Position numbers and translations under genes: made by a program. The notes under the pieces are model-generated. The model ran no database searches and was not told the origin of the DNA. It saw only the letters and a list, made by a program, of their open reading frames with translations. This document shows positions 1 through 64,000 of a stretch of DNA of 64,000 nucleotides, in pieces. This stretch comes from Prosopocoilus inquinatus (lineage: Eukaryota; Arthropoda; Insecta; Coleoptera; Lucanidae): assembly GCA_036172665.1 (NCBI GenBank), contig CM069871.1, positions 56,914,713-56,978,712 of the forward strand. Reading direction: 5' to 3'. Position 1 is the first letter of the stretch. Each line of letters begins with the position of its first letter.

Positions 1-50
1 TATAAAACTGCAAATAGCGGAGCGTTCTAAGGTACACAGAGAGGAGCACG

Positions 51-642
51 AGATGAAGACCTTGGCCAGGAAACAGCTTTTCGAAGCCTGGTAGGCCTGC
101 TGGGATGGACACCCGATCTGGGCAAAAGTCTTCATTAAAAAGGTCGAGAAGTGGTGTAATCGACTCGAGGGGGAAATCGATTACTACGTAACCCAGGCCC
201 TAACATGACATGCTGTTTTTTGGGAGTTACTTAAAAGAAATCAAATAAAGGGAGGCCGCAGACCGTTGGTATTGTGGGGGAGAGAAGACACCCCAGGGCA
301 TACAATTTTCGTATGCCCCAGATGGGACACGGCCGGAGGCTGACCAAAAGAGAGGACGGGGCAGAAGTGACAAAAAAAAACGTTGCAGACCTAATTGAGA
401 GAGATAGGAGGACGTGGTTGGCGGTGATAAACATGTTGAGAAGCGTAATGAAACTTAAATGCGAAGAAGAAAGAAGGATACAGTGGGCGGAGTGGAGGAG
501 GAAAGAAGAGGGCGAAGAGGAGGAGGAAGAGGAACAAAAGGAGCAAGAGGAGGAGGAAGAGGAACAAGAGGGGCAAGAGGAAGCGGAAGAAGAGGATGAA
601 GAGGAAGAAGTGGATGAAGGGGAAGAAGAGGAGGAGGACTAA
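51..642 (+). pseudogene. R1-like LINE ORF2, C-terminal remnant
   Basis: Three reading frames in succession resemble the C-terminal end of R1-clade LINE ORF2 proteins. The first gives KWCNRLEGEIDYYVTQAL followed by HAVFWELLKRN, like the conserved 'hGE.nYyltQ.LsGHg.F..yL' stretch. A second frame gives EDTPGHTIFVCPRWDTAGG, the H...C half of the terminal CCHC motif. The third frame gives KKNVADLIERDRRTWLAVINMLRSV, like the closing helix. The shifts between frames and in-frame stops make this a decayed copy. The third frame runs on into the GA-rich tract, where the Glu-rich tail is an artefact of composition. The family assignment is from remembered R1/TRAS/SART patterns. Confidence 0.6.
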
Positions 643-712
643 GAAGAAGATGAAGGGGAAGAAGAGGAGGAGGACTAAGAAGAAGATGAGGCAACAGGGG
701 CAGGGAAAGAAA
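485..712. repeat. GA-rich low-complexity tract with 36-bp tandem repeat
   Basis: The tract is almost pure A and G on the plus strand. A unit of about 36 bp, reading gatgaaggggaagaagagg and then gaggaggactaagaagaa, occurs in tandem around 612-688 with a degenerate copy before it. It probably arose by slippage at the end of the LINE coding region. Confidence 0.8.
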
Positions 713-845
713 TGCCGGAAAGCGGTACCCCCTACTTCGGGAGTAAAAAGAGGATACGGCTTTAGTGATTTAGTTGATAGGCGCCTGACATGAGTCAGGC
801 GAATCCAACACATCATGTTCTTGTCTTTTTAAGATTCCCCGACCT
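713..845 (+). other. R1-like LINE 3' UTR with stem-loop
   Basis: This segment has the 'ggctttagtgatttag...taggcgcc...aggcgaatccaacac' layout that I associate with R1/TRAS 3' UTRs. A perfect 8-bp stem with a 4-nt loop (CGCCTGAC-atga-GTCAGGCG) lies at 782-801. In this clade the 3' UTR structure is what the reverse transcriptase binds. The boundary at about 845 is approximate. Confidence 0.4.
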
Positions 846-2787
846 CTATAAAAAAAGACTGTAGACACCGGAGTTTCCCAGAGCTTTCAGGATCCGGGGC
901 GTATCTTACCGTTTCGGGCATGTTGCTGCCGGCGACTTGCCCAAAGCTTTCTGCGCTACGCTCAGTTATATGCGTCATCTTCAAAATTTAGCGCTGAAGC
1001 AGATATGGTAATTTTAATACATCAATTACGCTCGTTACATTATATGTATTTGAATATATTTTGTTCTTTAAAGGTTCGGATTTTTATTTGAACTGTTATA
1101 ATAAGGATGAACGTTTAACCAAACAGAGAAAGCGAGAAGGAGTGACAAATTTCGAAAGGCGCTGTTGCAGCAAAACGTGGAAAACAAGGAATAAACCGAT
1201 TTTCGGCTACATTTTCGAGAACCAAGGAAATTCGAGGTGCTTAACACGAATTGCTGAAAGAATTGGAGACCAAAGTGAGTGAAAAGTGGGTTCTTGGTTT
1301 CCTAGCTATTATTGTGGCAGAGGAAAATATTTTCTTTTGCTCCTTTACTCTGTCACCTTCTCCTACCTCCGCCTGAATACTTCTAATAAAAATTGTTTTA
1401 GGTTTTAATAATAAAAATTTGAAGTTTGAAAGAAGGAGTCGGTGGAATTTCTCTTTTCCTCTCTAGGAAGCCGACGTTTCAATAACATAGGGAACTGCTT
1501 GCGTAAACGAAAGTGTTACGGTTTAAAATTCCGTTGAAAGCATAATGGCTGTCACTGAGGCGAGCCGACTAAATGGGGTTGTCTGCTTTCTTGCCAGTTT
1601 ATACCGAGTTTTCGAAAAGGATTCTGTGATTAGTCAGCTTGGGCATGTACTTTCTCTTCTTTAGAAGCTTGCGCAATAAAGCGAGTGCCTGTTTGTGGCA
1701 AGCAGAGAGTTTATAGCTTTTCGTGGGATTTCAGCCATCTTGTTTCATCCACTATTGTAAGATTTTGGTGGTGAATTATGAACGGAAAGTATCTCTCCGA
1801 AATCTGAACAGCACGACACTTGGAACATTCATTTAGGTTTTTCCAAAAAACCTGACAACTACAGCTCGACATTCCAAGAATAAAGAGGACAATTAATTTC
1901 GACAATACCGTAACGCACATGCAGCTTCTTTATGTGAAACAAATTTGGGAGCTTTTCACGGATTTTCTAAAATTTGGAAAAAGGAGCGACGAAAGTGCGA
2001 AAGAAATTTTTCTGTTCATTTTGATTAGAGGATTTTTTTTTATGCTCGTTTACTCTGTTAACTTTTCAACCTTCGCACGCACGTTATAAATTTTATAATT
2101 TGGCCTCGCGTTGTCCCACCTACTTAAATTATTCTGCAAATTGGATATTTATGATTTTCTTAAATTAATCCTCGGTAATGAAAGGAATTCCGCGAAGCAA
2201 ATTTCATTTCTTAATTATGTAATTTATGACGTGTCGGGTATATAACGCGCACGAAAATGAAGTGTAATTATAGCTAACTTAAACTTTAACAGCAAACGTT
2301 AATTAACTCCTTCGTTAGAGGATGGAAAGTGTCAACCGCTCCCGAGAATTACACCTCCGCTATCTTACCTTGTAAATACGGCTTCTAAAATCTAACTGAG
2401 CAAGGCGGGATCGTTTTAGCTACATCCAACGTGCATACTAATAACCCTAAGGGAAGTATCACCACAGGATTTATTGAACGGTATCGAGGAAATTGCGGAT
2501 GCAATAAGTGAAATAAAGCAATGGTTTATTTAAATTTATAGGAGTTTAAAATTTAGGACCGCTTTCATAAATTTCGTATTCTTTCGGTTAAAGCAGCATC
2601 GACACCAATAAAATTATTAAAGTGATAAACCGATTGGATAGAATTGATTCGCAGTAATGCGAAAAAGTTCTAGTTCAATAAAGTTGTCATTTCTTGTTTT
2701 TCGCGTCGTGCTTTCTTTTATCTGTATCTGTAACTTTGTTCATAAATAACGGCAAATTCTTTTTTTTACCTCCCGCTCTAGTGAGTA
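846..2787. other. unassigned intergenic DNA
   Basis: AT-rich DNA in which I see no credible coding frame or repeat structure. The short open frames here lack ATG starts or any recognisable motif. Confidence 0.5.
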
Positions 2788-3123
2788 TCATGTCATGCCA
2801 GACCATTCTGGATAGCTCGTTGCTACCACCTGGTCAAGAATAAAATCAGCTGAATTCCTATTCAGAATGATTACCTGATTGTCTTGCCGATATCTTGCAC
2901 TGTAATGGTTTAAACCGTCTTGACATTGATTGTACACTGAATTCCCCGATGATAAATTGTTGTCATCAAAGGTGGACACTGCGTAATACCAGCGGCAGCT
3001 TAAGAGTTTCGTAGAGTGGGTCGTGCACAAAAAAGAGGAATTCCACGTTAAAGATATATTTAAAATTATTTTCCGGTAAGTGTCAACTGAAGTAAACACA
3101 CCAAAAGTATCTATTACAGGCAA
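2788..3123 (-). CDS. hypothetical 111-codon open frame, unrecognised
   Basis: An open frame of about 111 codons begins downstream of an in-frame stop and has no ATG at its start. The peptide has a mixed, non-repetitive composition (for example CRWYYAVSTFDDNNL and NHYSARYRQDNQVIIL), three cysteines, and ends at a TGA. I recognise no family. It could be a terminal exon of a secreted protein or a fragment of a repetitive gene. The composition is more protein-like than that of neighbouring frames, which is the only support. Confidence 0.2.
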   Translation of the reverse strand: MPVIDTFGVFTSVDTYRKIILNISLTWNSSFLCTTHSTKLLSCRWYYAVSTFDDNNLSSGNSVYNQCQDGLNHYSARYRQDNQVIILNRNSADFILDQVVATSYPEWSGMT

Positions 3124-3287
3124 CCATAAATAACTTTAGTTTTAAAAAGGTGGAGGTATTCAAAACAACCAATCAATAATGCGCAAAAATTAAGTAGCTA
3201 TAATATTAACAAACATTAAATATTGATTAAACGCAAATTAAAGAATATCTAAAAAAATATTTCATAAACATAAATTGGTGCTTAGAA

Positions 3288-3442
3288 AAATTTTGTGCAA
3301 ATCGTTTTTGATTGCAGTGAAAACCTGGAGCAGTCTCTGTACAGCTGTTTCATGTCTAGTCATGTCATGTCATGTCAAGTTTTCAGAAAAATTTTGTGCA
3401 AATCGTTTTCACTGCAATCAAAAACGATTTGCACAAGATTTT
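3288..3442. repeat. inverted repeat of a dispersed element
   Basis: An arm at 3288-3326 containing gtgcaaatcgtttttgattg recurs inverted at 3403-3442, and its first part recurs directly at 3385-3408. Between the arms are acagctgtttcatg and a (CATGT)n stretch at about 3351-3378. The same blocks (acagctgtac, cactgcaatcaaaaacgatt) recur near 59775-59825, so this is a dispersed repeat, possibly a MITE. Confidence 0.6.
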
Positions 3443-3503
3443 TCTAAAAACTTTCATTATGCTTTGACAGCAAGCATGGCCGCCTTACATGGGGGACTCA
3501 TTA

Positions 3504-3593
3504 GGAGCAAATCCCGCTTCAATTTGTCTATCCTACTGCAATGTATGGTCAAAAAGCGATCGTAAGATGTCGCTATATTATCTGTTCATAAAT
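3504..3593. repeat. dispersed repeat, copy 1 (copy 2 at 12450-12540)
   Basis: About 85 bp beginning ggagcaaatcccgcttcaat recurs at 12450-12540 in the same orientation with a few differences. It is a fragment of an unidentified interspersed repeat. Confidence 0.65.
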
Positions 3594-6384
3594 TGGTGCG
3601 TACGGAAATTTCCTTTTGTCTCATAGTGATTTTTAACCATTCAAAATTTATGAAAATTAACTTCAAAATTATCAATTTTCTCAAAAGCAAGCAGTAGCAA
3701 ATAGTAATCAAATCGAATTAAATTAGATATAAATAAATTTAAATTGAAATGAACTGACTAAACAAAATTAAAGCGAAATTAATTAACAAAATTACATAAA
3801 CGCGACTTAAATTATTTAACACTTGAATGAAAATAATGTTCCGGAATATACGATTCGCAACGATCATCCAAGACGAATACGAAAATAAAAGAATTTAGCT
3901 CGGGATGAAGTTGTCCATGTTTCGAAGGTCGCAAAGAATAACATGCCAGGTCCAGAGGTTGTATCGTGCAAGGTGATTTCTTAACCAACAGCAAGACCTG
4001 CTTGATGCAGGACCTAGATCTTCGATAGGTCGAAAAGCTTGAGCGACCTAGGGCTGGTCAGTCGTCTGGCTCAGAGTGATTCGATAAAAACTTGCAGGTA
4101 AAAGGCAGTGGAGCAAAAATTGCCTCTAAGGAACGCTAAGTAAAATTCCAAAAAGGAAACAAGAGAACTTACCAAGTCAGTCCAACAAGAATAGACCAAC
4201 AAGATAAACAAACGGTAGAATCGACTGAACTTCACAATAACGTGATTATTTGCACACGAAGGGGGATAACTTCGCTTTCGATTAAGCTGGCGTCATAGGA
4301 GGTTATGATAACCTTGGCCGTTTAACGGCTTCCCACAATATTTGTAACGAAGATGAACGCAGCAGACCAGGACAAGTGCTGGTTAATATTGGATTTCAGG
4401 ACAACTCGCGGTGAAAGGCTGAAATGGGGGTCAGTGGAGTCCAACTTCTAGAGTAAAATTCACTACAAACTCTGAGCAAAATCGACCATCAAAAATTCGA
4501 TAATATAAACAATTATTTGCAGAAACGCTTTGGCAATTAACTCGACCAAACAGACGCATTGAAGATTGGAACTCACTCAGCAGAAAGCGATCAGTTTCTA
4601 AAAAGTTAAAAATTCTGTTAGCGGGCTAACTAACGAGCATGGCCGGGTTTAGATGACATACCAAGGCCAGTAGTAACTGAATAGAGTAGTGCATCTAAAT
4701 CAAAATGAGTCCGTAACAGCACTTCGTTAGTGTTGCTGTCGCTGCGACTTGTATCGTTTGCCGATGTACTTCTGAATCACCGCCGAGAGGACAATATTTT
4801 GCTATCAAAGTATCTCCACGTACCACATCATCTCCAACGGTTGGTATCGTGCAGTCACTTTCTAGTTTACGCTCGGTAATACATATCGGGGCCTTAACTC
4901 ATAACACCAGGTCAATTTATCATGCCCTTTTACCAAAACGTTTCTCATTTCGCCTTCATTCGAATCCCTACCTTTTCTCTTAATATTTTACGTTCCCTCT
5001 GCCAGCTTCATCGAATATAAACAAACGTACCCTGATATTTATTAAATATTTTAAGTTCCTGGCTAGAAACTTGTTTCTTTCAAAAGAAATTTACAAATTT
5101 ACAAAATACATTTTCGTGCTCAACTTTTTAAAAGATTGGCTGTATTATTTGTTTGTTAGGTTATGTTGTACCTCTTTTCTTATTCATTCTTTTCGGTAAA
5201 TGAGTAACAATATTATTCCAAGAGATAACGTCAACGACAAGTATAGAAAATAACAAAAGTGTCTGTCGCTTTTAAATGTCGTTGTACGAAGCGATTTACG
5301 TCTTCTTTTGAAAAATATAATTCCCTTTATTTATGTTTCTCCGTTTGATCTTAAGAAGAGATAGTTCGCCATCGAAATTTAAATCCTTTAACGTGTAAAA
5401 CCTTTCGGGGTGACAAAGCGCAATGAAAGACGACGCCGGTTCTGCGTTTTAATGCTTCACGAATTATAAATTGTTATTTCAGAAATTCATTCATTAATTG
5501 ACAACTTGAACTCGAGTCGACTTCCAATTAGAAGTGATCAAAAGTTCTACAATTACCTACTCGAATTATAACTTGAGCAACTAACTCTTCGGTGGAATAA
5601 ACATTTCCTATTTTGTGCTATCAAGTTACTTTAGCAGACCGAAATTTTCGGGCAGCGAGAGTATAAACGTATTTATAATCGATCTTCAACGAAATGCCCG
5701 CAAATTATTCTGTGACGAAGGCAAATTTCTGTCATTCGATGTTCCATAATTCACGTGCCTTTATGAATGAAGGGCCCAGAACCTGATTAAATATTAACAA
5801 CTAATTATTTGAGTTGACGTCTTAGTCCGTTGTTGACACAAACTTTGGTTTAGTTTAAGGGAACGAGAGTAAACGGTTAGATATGCGCACATGTATAGAT
5901 TAAGATTATACACAGATTGAGAAATCAGTAAAGCAGATAAGTAAATGATCTTACTATAACATAATTGGTAAACAAAGAACGACTCATTGACAATCAATTA
6001 GGTGGGCGGTATGGTTCTTCGTATGTCTGCGAAGCGGAATAGTTAAACAGCTGAAGGAGGAAAGCTTTCGTAGATTTAATAATTTCCAAAAAGCAAAATT
6101 AAAGTGATACGGTTTTATACATATTTTCCTTTATCGATTATATTAAATCTGCGTAAGCTTTCTTCCTTCTTCTGGTTAGGTCCGGTTTTTTAATCACAGG
6201 TTAATCCTAACTCTCGGTCTATTTCCATGGTAACAAGTGCGAAAACCATTGTTTCCGTGGCAATAAACCGAAGGTTAAAGTTCACTTTTTATTGAAAAAC
6301 CGGCCCTTAACTAATCCGTTTCGAACACATACGAGGAACGCAACGCCTGCCTTGCAACTACCTAGTTGCCTGAGTCGATCTGTA
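3594..6384. other. unassigned intergenic DNA
   Basis: No convincing gene. The part at 4000-4640 is less AT-rich and may be decayed retroelement sequence, but I could not tie it to a family. A 13-bp palindrome, ggttatgataacc, lies near 4301. Confidence 0.45.
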
Positions 6385-6386
6385 TA

Positions 6387-7614
6387 CGTGGGCTGCTGGA
6401 AAAGTTTCTGGAAACGGTATGAAAAAACGCATATGAAATTTGGTAAATGGTATCATTGTTTTTCGAAGTATTCGCCTTTGACGTCAATACACTTTTGCAT
6501 ACACTCGAACCAATATCTAAAGCACGTTTTCCACTCTAAAGATGGTTACCTCAGAAACCAGTGTCCGGAATGTTTCAACCGCTGCTTCAGCCGACGAAAA
6601 TCGCTCACCACGCATTTTATTTTTGATATTTGGGAACAAAAAGAAATCATTAGGTGATAAATCAGGTAAATATGGACAATGAGTCATTAATTCAACATTT
6701 TTGTTGGATAAGAAATCAACTGTTTGACGGGCTGAGTGAGAGCTGGCGTTGTCATGATGGAGAATAATTCGTCGATTTCGATTGTTTCTTCTTATTTGAT
6801 CGATGACTTCCGGCAAACAAATTGTAGTATACCAATCAGCATTCAAGATTTTTCGATCATCTAAAGCCACGGTTGCTACATGTCCAGTTAAACCAAAGAA
6901 ACAAGCAATCATTTGCTTCGCAGCACTGCGTGAACGGACAACTTTTGTTGGTTTTGGTTTATTTTGAAATACCCAAACGGTAGATTGTTGTTTACTTTCT
7001 GGCTCGTACGAATAGATCCACGTTTCGCCACCAGTAACGACGTTATAAACTAAATTTGAACGACCTCTATTGAATTTCTTGAGCATTTCTTCGCACCATT
7101 TGACACGACCCTGCTTTTGCGCTTCAGTTAAATTGTGTGGGATCCAACGACTGCAAAGCTTTCGTACGTTCAAATGATCATACAAAATCTGGTGTATTGC
7201 TTTCATGTCAATGCGTAGAGGTGCTTGAATCTCACGGTATGTCACATGTCGATTTCGCTCAAGCATTTCACGCACAGCATCTACATTAGTGGCAACAACA
7301 GATGTTGATGGACGACCTTCACGAAATTCAGTCACTGAGAGAGGTACGTACACGCTGGAATTCGGCAAAGCAATTATAAACACTGCTCTTTGATGGTGCT
7401 TCATCTCCAAAAGCCAAATGATGCCGATTGTTTCGGCGTTAGACCACATTTGACATCGTAAAAAATCATGGCATGAAAATTTTCACACAAGATTTCCATG
7501 TTTATGAATTATGAATTATAGTCGAAAAACGTCAAATTTTTCAAATATGACAGTTGATAAACTCATAACAATTCGAGACCTACTAGATTCCAGAAAATCT
7601 TCTGGCAGCCCACG
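6387..7614 (-). mobile_element. mariner transposon, 1.23 kb, inactivated
   Basis: The terminal inverted repeats are at 6387-6413 and about 7588-7614. They begin CGTGGGCTGC and match at about 85 percent over 27 bp. Each end is flanked by TA (6385-6386 and 7615-7616), the mariner target duplication. The length is normal for a mariner. The transposase inside runs right to left. Confidence 0.9.
6453..7449 (-). pseudogene. mariner transposase, catalytically dead
   Basis: Mariner transposases cut and join transposon ends with a D,D34D triad. Recognisable parts are SRWIPHNLTEAQKQGR (linker), TGGETWIYSYEPE, LHHDNASSHSARQT and YLPDLSPNDFFLF. Spacing between the second and third aspartates is 34, as expected. 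The first catalytic Asp (normally TGDETW) is Gly because of a single GAC-to-GGC change at codon 7027-7029. The N-terminal helix-turn-helix region is disrupted, and the C-terminal tail (CIDVKGEYFEKQ) lies in another frame after a shift near 6530. The element can no longer move itself, although its ends could still be used in trans. Confidence 0.9.
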
Positions 7615-7616
7615 TA

Positions 7617-8640
7617 TCTCATTGCTTGCCTTAACTTATAACAATAAAGGATTTTAGCGCAAGCCAAAGCAATCAGAAGCGTCTTTCGTGGATACCAAGT
7701 GTTCCGCAAAGAAAATGTATTTTTTATTTACAATATAATTTCCAAATACTATTCATCATACTATTCTGCGTAGAATGTATTTTTATTAAAATAAGAAACC
7801 TCCGTAGATTATATTTTCAATGAATACATGACTTTAGTAAAAAAAAATCAAAGTGTATGTTTAATCAAATGTTGTAAACAGATTCTATGAAACCCTTTCA
7901 GTTTTTTTCTTTATGAGCAATTAACATAGTCGTTTAAGAACTTCAAAGAATGAGAGAAACATAAATCCAATAAGCATTTTTTACGTGGAAATTCACGCCG
8001 ATCGATTTGCAAACTTGACGTTAGATTTGCTGCTGAAGTTAATTTTGGGAGCACTTTGTGAATTGGCACGGTTTGGTTGCAACTGTTCAATCATTCAGTT
8101 AGTGCTAGAATCAAATGTTGAGAGGCTTTACGGCAAATATTGAAAGTTGGGAATATGAAACTTAATTCTAACATGTTAAGAAGCTGTTGACATTCCAAGC
8201 AAGATATATATTGCTTCTTACAGCTAAATTACTGTATTATTATTGCTTATTTGGAGCGTTACGACTTTCTTGATTTATTAAGTAAAAATTTTTACAGAAC
8301 AATTCAGTTTTAAGAACAAGTTGTAAAAGTGCTTATAACTCCAAGTAATAAAACATAACAGTGCATTTATAAGTATTGCATTTGTACCTTCTATAAGTAT
8401 AATGGCGTTCGTGGTTTCGTGGTTCGCTTTTCGTCTCTATAAAAAAGTTGCTTCTTAAGAGTGCGTAATAAAGTCTTTAAAAGAGTATTATAGTTTTTAT
8501 TGTTGTTTTATAATGTGGTTTAAACTCCGTAAGATGCGTAAGATAATAAACATACAGTAATTTGTCTGTATTGAGGAAAAATATTTGTTACACAACTGCT
8601 TTTATAAATGATGTATAATAGACGATTGTGCAGGTTTTAT
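7617..8640. other. unassigned intergenic DNA
   Basis: AT-rich sequence with no open frame or repeat that I can identify. Confidence 0.5.
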
Positions 8641-8643
8641 ATA

Positions 8644-8718
8644 AAGATTATCGAACTAAAACGTCAGATGAGAGTACGTAGATTAATAACTGTTCTAATA
8701 ATAGAATATTAAAAAGGA
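8644..8718 (+). repeat. 75-bp direct repeat, copy 1
   Basis: The sequence from aagattatcgaactaaaacg to aatattaaaaagga recurs at 9857-9931, apparently without a mismatch. The copies flank about 1.14 kb. The repeat lacks TG...CA ends, so it is not an obvious LTR. Confidence 0.85.
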
Positions 8719-8869
8719 GAATAAAGGAAGTGTATTCAAATTGTCAGACCTTTGTGAACTGTCATGATTCAAAATTTGTTTAAATTTAGTTAAACTAAAA
8801 ACCCTTGGGTCCGAATATTGAAAGCGTGACGTGTTAAAATGTCTAATACCATTATTTACCAAGTAATTT

Positions 8870-9362
8870 ATAAAATAGTAGACTTAGGAGGGGAATATTT
8901 TAGAGAAATACTTAATTTGACATCCTGAACACGATACGCTAATAAAAAATATAATGCTCCATTTAAAAAAATTGAAAACAATTGAAAATCTCGAAAATCA
9001 GACAGTCATTTGTTTCTCCGAAGGTACCATAAAATCGAGCAGGGAAAGTCCTAAAACTTTTCTAATTTAAGCTACTTCGTGAAACTTCAAATAAAAAAGT
9101 TAGCTATTGTAGCCATTTCCAGTGAACACCAAGATTTTGTTACTAAATCATTTATAAAAGTAGTAGGCTTTGGAATGATAAAAAACCTAACATTCCGTTT
9201 AAAAAAATTGAAAATCTCGAAAACCTGATTGACATTTGTTTTTTTGGAAGTACCATAAAATCGAAGAGGAAAGGTCCTAAAACTTTCCTAATTTAAATTA
9301 CTTCATAAAAATACAAATAAGAAAGTTAGCTATTGTAGCGGCTTCCCGTGAACAGCCTGTAT
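8870..9362. repeat. imperfect tandem duplication, about 226-bp unit
   Basis: Two diverged copies share blocks such as accataaaatcga, ggtacc/agtacc, cctaaaact and gttagctattgtagc; the last occurs at 9099 and 9325, an offset of 226. The second copy ends gtgaacagcctgtata, resembling the 'tacag.ctgt' termini of other repeats here (near 12671, 14025 and 46630), so it may be an end of such an element. Confidence 0.65.
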
Positions 9363-9856
9363 ATGAGCCTTTTTTAGGCACTTAAAATTGAATTTATTTT
9401 GAATTTAGTACCTAGACTTTCGCAGTCTAGTAATAATCAATAAAAATAATTTTCTGAGCAGATTAATAAAGCATGAACTTTTTTTAGAGACGAAAATTTT
9501 CTGCAAAGCAGAAAGCCTTTATTTGTTGTATACTTTCTTGGACACGTTGTAGGTATACGGAGACAAAAAATTAAACCGAATCGGAATTGTAGAACCATAC
9601 TTCGAAAATCGTAGTGAAAATGGACATCGGCTGCATATATCAACTAAAATTCATTAATTGACTTTTAGAACTGATCTAATTTGACTTCGATGCGAAGAAT
9701 TAAAGATTTAATTGTTTTATAATTACAGTACACGAATAGCTACAATACAAAAGCAGCATTTTTGGCATGTCGCTTATTAACAACTTCCGCAACTAAAGAT
9801 GTTGAAATTAAGTTCAAAAGGAAAATTGAAAAACTCGGAATAAGGTTATAAAGTAT

Positions 9857-9931
9857 AAGATTATCGAACTAAAACGTCAGATGAGAGTACGTAGATTAAT
9901 AACTGTTCTAATAATAGAATATTAAAAAGGA
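9857..9931 (+). repeat. 75-bp direct repeat, copy 2
   Basis: Second copy of the repeat at 8644-8718. It lies about 150 bp upstream of the Copia remnant. Confidence 0.85.
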
Positions 9932-10044
9932 AGTTTCATAAGACATTTTATTCTAGCACACGAGTGTCAAGTGGACAAGTGCGCTAGTGTTTTCTACATT
10001 ATTTTTGTATTTTGGTCCTTCCACGGAAAACAAGTTACTAGTTC

Positions 10045-11367
10045 GCTCTTGAAATAATTTCTAACGACGATTTTGAGGTTATGTATATAATAACATATTT
10101 TGTGCTTACAGAATATCAGTGGAAGAGCAATCATTGCTTCATATCATCATGCGAAACGTCAAACGCAATGTGGGAAAAACTTCTGTCAATTTATGAGCAA
10201 GAAAATGAGGCAAGCGTTTATATGTTGCAGCAGCAGTGGTACAAGATGAAACAGAATGTTTCGTGTGATGTGGTTACGTACATTTAACGCAACTAGAAGA
10301 TCTTTCTCATCGGTTGAAGACTCAAGCTGAAAAAAATGCAGAGTCAATGATTATCACGAAATTATTAATGACGCTGCCACCAGAATACAATCATTTCTTC
10401 AGTGCGTGGGACGCGCATCGGGATCAACAAATGTTTCAAACTTATCTTCAAGACTCGTAATGGAAGAGAAACGTATGAATCATCAAGAGAAATCTAATAG
10501 AAGTGAATGCATCGTCGAGGAAGCACTAATGAGAAAGGAAAAGCCCATTTTGACAGACAAAGTCCAAGAAAACTGGGTAAGTGGCTCTAAATGTAATAGA
10601 GTTGGTCATTGTTGGTCAAGTAGAAAATTAAAATCGATCAAAAGGAGACGCTTTTATTGTAGTGAAACGTTTTCATCAATAGCAGGTGCTCACTTTGATA
10701 AATGTGGTAATAAAAATAAATGATAAATGGTATTTAGATTCTGGTACTATTGATCACATATGCAGTCAGATTGAAAGGTTTTTAGATTACAGATCATTTG
10801 AAAATGAACTCGAACAGTTCGTATTGGCGATGGAAATTATATTTCGGTACCTGGAAAAGGCGGTATAAATATTTTAGCGTTTTATGGAAAAATGTGGAAC
10901 GAGTAACATTTGTCAAATGTTTTGTATGTACCAAAAATTCATCAGTACAACCTCTTCTCGTTAGGAGCTGCACTAGTCAAGGGAATAACCTTCAAGTTGA
11001 ACAAAGCATGTGTCAGTTGTTTAAAAGAGAAACTGTCGTTGCAGTAGGAGTTCGTGAAGAGAAATTTTACAAAATGAAGTTTAAAAAGATTCCGAGGAAT
11101 AATGAAATTTCGTTCATGAACGAAGATACAATTTTTGATTTATTCAAGAGTGATCGTCAAGATCAGGAAGAAAACTATGAAGTAAATGAATGAATGAAGA
11201 AAATGAAGAGCAATTACATGAATATGAAAACCAAGATTCTAAAGATGTTGTTTCAAGTAAAAACAATGACGAAGTGAATCAGATTCAACCTGAAATTCAA
11301 GAAGAAAACCGTAACTTAATAGATAGAATAGTGACAGTTCTCAAGAACAAGAAGCAGACATATGTAT
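10045..11367 (+). pseudogene. Copia retrotransposon gag-protease remnant
   Basis: Several frames together give a decayed Ty1/Copia polyprotein. The gag (UBN2-type) part reads AMWEKLLSIYEQENEA, LQQQWYKMKQN and, in another frame, ITKLLMTLPPEYNHFFSAW. A zinc-knuckle remnant, KCNRVGHCW, is near 10590. The aspartic protease start WYLDSGTIDHICSQ is near 10735 and corresponds to the Copia WyLDSGas.H motif. After protease, an LSNVLYVPKIHQYNLFS-like stretch is followed by an acidic linker at 11150-11330; most of integrase and RT is missing, so there is an internal deletion. A solo LTR interrupts the relic at 11368. Confidence 0.8.
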
Positions 11368-11701
11368 TGTGGCGCACCACCCGGCTCACTACGTCAAACT
11401 GAAGGCGTCAAGAAGTCGGCTCGTTATGCGTCATTGGCTGCCACGCCACCGGGGCCTATACCGAACAAACTAGACTTTTCCAGCGATGGAACAAACGAGA
11501 AGGCAGCTTAGAACATAAAATCGGCCGGGGTGGACTCAGGAGTTCAGTCGAGTTCTAATTAGCGATCGTCGAACTTGGATTTAGTGTGTAAATAAATTGT
11601 TACAAATAAATTAGATTGTAAGCATTATTAAATTATGGTTAAGTTTTTACCGAGTGTTTTATTCAATTAAATAAATTAATTTAAACCCTAGAAACGTAAC
11701 A
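11368..11701 (+). repeat. probable solo LTR (334 bp)
   Basis: The block begins TGTGGCGCACC and ends GAAACGTAACA, so it has TG...CA termini. It is much more GC-rich at its start than the surroundings, has an initiator-like stretch (gagttcagtcgagttc) and several AATAAA signals near 11590-11680. Flanks are GTAT before and CTAT after, a target duplication with one mismatch. No internal coding sequence follows, so it reads as a solo LTR of a Gypsy or BEL element inside the Copia relic. Confidence 0.6.
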
Positions 11702-11810
11702 CTATTATCAAAAGCGCTCGACATTTTCGAGAAATAACCAGAAATGTTTCGAGTTATATGTACTAAAAATCTGAAAAAAGTTTTTGTATTAAAATAAAAA
11801 TATTGTTAAT

Positions 11811-12003
11811 TGAAGTGGGAGTGTTGAAATAATCAATTATTATGAAATAGACTAATGTCTGTGTTTAGAATGTAATCAAGTAATATGAAAAGTTGTTTAC
11901 CGTATGCAGGTCTTGTTTAATAAAAACCAATGTCATTATCTTGTCTGAAAGTTGTTTACTGTATGTGAATCTTGTTTAATAAAAACCAATATCATTACCT
12001 TTC
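11811..12003 (+). repeat. Copia polypurine tract and 3' LTR remnant
   Basis: A purine run (gaagtgggag) at about 11812-11821 is followed by TGTTGAAATAATC, the usual start of Copia LTRs. A unit of about 59 bp (gttgtttac..gtatg..., cttgtttaataaaaaccaat) is duplicated in tandem within 11890-12003. The LTR end is not clear. Confidence 0.5.
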
Positions 12004-12670
12004 ATGAAAATAAATGTGTCCAATTTTTCAATAATCTTCGTATGTATTATAATTTGTATTTATTTTTGTCATATGAATACAACTCGACGTAACTAATATA
12101 AACAAAAGAAATAATTGTGTACTTACCCCACTGCAGCGAAGCATTACATAGCGGAACAAAAGCTTTTGTTTCATCCGGTGCAATATCTGAAACGGAAAAA
12201 AAATAATAATTCCGATCATTTAATAACCCCCGGCGGAATTTATTTGAACAGGAAAGTATCAATAAACACAAAAATCGAAACTTACTTCAGTATAGAGTTA
12301 TTTTTGAGAAATTTTTCATTTAGAAATTTCTACGCTAAATAAAAGTTGGTATTAGTGACGTTAATTTTCTGTGAAAATATTTTCCTGTACAGTAAGTTTA
12401 ATTTTCTACTCAAATTGAAGAATTTTAATAATAAACATATATATTATTTGGAGCAAATCCCGCTTCAATTTGTCTATCCTACTGCAATGTCAAGTCAAAA
12501 GGCGATAGTAAGATGTCGCTATTTTATATGTTAATAAACATATAGTATACAGACCGTCTCACGGCAAATGTAGATACTACAGCAGTTTGTACCAGTGCAA
12601 AATAAAGTTAACGTAATGTCTAATTAACTTGTCTTTTTACGTGAAATGAAAAGCTTTTATTAGTACTATA
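12004..12670. other. unassigned DNA with dispersed repeat copy 2
   Basis: Holds the second copy (12450-12540) of the repeat at 3504-3593 and otherwise nothing that I recognise. Confidence 0.5.
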
Positions 12671-14025
12671 CAGCGTGTCTATAAACCTATGTCTTTAATT
12701 GAAACCACAAAGTGATCAACAAAAGAAGCAAAATTTGTTATACAACTATTGGTCAGATAGCAATAATAGCGTAGATAAAAATTATTTTACTTTTTCATAG
12801 AAATTGTTTGAGGGTCGCTGAATCCTGCGTAAATATTCCGGCGGAGCCTGGTTTTCAACTATTCTCCGACGTTCGAGGCCATAAAAAGTCATAAAAACGT
12901 AGACCATGACCTAATGCACAGATATTCTACTTCCGGCAGGTCAAGTATCGTGTTTCTTTGTTAATTAAAAGCAGATAAATTTTGTAACTAGGTAAGTTTT
13001 TAATAGTTTAAAATATTCTGTGCGTGTTGCTTTAATTGATGATTAGTTTTGTGCTAATCCGTACTTTAATAGTTAAATATCAAAAATTCAATCTAAAGGC
13101 GATCGAAAAAGTGAAAATTCTTACATCATATTAATTTGTAAATTGCCAATAATCAACGTACAATGTTGATTACTAAAGTTTATTGCATTTGTACAGCAAA
13201 AATAAATTTGTTTTTTTATTAAAACTTCGAATAAACGACGAAATAAACGTCTGCACTAGGAGAGAGTTTTATATCTTTATGGTTTAAGCCGACGCAGAAA
13301 TTCAGGTTCAATATTATCCTTATAAAAACATGTGTTTTATGTTGGAATGTAAACAATTAATAAAATAGTTCGATCGAGAACTAGCGAAGTTATTCAATCA
13401 CTTATTTTGAATCCATAGATTATTGTGTGTACAGACAATCTAATTTATTTAAATTTTTCATCGTATCATACTCCCATTCTTGCTTTCCGTTTTAACTATA
13501 GGAATAGTTTTTGTTCTTGCAATACTCTTTCTGCAGCTATTAGTGCGATAATTAAAAAATAATTTCACGAATATTCAACGCAGTTACAAAACTAACGAAT
13601 GAAGATGTTTAATTACTTCAGCAAAAATCTAACGAAGATTAGGTTTAGGATTTTTAACATAATTGTTATTGTCTATTACAAAGAGGTGCGTAAACAAACG
13701 TTCTTACTTATCGCATGTTGAAAATACAAATAACATGCCGATGTCCGCAAGTCGGATTCATATTCGTATACAATAAGACCTTGACCGAGTTCTTCTAAAC
13801 GTAAATAAAAAGTTTTATTGCGGTTTATTGCTTTTATCGGAATAAATTGCTGAAATAAGTCGTAAACCAAGTAGAGGTTTCAAAACAAAGGGACTGCGCT
13901 CGCTTGTGATAGGTCAGTTTTTCATTTTTGGGTAAAAAAGATTCAGATTTGGAGAATTAATCTCTTATGTAAGAGGAACTTATATTACTTACGTCATTTA
14001 AAGACAGAGGTTTTGAGACAGCCTG
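12671..14025. mobile_element. non-autonomous inverted-repeat element, 1.36 kb
   Basis: The left end reads CAGCGTGTCTATAAACCT followed by ATGTCTTTAA. The reverse complement of the right end reads CAGGCTGTCTCAAAACCT followed by CTGTCTTTAA. TA flanks both ends (12669-12670 and 14026-14027). I see no transposase inside. The terminus resembles the foldback element at 46630-47600. Confidence 0.5.
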
Positions 14026-15092
14026 TATAGTCAATTAATAGGATTAATAAATGCATACGTTTATTCCAAATTGCAACTCACCGAGACAAACAAATCTTGT
14101 AAATTTATCTGCCCCTGGAGACAATTGTATCGATAGTGGATTCTAAGGATACTACAAAGCAGATAAATTTTTAAGGAAGTTAAAAAACCGGGCCTAAATA
14201 AAATTATGGCCCATAGATCGTAACTTTTATTTAATATTTAACCTAAAATAAATATTAAAAGTTAGTTTTGCAAAATAAAGGCAGTATGTGTCTATAGAGA
14301 ACATACGTTCCACGTATTTTGCGTTTGTACACAAGAAATTATTTTACGTACTGAGGAAAGTACTCCCCTTTATTTCAAGCTTAAAAAGAAAATTAAACCG
14401 ACGTACTTTCTCTTGTCATTTAAATGTTAATGTATTCAACAAGATAGTAGATCGCAAATCTAATAATGCCCGTCAGCGCTCTTTGTTTCGCGAGACTCTC
14501 TCTTTCCGGCTTCGGATGTAATAACGCATGACGTGAATTTTGAGGTGTCCGTAAACATGTTACAAAGCGCCCCTCACCGTATTCAATGAGATTTTACATT
14601 ACATTTCAGCAAAATCAGCAAAAATCACTTTGCGTTTGTTATCGTTTTATTTCTCTCTCCTAATATTTGTAATACAGACGGGGTAGCCTAGCAGTGTGGA
14701 GGTGAAAGATAGCAACTTTTTTAAATCTTTCTACGCTCGATGCTCAGTCTTCAAAAATCAACGTGTGAAATTTTAGCTTTTATTTTATTTTTTGAATGAC
14801 ACGTGTTAAAGTAAAAATAGAATTTTTTAAAATTTAAATGTGGGTTAGTGATGCACGGTTGAATCCAGAAAAGAAAATGCTCTTTGACTTAATTTTCAGC
14901 TGTATTCAATCAAACCTTTTTTTTCATGTTTCTTATACTTATGAAGTTTTAAGTAATTTTTTTAATTTTCTTTACGATAATATCAGATAATATGTTACCA
15001 CCATTTTCCGTAAATTTATTTTCATTGTAACTTTTTAAATTTTTGTAAGTTGGCATCAGTGAGTTTAATTTGATTCTAACGTCGCCGTCGGC
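14026..15092. other. unassigned intergenic DNA
   Basis: No gene is recognisable. The part at about 14450-14720 is relatively GC-rich for this window but has no convincing frame. Confidence 0.45.
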
Positions 15093-15220
15093 GTGTACCA
15101 TCGCAGACAATATAAACGGAAACATTACCTGTAAATATCTTGACCATGCGATGCAATAAGGTCGAATTTCGCACAGTTTTACTGCTTCTCGTTACGTTTA
15201 TATTGTCTGCGATGGTACAC
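15093..15220. repeat. 26-bp perfect inverted repeat (hairpin or MITE)
   Basis: The arms at 15093-15118 and 15195-15220 are exact reverse complements, starting gtgtaccatcgcagacaat. The 76-bp spacer has no coding potential. Perfect arms suggest a young MITE or selection for pairing. No clear target duplication is visible. Confidence 0.85.
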
Positions 15221-15781
15221 TACTGTCGAAAACTTTTAAGACGAAAAGCAGTAAATCTGTTGGAATTTGAGCCTTATTGAAATCTGAATTTAGAACCTTC
15301 TGCATTCAAGCCTCCCCGTTTCTCTCTCCCTCTCTTGACCAGAGGATGAGCAAGGTCATAAAATTCATTCACGAGAGCAGGTAATCTGTTAAGTATTGAA
15401 TAAGGAAATTCCAGGTAATGAGAACTGCGTAATTTGTAATGTATTATGACAGTAATTATTAATAAAATTAATTCAGGTATATAGTTATATTTTGTGAAGT
15501 CATGTTTAGTTTGTTAATTGTTTTTAGTTTAATGTTAATAAAAATAATACCTACCCGGGTTTTGTTATATTCTGTTTTTTTTATGATTCAATTTAGGTTT
15601 TCATATTTAAATTGTTAACAAAATTGAAAGACATTAAATCAAAATGTTTTAAACTGCCATAAGTTCGGAATGTATGTAAATGTAAATAAACCAAAATTAT
15701 TTTATTATTCTATTTTTTCTGTATAATCGAATGAGTAACAAAGTATTTTTAATGACACATTAATTTTTAATTGGACTTATA

Positions 15782-15896
15782 GCCGTTTTCATTATCAGAC
15801 TTTAAGGAAGCGTTAAGTCAATTTAAGAATGGGGGAACAAATGTATTTTTGTAGGTTAAAATAACTTTAAAATTAAAGTCCTATTATGAAATCGGA
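15782..15896 (+). repeat. small MITE, copy 1 (copy 2 inverted at 56869-56978)
   Basis: Ends are GCCGTTTTCATTATCAGAC at the left and, reverse-complemented, CCGATTTCATAATAGGAC at the right, so they form imperfect terminal inverted repeats. An inverted relative is at 56869-56978. Confidence 0.6.
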
Positions 15897-16190
15897 CGTT
15901 GATGTTATATTAATTAATTCATGAAAACGTATGATAAAGAATATTCTTAAAAGTGATGCAAATTCCTGTTCACGAAACCAGTAATTTAAATACAAATTGA
16001 GGAATTTAAGCATCTAATAAGAAAATGAAAATTAATACTGAATAGGATATTGTTCCTAATATTTAATCCTGTTTAAGTATCTTGCGCAGGAATGATTTTA
16101 TACCTCTACATCCTATTACATTTGTAAAATGTTGGTATTCTGGAAAATTTCCGGTAATTCCGTGTATTATCCCAATTGGGATTGTGGGTA

Positions 16191-16368
16191 CACAGAGAAA
16201 AATCATTAGTAAAAAGTAACACAAATTGTAGTTAGAATTAAGACGGAAACAAATTGTAGCAAATATTCGCACAATTGTCGGACTATTCACTGGAATTGTG
16301 TTAATATTTGCTACAATTTCGTTCTGACTACAATTTGTGTTACTTTCTACTATTGATTTTTCTCTGTG
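16191..16368. mobile_element. MITE of Tc1/mariner type, 178 bp
   Basis: The left arm starts CACAGAGAAAAATCA and continues through gtaacacaaattgtagt and caaattgtagcaaatatt. The right arm is its inverted counterpart at about 90 percent identity over roughly 75 bp. TA flanks both ends (16189-16190 and 16369-16370). The two arms occupy nearly all of it, so it would fold into one long hairpin. Confidence 0.8.
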
Positions 16369-16370
16369 TA

Positions 16371-16896
16371 TAACAAGCTGCTAACTAATTGTTCCTTAGT
16401 ATTGAACAATTTCTTGTGACGAAAAGTTTTGTTTAATTTCGTTGTGAAATGGAACGCAGAACACATACTACCGAAAGAGATAATGATTCCATTTTATATT
16501 ATCATAGAAGCAACGATGCATGTTATTATTACTGGAAACCGTAACCAATATTTATTTATTGGGCTTGCCGCCGGCCGTACCATAAAACCAGGTCAGCCGG
16601 CTAAATGTTGTTAAGGTTCATAATTGCACAGCACGGATATTCGTACGGCCAGGCGTATTTCATTTCGACTTAAAACTTTTCGACACCACCGTACGTGGCA
16701 ACAAGATTGGCGCCCCGCTTTTATCTCTCTTCCGTACTGACTCTCGCCCGAACCGGTTGCGTGAGCATTGTTCGCCTTAAGTGGTTAAGTTTTGCCTTAT
16801 TGCTTCAATTTTGTGCAAACCAACTCCGTTTTGAGAATCTCGTTCCGTTAATTTTGTTGGGCAAGTGTCTCAAACAAGCCGTTTATACGGTAAGTT
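16371..16896. other. unassigned, GC-richer DNA upstream of Gypsy relic
   Basis: The segment at about 16560-16780 is richer in G and C than its surroundings and could be a decayed LTR or leader of the Gypsy relic that follows. I could not find its ends. Confidence 0.35.
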
Positions 16897-17200
16897 TTTA
16901 ATGGGATTGTCCGAAGCAAAGAAATTAGCAGTAATTAATACACCACGCGGACTTTTTCAGTATCAGCGCCTTGCCTTCGAATAGCTAGTACTCTTGCTAT
17001 TTTTCAGCGTCTCATTTAGCGTCATTCACGGTTTACCAGACTGCGCCAGTTACTTGGACGAAATCATCATCACTGGATCTAGTAATTTAGAATATCTGCG
17101 AAATATAGATAAACTCTTGTCTTGTCTCGAAACTTGCGGCCTGAAATGCAATTTGTCGAAGAGCGAATTTTTCAAGCAAAAAGTCGAATATCTTGGCAAC
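16897..17200 (+). pseudogene. Gypsy reverse transcriptase, left fragment
   Basis: Frames give INTPRGLFQYQRLAF, then YLDEIIITGSSNLEYLRNID and NLSKSEFFKQKVEYLG, the RT palm and thumb of a Gypsy element of the K02A2.6-like type. The catalytic YLDD box reads YLDE, so the enzyme would be inactive. The frame is broken between the first and second blocks. A LINE interrupts it directly after VEYLG. Confidence 0.85.
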
Positions 17201-18395
17201 TTTTATGTCATTTTTCTCAGTTCGTATCTAATCATTTGGACAAAGCAGGACAGGTCAATGTCATTCATACCGACTTTGACAAATCATTTGACCGCGTACA
17301 CCATCAAATTCTCCTACAGAAGTTGTTATCAGTTGGTTTTGCTCATAAGTTAGTTGCATTAATAGAGTGCTATTTGATGAATAGGCCATCACTTGTTGTC
17401 ATCGTTCGTGTCCAATCGTCTCCTTATGTACCATCTTCGGGTGTACCTCAAGGCTCGAATCTCGGCCCTTTGTTGTTACTGATTTTCGTTGACGACTTAC
17501 CTCATGTAATCAACAGCGATATTTTATTGTTCGCTGACGATGCAAAAATATTTAAATCGATTAAGAATATTGGTGATTGTCACAGGTTTGAACTCTGGTG
17601 CAAACATAATAAATTAAAAATCAATGTGGATAAATGTATGGCAGTCTCGTATACTGGAAGAAAGAATGTGGTTTTATTCAGCTGTCAACTTATATCAACC
17701 ACAGTGGAAACGGTCACTTGTTTCAAGAACTTAAGTATGTCATTTGATTGTAAATTCACTTTTGAGTTACATATTAGGCAGATTGTTACCAGAAGCTTAA
17801 AAATTTTAGGCTTCATAATTCATAATTGTCGTCCTTGGAACTGTATTTCGGAATGGTGAGAACGTTCCTTGAGTACGCCTCCTTGGTATGGTTTCCTTTT
17901 TATAATTATCAGAAAAATCTGCTGGAAAATATTCAAAAAATATTTTTTAAATATATTATCTTTAAAGAGACAAGTGTATTCCCTTCATCTGTCAACTACA
18001 ATGAGTTATTAAATTCTTTTAATTATGACAGTCTAGAGACTCGGAGAATTGTTTCAGCATTAGTTAATGTACGTAAGGTACTTAATAAGGTGATTCAGGA
18101 AGAATTTTTATTGTCACAAATTAATTTTAGAGTACCAGTAAATACTAGATTAAACCATGCCCTTAAGTGTCCTAAAACACGCACCAACCTATTAAGACTT
18201 CACCAATTTATATTATGACATATCTTTATAACGAAATATCTGTTAAGGTCGACATCAACGTTTGTTCCGTCAAACAATTGAAAAATATAGCTACGGTATA
18301 TTTCAAATAATTTTTCAACTTTCAGGCAATAGTTTCTAGTGATGCTCCTTAATTGGCAATAGCTGTGGAGCGTAACAACTGCAATAAACAATAAA
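17201..18395 (+). pseudogene. 5'-truncated jockey-like LINE inside the Gypsy relic
   Basis: The reading frame at about 17201-17859 gives HLDKAGQVNVIHTDFDKSFD, SSGVPQGSNLGPLL and LLFADDAKIF: RT motifs A, B and C of the jockey/CR1 group (the usual YADD box is FADD). It continues in a second frame (17826-18218) with RTFLEYASLVWFPFYN and LENIQKIF. The frame change near 17850 shows decay. The 3' end carries AATAAAC repeats at about 18382-18396. Upstream RT and endonuclease are absent, typical of incomplete reverse transcription. Confidence 0.85.
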
Positions 18396-19660
18396 CATAT
18401 TTTCACGGAATTGACTTCGTCCTTCAGATTCTGGCATCGCTGCAATCAAGAAACTCGTCCAAAGAATCTATTGAAGATTCAATCGTTTCTTGGCAAGATT
18501 CGGCTACTACAAGAAGTTCCGTTGAATGAGCTTCGGAAGAAAAATGCAACCTTTAGCTGGGGTCCTCGACAAGAGACAGCGTTTCAAGACCTGAAACGGC
18601 ATATTATTGAGGCAACTAAGCTTCTCTCGCATCGCGACTGCAATGAACTGGAGAAGCAACTGCGTTTTCTTCAAAGACCATGAATGAGCATGAGAAACGG
18701 TAGAGCTCGAGAAAAAAGCTCTGCTGATAGTTTATGGCATCAAGAAATTCCATCTGTAGTTATATGTTCGCCAATTCGAGCTTCAAACAGGTCACAAGCC
18801 CTCGGTCACAATCTTCAATCCGAACAAGAAATTGCCCTCAACTTCTATACAGCGTCTTCAAGGCTGGGCAATTTTCTTGATGAGCTATAACTACTGGATT
18901 CGATATAGGACCACAGAAGCGTATCCAAATGCACTGTCACAACTTGATTTAGAGTTTGAAAAGAGAGAAGAGAGTTGTTCTTGCCTGAATCAGGAACTTA
19001 ATGAGCTTGTCGAAAATTTTCAAAAACCAATTCGCAGAAAATAGCAGAAGTAACAAAGCAGGATCCGGTTTTGTCTCAAGTCTTAGGGAAGAGCAAGAAT
19101 GCATGGCCGAACCAAGTCTCTAACAAGATCCAAGCCAATTTTAGCCGGCAATACAACCTGTATGTCGAAAAAGATGTTATCCTGTATCACACTGATGAAC
19201 ATTCACGCGATGTTATTCCGGTAAGCTTACGGCATGGTATTCTAACGATGCTTCACGAAGGTCACAGAATCTGCCATAGCCATTATCCAATCGTATGTAT
19301 TTGCTGTTTTAAGAACACTTTACAGTGAATTGTACGAAGGAAACAGCTCGCCCGCCGTCATTGTTGGTGGCCTAACGTTGATGAAGAAATCGAACAAATA
19401 ATTAAGAAATGTGAAGTTTACCAACACCACCAGCCCGATCCGACAAGACAATTTGAGGCTTGGCCGAAAGCGAAACACCCTTGGGACAGGGTTCACATCG
19501 ACTACGCCGGTCCTTTCTTAAATAGCACGCGGATGATTGCTGTCGATTTTTTTTCGAAATATCCCTACTTTGTGTATCAAGGATACAGTCAACGATACCA
19601 CCCCGGAGACCACTATTGGATTGCTTGAAAAAATTTTCCTAATCGAAGGTTTGGCGATGT
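18396..19660 (+). pseudogene. Gypsy RT-RNase H-integrase, right fragment
   Basis: The Gypsy polyprotein resumes with LLKIQSFLGKIRLLQEVPLN and TFSWGPRQETAFQDLK (end of RT). A frameshifted RNase H follows, with LQGWAIFLMSYNYWIRYRT corresponding to the 'RLQRW...YdyeI.Yr' block. Integrase is marked by VRKCEVYQ-like and HPWDRVHIDYAGPF blocks near 19420-19515 and by TPETTIGLLEKIF near 19600. Multiple stops and shifts are present. It ends against the minus-strand Penelope-like relic near 19660. Confidence 0.8.
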
Positions 19661-20534
19661 TACTTATGCGTTCCCATTTTTCGTCAATTATATTTAGTAC
19701 TGATTTTTTCGGAATGTTTGTAAAAAAGTGAAACTACATCCAGTGAGATGAGTTCATAATTCGGAGGTAGCGTTATATCTGAAATGAAATTTACAAATGA
19801 CCTGGTGTCAGTAATGTTGTATGACGTTCTATATTGAAACGCGTTTTTTAATATATTTGCTATAAATTTAGCTATATTACAAGTAGGTGAATTTATAGAT
19901 GACACTATAGGTCTTAGAGGTACGTCTGTTTTATGAGTCTTGGGTAGACCATAAAACTTAGGTGCATCCGAGTTGTAAATAGTAAGTTGTTTGAAAGTAG
20001 TGTCATTAATAAATTTCTTGTCTTTTAAATTCTTCACCATGTCATTTGCTTTATTTTGTACAGTTAGCGTAGGATCTCTATTGATTTTGCAATAAATAGT
20101 TGTGTCTTGTAGCAATGTCAAAGCTTTTTGAATATAATCATTCTTATTTATTACAGTATTGTTGCTTTTATCTGATTTTGTTACCACCAAATCTGGATGT
20201 TCCTTCAAAAAATCTTTTGTTTTTTTTTGTAAATTTCGGAGTAAGGTGACTTTGTGACATCTTCTTTCTTAAGAGAATTCGTAATGACGTTCGTGACTCT
20301 AGCTCTTTGTACATCTTTTATTTGAGGTGAAAATTGTTCTATAATATTCTCTACATCTGCTAGAAAATGTCCCAATTTCATCTCTCTTGTCGATTCAGGT
20401 AAATTAAACTTTGGACCTAGTGATAAAAAATCTTTAATGTCATCAGGTATGACTTCATCCGATACGTTTACAAACCACTTTGAGTTGTCTTTGAACGGTT
20501 TCTTTTTAATAACTTCTGTTTTTAAGTCATTCAC
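19660..20534 (-). pseudogene. Penelope-like element reverse transcriptase, truncated
   Basis: The minus strand reads PKFYGLPKTHKTDVPLRPIV, SSINSPTCNIAKFIANIL and LPPNYELISLDVVSLF, diagnostic of Penelope-like element RTs, a lineage related to telomerase RT. Upstream, 20205-20534 encodes the N-terminal extension (for example LSLGPKFNLPE). Frameshifts fall near 20206 and, after SLDVVSLF, near 19720. The catalytic YxDD box and any GIY-YIG endonuclease are missing because the element is cut off at its junction with the Gypsy relic. Confidence 0.85.
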
Positions 20535-20734
20535 TTTCTTTATATTTTTATGTTTTGTTTTATTGAAAGTTTTTTTGAAAGATGCATCCAGTCTAGATTT
20601 GTATTAATGTAAAATGTGATTAGGCAAAGTTTCTTGTATTTTCGTCATTACTTCATTGACGTTACGTTTAAGGTTGTTAATCGTATTATGAGTAATTTTA
20701 ATATATATGTATATATATCGGCTTTTGCTTTTGT

Positions 20735-20856
20735 GCAGTCACAGCGCAATGTAATGAAATATTGGAGAGGTAAATGGCCACTAAATACCGTAGCTTTGCC
20801 TGTTCGAAATTGGCCGTTTAGCCCTCCAGTCTCTGAATACATTGCGCTATGACTGT
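20735..20856. repeat. inverted repeat hairpin, possible MITE
   Basis: The arm gcagtcacagcgcaatgta at 20735-20753 pairs with tacattgcgctatgactgt at 20838-20856 (two mismatches). Inside, taaatggcca and tggccgttta form a second, nested inverted pair. It lies just upstream of the Penelope-like relic's N-terminal end. Confidence 0.65.
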
Positions 20857-22876
20857 ACATTATTTTAACAAGTAAGTGAACTAGTTCATCGGTGCTATTC
20901 GTTTCTCCGATGTGCATTATACGCGGGCGTAACAATTTTCTTCGCGTGTTATCATGGCGACTATTAGTGCATGTCGTATTTGTTACAGGCTTTTACGGAT
21001 AGTTTTTTTTTACCGCTAGATTTTATCGCTAGCGTGTATCTTTAGCTTTCATTGCTGACTTTCATTGAGGGATTTTATTGTCAACTTTCGTCGATTCCCG
21101 GAATTAAGCTCTGTATCGTTCGTTTGTCTGTCTCGTTTAAGATTCAATACCGCTCTCCTCTTTGGGGACAGACGCTGCAGTCCAACGAAAGGTAAATATG
21201 TTTTGTAGATGAGTCATTGCATAGAGTATACCGTTTTGGACTTTGTACCCTTTGGAGGGGCACTAATAATAGCCATAGTAGCCTACTCACGAGGCAAAAT
21301 TCAAGATTTATCTACCTATCACAAAAGAATAGAGTAAGAATATTTATTTATATATTATTTTCCATTACCTATGCTCTTCGTTTAAGTTTACTCGCCGGTG
21401 CTCCTTTTTCCCAGTTGTTCTAACCGAACACTTGAAAAGAATTCTTTGGAACCTCCGCAAAAAATATTGTATCTTTCACATCTTGATCCCAAAAAAATGC
21501 CTTCCTTCGCAGGTCCATTTTAAAATACTTTTTTTTGTACACCTTCAATTTGTCGTGAAAGAGAGAAAACACTGCAGTAAGATAAAAGTCACCCAACTCG
21601 ATAATCAATCTAAAAAAATACATACACATTTCAGTGTGGTCAATAAAACTGACGACTTTAAGTACTTTGGATTTTGCTGCTCTTATACTATATTTAAACT
21701 AAGAAATGATTTTTGCTTTCAATAACTTAGGTACCTTTTGTAATGTGCGCAATAAAACAGAAAATCAAAAGCGGAAGTTAAGTAATAAGAAGACGAAACG
21801 ACCGTATACATAAACTTTTACGATTATATCGCGATCGTTAATGTCTTTGCTTGTTTTCCATTGCTTTTATGCACATTTTTTTTATATATCTGCGGTCAAC
21901 ATACACGGATATATGCGCACCCGTTTCTGTACATGTGCGTTTAACAGTTTAATGTAAAACACGATGACGATACACAACCACCGCCTTTTATCGATCAATA
22001 TTTGCTTTCATTTCACTTCAACAAATCAAATTGGCTCCATTCCAATTTGTGTGTAGTTTACAAATAAAAGTGTGCGGTGCATTTAATAAATATTTGATCG
22101 TGCTCGAAGCGTATTAGGGAAAAGCTCGGTATTAAGGAAATTGAAATCTGGGCTTTTTTACGGCACGTTTACACGTCAAATTCAACAATAGTCAAGACGG
22201 TACGTCAGTTTGTTTCAAAATAGAATTTAATCCATCAAGGTTTCAGTATTATTTATTTGCATAGCGAAAAACTTTTTTGCTATCGAAAAATATCTCTTAA
22301 AAACTCATATGGTATTCCGCTTTCGGTTTCAAACAAATTTTTTTAACAAAATTAAGGGAGAATTTTACTTAAATATACAAAGTAATTATTAATAATAATA
22401 TGAAAAGTCTTCAACTACAATTTGTATATTTTATTTAAAACCTAGATCTTGTGTTACGGTTTGAAAAATCGCTTTTCAGGAGTCATCCTGTATACTCAGT
22501 TTGCATCCCATTTGGATCCGATGTTGCAGTGATGTTGACCGGCAACTTAAATTGGTGGAATTTCGTGTTGTACTTTTCGCATCTGCTTTTATGGCATTGA
22601 AAATAAGGTTTTACTATCGCCTCCATCGCAAAATTAATTGGATTTTTATAACACAAACTGTCTTATGCCTCGCTTTAGTTTTGTGGTGCATTTCGCAGGC
22701 ACAATAGCCCGGTTTTAAATCGTCTCACGACTCTCGCTGTTTCTGCATTTCTTTTTAAACAAACAATAACGCCTAGAGTTTCTACATTTACATATAATTA
22801 AATCATCTTTTGTAAGCGTCTGCGAAGTTTCCGAGCTTGCGTGAGAACTTGATTGAACGTTTATTTTAAAACGTTT
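20857..22876. other. unassigned intergenic DNA
   Basis: No gene is recognised. A block at 22452-22495 (gttacggtttgaaaaatcgc, ending catcctgtatac) has a relative at 46350-46392, so an interspersed repeat end lies here. Confidence 0.45.
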
Positions 22877-22877
22877 A

Positions 22878-23032
22878 GGGGCTTATTCGGTATCAAAGCC
22901 TTAAATTTAAAGGGCTGTTAAATTTTGTTGCTACGGTAACAACCAATTATAGATTTGTGTTTAATTTATGTTTTAAATTTTAAAGGCCCCCTAAATTTTA
23001 ACGGCCCGTTAATATGTTACAGAATACGCCCC
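22878..23032. mobile_element. Tourist/Harbinger-like MITE, 155 bp
   Basis: The left end GGGGCTTATTCGGTATC and the reverse-complemented right end GGGGCGTATTCTGTAAC are inverted repeats, continued inside by TTAAATTTAAAGGGC-like and GGGCCGTTAAAATTT-like subterminal pairs. TTA flanks both ends (22875-22877 and 23033-23035), the 3-bp target duplication of PIF/Harbinger elements. Confidence 0.75.
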
Positions 23033-23035
23033 TTA

Positions 23036-23820
23036 GACAGTCAAAAAATTTCCGGCGACGTCTCACTTTTCCCGTTTTAACGTCCTGAGAATTACAATTT
23101 TTTGTATAGGTATTATTTTAACGGAAACTTAAATTGACCTTTTATGCCATTGGTCTTCCTTACGTCAGCTTTTATTCTGTTTACTCTTGTTGATAGCACA
23201 AAGGTTTCGATTCGTGTAACCTTTCCTTCGTTTATTACGGTCAAGTAGTTTTGCTAGTTTTGGCTTTATTAATTTGCGTTACGCCTGGAGCGAGTTTGTC
23301 ATCTTGTGGTGTCCCCAGCGCCTGGTGGTATTCTTTGAAGGGGGTTTTGCTTCGTTTTCCCAGTGTGTTCATCTAAGGGCACATATTTTAAATTCTTGTT
23401 GACGAACCTCGGTGGAGGTTTCCTTATTGTACGACTTGTCGATTTTGACGTGACATTGTAAATTATTTCATCAAACTTTTTTTGTTTCTAGTTTTTGAAT
23501 ACTCTTAATTAATAAAAAAAAATTAAGTTTGTACAATGTCTGTCATCAGTTTGTTAGGACGCAATTAATATTCTTAATGAAACCTATAAAGTAAAATCAA
23601 GAAGAGAATGAAAAAATGGTTAAGGTTTAGCGTACATTATAAACATCATTCATTACAAGTGGTTGTTGTTGTTGTTCATTTTTATTTTCAAGAATTAGGT
23701 GAGTATTAAATTTATCATTAATTTATAGTTGATTTCTTATCATTTCCTAATAATTATTTTGATATCCATCGTTTAATTCCCAGCTGAATTCGCAGCATAC
23801 TTTTACAGTCAATTTTTATT
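23036..23820. other. unassigned intergenic DNA
   Basis: Nothing recognised beyond a short (GTT)n run near 23663. Confidence 0.5.
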
Positions 23821-24240
23821 TTATTTTAATTTGGCTATTGTATGTATAGAATATTTGTGTTTCCGGTAACTGTTTTTGCTTTGTTTCGTCGAAATTCGAT
23901 TTTCATCAATCGCAGTTACCCTACGCCTAATAACCTTGACAGGCCTTAACGATTTCACGTTTCGTTTATAGAGTAGTCTATAAAGTTGTTCGTGCGAAAC
24001 AACTTTGAAAGGTCTAACAAGATCAGTAGCGCCTATAGAAGGGACATCATCGGAAATGGCGATCAATTGCGGCAACATATTCAAGAAGCATCGGATATTT
24101 AAATGTATCAGAGTTTCATCGCGGACGTTAAAATTGTTTCCAGAATGAATTTTGATAAATGCGAGGTTAATAAAATGTGCTTTTCTGAAAAGAAATAATA
24201 TGTGTAGGTTTAGAAAGCTTTTAGGCAATGTTTTTCTGTA
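23821..24240 (-). CDS. candidate host terminal exon, function unknown
   Basis: The minus strand has a 135-codon open frame with a protein-like composition (SDDVPSIGATDLVRPFKV, HEQLYRLLYKRNVKSLRPVK) and basic pairs or triplets (KR, RRR) that could be processing sites of a secreted precursor. It has no ATG; a pyrimidine-rich stretch ending in CAG lies immediately upstream (about 24239-24262), which would fit a 3' splice site. The stop is directly followed by AATAAA. I recognise no family. It may instead be a relic of a repetitive gene. Confidence 0.35.
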   Translation of the reverse strand, partial: YRKTLPKSFLNLHILFLFRKAHFINLAFIKIHSGNNFNVRDETLIHLNIRCFLNMLPQLIAISDDVPSIGATDLVRPFKVVSHEQLYRLLYKRNVKSLRPVKVIRRRVTAIDENRISTKQSKNSYRKHKYSIHTIAKLK

Positions 24241-24358
24241 GTAAGAAGATAAATCATAATAAAAGGCAAATCGAAAAGAGTAATTTGGAGAATGGATTAT
24301 TTGCCATATATTCTTAAGATTCTATGCGAATTTGTTTACTTTGAACCTTGTTCGGTTG

Positions 24359-25186
24359 CAGGGCCCCCATAACCGTGTGTACAAAGCGTGCAATGCACGC
24401 GGGCGCCATGTTCAAAGGGCGGCAATCACCCTCTTGGCCACTGGATATGTTCTGTCACTTTTTTCGACAAAAAAATTAATAGGAAACAGTTTCTTGTCTG
24501 ATAAAAATTCGAAAAAACTATCCACAAGACAGAACTGTCTCGAGGAAGCCGTCAACCTCGCGTCGACTAAAATACAACAGTTAATTCCGGCAATTAAAAT
24601 TAGAAAAGTTTAAGTTTTGTAATTTTCGTGTGCCAAATTTTTCATAAAAAAGATTTGATGTACGCAATAATTTTATTAAGTAAAAAAATAAATTACGTAA
24701 GCTGTTACGGTTTGGTAAAAAAAAAACAAATTACATTTTACCTAGTTCCTTTTGTATTTGTGATTTAGTTTCATTTTTCTAATATTAATAGCAAGCGGGC
24801 TTCGCTCAGTTGTTGCATTCTGGGAGGGAGAGGGGGGAGGGCGTCTAAAGAGAGGCCTCCTTAGTCACATAAGAGAAAAGCTGGGGCCGATCGTCTTTGA
24901 GGGGTCGCGGCAATTAGACTTAAACTTGAGAAATGTGAAGGAAAATGTTTAAAAATTAAGGAAGATATTTTTTAAAACAGTAAAGGAAATTGTTTAAAAA
25001 AAGAAAAATTAAAAAAAATTTCCGTTTCAATTTTTTAAAAAATTTTCTGACTTCCATTTTTTTGTTTCTTATTTTTTTTAAAGTAATTTTGACAATTGAC
25101 CTTTTTTGTATGCCTCAATTTATCTGTCAGAGGGTGCCAAAAAATGGACTGGCACACGGGCGGCTTTTGGCCTCGCGGGGGCCCTG
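24359..25186. mobile_element. hAT-like non-autonomous element, 828 bp
   Basis: Both ends begin CAGGGCCCCC when read inwards. An exact 8-bp duplication TTCGGTTG flanks the element (24351-24358 and 25187-25194). The CAG start and 8-bp duplication are the hAT signature. The interior has G-rich and A/T-homopolymer runs but no transposase. Confidence 0.85.
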
Positions 25187-25225
25187 TTCGGTTGAATGTG
25201 AGTGTAAACTTCCTTGGTACAAATA

Positions 25226-25357
25226 AGATCCGGTTTTACATTCGGGGCTCAACTTTGAGCTGAGGCTTAAACCCTTAGCAACGATTATTTCAACAATTGT
25301 TGCGAAGACGTTAAGCTTCGGCTCAAAGTTAAACCGTCATTGTAAAACTCGGCCTTA
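25226..25357. repeat. MITE-like inverted repeat
   Basis: The left part (gatccggttttacattcggg, ctcaactttgagctgaggct) and the reverse complement of the right part (ggccgagttttacaatgacg, aactttgagccgaagctta) are imperfect inverted copies covering nearly all of the segment. TAA before and TTA after are consistent with a decayed Harbinger-type insertion. Confidence 0.6.
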
Positions 25358-25363
25358 GTCTGA

Positions 25364-25660
25364 AACATAATGTCTAAGGTTCCGTAATACATAACAATAT
25401 TTCGATAATCTCGAACAAACAAACTCAATATGGACATTAAACTTAAGGAAAGCGTCTATGTATAAACCCAAAAATTTTACGCTGTCGAACACTGGAAATG
25501 ATATAGCAATAAATTTGATTAAAATATTAGAACACAGCAGACCATTTTTAAATTGCAGTGCTACAGTTTTATTAAAATTAATTAAAAGATGATTCATTTA
25601 GAACCAATTGGTCATGGCGTTAATGGCAAAGGAGGCAAGTTCAGCACATAAGGACTCATC
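25364..25660 (-). pseudogene. jockey/CR1-like LINE RT fragment
   Basis: The minus strand gives ELASFAINAMTNWF and then HLLINFNKTVALQF and VKFLGLYIDAFLKFNVHIE, the region just after the YADD box of LINE reverse transcriptases, continued by RLSKYCYVLRNLR. Both ends are truncated and one stop interrupts the frame. It lies just left of the errantivirus insertion. Confidence 0.75.
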
Positions 25661-25760
25661 ACGAATCATCGAGTCTAAGCTGTGAGGCTAAAACTCAGTA
25701 AGCAAGAAGACTTGGGTGAACAGAAAGCTAAAGAAAAAATGAAAATCGAATGTATACTTC

Positions 25761-26141
25761 TGTCACGAAGGGTGCTTTTGTTAATTTAAACACTCTGTAT
25801 ATACATGTTAAATATTGCGGTACGGTGGGGGACACTTTGCTGGGTCGCCAATATCGGAATGAGCGCTCGATCGCGGCTTCGATCGGAGCGGGGGACTATT
25901 CGCTGGGCAAGGGCGACTCAGGAACGTGGGTCTTCCGGAGATTGGGTTGGTTGTGCCAAATAAACGTGATACTCAGTGAGTGGGCTTTTCCTGGACCCCT
26001 TTACCCTCATACCAGCTTCAGGCGACCCCAAGAAGGCCGGTAAGTCGATCCAATTTTTAAACGGCAAAACGGTTCCTTTACCACTGAGCTACCCCCTCAT
26101 TTTTCTGATAGCATCGCCGCTACCCCGGAGCGAGCGTGACA
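25761..26141 (+). repeat. 5' LTR of the errantivirus
   Basis: Starts TGTCACG and ends CGTGACA, a perfect 7-bp terminal inverted repeat. A TATA-like stretch (tgtatatacatg) is near 25796, and AATAAA is at 25959-25964. GC-richness rises sharply in the middle. An open frame of about 70 codons runs through the LTR but occurs because of composition. The minus strand at 26041-26091 has tRNA-like A-box and B-box motifs. Confidence 0.97.
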
Positions 26142-26145
26142 GTGG

Positions 26146-26155
26146 TGGAGGCGCC
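26146..26155 (+). other. candidate primer binding site
   Basis: TGGAGGCGCC begins 5 nt after the LTR end. TGG is the complement of the tRNA CCA tail. The rest resembles, from memory, the 3' end of insect tRNA-Thr (one G/A difference from the sequence I recall). The tRNA identity is tentative; another TGG begins 3 nt earlier. Confidence 0.45.
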
Positions 26156-26825
26156 TCTTTGCGCGATAATTTGAGTAGAAGTAACGTTTAACATTAATTG
26201 GGTCGGGACACGTAGTCAACTCGTTAGGGTGCGGTCACTTGAAATACCTCGTGTGTTTTAAGCAAAAGCGGTCACAGTTTATGATATAATTTTTTAAATA
26301 CAATTAGAGAATCCAGCCCGCTAATTATAAATACCTTTCCTTTTTCTTATCTAAATAATGCGTTGATCAAAAAACTGCCACTTTGTCATTTATAAGAGCT
26401 ATAGGTCGTTCAAACCAACAACGCAACGGTATGAATTGATAACCAAATATTAATTTTTAAATAAATACGGTGGCCAATATTAACAAAAATTATTAAATAA
26501 AAAGGAATACGTGTGCGGTAATTATTTAATTGCACGTACCGCGGAAGTTCACTGAACAGGTGTATTGTGACACGTTGCTGTGTCAGACGATTTTAAATAG
26601 GTAACAATTAAAATCGTATACGATAAAAATGTGCAAATGTAAGGCACTATAGTAAGGTGCTTATTGCGGTCTATAAAAAGCCTAATAATAAAAAGGGCCC
26701 AAAGAGACAAAATAAATATTAGCGTACACAAATATGCTTCTAATAAACATAATATTTAATTATCGGAACATTAATTAAGGCGGACGGAATAATCTCGGGT
26801 AAATTTAATAACGTTTGATACATAA
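26156..26825 (+). other. 5' leader of the errantivirus
   Basis: About 670 bp of AT-rich, non-coding sequence between the primer binding site and gag. It would hold the packaging signal and a splice donor for env RNA, neither of which I can identify. Confidence 0.6.
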
Positions 26826-28610
26826 ATGGCTGAAGGACCCAGAACAAGGCTAAGGAGCAAAGATGACGAAAAAGTCGAGAATTTAATAAAGGAAAAAATG
26901 AAGCCAGAAATTCACGTAACATTAGATAAACACGCTTTTTTCCCGCTAGCGAGGAGCACATTGACACCACGATCGCCGCCAGCAGGTCGAAAAAATTTAC
27001 AAATAACATTAGGCAGCGAAGAAGACTTAACAATTTTGGAAGATAAAAATGACAAAACAGAGACACTAGAACAAACACCCGCGATTACCACGCCTAACAG
27101 AGGTCAGCAGACTCAAGTCAGTCCGAACCCACACCAATTTCGGACATTGAAACAAGTCTTACATCAAGAAAACCAGCGGCAAATTCTAAATCCCGGTCCA
27201 ATACCCGATCCCCCCACTTGGCCAGAACGACTGAGCACAGAGACAACAATTAAACCGAAATCCTTAGCGGAATCGATAATGGAACAAAGAGAAAAAATAC
27301 TGGAAACGCGCGTTGCGCCATCAGCAGATGATACGTTCTTACGAAAAGGAGCAATTCCGAAACAAAATAATATCGTACAGAGGAAACAATTGGAACCTAA
27401 TAACGGAAAATTGAAGCAAAACCCGGAAATCCACGAATTTAATTCGAAGGAACCTAATTGGACGAGTAGAAATAAATCAATTAGTATGTTTTATAACACA
27501 CGTAAATCAGTGGCGCCAAAATTTTCGAAACCACCAGCTTTTAATCCGCAGGAAGATGATCCTATGACTTTCTTGAAAAAATATAAAGTTGTAGCCAAAA
27601 TGAACGGTTGGGACGAATTGGAACAGCTGGGATATTTGGAAAATTCTTTGGAAGGTAGTGCACTTTCCTGGTTTGAAAATTTGATAAGAAATAATCCAGA
27701 GGCCGATTGGGATTGGACAATAAAAAAGTTCAAAGATAAATTTTTAGGTCCCAATTTCGAATTTAAATTGCAAGAAAAATTAATTATTCGGAAACAACGA
27801 ACAAACGAAAGCTTAACGGACTTTTTTTATTCATTTATAGAAATCTGTAACGATTATAATCCGAAAATGCCCGAAAGAGAAATTCTACAACGCTTGATGG
27901 CGGGATTATTACCCTACTATAGACATATGGTATGCATAAAGTGTCCAACAAGTTTAAAAGATTTAGAACATTTTATGGACACCATAGAAGAGACAGAAAA
28001 GGAAGGGAAGACAATTCTGCATAAGGACGTGGGGAAAAATCCCGAAGAAGAGAACCACGGCTATGACCTACGAAGATCGGACATAAGACAAGATCAGTCG
28101 GAAACAATGGGCATAATAAATAAATTAATCGACAAATTGACTGTTGACCGAAAAGAAGACGCCTTTAGAGATCGGAAGGGGGATTCTGTTTACTACAATG
28201 CCAGAAGAAAACTCGAGCATAAAAAATTTGGAGAGGATGACAAAAGGAATAATTTTCATTTGACAGGAATCAAAAACCAAAAGCATTATCAACGAACTTC
28301 AAACATCTTTAATTGCCAAATTTGTGGTTACGCTGGTCATATGGCCAGAAATTGTAGAAAATTGACTCCAAGAAGAGGGTATAACAATGACAACAATAAA
28401 GAAGCGAGATCAGTGAACGTCCCGACATGTCAATGGTGTAATACAAGAGGACACACAGCGTCAACATGTAGAAAATTAATAGCAGGAAGGCAAATTCCCA
28501 ATAATCCACTGAACAGAGAGGGGCAATGTGTAATTAAGAAAGGATACGATTATGGCAGAAAGATGAATAATAATTTAAATGGTACAGGACAGAGCACGAA
28601 AAGGCCCTGA
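26826..28610 (+). CDS. gag: Gag polyprotein
   Basis: The structural protein that forms the particle shell and binds genomic RNA. It has 594 codons; the ATG is in a good context (A at -3). Residues 1-230 are polar and low in recognisable motifs. Residues about 235-390 match the Gypsy capsid-like gag domain (SALSWFENLIRN, WTIKKFKDKFLG, LTDFFYSFIEICNDY, LQRLMAGLLPYYR). Two CX2CX4HX4C zinc knuckles follow: C497-C500-H505-C510 and C535-C538-H543-C548, the nucleocapsid. The stop codon TGA (28608-28610) lies inside the frameshift pseudoknot, and pol overlaps the last 37 nt. Errantivirus Gags often lack zinc knuckles, so two clear ones are worth noting. Confidence 0.95.
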   Translation: MAEGPRTRLRSKDDEKVENLIKEKMKPEIHVTLDKHAFFPLARSTLTPRSPPAGRKNLQITLGSEEDLTILEDKNDKTETLEQTPAITTPNRGQQTQVSPNPHQFRTLKQVLHQENQRQILNPGPIPDPPTWPERLSTETTIKPKSLAESIMEQREKILETRVAPSADDTFLRKGAIPKQNNIVQRKQLEPNNGKLKQNPEIHEFNSKEPNWTSRNKSISMFYNTRKSVAPKFSKPPAFNPQEDDPMTFLKKYKVVAKMNGWDELEQLGYLENSLEGSALSWFENLIRNNPEADWDWTIKKFKDKFLGPNFEFKLQEKLIIRKQRTNESLTDFFYSFIEICNDYNPKMPEREILQRLMAGLLPYYRHMVCIKCPTSLKDLEHFMDTIEETEKEGKTILHKDVGKNPEEENHGYDLRRSDIRQDQSETMGIINKLIDKLTVDRKEDAFRDRKGDSVYYNARRKLEHKKFGEDDKRNNFHLTGIKNQKHYQRTSNIFNCQICGYAGHMARNCRKLTPRRGYNNDNNKEARSVNVPTCQWCNTRGHTASTCRKLIAGRQIPNNPLNREGQCVIKKGYDYGRKMNNNLNGTGQSTKRP

Positions 28611-28643
28611 ACTCTGTCCGGAATTATTTCCAAAAAGGGGCCT
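28574..28643 (+). promoter_or_regulatory. -1 ribosomal frameshift signal with predicted pseudoknot
   Basis: Slippery heptamer T TTA AAT at 28574-28580 is in the gag frame (codons 584-585). A 6-nt spacer leads to a perfect 8-bp stem, GGACAGAG (28587-28594) with CTCTGTCC (28612-28619). Loop bases AGGCCC (28602-28607) can pair with GGGCCT (28638-28643), giving an H-type pseudoknot. The pol frame has a stop (TAA, 28571-28573) immediately before the heptamer and is open from 28574, so Gag-Pol fusion can occur only at or just after the slip site. This makes the heptamer functionally convincing. Confidence 0.9.
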
Positions 28644-31600
28644 CAAGTGATAGTGGTTCGTGTAGTGAAACAAGGAAAAATAATAATATTAAGTGTAATT
28701 TAATAACAATTCCAACAAATGACGCCAATATATTGACAACAACAGGTAGTCTTAATGGAAGAGATGTTAATATTATTGTGGACACGGGAGCAGCATTTAA
28801 CGTTATTACTAGACGTTTTGCAACCGATATATTACCATTGGAAAATTCGCCCGTTCTGAATACGATTAATAATAAAAAAGTTGTCCCTTTAGGAATGTCA
28901 AAAGTAACGGTTTCACTGAGGGGCAAAATTTTTTTGCTACAGGCACTAGTTGTGGAGAACCTGACAGCACCACTGATTTTAGGATGCCCTTTTCTTAAGG
29001 ATTATGATGCCGAAATAAATTTTTCTTCCAAGGAAATTAAGTTGAATAACCTAGAAACGAGCGTTGAAACTAATTTAGAAATACGGCAACAAAATATTGA
29101 TAGTATTAAAAGTCAAAATTCCCGAAGATTAGGACAGGGTTGGCTAAAAATACCTAAATGGACAAGTCAAAGGGTCTCGTATGAGAATTTTAAAAATCAG
29201 GACACAACGAAATTTTCCACTGAAATCAAGTACGTGAAGACAGATTTATTTAATTTACCAAAGTCATTTAGTTTAGCTCATTGCGTATCAGCCGATCTAA
29301 GAATGTCTAAAGGTATTGCTAAGTTATTTAAAGCTAAATTTGATAACATCGAGCAACTTAAAAACCAGAATCCAAATGTGGGAAATGTGGTTTACTTAAA
29401 ATTAAAAGAGAGATTTGTTTTTTACTTAATAACAAAAAGACATTCGCAGGATAAACCAACTTTACAAAATATTTTTAATTCCCTCTTATCGTTAAAACAG
29501 CTGATGGTACAGAATAAACTCGAAAATTTAGGGATGCCAAAAATAGCTTGCGGAATGGATAAGCAAAAATGGAAAACTATAGAAAAAATGATACGATACA
29601 TCTTTCAGGGAACAGACATTAACATCAACATATGTGAACTGCCAGAACAAGATTATCAAAAATCAGCAACTACAGCTCATAAAAATAAAACAGCAGTGTC
29701 TTGGAACGAACTACCAGGAGAGGATATCGTAGATGAAATTGTACAAGATCAAATAATTAAAGTCAATATAGCGGAAGATGCAATGATTGAAGGAGGAGAA
29801 TCTAGAAGCTGTCAAATTAAATTTTCAGATAATGCAAACTTTGAAAAACCATTACTGTTTTGTACGTTTCATGCAAGAGGACAATTTCTTCATAAAAATA
29901 AATTGGAGATAGCAGATGATTTTCGAGATTTTGGAAATAATAAAATTAACATCTCTAATTATGATAAAAACAGGAAACTAATCAAGAAGGATACGGCATT
30001 GGGCTACATTGTGGTGGATAACAAAAATGAAATTGGAAAATTATTAGCAGAACAAAATAAGCTTTTAAATTTAAATGTAGTGATGGAAGAAAAGTCGTCA
30101 AAAGTTTATAACATAAACAATCATCTGCAAGACGAAGAAAAGAAGAAATTAGAAAATTTATTACAGAAAAATTCAGACATTATGGCATGGACAAACCTAC
30201 TTCTCGGAAAAACAGATCGGGCAGAACACACGATCGATATTGGACAAAACAGCCCCGTCAAATCACGACCATACAGGGTAAGTATGAAGGAGCGGGATAT
30301 CATTAAACAACAAATAGAAGAGATGTTGGAAGCCGGGATTATACGTCCTTCAGACAGCGAATTCGCTTCGCCCGTCGTGTTAGTAAAAAAACCGGATGGT
30401 ACATTTAGATTCTGTGTTGATTACCGGAAACTGAATGCCATCACCACGAAGTCATCGTACCCCCTACCGCTGATAGATGATATACTAAATTTTTTAGGAG
30501 GAAATAAATATTTTTCGACACTAGACTTAAACAGCGGTTATTGGCAATGTCCAGTTAAAGAAGAAGATCGGCATAAAACGGCATTTACAACAAACGATGG
30601 GCTGTATGAGTTTAACCGCTTGAGCTTCGGACTGTGTAATGCACCAAGTACCTTCCAAAGGCTGACTGACTCAATATTTAAGGACTTAAAATGGAAGGAA
30701 GTGGCAATCTATTTAGACGATATCATCGTGGTAAGCAATACCATGGAGGAACACTTAGAACGTTTACAAAGAGTCTTCAATTGCATAAAAGGAGCAGGTC
30801 TTACTTTAAAACCTTCAAAGTGCTATTTTGGAATGCAGGAACTTAGAGTGTTAGGATTCAAGATTTCAACTAAAGGTATATTACCAGACGAGACAAAGAT
30901 CCAAGCAGTAAGAAATTTCCCTACACCAAGAAAAATAAAAGAAGTTCAAAGTTTCTTAGGATTATGTAATTTTTTCAGACGGTTTATTAAAAATTTTTCA
31001 ATTATCGCCGGCCCGTTGTATAACATTATTGGGGCAAATTCAAAATTTGAATGGGGTCAAAACCAGAAAAAAGCTTTCGAAGCTCTAAAAGAAAAACTAA
31101 CCAGTGCTCCCATCTTAGGACATTACAATCCTACGGCAGAAACCGAGCTACGAGTAGATGCGAGTGGAAACGGAATCGGAGCAGTTTTATTGCAAAAAGA
31201 CGTGGTGTCACAAAAACTTCACCCTATTTCGTATATCTCAAGAACTCTTACCAAATACGAAAAAAGCTACCCCATAACAGAATTAGAATGCCTAGCGGCA
31301 GTATGGTCGGTGGAATACTTTAGATCTTACTTGTGGGGATTGGACAGCTTTAACATAATTACAGATCACCACGCGTTGTGTTGGCTACAGACGTTAAAAA
31401 CTCCCGGAGGTCGTCTACTGCGCTGGTCGTTGAAACTGATGGAATATTCATACAAAGTTTTCCATAAAAAAGGAACATCAAACAAGGATGCAGATGCACT
31501 CTCGAGGTACCCTTGTACTCTAGGAACCACAGAAGATGAGAAGGAAGCACAAAATGTTCCAACATTCATTGCAAGTGCAACAGATTTGGAAAAGTGGCAA

Positions 31601-33868
31601 AGGAATGATTCACGTTTACAAGAAATAAAAAAGGCAGTAGAAAATCCTGAATATGGAGGACCAGCAATCCAAAGAGCAGCAAAAAATTATGAACTGGTTA
31701 ATGAGGTTTTGTATAAGAAGGACCCGTCATCCATAACTGACGCAAAACTATTAGTTATCCCGCAAAATTTAAAAGAAGAGATTATGACAAATTTCCATCG
31801 GGATCCCATAAGCGGCCACTTAGGATTGACTAAAACTCTAGATAAGATCAGAAAAAGATATTTCTGGGAAGGAATGAAACAAGATATCACAAAATTTATT
31901 AGGGGTTGCCCAGAATGCCAAATTCGGAAGGGACCAACAAATCGGAAACCTGCAGGATTACTGAAACCCATTACAACGGAAACGCCTTTCGCCATGGTAG
32001 GAATTGATCTTTTAGGCCCATTTCCACGAAGTTCAGCCGGAGCAAAATTCATAGTTGTAGCAACGGATTATGCTACACGTTGGGCTGAAGCTAAGGCCCT
32101 GCCAAGTGGAAAAGCTGAACCCGTAGCAAAATTTATAGTAGAGCAGCTCATTTGCAGACACGGATCACCAAAAAGAATTTTAAGTGATCGCGGAGCAGTG
32201 TTTCTATCCAATTTAGTTACAGAAATTTTAAAATTATTAGGAAGTGATAGTTTATTTACAACTGCGTACAAACCCTCAACGAATGGACTAACGGAGCGAT
32301 TAAATAAAACAATAGCCGACATGATTAGTAAATATACGACTAATTCCCAAAAGGATTGGGATGTTTTCCTGCCACATTGCATATTTGCTTACAATACATC
32401 ACGGCAAGAGGCCACTAAGCATAGTCCATTTTCGTTGGTATATGGTCGCGAACCAGTTCTTCCAACCGATGCGGAACTTAGCCAACCAATGTCTACAGAA
32501 TTTACACTCAGAAGTCAACAAGTGATACGTGAGACACGGGAAATCGCCAAAAGAAACATCGAAAGGAAACAGGAAAACGACAAAGAAATCTATAATAAAA
32601 AGCACAGGTATGTCATCTTTAATGTGGGCGACAAAGTGAAATTAAGAAATTTTGTCAGAAAAGTAGGAAAATGTGAAAAGTTGTTACCAAAATACTTCGG
32701 CCCGTTCGTCATAATTGAAAAAAGGAATGATTTGAACTATGTAATTTCAACAGATTCCGGAAAAAATAGCAAACAGGATGTGGTACATGTTTCAAGATTA
32801 GCACCTTTTTATGAACAATGGAAAGAAGATGGTCCCCAAGATACTTTTAAGAGAGCCAAGTGTTTCTACAAGAGCCGAAAACATGACAACCCAAAAGAAA
32901 ATATGGAGAACATGGGCTTTAAACCAATTCAAGTAAATGAAATAAAAGGTTTAAAAAACACGGGAAATACGTGTTACCTAAATTCGGTTATAAGCTGTCT
33001 CGCGCATATAGAAGAAGTAACACACTTTTGTAGGCAATATTCACCGAGAAATAATAAAGACAACGTAAATTTTTTAGAAAATTTTGTACAAACAATTAAT
33101 GATTTAACCAATAATTCCAAGAAGAAAATAATATCAGTATCAAGATTAAAAAATAAACTAGAAGCGGTAAATCCCTTATTTAAAGGGAAAGGGCAACAGG
33201 ACGCCCACGAGTGTCTGTTTTATATTCTACAGATCCTCCACGAAGAAGCAAAACAAGTTGAAAATCGAAACAGTGAAAAATCATTTATATCAGACATTTT
33301 TGCGGGCGCATACGATTTAATGGCGGAATGTCTAGAATGTGGAAATCAGTCCATCACCAAAAGTCCAGGATGGGGCATTTCACTTTCCATAGATAAACAT
33401 AGAGACACCCGCTTGGAGACTTGTTTGGATAATTACTTCGGAGAAGAGATTCTTTCGGAAGATAATCGGCCTATTTGTTGGTCTTGCCGTAAAAGAACCA
33501 ACACTAGAAAATATACAAAAATTGTGGAATTGCCGGAGTACCTGGTGCTACATTTCAACAGTTACTATTGGTCGGGTCAAGAGACTGAGAAATTACATAA
33601 AAGTGTAAAATTTCCATTAACTGATTTAAATGTAGGAACATTCTATAAAAATGTTGAAAGTAAAAATACAAGGTATAATTTACAGGGGGCAATTGAACAC
33701 GTAGGAAGTGCGAATGAAGGACATTACATAAGTTACGTTACAGGCAAGAATTCACAAGGAATTGACACCTGGGTGAAATGTAATGATGATGTAGTAACTA
33801 AAATAGACTCAAAAGAACTTTTAGAAAAAAATATGTACATACTTTTTTATAAGCGAGAAAACCATTAG
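28574..33868 (+). CDS. pol: Pol: protease-macro-RT-RNase H-integrase-USP polyprotein
   Basis: Read by -1 frameshifting from gag; residues here are numbered from the TTG at 28733. Protease: VDTGA at 16-20 and LILGCPFL at 81-88. Macrodomain: about 163-305. A beta-rich Gypsy linker follows to about 430. RT: KPDGTFRFCVDYRKLN at 553-568 and YLDD at 660-663. RNase H: RVDASGNGIGAVL at 807-819, TDHHALCWL at 877-885 and ADALSR at 920-925. Integrase: HX6H (H1022, H1029), CX2C (C1059, C1062) and D1092, D1152, E1188 (D,D35E), then a GPF motif at 1323-1325. USP: 1404-1711. All catalytic residues I checked are present and there is no internal stop. Processing of the macro and USP parts from Pol is not visible in the sequence. 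Confidence 0.96.
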   Translation, partial: FKWYRTEHEKALNSVRNYFQKGASSDSGSCSETRKNNNIKCNLITIPTNDANILTTTGSLNGRDVNIIVDTGAAFNVITRRFATDILPLENSPVLNTINNKKVVPLGMSKVTVSLRGKIFLLQALVVENLTAPLILGCPFLKDYDAEINFSSKEIKLNNLETSVETNLEIRQQNIDSIKSQNSRRLGQGWLKIPKWTSQRVSYENFKNQDTTKFSTEIKYVKTDLFNLPKSFSLAHCVSADLRMSKGIAKLFKAKFDNIEQLKNQNPNVGNVVYLKLKERFVFYLITKRHSQDKPTLQNIFNSLLSLKQLMVQNKLENLGMPKIACGMDKQKWKTIEKMIRYIFQGTDININICELPEQDYQKSATTAHKNKTAVSWNELPGEDIVDEIVQDQIIKVNIAEDAMIEGGESRSCQIKFSDNANFEKPLLFCTFHARGQFLHKNKLEIADDFRDFGNNKINISNYDKNRKLIKKDTALGYIVVDNKNEIGKLLAEQNKLLNLNVVMEEKSSKVYNINNHLQDEEKKKLENLLQKNSDIMAWTNLLLGKTDRAEHTIDIGQNSPVKSRPYRVSMKERDIIKQQIEEMLEAGIIRPSDSEFASPVVLVKKPDGTFRFCVDYRKLNAITTKSSYPLPLIDDILNFLGGNKYFSTLDLNSGYWQCPVKEEDRHKTAFTTNDGLYEFNRLSFGLCNAPSTFQRLTDSIFKDLKWKEVAIYLDDIIVVSNTMEEHLERLQRVFNCIKGAGLTLKPSKCYFGMQELRVLGFKISTKGILPDETKIQAVRNFPTPRKIKEVQSFLGLCNFFRRFIKNFSIIAGPLYNIIGANSKFEWGQNQKKAFEALKEKLTSAPILGHYNPTAETELRVDASGNGIGAVLLQKDVVSQKLHPISYISRTLTKYEKSYPITELECLAAVWSVEYFRSYLWGLDSFNIITDHHALCWLQTLKTPGGRLLRWSLKLMEYSYKVFHKKGTSNKDADALSRYPCTLGTTEDEKEAQNVPTFIASATDLEKWQRNDSRLQEIKKAVENPEYGGPAIQRAAKNYELVNEVLYKKDPSSITDAKLLVIPQNLKEEIMTNFHRDPISGHLGLTKTLDKIRKRYFWEGMKQDITKFIRGCPECQIRKGPTNRKPAGLLKPITTETPFAMVGIDLLGPFPRSSAGAKFIVVATDYATRWAEAKALPSGKAEPVAKFIVEQLICRHGSPKRILSDRGAVFLSNLVTEILKLLGSDSLFTTAYKPSTNGLTERLNKTIADMISKYTTNSQKDWDVFLPHCIFAYNTSRQEATKHSPFSLVYGREPVLPTDAELSQPMSTEFTLRSQQVIRETREIAKRNIERKQENDKEIYNKKHRYVIFNVGDKVKLRNFVRKVGKCEKLLPKYFGPFVIIEKRNDLNYVISTDSGKNSKQDVVHVSRLAPFYEQWKEDGPQDTFKRAKCFYKSRKHDNPKENMENMGFKPIQVNEIKGLKNTGNTCYLNSVISCLAHIEEVTHFCRQYSPRNNKDNVNFLENFVQTINDLTNNSKKKIISVSRLKNKLEAVNPLFKGKGQQDAHECLFYILQILHEEAKQVENRNSEKSFISDIFAGAYDLMAECLECGNQSITKSPGWGISLSIDKHRDTRLETCLDNYFGEEILSEDNRPICWSCRKRTNTRKYTKIVELPEYLVLHFNSYYWSGQETEKLHKSVKFPLTDLNVGTFYKNVESKNTRYNLQGAIEHVGSANEGHYISYVTGKNSQGIDTWVKCNDDVVTKIDSKELLEKNMYILFYKRENH
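29219..29647 (+). other. TARG1/OARD1-like macrodomain within Pol
   Basis: Pol residues about 163-305. Blocks KTDLFNLPKSFSLAHCVSAD, MSKGIAKLFKAKF, YLITKRHSQDKPT and GMPKIACGMDKQKW line up along the whole length with the human ADP-ribose hydrolase TARG1 (OARD1). The residues known to be catalytic in TARG1, Lys84 (in the ITK block) and Asp125 (in the GCGLD block), correspond to K235 and D276 here and are conserved. The family removes ADP-ribose esters from proteins and deacylates O-acetyl-ADP-ribose. The domain sits between protease and the usual linker before RT and is in frame with both, so it is an acquired insert rather than a separate gene. Activity is inferred. Confidence 0.93.
32942..33865 (+). 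other. ubiquitin-specific protease (USP) domain at the C-terminus of Pol
   Basis: Pol residues about 1404-1711, following the integrase C-terminal domain. Cys box GLKNTGNTCYLNSVISCL with nucleophile C1414; GQQDAHECLFYILQIL at 1487-1502; zinc ribbon C1533-X2-C1536 and C1582-X2-C1585; fingers/palm blocks PEYLVLHFNSYYW; His box EHVGSANEGHYISYVTG with H1664; WVKCNDDVV with D1685; closing MYILFYKR. About 308 residues, near the minimum for a USP catalytic core, so nothing appears missing. USPs cleave ubiquitin from substrates. No host flanking domains are attached. Activity and substrate are inferred only. Confidence 0.96.
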
Positions 33869-34076
33869 TCAACACGTGTTGGTCAAATTTACATAAATAT
33901 ACAATACGTTAAAGTAGACATCAAATATATTATTATTTTACTTATATTTCTTTATGTTTTAGGTGTAATTTAGAAGACATCAATTGGGGCCCCAAACACG
34001 AAATAATCTATTATTGTTCTAATATTAAAAATATAGCTTATTTTTATTTTTAGTCATAAAGGTAAACAAACAAAAC
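33869..34076 (+). other. pol-env spacer with candidate env splice acceptor
   Basis: 208 bp between the pol stop and the env ATG. A T-rich run ending in TAG (about 34040-34053) lies 24 nt before the ATG and would fit a 3' splice site for a spliced env RNA, the usual way errantiviruses express env. Confidence 0.5.
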
Positions 34077-35999
34077 ATGTGGCCACAAAATTTAGCAGCA
34101 TGTATTTTATATCTGCTAATAACGGAAAATGCGAGAGGCGAATTGGATCAAAAATACGAGATAAAATCCATGGATGGGACGTCAGGAATGGTATACGAGG
34201 ATCTAGGTAAATTCTATATAACGGATTCCTTCTGGAATTTGTTAACTTTCATAGACTTAGATAAATTTGAAGAAAAATTTGTGCAGATCATTAATCTTTT
34301 TAAAGATACTGAAAAAATATGTAATGATAAAACATTAAAAGCGTCTGATTTATGCGGAAATTACTTAAATATAATAAATGCAACAATTAATCGCGTAAAA
34401 TGGGAAAAAGATATGATTCCAAATTTATTAGGGCATAATTTGGTAAAACGAGGATATTTTGACGCAATTGGAAAAATTTCTAAGACTTTATTCGGTACTC
34501 TAACGACTGATGATGCAGAAAGATTTGAAAAGATGATAAATGAAGTTGAAGCTGACCAGGACACTTTGTCTAAAGTTATGAAAAATCAAACAATAATAGT
34601 AATGTCAACATTAGATTCACTAAATAATACATTAGGCCATATTGAGCATAATGAAAAACTGATTTCCCAGAGTTACAATTCGATAAAAAATATTTTAGGT
34701 AAAACTGCAACGGAAGTGGATTTCTTGTATAGAATAGACAGGCATTTGAAAGATCATATATCGATACTAACGACAATTATTGAGCAGTATAAATTAGAGG
34801 TAATAAATTTAATAAATATTATTGTTTCGGCAAAGCAGGGAATATTTCATCCATTATTTATCTCTCCAACAACCCTATTAGAAAATTTGAAGTCCATAAT
34901 CACATTTATACCGGCAGGGGTTAAATTCCCTACAAATATTGATAACCCAAATGCAATAGAAGCCTTATTTAAAATTAGTAAATTAAGTATATTTTTCAAA
35001 AATTCAAAGTTATATGGAGTAGTCAGAATACCGTTAGTCCAAATTAAGCCGTTTACATTCTACAAATTAATTTCTATCCCTGTGAGATGGCATAAGAATA
35101 TATTTGTAGTAATTAATCTTTCATACGCATACCTTGCAATAAATGAAATAAGATCAGAATTCGTCCTGTTGGACAAAGATGAAATGTTAACAATTATTTC
35201 TCTACAAGATCAGGTGTATATTTCACTTAAAGAAAAAACTTTAATTACTACAAACAAAAATATTTGTGAGATACAATTATTGTCATATAAAAAATCAATT
35301 CCAGATATTTGCGAGCGGCACGTGTTAACTATCAATCACATTTATTTTATGGAGTCTGTATTAGCAAATTCGTGGATATTTGTAACCCCAAATGCAGAAT
35401 CGTTAACATTAACTTGCACCGGTCAAGATGGCAACAACACAATTAAATATATAAATTTAAACGGCACCGGTAAACTTTATTTGGCAACAGGATGTAAAGC
35501 ATTCTCTGAAAATGTAATACTGAAGGCAATACAAACGGAAGAATTCGAATTATTTCAACATATACCTTCTTTAAACATGAAAGATTTTAATGAGAAAGGG
35601 GATAATTTGACGTCACCATTAATCGAAGATCTAAAAATATTAGATTTAGAAAAATTAGAAAAAGTAATGAACATTAATGAATCTCTGATAAATAAACGCC
35701 AAAAGCTAGAATCAGTTCTAAACGATATTAATAATATCCAAATAAAACATAAACACAAACTAAAAGAAAATTATGAATCGATTATATTATACTGTGTAAC
35801 AATAACTATTATTATAAGTATAGGCACATATTGTTTTAAAAAAAGATTAGGAACGTGTAATCGAAAAAACCAGAAAAGGAGAGAAAATATCCTTATGAAG
35901 GAGTATGAGGAAGGAACCTTCGTATTACCTGACGGAAGGAAGTGTACGGTAAACCTACGGGAGGCGACTTCACGTGAGGAATTGGATCGTCTGAACTGA
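34077..35999 (+). CDS. env: Env, F-type fusion glycoprotein
   Basis: 640 codons, intact. An N-terminal hydrophobic segment (about residues 3-17) would be a signal peptide. A dibasic site at K124-R125 precedes GYFDAIGKISKTLFGTL, which matches the cleavage and fusion-peptide region of insect errantivirus and baculovirus F proteins. Several N-X-S/T sites follow. A transmembrane segment spans about 567-587 (SIILYCVTITIIISIGTY), then a basic cytoplasmic tail of about 53 residues. The expected furin Arg four residues before the cut is missing (LVKR rather than RxKR), so cleavage may be weak. The protein is assigned from family resemblance; fusogenic function is not shown. Confidence 0.9.
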   Translation: MWPQNLAACILYLLITENARGELDQKYEIKSMDGTSGMVYEDLGKFYITDSFWNLLTFIDLDKFEEKFVQIINLFKDTEKICNDKTLKASDLCGNYLNIINATINRVKWEKDMIPNLLGHNLVKRGYFDAIGKISKTLFGTLTTDDAERFEKMINEVEADQDTLSKVMKNQTIIVMSTLDSLNNTLGHIEHNEKLISQSYNSIKNILGKTATEVDFLYRIDRHLKDHISILTTIIEQYKLEVINLINIIVSAKQGIFHPLFISPTTLLENLKSIITFIPAGVKFPTNIDNPNAIEALFKISKLSIFFKNSKLYGVVRIPLVQIKPFTFYKLISIPVRWHKNIFVVINLSYAYLAINEIRSEFVLLDKDEMLTIISLQDQVYISLKEKTLITTNKNICEIQLLSYKKSIPDICERHVLTINHIYFMESVLANSWIFVTPNAESLTLTCTGQDGNNTIKYINLNGTGKLYLATGCKAFSENVILKAIQTEEFELFQHIPSLNMKDFNEKGDNLTSPLIEDLKILDLEKLEKVMNINESLINKRQKLESVLNDINNIQIKHKHKLKENYESIILYCVTITIIISIGTYCFKKRLGTCNRKNQKRRENILMKEYEEGTFVLPDGRKCTVNLREATSREELDRLN

Positions 36000-36853
36000 T
36001 CAGCAGACATCCAACCCTCGACGGAAGTAGTGTCCCGAGGTTAACTACTAATAAGAAAATTACAATTTCTAATTACATTTTCCGTTAGCTTAAGAAAATT
36101 TTAGCACTTAGTAGTAAACATGTACTATATAAGTATTACTCATTTTTTTTCCTTGACCTACGCAAGGAAATGGCCAATCGTTGCGTCGGTACTAGATATT
36201 TTTGTTATTACCATTATAATTATTATATTAAAGTTCTTGTTAATTCTACGATTGTAATACATGTATGTCATTCAAGCATAATACCAAATTTAACAGAAAA
36301 TATTTTTATAACTTTATATTGAATTAGAGATTAGTCAAATATTGTAATTCATGGGGCACAACCTACAAACCTAACGTATATTGTAAATGTAAAATTCTGA
36401 TGCTGCCTTTTCTTTTATGGACGCTGCCGAAGAACCAAGGATATTATCGAGTTAATCAACGGACAAAGGAAAGAAAATATGGAACCAAAAAATCCTAGTG
36501 GAGGGAAAAGTAGTTGAGGCTCCTAAACGATAAACCGAAGGTCAACACCAGAGCAAAATGAAGATGATGCCTGAATTAAGTAGGGCATCACACAAGTACA
36601 TGTACTACGAATTCAAGACCGAGTTTACCACCTTAAATCACTTCGACCTATAAGCAAACGAGGAGTCCCTCCAACATCTTGAATTTGAACATCATTCGGA
36701 CCATGGAATAAATAGAAAATCAGCAGTTGATCCATTAAGAATACTGTGTAGCTTTGTTAACATATTTAAATTATAATTCAATTAGCTATTAGGAAAAGTA
36801 ATATCTTCGTGACGGCTATTGGTAATGTAAATATGCATGGAAGCATATTCTCC
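36000..36853 (+). other. 3' untranslated region of the errantivirus
   Basis: About 850 bp between env and the polypurine tract. No open frame of note and no recognised repeat. Its length is unusual for the family and it may hold RNA export or packaging signals. Confidence 0.5.
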
Positions 36854-36866
36854 GGCGGGGGGGAAA
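36854..36866 (+). other. polypurine tract
   Basis: A purine run (ggcgggggggaaa, one C) directly abuts the 3' LTR. It would prime plus-strand DNA synthesis during reverse transcription. Confidence 0.9.
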
Positions 36867-37247
36867 TGTCACGAAGGGTGCTTTTGTTAATTTAAACACT
36901 CTGTATATACATGTTAAATATTGCGGTACGGTGGGGGACACTTTGCTGGGTCGCCAATATCGGAATGAGCGCTCGATCGCGGCTTCGATCGGAGCGGGGG
37001 ACTATTCGCTGGGCAAGGGCGACTCAGGAACGTGGGTCTTCCGGAGATTGGGTTGGTTGTGCCAAATAAACGTGATACTCAGTGAGTGGGCTTTTCCTGG
37101 ACCCCTTTACCCTCATACCAGCTTCAGGCGACCCCAAGAAGGCCGGTAAGTCGATCCAATTTTTAAACGGCAAAACGGTTCCTTTACCACTGAGCTACCC
37201 CCTCATTTTTCTGATAGCATCGCCGCTACCCCGGAGCGAGCGTGACA
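36867..37247 (+). repeat. 3' LTR of the errantivirus
   Basis: By base-by-base reading it is identical to the 5' LTR over 381 bp. AATAAA at 37065-37070 would end the genomic transcript. It is followed by the CTTC duplication. Confidence 0.97.
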
Positions 37248-37251
37248 CTTC

Positions 37252-38067
37252 ATTCAACAAGCAGAAAAAAGAAGAGAAAGATTTTTTCAGGGTTAATATA
37301 AAAGGAAAAATAGGAAATAAAGAAAGAGAAGTAAACGTAGACTAGAACATACTCCACTAGTAAAAAAATATAGCAAAACGTAAAATTTTAATTAATTAAA
37401 TTAATTAAGTCAGAATGTATTACAACAAATTTCTGTAATTCACTCTGGCGGGTTAAATTCCTGGTTACTTTCAGCAGTGATGGGTGGTATAGCTTTGCTG
37501 ATGTAAGGTGGTAACATTATTTCCCTGGTTGGCGCCATTTGACATCAGGACTTCTATTGGATCCTAGAGGTCGCGCTATCTGTTACTGTATTCTGATTGG
37601 TCACCATTTCGTGCCGTTAGAGAGTTACTTTGCATTTCGCTACGACAAGGTACAGATGTTGTGAACATTTCTCGTAAATTTTTTGCTAGCTTGCAAAATT
37701 CTCATTTAAGGATAGTATGATTGGAATCCTTTGTGCCTTGTATACCATTTGATTTGGTGTAAGCAAAGTTTACCGAGCGGATAACCTGTTTTTACTTCAG
37801 ATAGAAAGATAATTAAAGCGACCCACTTTTATATTCGATTTCCTTGTTTCAATAGAGGAATCCGCTTTTTATTGCTCCTCTCCTTGTCTTCGCCAGTTCT
37901 TCCTCGTTTGCCATTTCCGTGTTTTTTCGGCAAAACAGTTCCTGCCGATGAAATTGCGCAACGATGCTCGATACGTAACGTTGCCGCTCAGCAACAGCGT
38001 GTCATTCCCAAATCGCACCTACACCCGACTGTTGGCAACAATTGACGTAAACCACATTTGAGTACCG
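37252..38067. other. unassigned flank of the errantivirus
   Basis: No gene is recognised. A stretch at 37255-37342 has a frame ending VNIKGKIGNKEREVNVD before a stop, vaguely like the start of a Gypsy protease but lacking the TGA residues. Confidence 0.4.
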
Positions 38068-38131
38068 ACGAGTGGTAGCGCTACTACAGGACAGTACAGG
38101 ACAACTGTCCTGTGGTAGCGCCACCACTCGT
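38068..38131 (-). repeat. 28-bp hairpin with 8-nt loop
   Basis: Arms at 38068-38095 and 38104-38131 differ at two positions only. On the plus strand these are A-C mismatches; in a minus-strand transcript both become G-U wobbles, so the minus-strand RNA would pair fully over 28 bp. Core of the arm: agtggtagcgctactacagg. Confidence 0.8.
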
Positions 38132-39446
38132 TTGACAGCCGATGGAGATCAATCCTTTCGAACTTGGACAAATCACAACCGTACTATTTTATTTATGTTA
38201 TTTGACTAATGCATGTTCGTATATAACGCAGGTATACCGGCACATGTGTGTGCATTAAGTTAGCCGTTTCTCTGAATAACTTAAGTTTCGTTTTATTTAA
38301 CTTAGACAGACTATCGATTCACATTTTTTGTAGCCCAGGACTGGACCTGAACAAGTTCTATATAAGTATCTAAGTCAAAGATTTTAGCATCTCTTACGTA
38401 CGTGTTGTTATTTATTTTAGGCTGGTGAGCCGTTGACATTCGAATATCTCCGAGTTTAATATACGTTTTAACTACAACTAATTATTTTGGATGCACAAGT
38501 GTAAAGGTTCTCCTGAAAGTTTTTCAAATTTTGGTGCACGCTGTAAAATTTGGGCGGCGGTTTCGCAGTGACGTAACAATTAGCTGGGGTCACACTCCAT
38601 GGCGCGTTTGAATTTCGATCCAGCCCATCTCCATCTGACTTCTCGGGACAGCTAATAGTCTTTCTCAGCGTTAACTTGCCACCGTTTTCTTTAATTGAAC
38701 AGGAGGTAACGTAATTTCATTCAGATGGTAACACAACTTATAAAATTAAATGTGAATACAGTTGTTCCAAAACGATGCATTAGATCGATGTTATCTATAG
38801 GTATGGCGCAGCTGCATGATCAGAATGCCCCATTGATCACAAGTTATCAAAATTTTCATTTTACGGATATGCAAGAAAAATTCGTTTAAAAGCTCTCCTT
38901 TCCTCAAAATAGAATCATTTACAGGTTCTATTCTAACAGGCTACATGCGAAATTATTTATTATTTTTTCTAAACGATACGGTCGTCTTATTCTACAGGGT
39001 GAATGAAATGAAATAGTCAAACTAAAACCAGTAAGAGAAGCGTTATCATACAAATTATGGGAAATACATTTAATTTTTTTTCTAATAAATTAGAACGAAT
39101 TAAAACAAAGTGTCATGCTACGACACTGATACAACAATTGTAATACAACCTAACCATAGCTCACTACAATTTTCTAATTGTACAGCTGACGCTGAGAAAC
39201 TGGAAAGCCTTTTCATTCAAAATGGATTTTATATAAAAAAGAAGAAATCAGGGAGGAAGGTGATGAAATGAAAAACTTTAAACGATATACATACACACAT
39301 CAATTTACATACCACTTAAGCGACTTAACTAAACTAAAGAATTGTCTGACGTCATAAACCTGCCATTTAAAAAGGGAATATCTTATAATCGGCTTAAAAT
39401 CTTTGATTTTACTAAATATCAGTTGTATACTTAAAACTCTTCTAAA
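38132..39446. other. unassigned intergenic DNA and LINE 5' region
   Basis: No coding frame is recognised. The 3' portion probably includes the 5' UTR of the LINE whose ORF1 begins at 39447; its start cannot be placed. Confidence 0.4.
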
Positions 39447-39878
39447 ATGGTTTTAACAAAGAGCCAACGAGAAGAATATAATGACCTTATAAAGGAAGTT
39501 TTGTTAACTGTTAAAGCAAATCAAACAGACGAGGTCCGCCGTACTGGTATTGAGTGTATCAATGAAAAACTAGATGCAATTGTCAACAAGTTGGAAGTAA
39601 AAATAAACAAACTGGAGAAAGAAAATATCAGTCTTCATCTTAAAATTGATCAACTCGAGCAATATTCTAAACGTGGTTGCTTGAGAATTTACGGGATTAC
39701 TGAAGAAGCGAATGAAGACGTAAAGTCAAAAGTGCTGAATGTCTTAAATGATAACATGAAAATGGAAGTTCACGGCAACGATATTGATGTTTGCCACAGA
39801 GTTGGACGTGTTTCCTCAGGTGCTGCAAATATATATAATTAATAATAAAGTAAAAAATCACGTGCAGTAATAATTAAA
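39447..39878 (+). pseudogene. LINE-A ORF1, N-terminal part (interrupted)
   Basis: Starts at an ATG in good context. A coiled coil (about residues 40-75, LEVKINKLEKENISLHLKID) precedes an RRM-like block (CLRIYGITEEA, DVCHRVGRV), the layout of nucleic-acid-binding ORF1 proteins of CR1/jockey-like LINEs. Three consecutive TAA codons at 39840-39848 break it, after which the same frame continues with KKSRAVIIK up to 39878, where a second LINE is inserted. Confidence 0.75.
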
Positions 39879-41144
39879 TATAAAAACATATTTTACCCGT
39901 AAACCAACATGGGTTCATAAATGGGCGATCAATTGAAACCAATTTGGTGTCATTTACCCAATTTTTGTGTGAAGCCTTAGATGCCCAAGGCCAGGTAGAT
40001 GTTATCTACACGGACTTTTCGAAGGCCTTTGATACAATCGACCACGAGTTGCTATTGCGTAAACTGGATTATTTTGGTTTTTCTGATAATTTGATTCAAT
40101 TAATAACATCTTATTTGAATGGTCGCTACATGTTTGTAACACTCAATGGACATAAATCCAATCTATTTAAACAGCAAAGTGGGGTACCACAAGGATCTGT
40201 GTTGGGCCCTCTGCTGTTTAGCATTTTTATCAATGATATTTCGGATAGCCTTGATACTTCGTTTTTAATGTATGCTGATGATTTAAAAATCTATCGTACT
40301 ATAAACTCAGTAGAGGATTCTATTCATCTACAGAAGAACCTTGATGCAGTGTACGAATGGTACAGGTAAAACAATCTTCCATTAAATGTCTCGAAATGTA
40401 ATGTAATGACTTTCACTAGGAAGAAAAACCTCTTGAAACAACATACAAAATTGATGGCACAGCACTTGTTAGACCCGATACTTTCCGAGATCTTGGTGTA
40501 ATATTTGATCCTAAACTTACTTTCAGTAACCATATTGATTATATTGTTCAAACTGCCTTTAAGTACTTAGGCTTCATCATTAGAAACGGAAGAGAGTTCT
40601 CAGATTTTAACACCTTAAAACTTCTTTATACGACGTATGTCAGATCTCGTCTGGAGTATGCATCGTTAATCTGGTCTCCCATACACAATGTTTACATTTC
40701 CTCACTTGAACGGGTGCAGCGTAAGTTCTTAAAAGTAGCTGCGCATTTAGCTGATGGGACCTATCCACCTAGAGGTTATCCTTAAGACCTCCTTCTGCAA
40801 CGATTTAATCTGACATCGTTAGCCTCAAGACGTGTTGAACATTCGATAATTTTCCTGTTTAAGGTGATACATAACATACACGACTGTCCCATCCTACTTT
40901 CTAGAATTAGCCTTAGAGTTGGTAGACCTAATTCCAAAATAAGAAACGTATTTTATGCACCAAATGTCAGAACAGATACAGGAATGAGTTCTCCGCTTAA
41001 GCAAATTATTTATAATTATAACTGTGTTGAGCAATCATTGGACATATTTAATTGCACAATTTTGGAAATAAGAAATGCGGTTCATTAAAACTGGTGTACT
41101 CAAGTGTCCTATAATTGGGCTTGTTCCGTTGGACACTTTAACCA

Positions 41145-41180
<36 letters not shown>
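39879..41180 (+). pseudogene. LINE-B: 5'-truncated LINE inserted in LINE-A ORF1
   Basis: It opens with LPVNQHGFINGRSIETNLV (RT finger region). The frame at 39944-40369 then gives VDVIYTDFSKAFDTIDHE, SGVPQGSVLGPLLFSIF and LMYADDLKIY. Motif C is intact here. A stop at 40369 and a shift near 40430 are followed by YVRSRLEYASLIWSPIHN and the C-terminal domain to 41088. The 3' end is a run of about eleven ATA/AAT triplets (41146-41180), typical of I/CR1-type LINE tails. Endonuclease and the first part of RT are absent. Confidence 0.88.
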
Positions 41181-41184
<4 letters not shown>

Positions 41185-41480
41185 TTGTCAAACATAGCAT
41201 CAGTCGAGAAGTATTCGCCAAAAAAAGTTCTCTCAGGAGTTCGAAAGTCACTATCAAAGAAGACCTTACGAAGATGAGGACCAACTTGTTAAGACGAGCA
41301 TCGGAAGCATCTTTGTCAGATTTAAAAACTCCTCCCATCAAAACGGAAGCCGACATCCTATCATTGCGGCGGCGCGGCAGGGAGTTGCTCAATAGACTTT
41401 TTCTTTTTTTTTTGATTCTGTCTCAAACCCATTTAATATTTATTTTATCTGGTATTAAATTTAATTTTTTTTTAGTCTAG
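41181..41480 (+). pseudogene. LINE-A ORF1, C-terminal part
   Basis: Directly after the triplet tail of LINE-B the ORF1 frame resumes with KFVKHSISREVFAKKSSL and VTIKEDLTKMRTNLLRRASE, the conserved '..VkF..y..R..v...kk.L....v.i.EDLT..R..Ll..A' end of LINE ORF1 proteins. It is in the same frame as the part at 39447-39878, so removal of LINE-B re-creates the junction IIK-FVK. The last 25 codons are T-rich and may be 3' of the true end. Confidence 0.75.
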
Positions 41481-41678
41481 TTTTCATTTCTTCTTTCATT
41501 TCATTTTTCTTTTTTCCTTTCCTCATCTGTGTAATTGCGCTTCATATCTTCTATTATTATGAATTCTTACACTTTAATTATTTTCTTCATTCATTGGTTG
41601 TTTATTTATTTATTTATTTATTTTTCTATGTTTAACTTCCGCTCTCCTAACTTTTAGTAGTTATTTTTCTCATTGGAG

Positions 41679-44437
41679 ATGGATAGCAAGTATGTAAAAT
41701 TTGCTCACCTTAATGTGAGATCGATATTAAACAATTTTCATGAAATTAAAGATATTATAATCTTGAATAATTATAATATCGTCTTTTTAATTGAAACTTG
41801 GTTGAATAGTAATATCTGAATCAATTAATATAGCCGATTCTGTTTGTCAGATATGATCGTGTTGGTATTGGTGCTTACCTTAAAAAATATTTAAAATTTG
41901 AATTAATTAAAACTGAGATCACAAATTTCATTGAACATATGTGGATTAAAGTCACTTTTGGTTATGTTTCTGTGTTAACAGGTGTTGTGTATAGGCCGCC
42001 TAATTATAATTTTAATCATTTTTTTCCGTATTTTGAGAAAATCTTACTAATGTTGTCTATGTCACACGAATGCATTTTTATTCTTGGTGATTTTAACATT
42101 AATTTATTGTTACCCTGTTATAATACTACAGCAAAATTTCTTGATATTCTGGAATCTTTTAATTTGGAACAAATTATAACTGTGCCCACTCGCATTACAA
42201 ATAACACCAGCACACTTATTGATCATGTAATAACAAATAAGCAAAATGTTATTTTGGACTCTGGAATTCTTGATGTACATACTATTTCTGTTCACTCTTT
42301 AATCTGGTGTATGATTTCTATAAACAAACCTTGTAAACCCGAGCTTATGCCATTCTCTTATCGTGATTTTACAAATATAAACTTATTAAATTTTAATAAT
42401 GATTTAGAATTCATTCCTTGGCACATAATCTATGAATTTAACAACATTAATGATAAAGTCGACTTCCTAAACAGTAATCTATTAAAGCTGTTTAACCCTC
42501 ATATGCCACTTAGAACTTTTATATGCACTAAAAAACATTCTCCGTGGTTGACGGACAATTTGAAATTCATGATGAACATCAGGGACAAAGCATTAACACA
42601 GTTCAAATCTTCTGGTCTTTTAACACATTGGACACACTACAAATCATTACGAAATTTAGTTACCAAAACCGTCAAATCCGAGAAAAAAGCTTATCTAGAA
42701 CACAAAATAAAAAACACTAAACCGAGTAATATTTGGAAACAATTAAAACAATTTGGTGTTTATGACAACAAAAGAATTGATCTCCCTGAGGATCTTAATG
42801 ATCCGAATCAAATTAATGAATTTTAATAGATTCTCTGAAGAATTTTAATAAACAGTTGCCAGACACCGTTTCTTCATATTTAAATGTTTCTCCGGTTTCA
42901 TTAGAAAATTTTATTTTTTCTCCGGTTTCGGAAGAAGTTATTATACAATATCTTCTAAAGTTCCGGAGTAAAGCCTATGGTGCAGATGATTTAAGCATAG
43001 ATTTAATATACTTTTTTTGCCCACTTCTTCTACCTATTTTTACTCATCTTATTAACTTTTGCATTGTAAACTGTGTGTTTCCTGATTGTTGGAAAGAAGC
43101 ACGTGTTCTACCAATGGCTAAAATCAGCGACCCTAAATCTTTTAAGGACATACTATTAGCATCTTACCAGTTTTATCTAAGATCTTAGAGAAAATCATAG
43201 ATCGGCAGGTAAGAGATTATTTATCATTAAATAATATTATTCCAGAAATGCAATCTGGTTTTTTCGACCGGGTTATAGCTGTTCTACTGCTCTTTCTCAT
43301 GTAGTTGATGACATAGTTAATGAAGTTGATGATAACAGAATGGTTCTTCTAGTTTTACTGGATTATACAAAAGCCTTTGACCTCATAAATCACAAAGTTT
43401 TGCTTGCAATTTTGAAGTTTATTGGTTTAAGTCAATGCGCCTTAAATTTTTTTGATAATTATCTTGAACGAAGAACTCAGAGAGTGTTTTATAATTGTAA
43501 ATTGTCTAACTCGTTATCGGTTCACTGTGATGTACCGCAGGGATCAACTTTAGGTCCATTGCTGAAGCACTGCAAGTATCACCTTTAAGCTGATGATACT
43601 CAATTGTATTATTCATTTTATGCAAAAGACATAGATATTGCTTGTACTCTGGTTAATGAAGATATAAAAAAATTATTAAGAACTTCAAATGATCACGGCT
43701 TGTATCTTAATGCCGCAAAAACTAATGTAATGCTCTTTCGGAAGAAAAAGCTTCGACTGCAATTTAAGGAAGCTGTAAAACTAGAAATGGACAATACCGC
43801 ATTATCATTGACTGACTGTTGCAGAAATCTGGGTTTGTATATTGATACCGATCTTAAATTTTCAGCACATGTTACTAAATTAATTCAAAGAGCTTACGTT
43901 AACTTAAAACTAATTTATATCAATCGCTCTTATCTCTCTTTTCATGTTAAACGTATGCTGTGTGATTCTTTAGTATTGTCCCACTTTAATTTTTGCGATG
44001 TTGTGTACGGATCATGTCTTGACTTTTCAGATACTTCAAGAATTCAGGTAGTCCAAAATAGTTGTATGAGATTAATATGCGGTATTAGACGTAGGCAGCA
44101 TATATCACATAAGCTTCAGGAGCTTCAGTGGCTTAATATGAAAAACAGGCGCTTTTTACATTACACTCAATTTTTTCATAAAACCTTAGTTTATAAATGC
44201 CCTCCATACTTGTACAACAAAATTCGTTTTCGTACAGATGTCCACAACATCAACATTAGAAACAGAGGACTTTTAACTATTCCACGTCATAAGTCTGAAT
44301 TCTATAAACGTTGTTTCAGTTACCAAATAACCTCTGTTTTAAATAATTTACCATATGGCTTCCTAGATTTGTCTTCTTTTTTGTTACGAAACAAATTGAA
44401 TCTAATACTATTTAATTCTCAGGTTTCAAATCTCTGA
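41679..44437 (+). pseudogene. LINE-A ORF2: endonuclease-reverse transcriptase
   Basis: Starts at ATG 41679 with KFAHLNVRSILNNFHEIKD, the N-terminus of an apurinic-type endonuclease. The endonuclease continues in a second frame (41939-42826) with VVYRPPNYNF, ILGDFNINL and ITNNTSTLIDHVIT. RT follows: FRSKAYGADDLSID near 42960, LLDYTKAFDLINHK near 43355, DVPQGSTLGPLL near 43540. After GPLL the usual I-x-I-N-D block is missing (small deletion), and the Tyr of the YADD box is replaced by a TAA (43586-43588), followed by ADDTQLYYSF in frame. The rest (to 44437) is open. Several frame changes make it non-functional. Confidence 0.9.
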
Positions 44438-44740
44438 TCTATTTTAATTTTTCTCTACCTACTTTATCTCTACCGACCTTATCTACTTTCCCTACGTTTC
44501 TTAACTTCTTTATACATATCTTCTTTCATAGAATATATTTACCTTCTTTATGTTTTGCGCAAGCATCATTTCTTATTTTGTAATTAGTGAGTGTGAGGGG
44601 AAGATCAGAGAATTAATTATTAATTTCTCTGACCTTGCACCATTTAAGCATTAATTGTACTTATTTTGGCTTTATTATTTTTTTCTTTTTCTCAATTTGT
44701 TTCATGCTTAATAAATTTTTCATTATTATTATTGTTACTA
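44438..44740 (+). other. LINE-A 3' UTR (approximate)
   Basis: AT-rich sequence after the ORF2 stop, ending near an (ATT)n run at about 44719-44735. The element's exact end cannot be fixed. Confidence 0.4.
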
Positions 44741-46627
44741 TTAAAAATGCAAATATAGAACGAATTCTCCTCTCCTCATAGAAACAGGTAACGTAGCTTC
44801 TCGTTTCGTGATTATCAATACATTCCTTTTTCAGACCATAACAGCTCGTAAGCATCCTGTTCTACAAGAACAAGTGCGAGAGATACTTGATTGTCAAGAT
44901 ATTTTGGAGATTAGGCCATGTGCAAAGAAGTCGTTTGCAACTCTCATATAATCGCAAACAATTTACCAACTAAAATTGAACGTCGCCGTTGCAACATTAA
45001 GCACATCAGCCATGCTCAGCTACTTGAAATGTTCGCACGCGAAGCGCAAGGCTAGCACGTGTGCTACTTCTAGCACTTATTTTATTGCATTTCGTTTAAC
45101 ATCCTCCACGGTTGCGTTTGCCTGTCTTGTGTATTGTGTCTGCACTAAAAGATAACACGAAACTAAATTTTCTAATCATATATTTGCGAAATATTCTTTA
45201 GAAGTAAATGTTTTGTTGTTAGTAACAAATACATTTTTCAGTACACTCATTGTTACTATTATCATTGAATCCTTTCGTTTATGACGATAATTAATGTACA
45301 CGCTATTCCATATGAAAAATGATTGTAACTTAAGATATCTCGAGAACTTCATGTGTCGTTGTTTCTGTCTTTTCGTATTTGTAATCAGCGGCAAAAGACA
45401 AATAAATTTGGTGCACGATCGACTCTGCGACTCTAAAGATAAAAAAAATTTAGCAATTGTGCCAACGTACTTTAGAACGGGAAATTTTTAAATGAGCCAC
45501 AAATAAATTTTTGATCTATGTAAGTGTGGTTTAATTTATCTAAACAAGCTATATTTAAATTTTTATTCCTCAACTAAACTAATTGGTCTATAAAATTAGA
45601 TCCATGACTTAATACTAACAAGGCAACAGAATTATCGAACATTACATCGCAATATATAAATAAGTAGGTACACTTTTGTTGATATTAGAGTAACAACGTA
45701 AACACTACACGTATTCGAGCTTTTCGATGTAACTGTTACTGAAAATGCAATATTTTTGGTTATGCGGAACGCGATATAAGTACTCGTCGATTCGTTGAAA
45801 TCACTCACCATTGAAATTATTGAATTACTGATTGATTATTTATAGATAAAATATTTAAACGTGGAGCTACCTATCCGAGTTTATTACCTAGTAAAATTTA
45901 TTATTTGATGTACAAAATATATCGTTCATTGTGCAACCCAAAACAGAAAAAGAAAACAATTTTTTAATTTTTTAATTGCTTATTTTACATTTTTTGGTGT
46001 TCCCATTTTGTATCTAAATTAAATTTCAAATGCCCAAACTGTTTTACAAGTGCTCAGTTACATTAATCGATGATTAAAAAAGAAATAAAAGTATCGATCA
46101 TTTGGATTTGATTCACGGCTCATGTAAAAAAGCTCAGTCTGTATTTTAGAGGACACTTTCAATTTTTTTGTGTACTGAAATAGTAATATTTAGATGTTCG
46201 ATTAAATACATGCCCTTTAGAACAAGCTGTAATTGTTTTTTTTTTCGAAAAAACATTTAAAATCAATAATAATACTTGGGAGCTTTACGGTGAACTAGGA
46301 TTTAAGTTTTCCGTATTCCGTATTCGGTATTGTTGGATCCAGTCAAATAGTTACGGTTTGAAAAACCGCTTTCCAAAAGTCACCTGTTGTATATTTTATT
46401 GCCTTGTAAAACGCCTATATTTTCGACGGCGCAGCGCAATGTTCAGAAAAGGGACCTAATTGTCGTGTGAATTACGAGCGACGGAGTTTATCGCCTGTTT
46501 TATTACGTCGAAACAAGTTTTTTATCATTACTTAATATATATATTTTTTTAATTTATATTTTTATAATAGAAATTGTGTCCCAAGGCTTGGACTAATTGT
46601 ATGATGCAAGTTGCAGACTATTTATTG
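44741..46627. other. unassigned intergenic DNA
   Basis: No gene is recognised. Near 44840-44940 a frame reads HPVLQEQVREILDCQDILEI, faintly like the start of a Gypsy RT. A block at 46350-46392 is related to 22452-22495. Confidence 0.45.
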
Positions 46628-46629
46628 TA

Positions 46630-47600
46630 CAGGGTGACTACGCGAGAATTTCTACCCCCTTTAACTCTTTTGTTTTTGATTTCAGGAAAAAATGCTTAAT
46701 ACAAAACTTATAGGAACTAATTCAAAGTTTCTCTATGTGCTCACAGAAAAACAATTGCTGGTCGGATAAACGAGATATAAACTAAAGTTAAGTTTTTTTA
46801 AATGGAACACCCTGTATATTATTACGTTTGTCGATTCTAAATTAAATTCTAATGAGACTACGTATATAATAAAACTAATAATGTAGAAGGTGTCTATAAA
46901 ATAATTCCTGCTTAATTATTTCTACTTTTGATTTAGAAACAAAGAAAGATAAAAGAAGTTGTAGAATTTATTTCAGTACTGCTACAGATATTCACAAAAA
47001 ACAATTGAGCGTCCGATACCTCAAAAAATGAACGAAGTTTTGGTTTTAAATAAAATAACATTAAATAAAATTTTAATATTAACATTTAAATCGATTTAGA
47101 TGTTTTCTAAAAATTAATTTTTAAACTAGAAATGAAAAATATTTTGGAAAAATTGAACCTTAAAAAAGACTGAAAATTTAACGTGAAACATATTCAAAGC
47201 GCCCTCATTTTTTTACAAAGTGTAAATCTTTTTAACATCTTTTGAATCACATCTCTTCGTATAAAAGTATCATTATTCATGTTTTCTATTTCTATAATTC
47301 AAAAATAAAAAAAATAAATAGGAATTATTTTATAGACACCTTCTACATTATTAGATTTATTATATACGTAGTCCCGGTAGAATTTAATTTAGAATCGGAA
47401 ATTGTAATAATATACAGGGTGTTCCACTAAAGGAAAACTTAAGTTTAGTTCACAACTCGTTTATTCGACCATCAATTGCTTTTCTGTAAGCACACAGAGA
47501 AACTTTGAATTAGTCCATATAAGTTTCGTATTAAGCATTTTTTCCTGAAATCAAAAATAAAAGAGTTAAAGGGGGTAGGAATTCTCGCGTAGTTACCCTG
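46630..47600. mobile_element. foldback element with about 290-bp inverted arms
   Basis: The left arm begins CAGGGTGACTACGCGAGAAT; the reverse-complemented right arm begins CAGGGTAACTACGCGAGAAT. The arms run about 46630-46920 and 47316-47600 and remain alignable throughout (for example gaaactttgaattagt/aactaattcaaagtttc; gtgtctataaaataattcc). TA flanks both ends (46628-46629 and 47601-47602). Each arm has an internal acaccctgtata motif that resembles a terminus itself. The loop is AT-rich and non-coding. Confidence 0.8.
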
Positions 47601-47602
47601 TA

Positions 47603-48399
47603 CATCTCAGCATTTTATGATTTTCACTGTTTCGGCATTTGCCTTAAGTTAAGCTTTACCGGTTGGGAGTTTCTATTTTTGGCAGCTGCATTTTATCACA
47701 TTTCGTGGGAATTAAATTGAATGTAAATTCGAAACGTGGAGACTGGCCATAAAATTCAGCAACGTCTTACTTTTTGTTATACGATTTATGCGATTTTACG
47801 TTTTTTCTGCACTTGTTATTTCGACGCAAAGATAAATTACGTTCATACTTAACATTTGGCGCCATTAGTTGTTTTTGACATCCTGTATACACGGTTGGTT
47901 GTTGTTTACGTCACGATGATTTCGATTCGCGAAATCTTCATTTCTTAGTTTTGGGTAAGACCATATTTGGCTTTCTTAATTTGTGACGTGTATAGTTATG
48001 TTATTATTTTATACAAATTGTACTGATGAAAGAAATATATTTGCTCGGAGTGTATTCACTCATCTGCTAAAACTTGCGAACGTTCTGTAATCTCTTTCCA
48101 ATTTATTGAATCTACTAAGGTTTGCTTATTTGCAGTAGTTGCGGTCGACATTCTTTTGAAACTTTTCTAAAAGACTGCTTTAATTAAAATAATTATCTTG
48201 CTTAAATCTGTTTACGGTTTTGGGTCACACGGAAATTTCATTCAAAGGAGGGTTTTAGAGGACTCATATTTTGCTTAGAGTATACTTCAGCTGGGGATGA
48301 TCATGTATGTCGTTCATAGGAGGGTTTCAGAGCAGTAATATTTTGCATCCTTCGCCTTTGTGTTGGACAAATAAAATAGAGCTTTGATTCGTTATGGTG
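47603..48399. other. unassigned intergenic DNA
   Basis: No gene. Near 48240-48345 two partly similar blocks share ttca..ggagggttt.agag and atattttgc, about 70 bp apart. Confidence 0.45.
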
Positions 48400-49110
48400 G
48401 AAGCCAAATTTAATTTAGCAACTCCAAGAATTACCCGGGAAGAAGTATACGGCCATATACTATACCATATTACCACAGAACATTGCAAGTGAGGTGCTGG
48501 TCAGATGTCATTATTAAGCCTGATTCGTGAGCTCCGTACACAAAATTAAGAAATGAAATTACAAAACGAACAAGGCTAATAGAAACACAGAAACTGAAAC
48601 AACTACTTTCCGGACTAGAAGAATTAGGATCAAGAAAGTCGTCATAGTTATTAATGCATCTGCGAGGTCTGGTAGGCATAACTCAATACGTCAACGAGTA
48701 AGTTCTTCAAGAATTGTTTCTACAACAAATGCCTTCCCCTATCCAAACAATTCTTCTGTTACTGACCAAATGTACGATCAGAGAACATGGCGGAAGTTGC
48801 AGACAAAATTAGGGAATCCTGACCCGCAGCTTCTATTGAAAGCAGTTCTGCAAAATCAATGTGTAGACACTGGTACTGCAGAATTTACACCAACAGATGC
48901 AATCATGCGAAAAATAGAAAACATTGAACTGGAGATAAAGAAAGTATGAGAAGTCAAAAAAGTCGTTCTCAGGTTCGTAACACAAAAGGAGTTTCAAGAA
49001 AGCGCAGTCACAGTCATAATCGTAATTACAGCCAAAATCGTCAGAATATCTGTCTGTTGGTATCACAGAACCTTTGACAATCAAGCCAAGAAATATATTT
49101 GGTTAGAGTG
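48400..49110 (+). pseudogene. Gypsy gag remnant
   Basis: Frames yield RLIETQKLKQLLSGLEELGS, LLMHLRGLVG, LQELFLQQMPSPIQTILL and, further on, SRSQVRNTKGVSRKRSHSHN and CWYHRTFDNQAKKY. These match, in order, the helical capsid region and the Ser/Arg stretch plus 'CWYH..F...A.kC' motif of a Gypsy gag type widespread in arthropods. Stops and shifts are frequent. No pol follows. Confidence 0.65.
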
Positions 49111-50389
49111 TATTTGCTTACCAGGAAGTTAGTATAACTACACGTGCATGTAGCACGCAGTCGTCGTTGTGATATCCCCAGGCCATGGTGGTAGTGTTTT
49201 CTTTGAGGGGCTTGGCCCCATTTTCGCCTGCGTCCATTAGACGGCGCACAATTTTCGTTTTGATGAGGAAAGAACTTCGTAGGAAGTTTCCTGTATTAAA
49301 TTTTCGGTCGGTTATTAACTTGGTGTCTTGGTGGACAAACACTCATCCAAGTTTGTCTCAGCTTGTCCCCGTTGTTATGGACAGGCATATTTGCGATAGT
49401 TATCGTACTTTTCTTCCCTTCCAGGTTTTTCGTACTCTTATTTTACGACGTACTATCTATGACGATCCTTTTTGGTGGAGCAGACATTACGCACCTGCTT
49501 TCTTCGAAGCGACTTTCTTCGAAGCGACATTTTGGTGTCGGTCTCTCCACACGTCAACTGTTGCAGTGGTGGACCGATTATCCAAGAACCTTTCTACGGT
49601 GACGCTCAGCTGTGAGGTTCCTGTTATTTGCGAATACGACCTTAGGATGATTATGAAGATTTAATAAATAATTTTTGCATTTTAGGCGACTAACGTCAGT
49701 CATAGTTTTCCATTCAGTAAGTTTCAATTCAATTTTAAATATGTACAGCTAGCAACAAATTTTGTTTATTTTGCTTTTGGACTTTCATATTTATCAATTG
49801 TTTGGTTTCACTGTTCAGTTTTAGTTAACGCCGTAATACAGTTGCATGCTTGTTCAATTTTAAGGTGCGCACACACACCCTTCAGGTATTTCAGATTCTA
49901 CTGATGTACATTTTGGTGCATACTGATTTCATATATTACTGACATTAAACTGTTGCATAAATTAAGTTACAAACTGAGATATTATTTGGTAGATAACTTT
50001 AAAGGCAGTTGGAAAGATCGGGCATAAATGTGGAATATTATTATTATTATTTTCAGTTAAAATTTAATAGAAAGTTACTACTGTTTATACTATTGTATTC
50101 AGAATCTAAAATACTTTATTAGAAAATAAAGAAACTACGAGTTTGCTATTTGAAAAAATGAAATTGGGGACAGCTTCTGAGCGATTGCTATTTAAGGGTT
50201 ACTCTATCTTGTAGAACATTGTAAACCATTTTAACAGAACTTTAACATTTCTTTTATCTTACAGTTTAAGGAAGGTATTGGCTGTAACACTAAATCTGAG
50301 ACACCTGGTATAATGCTCTTTAAAAAAAAAATTATGTGGTCACCCTCGTAAACCACAAATAACCGACCGCAGGCAACACACGTTTCATA
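49111..50389. other. unassigned DNA
   Basis: A 159-codon open frame at 49185-49664 has no ATG and no recognised motif. A short direct duplication (cttcgaagcgactt) is near 49505. The rest is AT-rich with no structure seen. Confidence 0.4.
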
Positions 50390-50391
50390 TA

Positions 50392-51732
50392 CCGTGCCTT
50401 CAATTGAATTTCTCATTAAAGTAAGCTGTGATTTTTTATGAAGTTGGCGACACAATTCTAGAGAAAACAGTTGTCATTAACTGTCAGTACTGATCATAAC
50501 ATCAAATAAAAACGCAACATTCAAGTTTAAAGTAGATGCTCAAAGTGCTCTCTTTAAGCTTGAATACATAAGCGTACTCTGCGTTTTATGTTTTCAAACC
50601 CGTTTGCTAAGTGTTCGGGGGTTATGTTAGCACACACATCTGTAATGCCCGCACGAAGTTCTTCGATTGTGTGACGCGTAGTTCTAAAAACTGTGTCTTT
50701 CATGTGCGGATAAATTAAGTAATCCATAATTGTGAAATCCGGAGACCTGGAAGGAAAATTCACAATCCGATTATCGAAAAACTGCTGTAGGAAAGTCATT
50801 GTTTGATGAGCTGTGTGGGCAGTAGCATTGTCTTGCTGAAAAAACCCTGTAAGTTCATCATCATGTAGTTGATTAATGAAAGGTTCTAATAACTCATTTC
50901 GGTATCTTTCAGCAGTTAAAAAATATTGGTCCGATGCCGACGCCTTCTTGACACTGCTGCTCAAACACCAATTTTTAATGGATGTAATGGAGTTTCCACA
51001 AATTCATGGGGATTTTCTGCTGAACATATTCTCATATTCTGTTTATTTAAATACCCTGAGAGATGAAACCAGGCCTCATCGGAAAAGAAACACTTGTCAA
51101 GAATGTCGTCGTTGTTTAAGTTATCAAGAAACCACTGACAATATTCTGTTCTTCTGTGAAAATCTACTGGCCTGAGTTCGTGGACTGCTTGAATCATATA
51201 TGGATAAAGCTTTAAGTCTTTTTTAAGAATAGTGTGACATGTTCCCACTGATAGCTGAACTTCTTGTGAAAGTTTCACAATAGATTTCTTGGGAGAATGT
51301 TCCATTCGATCCCGAACATCTTCAATGCAGGCTGCAGTCCTTTTATTAGCTGCTCCGCTCCCTGTTTTGCGATCAAGTGATCCTGTTTCACGAAATTTAA
51401 GAACACAAGCATGGATACGTTTAACTAGCTGTTCATAAGTAATAGCAAAATTAGGAAACTGCTGTCGAAACTTCTGTACACACTGATTAATTGAATAAAC
51501 TAACTGTCCATTTTCTATTCTACCGGTTTGAAAATAACTTTCGACAATAAATATTTTCTGCTGTAATTCTAACATTTTGAATTAATTGAAAATACAAAGT
51601 GTCAATTTGACATTTGTTAAATAATTAAATTAACAATTAAATAATTGAACAGCTATCAGTGCTGCAAATCTCAGGAGAAAAAAACAGTGAAATCATAGCC
51701 CACTTTAATGAGGAATTCAATTGAAGGCACGG
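50392..51732 (-). mobile_element. Tc1/mariner-superfamily transposon, 1.34 kb
   Basis: Terminal inverted repeats of about 44 bp begin CCGTGCCTTCAATTGAAT at both ends and match at about 39 of 44 positions. TA flanks both ends (50390-50391 and 51733-51734). The transposase lies within and runs right to left. Confidence 0.9.
50554..51575 (-). pseudogene. Tc1/mariner-like transposase with one frameshift
   Basis: From ATG at 51575 the first frame (204 codons) has a helix-turn-helix region (CVLKFRETGSLDRKTGSG) and the first catalytic block CFFSDEAWFHLSGYLNKQN. It ends in a stop at about 50961. The second frame (50964-50554) supplies FFQQDNATAHTAHQTM and SPDFTIMDYLIYPHMKD. The three catalytic acids are all present, with 35 residues between the second and third (D,D35D by my count). 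A small deletion at the junction (where WCA-type residues are expected) causes the shift. Apart from that the protein looks whole, so the copy is fairly young. Confidence 0.85.
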
Positions 51733-51734
51733 TA

Positions 51735-53182
51735 TTTACTTCATAATTACTTTCTAATTTCGCTTTTGTTGAAGTTCATAATTTGGTGATAAACCAAAAT
51801 AAACAGTGCAAATTTCTAATACTTTACATTTAATAAATTTACGGCATTAATAAAAAATACATCACTGTTAGCGCTTGCACGTTATTATAAGTTTGCAATC
51901 CACAGAATTGCAAGCAGCTAGAGATCAGAAATTAGACTAGACAGTACGTCTTTTAAATAATAAATCTTTTATGTGCCATGAAAAAATTGTTTCTGAAACC
52001 AAAATTCTTTTGTAGAAATATTAACCCCTTCTCGAGAAAAGAAGGTGATTTAGGCCATTACTTTTACATTCCGGCACTGCCAGACAACTTTCAGAACACA
52101 TTAAAGAAGACAGTGCAGTGGTATTGACGCCTCCCCCCGTCCCCCACGCAATGGTTTACGTGACTTGACGTGTTAACAATGTTCCAGAAAGCGTTGCGGT
52201 AAGCTTGAGCGAACGGATTAATTTAAACTCGCCGCTAATTGAAACTAATGCAAAAGTTTTATAATTAAAACAGCAATTTAATAATTGGGATTTGTTTCGC
52301 CGACACAGTCTCATTAATGAAGGATTTGTTTTCTCTGACATCTTTTCAGCAATAATTAACTCGCATTAATTATTATCTGAAAATAGTGGAAGAATTAATT
52401 ATCTGAAAATAGTGTAAGAATTATATTAAATACTCAAAACAAACGGTTCGTTCAGTATTATAGTATAACATATTTCTTATTGAACTACTGAGTGAATCAG
52501 TAGTTGCTGTGAAAGGGTTACAATATTAATTTTGTTTCAGCCCGATTTTCCTCCATGTTCGCTAATCGCCAAGGGTTGAGATCGAGTATCACAACTAATT
52601 AGACGATCTATTCTTATAGGCTATAACTGTTAGAAAACTTTAAAATGGACACAGTAAAATCACAAGAAACACTATTGCTTGATAGCTTCGCCAGGAGTGA
52701 CAAGATGTGACTTTAATTATGGATATAAGTGTCTTTTAATAATTTGTTGTTTGTTGGCACTCGGTTGCAGTCGTTGGCGACTAGCGAACTGGAGGAAAAG
52801 CGGGCTTTACAGTGTAATCAAAGTTGCTAACTTTATAACTCTCAGTGGATTTTGTGGAATACATTCATATTATATTCTGATAATAGCCTGGGATGAGGAA
52901 TGCGCACCGTAATGACTTAGAGGAAGTCATCTCACCAAAATGTCTTAGTTATCTCGAAATCGAGTAAACTTGTAGACAGCAAGTAAAGTCGCGACATCGC
53001 GCGGCTGTTTTAATTAACGTTGATAAACAAAACCTACTATATTATACCGTAAAAGCATTTAGGAGGTACCGTTAAGTCCAAAAAAATAGTCTAACTTTTC
53101 TTATGTTAATATAATGAATTGATGTTGAGTATATTTTATCGCCTTTCGAATAATTTCAATGAAGTTGAATCTAAAATAATAT
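51735..53182. other. unassigned intergenic DNA
   Basis: No credible gene or repeat. A C-rich run is at about 52128-52145. Confidence 0.5.
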
Positions 53183-55009
53183 TCTGGCAACAGTGGCGTA
53201 ACAATAGGGGTTGCAAAGCAACCCGGCGCCAGGGCATCATAGGCGCTACCATTTAAAACAAAGAAATTAATTTTTTATGATCACGACCTGCTAAATTAAA
53301 TACGTCTTCTAACCAAGTTACTGTGCCAGTGGGTCTGAAACTAGAATTTGAACTAAAAGTCAAAACTATGTCAAACTTTCACTAGACATGATAAAAATGA
53401 TAATATCATGATGATTCAATAAATAAAATGAGGTGAATTATTAGCATAATAAAAAATTTCGCACGAGTCATTGTTACATTTGAACTATATTCTTAATGCG
53501 CTGCACCACCTACATCAAATAACTTTTGCAACTTTAATACAATTTTCAAATAGTACAAATATTTCAAATGATCAATCAAATGAGCAATCATTAATTCCGT
53601 TGATGTAGTAAAAATATCACACCAAACAAAACAACAAAATGAATCAAATTATTTTAATAATTTTATTCCTAATCGTTTAACTCATTTCACAAAATTTATT
53701 AATTATTCCAAGTATTATATAACCAAACAGGATTTGAACGCATAATGGGTGTGAGATGTCTATTACCAAAATTTAGGATGAATAGTTTTTTTTTTTTGTT
53801 AGAGATGCAACTGTAAGACTTTTACTACCCACATTTAAGTAAGTTTCGTTGTATTGTTATGTCGTAATGAATAAATGATGAAGAGCTTCGTTAACTGCAA
53901 AGCAGATATTAAGTAATTTACGTTGCCAATTCATTCAAGAGTTCTGCACACAATCAAGGTCTGACCAGATGACTTGTGTTAACTCAAATTAATATAGTAT
54001 TTTCGATTCACTTGCACTAGTTTTAATCTTCATCATTTTCATCTCGTTTTATTAGATGAGGTTAAAACAAGATGCAAATAGTGAAAACACTGTAAGTAAA
54101 TAACATTTTCTTTATTCGAAATTGTATGGGAAATTGACGAAGCTATCAACCGATGATGAAACGTTGAGAGTTTGTACTCGTTTAAAGATTAAAAAGAATT
54201 TTTATACTTTTTTTATATCCTTTATATTATTAATTCAAGCTAAATATATACAAAAATTTCTTAGTTGAACACAATAACTTTAAAACTATTTCTAACAAGC
54301 TGCAAATAATAATCGTGTACACACTGGTAAGTAGTGATAGAGATCAAAACAAGGAAAAATCTAATAAACCCACGTCCAATACTCATAGTGTCCACGCGAT
54401 ATGAAAGAAATTTCAATACGCCTACTTGTGTGTGTGTTAGTTTAATCTTATCGCGGATAGTACAAGACCAAAAGCGAATGAATGTACTTCAGTAGCGACC
54501 CCTCTATAATAAGTAGATAATAGATTTACGACATGAATGAAACGAGAACGCTTCCTTGAAAATAAAAAAAGAACAAAATTATCGTCCAAATAGTTTTAAC
54601 ACAATATAATAAACAAGAATTAATTTGACGACAATGGGAAACAAAAGAGAACTGCATAGACAAAGTGAAATGCATATTTGAACGAGCGGAAAACAAAAGA
54701 AGATCGTTGAGTGTTATTCGTTTCGAAAAACGAAAACGGAAAAAGGATCGTCGCGACGACACGAATCAAGTCTTCATTTGTTTCGGTTTCGGTTCAGAGT
54801 TTTTCTAAGCTTTCACTTAATAAACGCAAAACAAAAGAATATCGCATGGATTCTCATTACAAGCAAACAGAATCGGGAAGTTAAGTTTTCAGTTGTTTCA
54901 TTTATCCTAGTGCACCTGACACTTCGTCTACTTTGTTCTTTTGTTTTCTATTGCCGACTTAATTTTCTTACACGTAGAATAGAAATCGATCATTTTTGTT
55001 TACATTATT

Positions 55010-55870
55010 CTTCTCACCAGCAAGAAATCGTTGTTTTTCTTTCTTTTTTTAATCAGTCTTGACCCGCGTAATCATTAATCATCGTTAATCATCTTTTTGT
55101 TTTTGCTTTTTCATCTTCTTCTCTTCGCATCTCGTCGTTCTTTATTCTATTTTCGTTTCGTTTTTTTTTTTACAATCGCATATTAATATCCACCAGGCTT
55201 CGCCAGAAAACTATCGGCTTTCTTTTGTTTGTTGTCTTCTTCTTCGTCTCATTCTTCTCGTATCCAAGTTATTTGTTTGTTCTGTTCATTTTGTTTATTG
55301 TAGTTCTCTTTCTCATTTTTGCCGTCCATCTTACGTCTTCTCTTGTTTCCCATAGGCAATTTGATTTTATTGCTGAAAAAAATGTGGATCTTATTTGTTT
55401 TTCAATATTGACATTATTCTTCGCGTGTAGACATCTTTTCCTTTTGTTTTTTTTATCGTTCTTGATTTTTAAACAGCCCGGCTAAGAAATCCCCTTTTAT
55501 TTCACGTATATCTTTTATTTCTTTTCCTTGGCATTTATCTTCTTTTGTTTTTTGATGATCTTTTCTTGTTTCTTGACAATCTTATTTCAGGTCCTATTAT
55601 TCTTCTTTCTTTCGTGTCCTGTTATTCTTTTTTCTTTCGTGTCCTGTTATTCTTCTTTCTTTTGCATCTTGTTATTCTTCTTCACGTTTCATCAATTAAT
55701 TTTTTTCTCTTTTGGTTATTTGGTTGCATCTCGTGCTTTGAGAAAAAACTATCTATCTTCTTTTGTTTTTCTCTTTTTTTGTCTGAATTATTTTTCGCAT
55801 ATCCATTCTGTCCATTTTATTTCACTTTCGTCTAATTATAACGGTTTCTTTTCTCTTGTTTTCACAGAGT
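55010..55870. repeat. pyrimidine-rich tract with 30-bp tandem repeats
   Basis: The plus strand is dominated by T and C. Around 55595-55680 a 28-30-bp unit (ttcttctttctttcgtgtcc, tgttattc) occurs three times. Long plus-strand open frames here are composition artefacts (runs of Phe, Leu and Ser). Confidence 0.8.
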
Positions 55871-55894
55871 TGATAAAAGAATATGAAATTAAAG

Positions 55895-56578
55895 AAGCGT
55901 TTCCCAAACTGTGGGGTGCGCCCCACTCGGGGGCGCAAAGTCTTCAAAGGGGGGCGCAGTAAAATAAATTTTAAAAAATTTAAGGCAAATTGCAACTAAT
56001 TTTTCATACTCCCATTATTTTTTATATCTACGAAACTGCTTATACATACAGTTGTGAGCAATTATTTTTGGTCATCATTAATTGTCAGAGGTTGGCACCA
56101 AACTTGTATTTAATTAAAACCAAGGAGATTCGTGTCTTAATTGAAAATGTTAGGAATTTGTCTTAAATATTTTTTTTTTGAGACTATCGTGGTAAAACTA
56201 ATGAAAATCTCTAATTTCTGATGTTCTTTTTTGGTGACGACCAAAATTTAATGCTCGCGACTTACATATACCGTGTGTTTTTTTTTACTTTGAACATACA
56301 ATGTAAATATCCCATGTTTAATTTTAGAAAAAAAAAAAAACTATCAATGCATTGCAGGCTATGCAAACAAGCTGCAATAAAACAAAGGTGTTGTTACTGT
56401 CAGTTAAGAAATGTAATAAGGAATCTCAAATATTTAAAAATTACTATGAAACCATTTTAAAATCGTTTAAGATCAGTGTTCAAGTTCAAGTTCGAGATTC
56501 GTGATTCTTTTCGGGGAGGGGGGGGATTCATAACAGCTCAAAAGGAGGTCGCGAAACCTAAAAGTTTGGGAAACGCTG
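55895..56578. mobile_element. nested hAT-like element, 684 bp
   Basis: The left end reads AAGCGTTTCCCAAACTGTGG; the reverse-complemented right end reads CAGCGTTTCCCAAACTTTTA. Flanks are AATTAAAG (55887-55894) and AATTTAAG (56579-56586), 7 of 8 matching. The interior includes a GC-rich gtggggtgcgccccac palindrome near 55911 and no transposase. Confidence 0.75.
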
Positions 56579-56868
56579 AATTTAAGCACAGTATCTAATG
56601 CTAATCTGAAACACTTTATATAACTGTAAATAAAGTACACAGATGATACTTTCAGAAAAGAAAATTGGACATACTGGAAATTTCACCAATTTTTGGCATA
56701 ATGAAAACGTACCAAAATAATCAAGCATGACACTTTGAGCTGGCAATACCGAACTTTAATTTTTTAAATGGAATAACTTTCGGTTGCTGCCAGACTGACA
56801 GTGACAGCTGTCATGTGAAATCATCATTAACAAAATATCATTTGGCGTGGATATTTCTAATTAACTTA

Positions 56869-56978
56869 GGGCCGATTTCATAATAGGACTTTCAATTAAC
56901 CTAAAAAATACATTGTGTTTCCCTATTCTTAAACTGACTTTAAATTAAAGCTTCCTTAATGTCTGATATGAAAACGAC
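56869..56978 (-). repeat. small MITE, copy 2 (inverted relative of 15782-15896)
   Basis: Starts GGGCCGATTTCATAATAGGA right after TTA and ends gatatgaaaacgac. Reverse-complemented it aligns with 15782-15896 over its length. Confidence 0.6.
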
Positions 56979-57439
56979 AATTAATCAAAATGTTTTTTAG
57001 AGTACAACACAGTATTTCAGTTTCATTGGAATGGTCTGTTTTCGAAACGAGATTTAATTTAATGCACCGTTATTTCTTACTTCGGGAAACTAAGTATAAT
57101 CTCGTCGTTATTGTTAGTCAAAATAAAAGAATGAAAAATATTCTTAATTGTATAGCCAACTCAGTTATTCTTTATCACGGTGTATTATCATTGAATTCTA
57201 ATTTTACTGTTTCCAACACAGTTTTTAATAGATTTGCGCGAAGAAACAGTTTAATAGTATTTTGTCTAGTACTTTTACTGTGTGCTTTCTCGTTGAGAAT
57301 TTTGACACTTATCGCTTTTATTACATGACTCTTTCATAGTTTCGATTTTTTTTAATTGAATTTGCTTATAATGTTAAAAGGCGCTAGTAAAATTTTGTCA
57401 CCCGAGGGCTGCACTTCTAGCTACGCCACTGTCTGGCAA

Positions 57440-57849
57440 CAATTGGTTTGCAATTACATACTGATAGGGCATGCTCTAATCCAAAACTCATGAATTGTAC
57501 ATTACGTTAATGTTATTGATTTTATATATTACTTTTGGACTTACTGTTTATTTAACATAACAAAACAAAGTGCGTTTCTAATTCGTTTAGTTTCTTTTAT
57601 CATACACATACAAAAAGATCGTTATGTTAATAGGAATCAGCTAAATTATAACGACCAACACGCATTTTGATGTCAGTAGTTTAAGACCTGATTTTGAGTA
57701 AATCTCGTTCGCTGATTATAAAAAACTGTGATTAGTTTTTCTGTATCGGTTCTACTTTACAAGATATGAAATAAAAGCATTTTATCAAAAAAAAAATGAT
57801 CTATTTTATTATTCATTTAAGCAATTTTATTAAATAGATTTGTTTTGGG
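57440..57849. other. unassigned DNA
   Basis: AT-rich, no feature recognised. Confidence 0.5.
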
Positions 57850-58140
57850 CAATCTCGCGTAAGTCTCATTCCATCTTCCTAGGTACCTATCTTCCGACGT
57901 TTTTATATCTTAATGGAAGCGTTCTCCCAGCTCTTCACTAAAGTCTCTCAGATTATCCGGAAAGTGATCTAAATGGCTGCGTAAACAATGTGTTCTAATT
58001 CTCATATTACAGCCTATATTTTTGAAGTGATTAAGCATCTCATTCATAAATCAATGTAGTTACCGGTCTTATAACTGCCAAGAAAATTATCCATAACGAG
58101 TACAAAAGAGTCCAAAACAAGCCGCTCAATCTTAATCAGT
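57850..58140 (-). pseudogene. fragment of a repetitive arthropod gene
   Basis: Minus-strand frames, with shifts, give LVLDSFVLVMDNFLGSYKTG, GCNMRIRTHCLRSHLDHF-like, DNLRDF and DIKTSEDRYLGRWNETYA. This matches from memory an unnamed, highly repeated arthropod protein block ('lfSHLd.FPeNlg.fSeE.GErFHqDI...e.RYqGrw'). I do not know which element carries it. At least three frame changes are needed, so it is a relic. Confidence 0.45.
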
Positions 58141-58158
58141 TGCAGCAAGAGATGATAC

Positions 58159-58512
58159 TGTGACGGGATTCTGGAATGCACACAAGACGCTTGTTTCAAA
58201 TTACGCAAGTCACTTGCACTCTGAACAGGGGAGCAAACATGACGCTTGTCTCGGCATTATGCAAAACGCTTGCATCGGAGGATAGAGGTGTTACATAAGA
58301 CGCTTATCTCTTGCTAAAGGTCAATCCAAGACACTTAGACCGGATTCAGCTGAACGCACTCAACTGAATGTCAGGTTTGAGCTGCGCGCTCACTTTTATA
58401 CCGATCGGTACGTAGCGGGAACAACGCCTCACTTCTGAATCCCCCAGCCCCTTCCTCAATAGAAACTTTATCAATAAAATTTACGAATTATTTATGAAGG
58501 CACTTCGTTACA
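58159..58512 (+). repeat. LTR-like block
   Basis: Begins TGTGACGGGATTC and ends CTTCGTTACA; the outer bases are weakly inverted. It has a TATA-like tttatacc near 58397 and AATAAA near 58472. Its first half contains four loose copies of an agacgcttg-containing motif. No target duplication is evident, so the call is tentative. Confidence 0.35.
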
Positions 58513-59089
58513 AGTTTTTCAATATTATTTCAAGTCCTACACACGGCGAAAAACGGCGCGGGTTATGAAACTGTAATGCGAACATTGCAGTCTTTCCGCA
58601 AACTCAAGTGTTATACCGGGACTTATACTCGATTCACGTCAAGAACATAGTAGTTGGCGCTGATGTCAGCGTAAGTATCACACACGAGCAATAAGGGAGA
58701 GCGGTAAATTCAAAAGTTTTATATTTAGAAAAACAGCAAACTAAATGTGAATTTGTGAATTTAATTTGTTGCATGAATACACAAATGAAGCTATTAATTT
58801 TATTTACATTTACTTTACAATTAAATTAATCTTAGCGGTAATTTTAATCTGTTGTGCATAAATTTACCAAAGAGTTTGAAATTTTATCAAGTTTGAAAGA
58901 CAACTTAAAATTAACTGACCACTTTATTTAATAATAGTGTATTAGCACGTATTAAACACAGAGGAAAATAAAACGTAAGCGAGGTTACAATTACACAGGG
59001 CCGGTGCGGCGGAAGGTGGTAAACAAGGTAAGCAACGCAGAAGGGCGCCGATGCAAGAAGGGCGCCAAAATAAGTTAATTAAAAGACGA
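58513..59089. other. unassigned DNA with possible hAT end
   Basis: Near 58996 cagggccggtgcggcgg followed by repeated gggcgcc motifs resembles one end of a hAT-like element; no partner end was found. Confidence 0.35.
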
Positions 59090-60095
59090 TTAATGCGCAG
59101 CTCGAACAATCCCAAGGTCAACCAAACTCGATCCAACAACTGAACTCAACTCTATTAAACCCAAGCAAAAAATTAAAAATAAGTAAAAATAAAAAAAATT
59201 AAAGTAGTTGAAAAAATTTCAACGTCCACCCAATCCAACTGAACCCAACCTAAATACATTCAAGCTATATAAAAGATAAAGAAGAAATTAAAATAAAAAA
59301 ATGTCAAAATTAAACCCAAAAAATCTCAAGGTAAAGCCAACTAAACCTAACTGCATTCAATTAAAACAAGAAATTAGAAATCCAAAGAATCAAAAGTAAA
59401 AAAATTAAAGAAACGTTTACAGCGAAGTTCAACCAATGCCAAGGTTAATTAAATTTGCCCACAACTGAACTCTATTATATTCAACCAAAGTAAAAAAATT
59501 AAAAATCAAAGAACAATAAAGAAAGTAAAACAATTACATAAAAAAAGATTTTCAATGTCAATTCATCATTCATCTAACTGCACTCGACTAACTCCATTTA
59601 ACCCAAATTCAAAATTAAAAACATATTTAAATAAAATGAAAAGTAAAAGGAATATTAAAATTTATGCATGAATTAAAATGAATATTAACAAATCTCAGTG
59701 TACATCTAGATTATATTATACTGTACACAATCGCTTTTTGTTTCTGCTGATGAAGTTCCTAATACGGCTGAAACAGCTGTACATAGGTTCCTCGAAGGAT
59801 TCACTGCAATCAAAAACGATTTGCAACAAAAAATTTAAAGTAAAATTTTGTTAGCATTTATATATGGATTAAAGTTGACCATAACAAATCTCAAGATCAA
59901 TCTAACCCAACTTATATTAATTTAACTTCACCTAATAAGTACATAATTAAAAATTACAAGAAAAATTAAAAGTAAATATTAAAAAAATGTAAAATCAATC
60001 AAATCAAATGAATCTCAACTTCAACCTAGTTCTATTCAACCCAAGCAAAAATTAAAAAATAAAATAAAAAACTAAAAAATTCCGTTAAATGCCAA
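59090..60095. repeat. degenerate minisatellite, about 100-bp unit
   Basis: Blocks such as ctcaaggtcaaccaa, actgaactc/tattcaaccc and aagcaaaaaattaaaaat recur about every 100 bp, roughly nine times, with strong divergence. Composition is A- and C-rich with almost no G on the plus strand. A foreign block at about 59766-59830 related to 3288-3442 interrupts it. Confidence 0.65.
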
Positions 60096-61409
60096 ACTTA
60101 ATTTTACCGTATTTTAGAATTGTCACTCAGAGCCAAATAATAATTAATTCATTCATTTTGATCGTCAGTCGTCACTGTAGAAAAATTAAGCCAAACGGTT
60201 ACCACGGTTTGTCGCCCGTTTGGCAATAAATAAATCACGGGGCAACACTGTCTGTCTCGAAAATCTGACAAAATCACATGCGAAAATTTTCTATGATGGT
60301 TACTTTTTAAGTTACGAATTAATTTCGTTATCAAACTGTCAGTTAAACTGGTTTAAAGTTAAACAAAATTTGTCAAAATTAACTTTTTAACTAAATTTTG
60401 GATAAATACTGGATATATTCAAATTAAAAATAAATTCGACAACAACAATGGACAATGGAAATGGGAATTACTTATAATATTTTTTTGCAAATGATTTCAT
60501 ACTCTATAAGAACTAGGGATGCACAATATTTTTTTTTTTGTGACAACTGTATAGTCATGTGGATTTGTTTCTTTTTTTTTTCGAAGAGGGGCACTAATTA
60601 CTATTTGGTATAAGGGGGTCGACTACCCTTCCTCCGCCCTGCCATTACATCCCGGTACTTTGGTAATATATTCTCCATCCACTTGGTAAAAATTTGACTG
60701 CTTATGTTTTAGACCATAACTCTTTGGCTCCTTCGAATATGCTTCCCTGAAGCGATTTTTGATGAGTCAGCTTCCGACCCTTACATCCATATTAGCACTG
60801 TAAGGTCCCATTATAAATTATCATGAAATAAACATTATTGATAAGATATTTACCCGCAACTGTCTTTTTTTTAAGATTTGAAATAACGAAAAGCTATAAA
60901 CAACGAACCAAAATGCCATAAATAAAACTGACATTTCATTTCATTTTTGGATTTTACACAAAATTCAACACGCTTGTGTTAGGCATGGTTGCATTTCACA
61001 GGTGCGGTTATTTACACGGATTTAGCATTAATTGACCGACGCATCCTCTGCTCACGTTGCAAATCTAGTGTCCTAGGTTAAAGAACGTACGCAAACGAAC
61101 GTACAATAAAAGGGAATTCCATAAAGGGAATCCATGTCATTAATTAAACCCTACTTGCGCTGCACCGGCGGATTTTATTTTCATTAGAAAGCAATTAACT
61201 CTCTCGCTTTTTAACTATGTTTTCGCCAGACCTTTTGGCATAAAAACGGAAGTTGGTAAATGCATTGAAGTCATTTATTGCTAGGACTCATTAATTCATA
61301 GCCGGAAAGTATTGTCACACCCTTTCCCACGCTATATTCTTAACGTCATCAGAGTATAGTTGAGTAAGGAATTATTTCGCAAATAAACCCACATAAATAA
61401 TCCGAGCTG
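60096..61409. other. unassigned intergenic DNA
   Basis: No gene or clear repeat recognised. Confidence 0.5.
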
Positions 61410-61577
61410 AATTGGGAACTTCAATCGTGAATACGATTCCCACCGAAAGGCATTGCCGTCTTCCACCCCCGATGGACGTCGCGCGTCGCAGTCGTTGCAC
61501 CTGGACCACGATTCATATTCAAGAGGCCGTACCATCTTACATCGAACGACGTTCGTTACCAGCGACGCCGTTAGTCC
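61410..61577 (+). CDS. candidate host exon in a GC-rich island
   Basis: About 165 bp rich in G, C and CpG in an otherwise AT-rich setting. One frame reads NREYDSHRKALPSSTPDGRR, followed by ASQSLHLDHDSY and SRGRTILHRTTFVTSDAV, a hydrophilic, protein-like sequence with possible phosphorylation sites. A possible splice donor (GTTAGT) is near 61568. A second frame on the same strand and one on the minus strand are also open, so the frame choice is uncertain. I recognise no family. Confidence 0.25.
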
Positions 61578-61756
61578 TGGATCTTAACTCATAACTCCTG
61601 CCGATCCTTGCAGATCGACTCGATTTCGTGTGAATCGTTTCAATTTTATGCGAACCGATATTTTCAGAGAATCGCAAATCGTTTCATTATGTCTCAGTTT
61701 CGGCCGAAACAGAAACCGAAACCGAATCTTTCTTCTTTACTAAAGTCTAAATTAAT

Positions 61757-61905
61757 ACTTTTATTTATTAATAACTAAAATTAAATAAATTTATATTGTA
61801 AGAGAGAAACAAAAACAATTTTAAGTTAGTTTTATTTGTTAATAACTGAAATCAAACAAACTTATATTGTAAGGCAAAAGCAAAAACAATTTAAAATTTT
61901 CGTCT
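61757..61905. repeat. tandem duplication, about 73-bp unit
   Basis: Two copies of ttttattt(a/g)ttaataact followed by atatattgtaag-like and aaaaacaattt blocks lie side by side with about 85 percent identity. Confidence 0.7.
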
Positions 61906-62319
61906 GTATCATATTTTACAAAAGACAAAAGAGAATTTTTTTCAGCTATAGCTCATAGACAAAATTCAAATGTGTATCTTATTAAAATTGAATTTAGGTC
62001 AGAATCAAAAACTTTGGTATTTTAGTGATTTAAGGTCCTGTAAAGCAAATTCACTTTGATTTTCATTAATTTGAAATTTTGTGGTAAAGATTGCGTTAAT
62101 ATTGCGGTCTGCCTTTTCAAACTGGGGAATTTTGAATCAGCTTTTGAATTGGGGTCGGTCACATTTCAAATATGCGGTCAAATATAAGTTAATACAGCTT
62201 TAATTCACTGCCAAAATTTATATTTACACTGTTAAAACTGAGTATCATTTTATTTTATATCCAAAAATTAATCAAGTTTAAGATTAATATGCATTTAAAG
62301 CAGAAAAAGGAAAATAAAT

Positions 62320-62450
62320 GTAGTTTCGGTTGTAGCCGAAGGTTCGGCTGTTTTTTTGGCCGAAATCGAAACTTTGACCGAACCACGAAATTATGGCCGA
62401 AACCGGCCGAAACCGAACCGAATATTTGGTCGGATACTAGTCTGGGGTGT
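62320..62450. repeat. GGCCGAAA-rich repeat cluster
   Basis: Many copies of ggccgaaa/ccgaaacc and inverted forms cluster here and near 61700-61725. Such subterminal motif clusters occur near the ends of hAT elements. The ends (tagtctgg near 62440; an inverted counterpart near 61640) could not be confirmed. Confidence 0.45.
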
Positions 62451-62459
62451 TTAGAAATC

Positions 62460-64000
62460 AATAAATCTTAACGTAGCAAAAATGATATGTCATTTCATCA
62501 CCAGCATGACAATTATTTTAGCATCAGGCAAAAATTTAAAAATAAAAAAGTAAACGGGGTTTTGGGTACATTGAAAGCAACTAATTCTAATAATTATATT
62601 GCAAGTCGAATATTTTCGGAAATTGAGTTAATATTTTGGATTATTTCATCTTGGATGTTTGGAAATTAAATATCAATAGTGTTACAGAAAACAATTACAA
62701 AATGAAACTGTCACAGTTTTATTATTATAACAAAGTAAATAATAATTATTGTTATTTCAAATAGGTAATTTTACAAGTAGGTTACTGTAACAATTCGAAA
62801 CGCTGTTTATTTGGCTTGCAATAATGAAGTCAAGAGTAGTAGGGAAGTAGGTTTTAAAAAGGGAAGCAAGACAATTGAATAGTTAGTTCGTAAATTCTAA
62901 GTTAGTTCTTAGAGTTCATAAGAATTCTTTAGGGAGTTCCTGGAGACTTCTTAGGAAGTTCTTTAGAATTTAGTTTCAATGTGTTGTTTGTGAACATTAC
63001 ATCATTATGTGTAAGTTTTTGAAATATATTTAGTTTTAAATAATAACACATTTTCCTGTTCTCGCCCTTGCGCTCAAAGAACCTGCGTGCGTAATTCCGT
63101 TTTCGGTTTTGCTAGGCCAACATACGTATTAAGAACGCATAAATTAAGCGGAATTACAAAAGCATTGCGTGTAAGCAAATATTTTATTTGTTGCTCTTGG
63201 ACTTCAAAATTGTTAATTCTTCGGCGCTTTCGCGATTAATTCAAGGGCCGTTTTAAGCTGACGCGATTGTAAAAATTGTGATCGTAATTCGGGCCAGGTG
63301 TAATAACTAAAATTGAAAAACGAAACTTAGCAAATCGCCGATTTCGGTATTGAATTCAATAATTGATAACTCACTGCAAAATATTATTAATATTAGGAGT
63401 ATTACACCGGGTGGAAAGTTTCAAATACGAACATTGCAAACTTGTATTGAAAACTATGTTTCTGTAAATTGCTGCTCGCCATTTGAAGACACAAAAATGG
63501 CAATGGTATTAAAGAAAAGAGAAAATTATGGACAATGTTATGGTGTTAAAAATTTAGTCGCTTATCTCAGGTTTGAAACTTTCAGTTGTTTCAATTAATG
63601 GAAAATAATTTTTACGTCAGTCAAAAAGTATTATGAAGTATTATACAGAGCAAATAATAGGTGGGTACTCTTGTCGTTTAAGTAACAACAATTCTTTCTT
63701 TATTAGAATGATAATTGTATTCTACGTCATTGCATACAAAAATACTGTTGAAATGATGCCATGGACAATCAATACCGACACATGTCGATACTAAATCAGT
63801 TTTAAATTCAATTGTACTAAGAATTAAATAAGTTTCACACTGTTCAAGAATAAGTAACACACGACTGAAAAGAATATTTAAAAAAAAACATCAATTCCAC
63901 AAATCCAGTTGCCATCAGCATTGTACTGAAATTGACAAGAATAGTAGGAATGTATTTTGTGAAGCAGTGCAGGAGCAAAGAAATAAACCCTAACAGTTTT
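62460..64000. other. unassigned intergenic DNA
   Basis: AT-rich, no gene recognised. An agttctt-rich stretch at about 62885-62975 is weakly repetitive. Confidence 0.5.

What the first reader, a model, noticed from the sequence alone, without database searches (positions are those of the whole stretch)
32942..33865. A complete ubiquitin-specific protease fused to the C-terminus of the integrase
Seen: Cys box with C1414, QQD motif, CX2C/CX2C zinc ribbon, His box with H1664 and D1685, and the closing YILFYKR block, all in the same frame as integrase with no stop. Known: these residues define active USP deubiquitinases. Inferred: the element can remove ubiquitin from its own or host proteins, for example to protect Gag or integrase from turnover or to block ubiquitin-dependent immune signalling. 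Gypsy elements often carry chromodomains at this position; a USP there appears unusual.
Basis: partly seen in the sequence, partly recalled or inferred. Interest (0 to 1): 0.95.

Follow-up and report, generated by a model that had tools for sequence, protein, structure and literature searches.

The report
Retrovirus-like element carrying two erasers
A recently inserted, envelope-bearing retrovirus-like element has built into its replication polyprotein an enzyme that looks able to remove ubiquitin and a second one that looks able to remove ADP-ribose, two tags that cells use to mark and control proteins, a pairing best known from coronaviruses.

Summary
Window 32945-33865 encodes a complete ubiquitin-specific protease (Pfam UCH 2e-57, profile 2-254 of 254; predicted fold matches USP2-ubiquitin) in frame at the integrase C-terminus of a Ty3/Gypsy element with identical 381-bp LTRs, a 4-bp target duplication and a Baculo_F-type env. 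It is not an assembly error: 23 genomic copies are 97-100% identical over the USP, 17 of them in an unbroken 1764-codon frame. Older families (USP 31-49% identical) keep the catalytic Cys and His; 11 of 19 diverged loci show the whole order PR-macrodomain-RT-RNaseH-IN-USP. A sister group has macrodomain and env, but pol stops right after integrase; trees fit one USP gain after the macrodomain. TARG1-like macrodomains sit at three different Pol positions in this genome. Best reading: captured erasers that travel with Pol and strip ubiquitin and ADP-ribose from the element's own complexes; a joint ADP-ribosyl-ubiquitin counter-defence is the boldest. Activity is untested. No precedent was found in the open library searched; the most relevant paper was not held.

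The parts
25757..25760 (.). target-site duplication CTTC, left copy
25761..26141 (+). 5' LTR, 381 bp, TGTCACG...CGTGACA
   Evidence: identical over 381 bp to the 3' LTR
26826..28610 (+). gag ORF: Retrotrans_gag capsid; CCHC knuckle below its cut-off
   Evidence: PF03732 5e-10
28733..29080 (+). aspartic protease, start of the pol ORF as listed
   Evidence: PF13975 1.2e-8
29207..29656 (+). TARG1/OARD1-like macrodomain; K235 (nt 29435) and D276 (nt 29558) match human K84 and D125
   Evidence: PDB 4j5r E 8.7e-38; fold match TARG1 TMt 0.95; residues
30284..30985 (+). reverse transcriptase
   Evidence: PF00078 3.9e-35
31040..31500 (+). RNase H
   Evidence: PF17917 3.3e-34
31721..32803 (+). integrase up to its SH3/p58-type C-terminal module
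   Evidence: PF17921 4.8e-22, PF24626, PF22938 over their cut-offs; core PF00665 1e-6, slightly below its cut-off
32804..32944 (+). 47-residue linker between IN and USP
   Evidence: the two sister elements read stop 8 residues past the end of IN
32945..33865 (+). ubiquitin-specific protease domain; C1414, H1664, N1684/D1685, two CxxC pairs
   Evidence: PF00443 2e-57; USP2 1.8e-43; fold 6dgf E 1.1e-29
34077..35999 (+). env ORF, Baculo_F fusion protein
   Evidence: PF12259 1.1e-31
36854..36866 (+). polypurine-rich tract abutting the 3' LTR
   Evidence: sequence
36867..37247 (+). 3' LTR, 381 bp
37248..37251 (.). target-site duplication CTTC, right copy

Best explanation
Identity (near certain): a young, Env-bearing Ty3/Gypsy element whose Pol carries two captured cellular eraser domains, a TARG1-type ADP-ribosyl hydrolase between protease and RT and a USP2-like deubiquitinase as a C-terminal extension of integrase. 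Mechanism (inferred): both are made as part of Pol, so they travel with RT and IN in the particle and pre-integration complex. There they act mainly in cis: the USP removes ubiquitin from integrase, Gag/Pol or bound host proteins, and the macrodomain removes ADP-ribose from proteins or nucleic acid. This keeps the complex from being tagged for degradation or from signalling before integration. Shown here: domains, frame, residues, selection, history. Not shown: activity, cleavage between IN and USP, substrate, packaging.
For: USP complete, with USP2-like fold. In 13 aligned element USPs from four families Cys and His are kept in 13 of 13, the third position is N in 11 and S in 2, the first CxxC in 13 of 13, the second in 12 of 13. 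Between families USP dN is 0.38-0.66 against dS of 1.41-2.07 or beyond correction. Against two broken but closer copies with dS 0.30-0.42, omega of four USP pieces is 0.28, 0.38, 0.47 and 0.55; of the macrodomain 0.29 and of RT 0.11. By position, USP follows IN in 26 of 26 copies with IN at or above 98% and in 13 of 15 at 73-84%. Env present in the four older-family loci whose downstream 1.5 kb was held, L028-L031. The macrodomain Lys/Asp pair is kept in 10 of 10 sequences aligned, human TARG1 included; four degenerate public ones were not in that set. A USP-less sister group with macrodomain and env, and RT and IN trees, fit one gain of USP.
Against: No activity, expression or particle data. 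The fast divergence of USP is matched by the protease (dN 0.31-0.65), so it need not mean a host conflict. Within the youngest family USP pN/pS is 0.71 over few changes (IN 0.40), compatible with weak constraint. A sister group exists without USP, so it is not essential. 13 of 48 USP-followed IN matches have no macrodomain match upstream in the capped list. Nothing shows that the substrate is the element's own protein.
Confidence: 0.5

Rival explanations
1. Counter-immunity in trans: the two domains dampen host signalling that uses ubiquitin and ADP-ribose, including the mixed ADP-ribosyl-ubiquitin tag, as coronavirus nsp3 does with its macrodomain and papain-like protease.
For: Both enzyme types sit in one Pol in 11 of 19 diverged loci read, from at least three families, and in the window; 35 of 48 USP-followed IN matches have a macrodomain match upstream. 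In vitro TARG1 is among the hydrolases that remove the whole Ub-ADPr adduct from ssRNA and ssDNA, and USP2 removes only the ubiquitin (PMC10810221, passages). ADPr-Ub arises on PARPs after interferon in human cells (PMC12000418, passages). The host genome has one Deltex-domain match and five PARP-domain matches.
Against: Human and in vitro data, not this host; few PARP matches in this host, two of the five next to each other; 17 copies in the nearest sister group have a macrodomain and no USP; no evidence of action away from the particle.
Confidence: 0.25
2. Chromatin role: at the position where chromoviruses carry a chromodomain, the USP binds or deubiquitylates histones and guides or eases integration.
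For: Position at the IN C-terminus; USPs acting on ubiquitylated nucleosomes are known (SAGA Ubp8 is among the fold matches).
Against: No target-site preference was tested; the best fold matches are USP2, USP8 and USP21, with Ubp8 further down; the Cys and His are kept, which mere tethering would not need.
Confidence: 0.15
3. Passenger or decaying domain: captured by chance and not used.
For: Within-family pN/pS of 0.71, rapid divergence, sisters without it, several broken copies.
Against: Retained with catalytic residues through families whose silent sites are saturated; 17 of 23 young copies in an unbroken frame.
Confidence: 0.08
4. Artefact: misassembly, or read-through into a host USP gene.
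For: None found.
Against: 23 near-identical full-length loci spread over nine contigs, between matching LTRs in the window, and diverged families with the same fusion.
Confidence: 0.01

Closest known systems
Envelope-bearing Ty3/Gypsy elements (errantivirus-like insect endogenous retroviruses)
   Same: LTR, gag, pol, env order; Baculo_F-type env; PR-RT-RNaseH-IN order; 4-bp target duplication
   Different: two extra enzymes in Pol; a ubiquitin protease after integrase. Term searches within PMC13172572 and PMC12992720 found no 'ubiquitin' or 'macrodomain'
Human USP2/USP8/USP21-type ubiquitin-specific proteases
   Same: complete UCH domain, Cys-His-Asn arrangement, zinc CxxC pairs, fold
   Different: about 30% identity; part of a retroelement Pol; no activity shown
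TARG1 (OARD1, C6orf130) ADP-ribosyl hydrolase; next DarG
   Same: macrodomain fold, 45% identity, K84/D125 equivalents
   Different: embedded in Pol between protease and RT; activity untested
Coronavirus nsp3 (macrodomain Mac1 plus USP-fold papain-like protease)
   Same: an ADP-ribose eraser and a deubiquitinase in one viral polyprotein (nsp3 layout recalled; enzyme activities seen in passages of PMC10810221)
   Different: unrelated capture, other lineages of both folds, other polyprotein
Orchid Gypsy elements with an m6A demethylase (PMC9289625)
   Same: a Ty3/Gypsy lineage that captured a working eraser enzyme (abstract and passages)
   Different: separate ORF, RNA demethylation, plants
Insect retrotransposons with viral RNA helicase domains (PMC6338049)
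   Same: accessory enzyme fused to retrotransposon polyproteins (first of four parts of the text)
   Different: helicase of viral origin; no 'ubiquitin', 'USP' or 'ADP-ribose' in the main text

Membership tests
Ubiquitin-specific protease (Pfam UCH, MEROPS C19) | full-length UCH domain | tested here: met
   2e-57, 2-254 of 254
Ubiquitin-specific protease (Pfam UCH, MEROPS C19) | catalytic Cys and His with Asn/Asp/Ser as third residue | tested here: met
   C1414, H1664, N1684; Cys and His in 13 of 13 aligned
Ubiquitin-specific protease (Pfam UCH, MEROPS C19) | palm-thumb-fingers fold as in USP-ubiquitin complexes | tested here: met
   AF2 model pLDDT 77.3, pTM 0.80; 6dgf TM 0.79/0.80
Ubiquitin-specific protease (Pfam UCH, MEROPS C19) | cleaves ubiquitin | not testable with these tools
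   needs an enzyme assay
TARG1/OARD1 macrodomain hydrolase | macrodomain closer to TARG1 than to other macrodomains | tested here: met
   TARG1 8.7e-38, next other macrodomain 0.087; fold ranks 1-8 all TARG1
TARG1/OARD1 macrodomain hydrolase | catalytic Lys84 and Asp125 | tested here: met
   K235 and D276; K84A is inactive in PMC8501950 (passages); the role of D125 is recalled
TARG1/OARD1 macrodomain hydrolase | hydrolyses ADP-ribose from Glu/Asp or nucleic acid | not testable with these tools
   needs an enzyme assay
Env-bearing Ty3/Gypsy element | LTRs with TG..CA ends, short target duplication, gag-pol-env with PR-RT-RH-IN order | tested here: met
Errantivirus (genus) in the strict sense | placement with Drosophila gypsy-type members on an RT tree | not tested
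   no reference errantiviruses were in the trees
Chromovirus (IN chromodomain) | chromodomain at IN C-terminus | tested here: not met
   no chromodomain match up to E 1 in 31601-32900 or 32870-33865

The most novel reading that the evidence does not exclude
The element carries a two-enzyme kit against the mixed ADP-ribosyl-ubiquitin tag: the macrodomain takes off the whole adduct and the USP takes off ubiquitin, from the element's cDNA, RNA or integration complex. That would be a retroelement counterpart of coronavirus nsp3 and would imply that hosts tag retroelement intermediates with ADP-ribose and ubiquitin.
Probability: 0.22. Interest if true: 0.95.

Novelty: new variant of a known kind. 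Interest (0 to 1): 0.84.

Why it matters
Retroelements with captured accessory enzymes are known, but in the searches made here I found none described with a ubiquitin protease or a TARG1-type macrodomain in Pol. The pairing suggests that ubiquitin and ADP-ribose are used against retroelements in this host. It gives natural comparisons (macrodomain only, macrodomain plus USP) within one genome, and it turns the open question of what ADP-ribosylation does to retroelements into something that can be tested with isolated domains.

Tried and rejected
Assembly error or host read-through: rejected.

USP in other public pols: a search with the 332-aa domain found 7 USP proteins of 214-538 aa, and by the tool's length rule it could not have returned pols; the pol-length search with USP words found none at E 1e-3 among 989 candidates; of the best 120 listed of 361 pol hits none has a USP (phmmer; HMM, weakest non-hits E 0.13-0.45). 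These searches need shared 5-residue words and depend on gene models, so absence elsewhere is not proven. Viral contigs gave no USP or IN relative and one weak macrodomain match, L001, not followed. Genome contigs was not scanned.

Donor USP: the tree of element USPs, six or seven sampled host USP loci and the proteins separates window, A, B, C and D from the rest (support 96, whole-domain alignment) but leaves family H unresolved, and the host locus L053, which I read as USP2-like, is only weakly nearest. Copy L058, an element piece of family H, was left out of that tree.

Arms-race reading of USP divergence: weakened, because the protease diverges as fast.

Literature (open PMC library only): searches listed no paper that reports a retroelement with a USP or TARG1-type macrodomain, judged by titles, abstract starts and term counts (one search was on ADPr-Ub). 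The paper on envelope-carrying retrotransposons across metazoans (eLife.108449) is not held, so a mention there cannot be excluded.
Full report
What is there. The window lies in an unnamed 650-Mb genome in 173 contigs (G000:C3:56914713-56978712). An 11,487-bp element runs from 25761 to 37247: two LTRs of 381 bp with no difference, ends TGTCACG...CGTGACA, flanked by CTTC on both sides, a polypurine-rich tract next to the 3' LTR. It encodes gag (26826-28610), a long pol frame (listed from 28733, 1711 codons; open frame 1764 codons, in the -1 frame relative to gag and overlapping its end, worked out from coordinates) and env (34077-35999). Pfam finds Retrotrans_gag, aspartic protease, RVT_1, RNase H, integrase modules and Baculo_F (1.1e-31). 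Identical LTRs mean a recent insertion (inference).

The USP. Window:32870-33865 matches UCH over its whole profile (2e-57), USP2 in PDB (1.8e-43), and its AlphaFold2 model (pLDDT 77.3, pTM 0.80, eight sequences) matches USP2-ubiquitin complexes best (6dgf, E 1.1e-29, TM 0.79/0.80).

A second enzyme. Between protease and RT lies a macrodomain that Pfam only grazes (PF01661 0.0014, 19.0 bits, cut-off 22) but that is plainly TARG1-type: PDB TARG1 8.7e-38, the next other macrodomain 0.087; its AlphaFold2 model (pLDDT 80.4, pTM 0.78, three sequences) matches TARG1 with E 1.3e-17, TM 0.95 by target length, 45% identity, and then DarG. Human K84 and D125 correspond to K235 and D276. K84A abolishes TARG1 action in PMC8501950 (passages); the role of D125 is recalled.

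Copies and families. USP query on the own genome: 85 matches, host USP exons among them. 23 are full-length at 97-100%; 17 of these 23, the window's included, lie in the unbroken 1764-codon frame; one has a stop inside the USP and five lie in shorter frames. Older families: A/B (L032, L033; USP 49 and 46% identical), C-F (L034-L037; 41-43%), H-M (L039-L044; 31-32% by BLAST), and broken closer copies O (L045; pieces 68-73%) and P (L046; pieces 74-77%, one 45%). Of 19 diverged loci (L032-L050) 11 show all of PR, macrodomain, RT, RNaseH, IN and USP in that order; 8 lack one or more of the upstream domains within the 5.3 kb fetched. Several are broken by stops or frameshifts. In 13 aligned USPs (window plus 12, from four families, two with a stop) the Cys and His are kept in 13 of 13, the third position is N in 11 and S in 2, the first CxxC in 13 of 13, the second in 12 of 13.

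Selection. Between families dS is 1.41-2.07 or beyond correction for USP, with dN 0.38-0.66; macrodomain dN 0.23-0.31, protease 0.31-0.65, IN 0.10-0.27, RT 0.06-0.15. Against the broken copy L045 (dS about 0.4 for USP, RT and macrodomain) omega is 0.47 and 0.38 for two USP pieces, 0.29 macrodomain, 0.11 RT; against the broken copy L046 two USP pieces give 0.28 and 0.55. That these copies are dead raises omega. Among 24 open young copies (16 distinct USP sequences) pN/pS is 0.71; IN 0.40 (24 copies, 12 distinct), on few changes. So USP is under purifying selection over the long run, but evolves fast; the protease is as fast.

History. 113 of 116 IN matches (4419 first-look candidates, 113 scored) were crossed by position with the USP matches and about the first 99 of 151 macrodomain matches. 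Followed by USP: 26 of 26 at 98-100% identity, 13 of 15 at 73-84%, 9 of 40 at 63-72%, 0 of 12 at 47-58%, 0 of 20 at 36-37%. Of the 48 followed by USP, 35 have a macrodomain match upstream. Of the 31 without USP at 63-72%, 17 have a macrodomain upstream. Two of these 17 were read: L064 and L065 have macrodomain (50%), RT (75-76%), IN (68-70%) and env (46-48%), and their pol frame ends 8 residues past the end of IN, where the window's linker and USP begin; USP queries gave nothing better than E 0.14-0.21 there, at other places or on the other strand. Trees of RT and IN separate the USP families from L064/L065 and the rest with support 72 (RT) and 98 (IN). In an earlier FastTree run without L064/L065 the USP families form a clade with support 1.000 in both. 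The simplest history is macrodomain first, then one gain of USP; the RT support is modest. The 120 listed outside pols (of 361) have no USP; 2 have a clear macrodomain (P0036, P0040), 4 a degenerate one (P0035, P0027, P0054, P0043), P0020 a marginal match.

The macrodomain is common and mobile. The macrodomain query on the own genome gave 1310 first-look candidates, of which 150 were scored, and 151 matches; the weakest listed has E 9.2e-30. Only those read are shown to lie in retroelements. Four further loci were read: L060 and L061 have it between PR and RT, L062 between RNase H and IN, L063 after IN. L060, L062 and L063 were tested against PDB and hit TARG1 at 3.3e-39, 1.2e-35 and 1.6e-29; all four keep the Lys/Asp pair. 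IN identity of the window to these is 31-35%, macrodomain identity 38-44%, whereas among window, L032 and L035 IN is 82-84% and macrodomain 57-65%. A domain that evolves faster than IN inside the clade yet is more alike than IN across lineages, and sits at three places, points to repeated capture or transfer between elements (inference; the macrodomain tree itself is poorly resolved). Mosaic pol genes are visible: L060 and L061 share an identical RNase H (dS 0) but have macrodomain dS 1.18, and L045 against the window has RT dS 0.38 but IN dS 2.31.

How it most likely works. Shown: both domains are intact, in frame, conserved at their catalytic residues and encoded in Pol. Inferred: Pol products enter particles, so both enzymes accompany RT and IN; the USP, attached to IN, strips ubiquitin from the complex, the macrodomain strips ADP-ribose. 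In vitro, TARG1 is among the hydrolases that remove the entire Ub-ADPr adduct from ssRNA and ssDNA while USP2 removes only ubiquitin (PMC10810221, passages). ADPr-Ub occurs on PARPs after interferon in human cells (PMC12000418, passages). The host has one Deltex-domain match and five PARP-domain matches, so the writers of such a tag may exist. Coronavirus nsp3, with Mac1 and a USP-fold protease, is the nearest functional parallel (its layout recalled).

Novelty. Accessory capture by retroelements has precedents: RNA helicases (PMC6338049, first of four parts and term search) and a working m6A demethylase (PMC9289625, abstract and passages). I found no report of a USP or TARG1-type macrodomain in a retroelement Pol in the listings (open PMC library only); the paper most likely to mention it, eLife.108449, was not held. 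I rate it a new variant of a known kind.

Noticed in passing
G000:C5 47390395, 47401877, 47413359; junction in L059: Three window-family copies lie head to tail 11,482 bp apart; the one junction read is LTR directly against LTR with a few end bases missing, like the joint of a two-LTR circle.
   Followed up: partly
L062:2893-4995: A macrodomain-bearing Ty3/Gypsy element is followed by an ORF matching the Monjiviricetes fusion glycoprotein (PF24664, 2.5e-168), a different envelope type from the window's Baculo_F.
   Followed up: no
L063:575-1303: After integrase this element has a TARG1-like macrodomain followed by a CCCH zinc finger resembling that of CPSF4.
   Followed up: no
P0027 residues 1140-1236; P0035, P0054, P0043: Degenerate macrodomains in public pol proteins, in P0027 located after integrase, where the window has its USP.
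   Followed up: partly
L045; L060 and L061: Mosaic pol genes: neighbouring domains of one element have very different silent divergence from the same relative.
   Followed up: partly
G000:C9 24799509 (+) and 24802709 (-): Two window-family macrodomain pieces on opposite strands 3 kb apart, an inverted pair.
   Followed up: no
window 6520-7449 (-), 17122-17856 (+), 41939-42823 (+): Remnants of other mobile elements around the insertion: DDE transposase (below cut-off), reverse transcriptase and endonuclease pieces.
   Followed up: no
window 28574-28610: The pol frame overlaps the end of gag in the -1 frame, so a -1 frameshift is likely; I saw no classical slippery heptamer by eye.
   Followed up: no
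L001 5001-5219: A viral contig encodes a weak match (30% identity over 73 residues) to the macrodomain.
   Followed up: no
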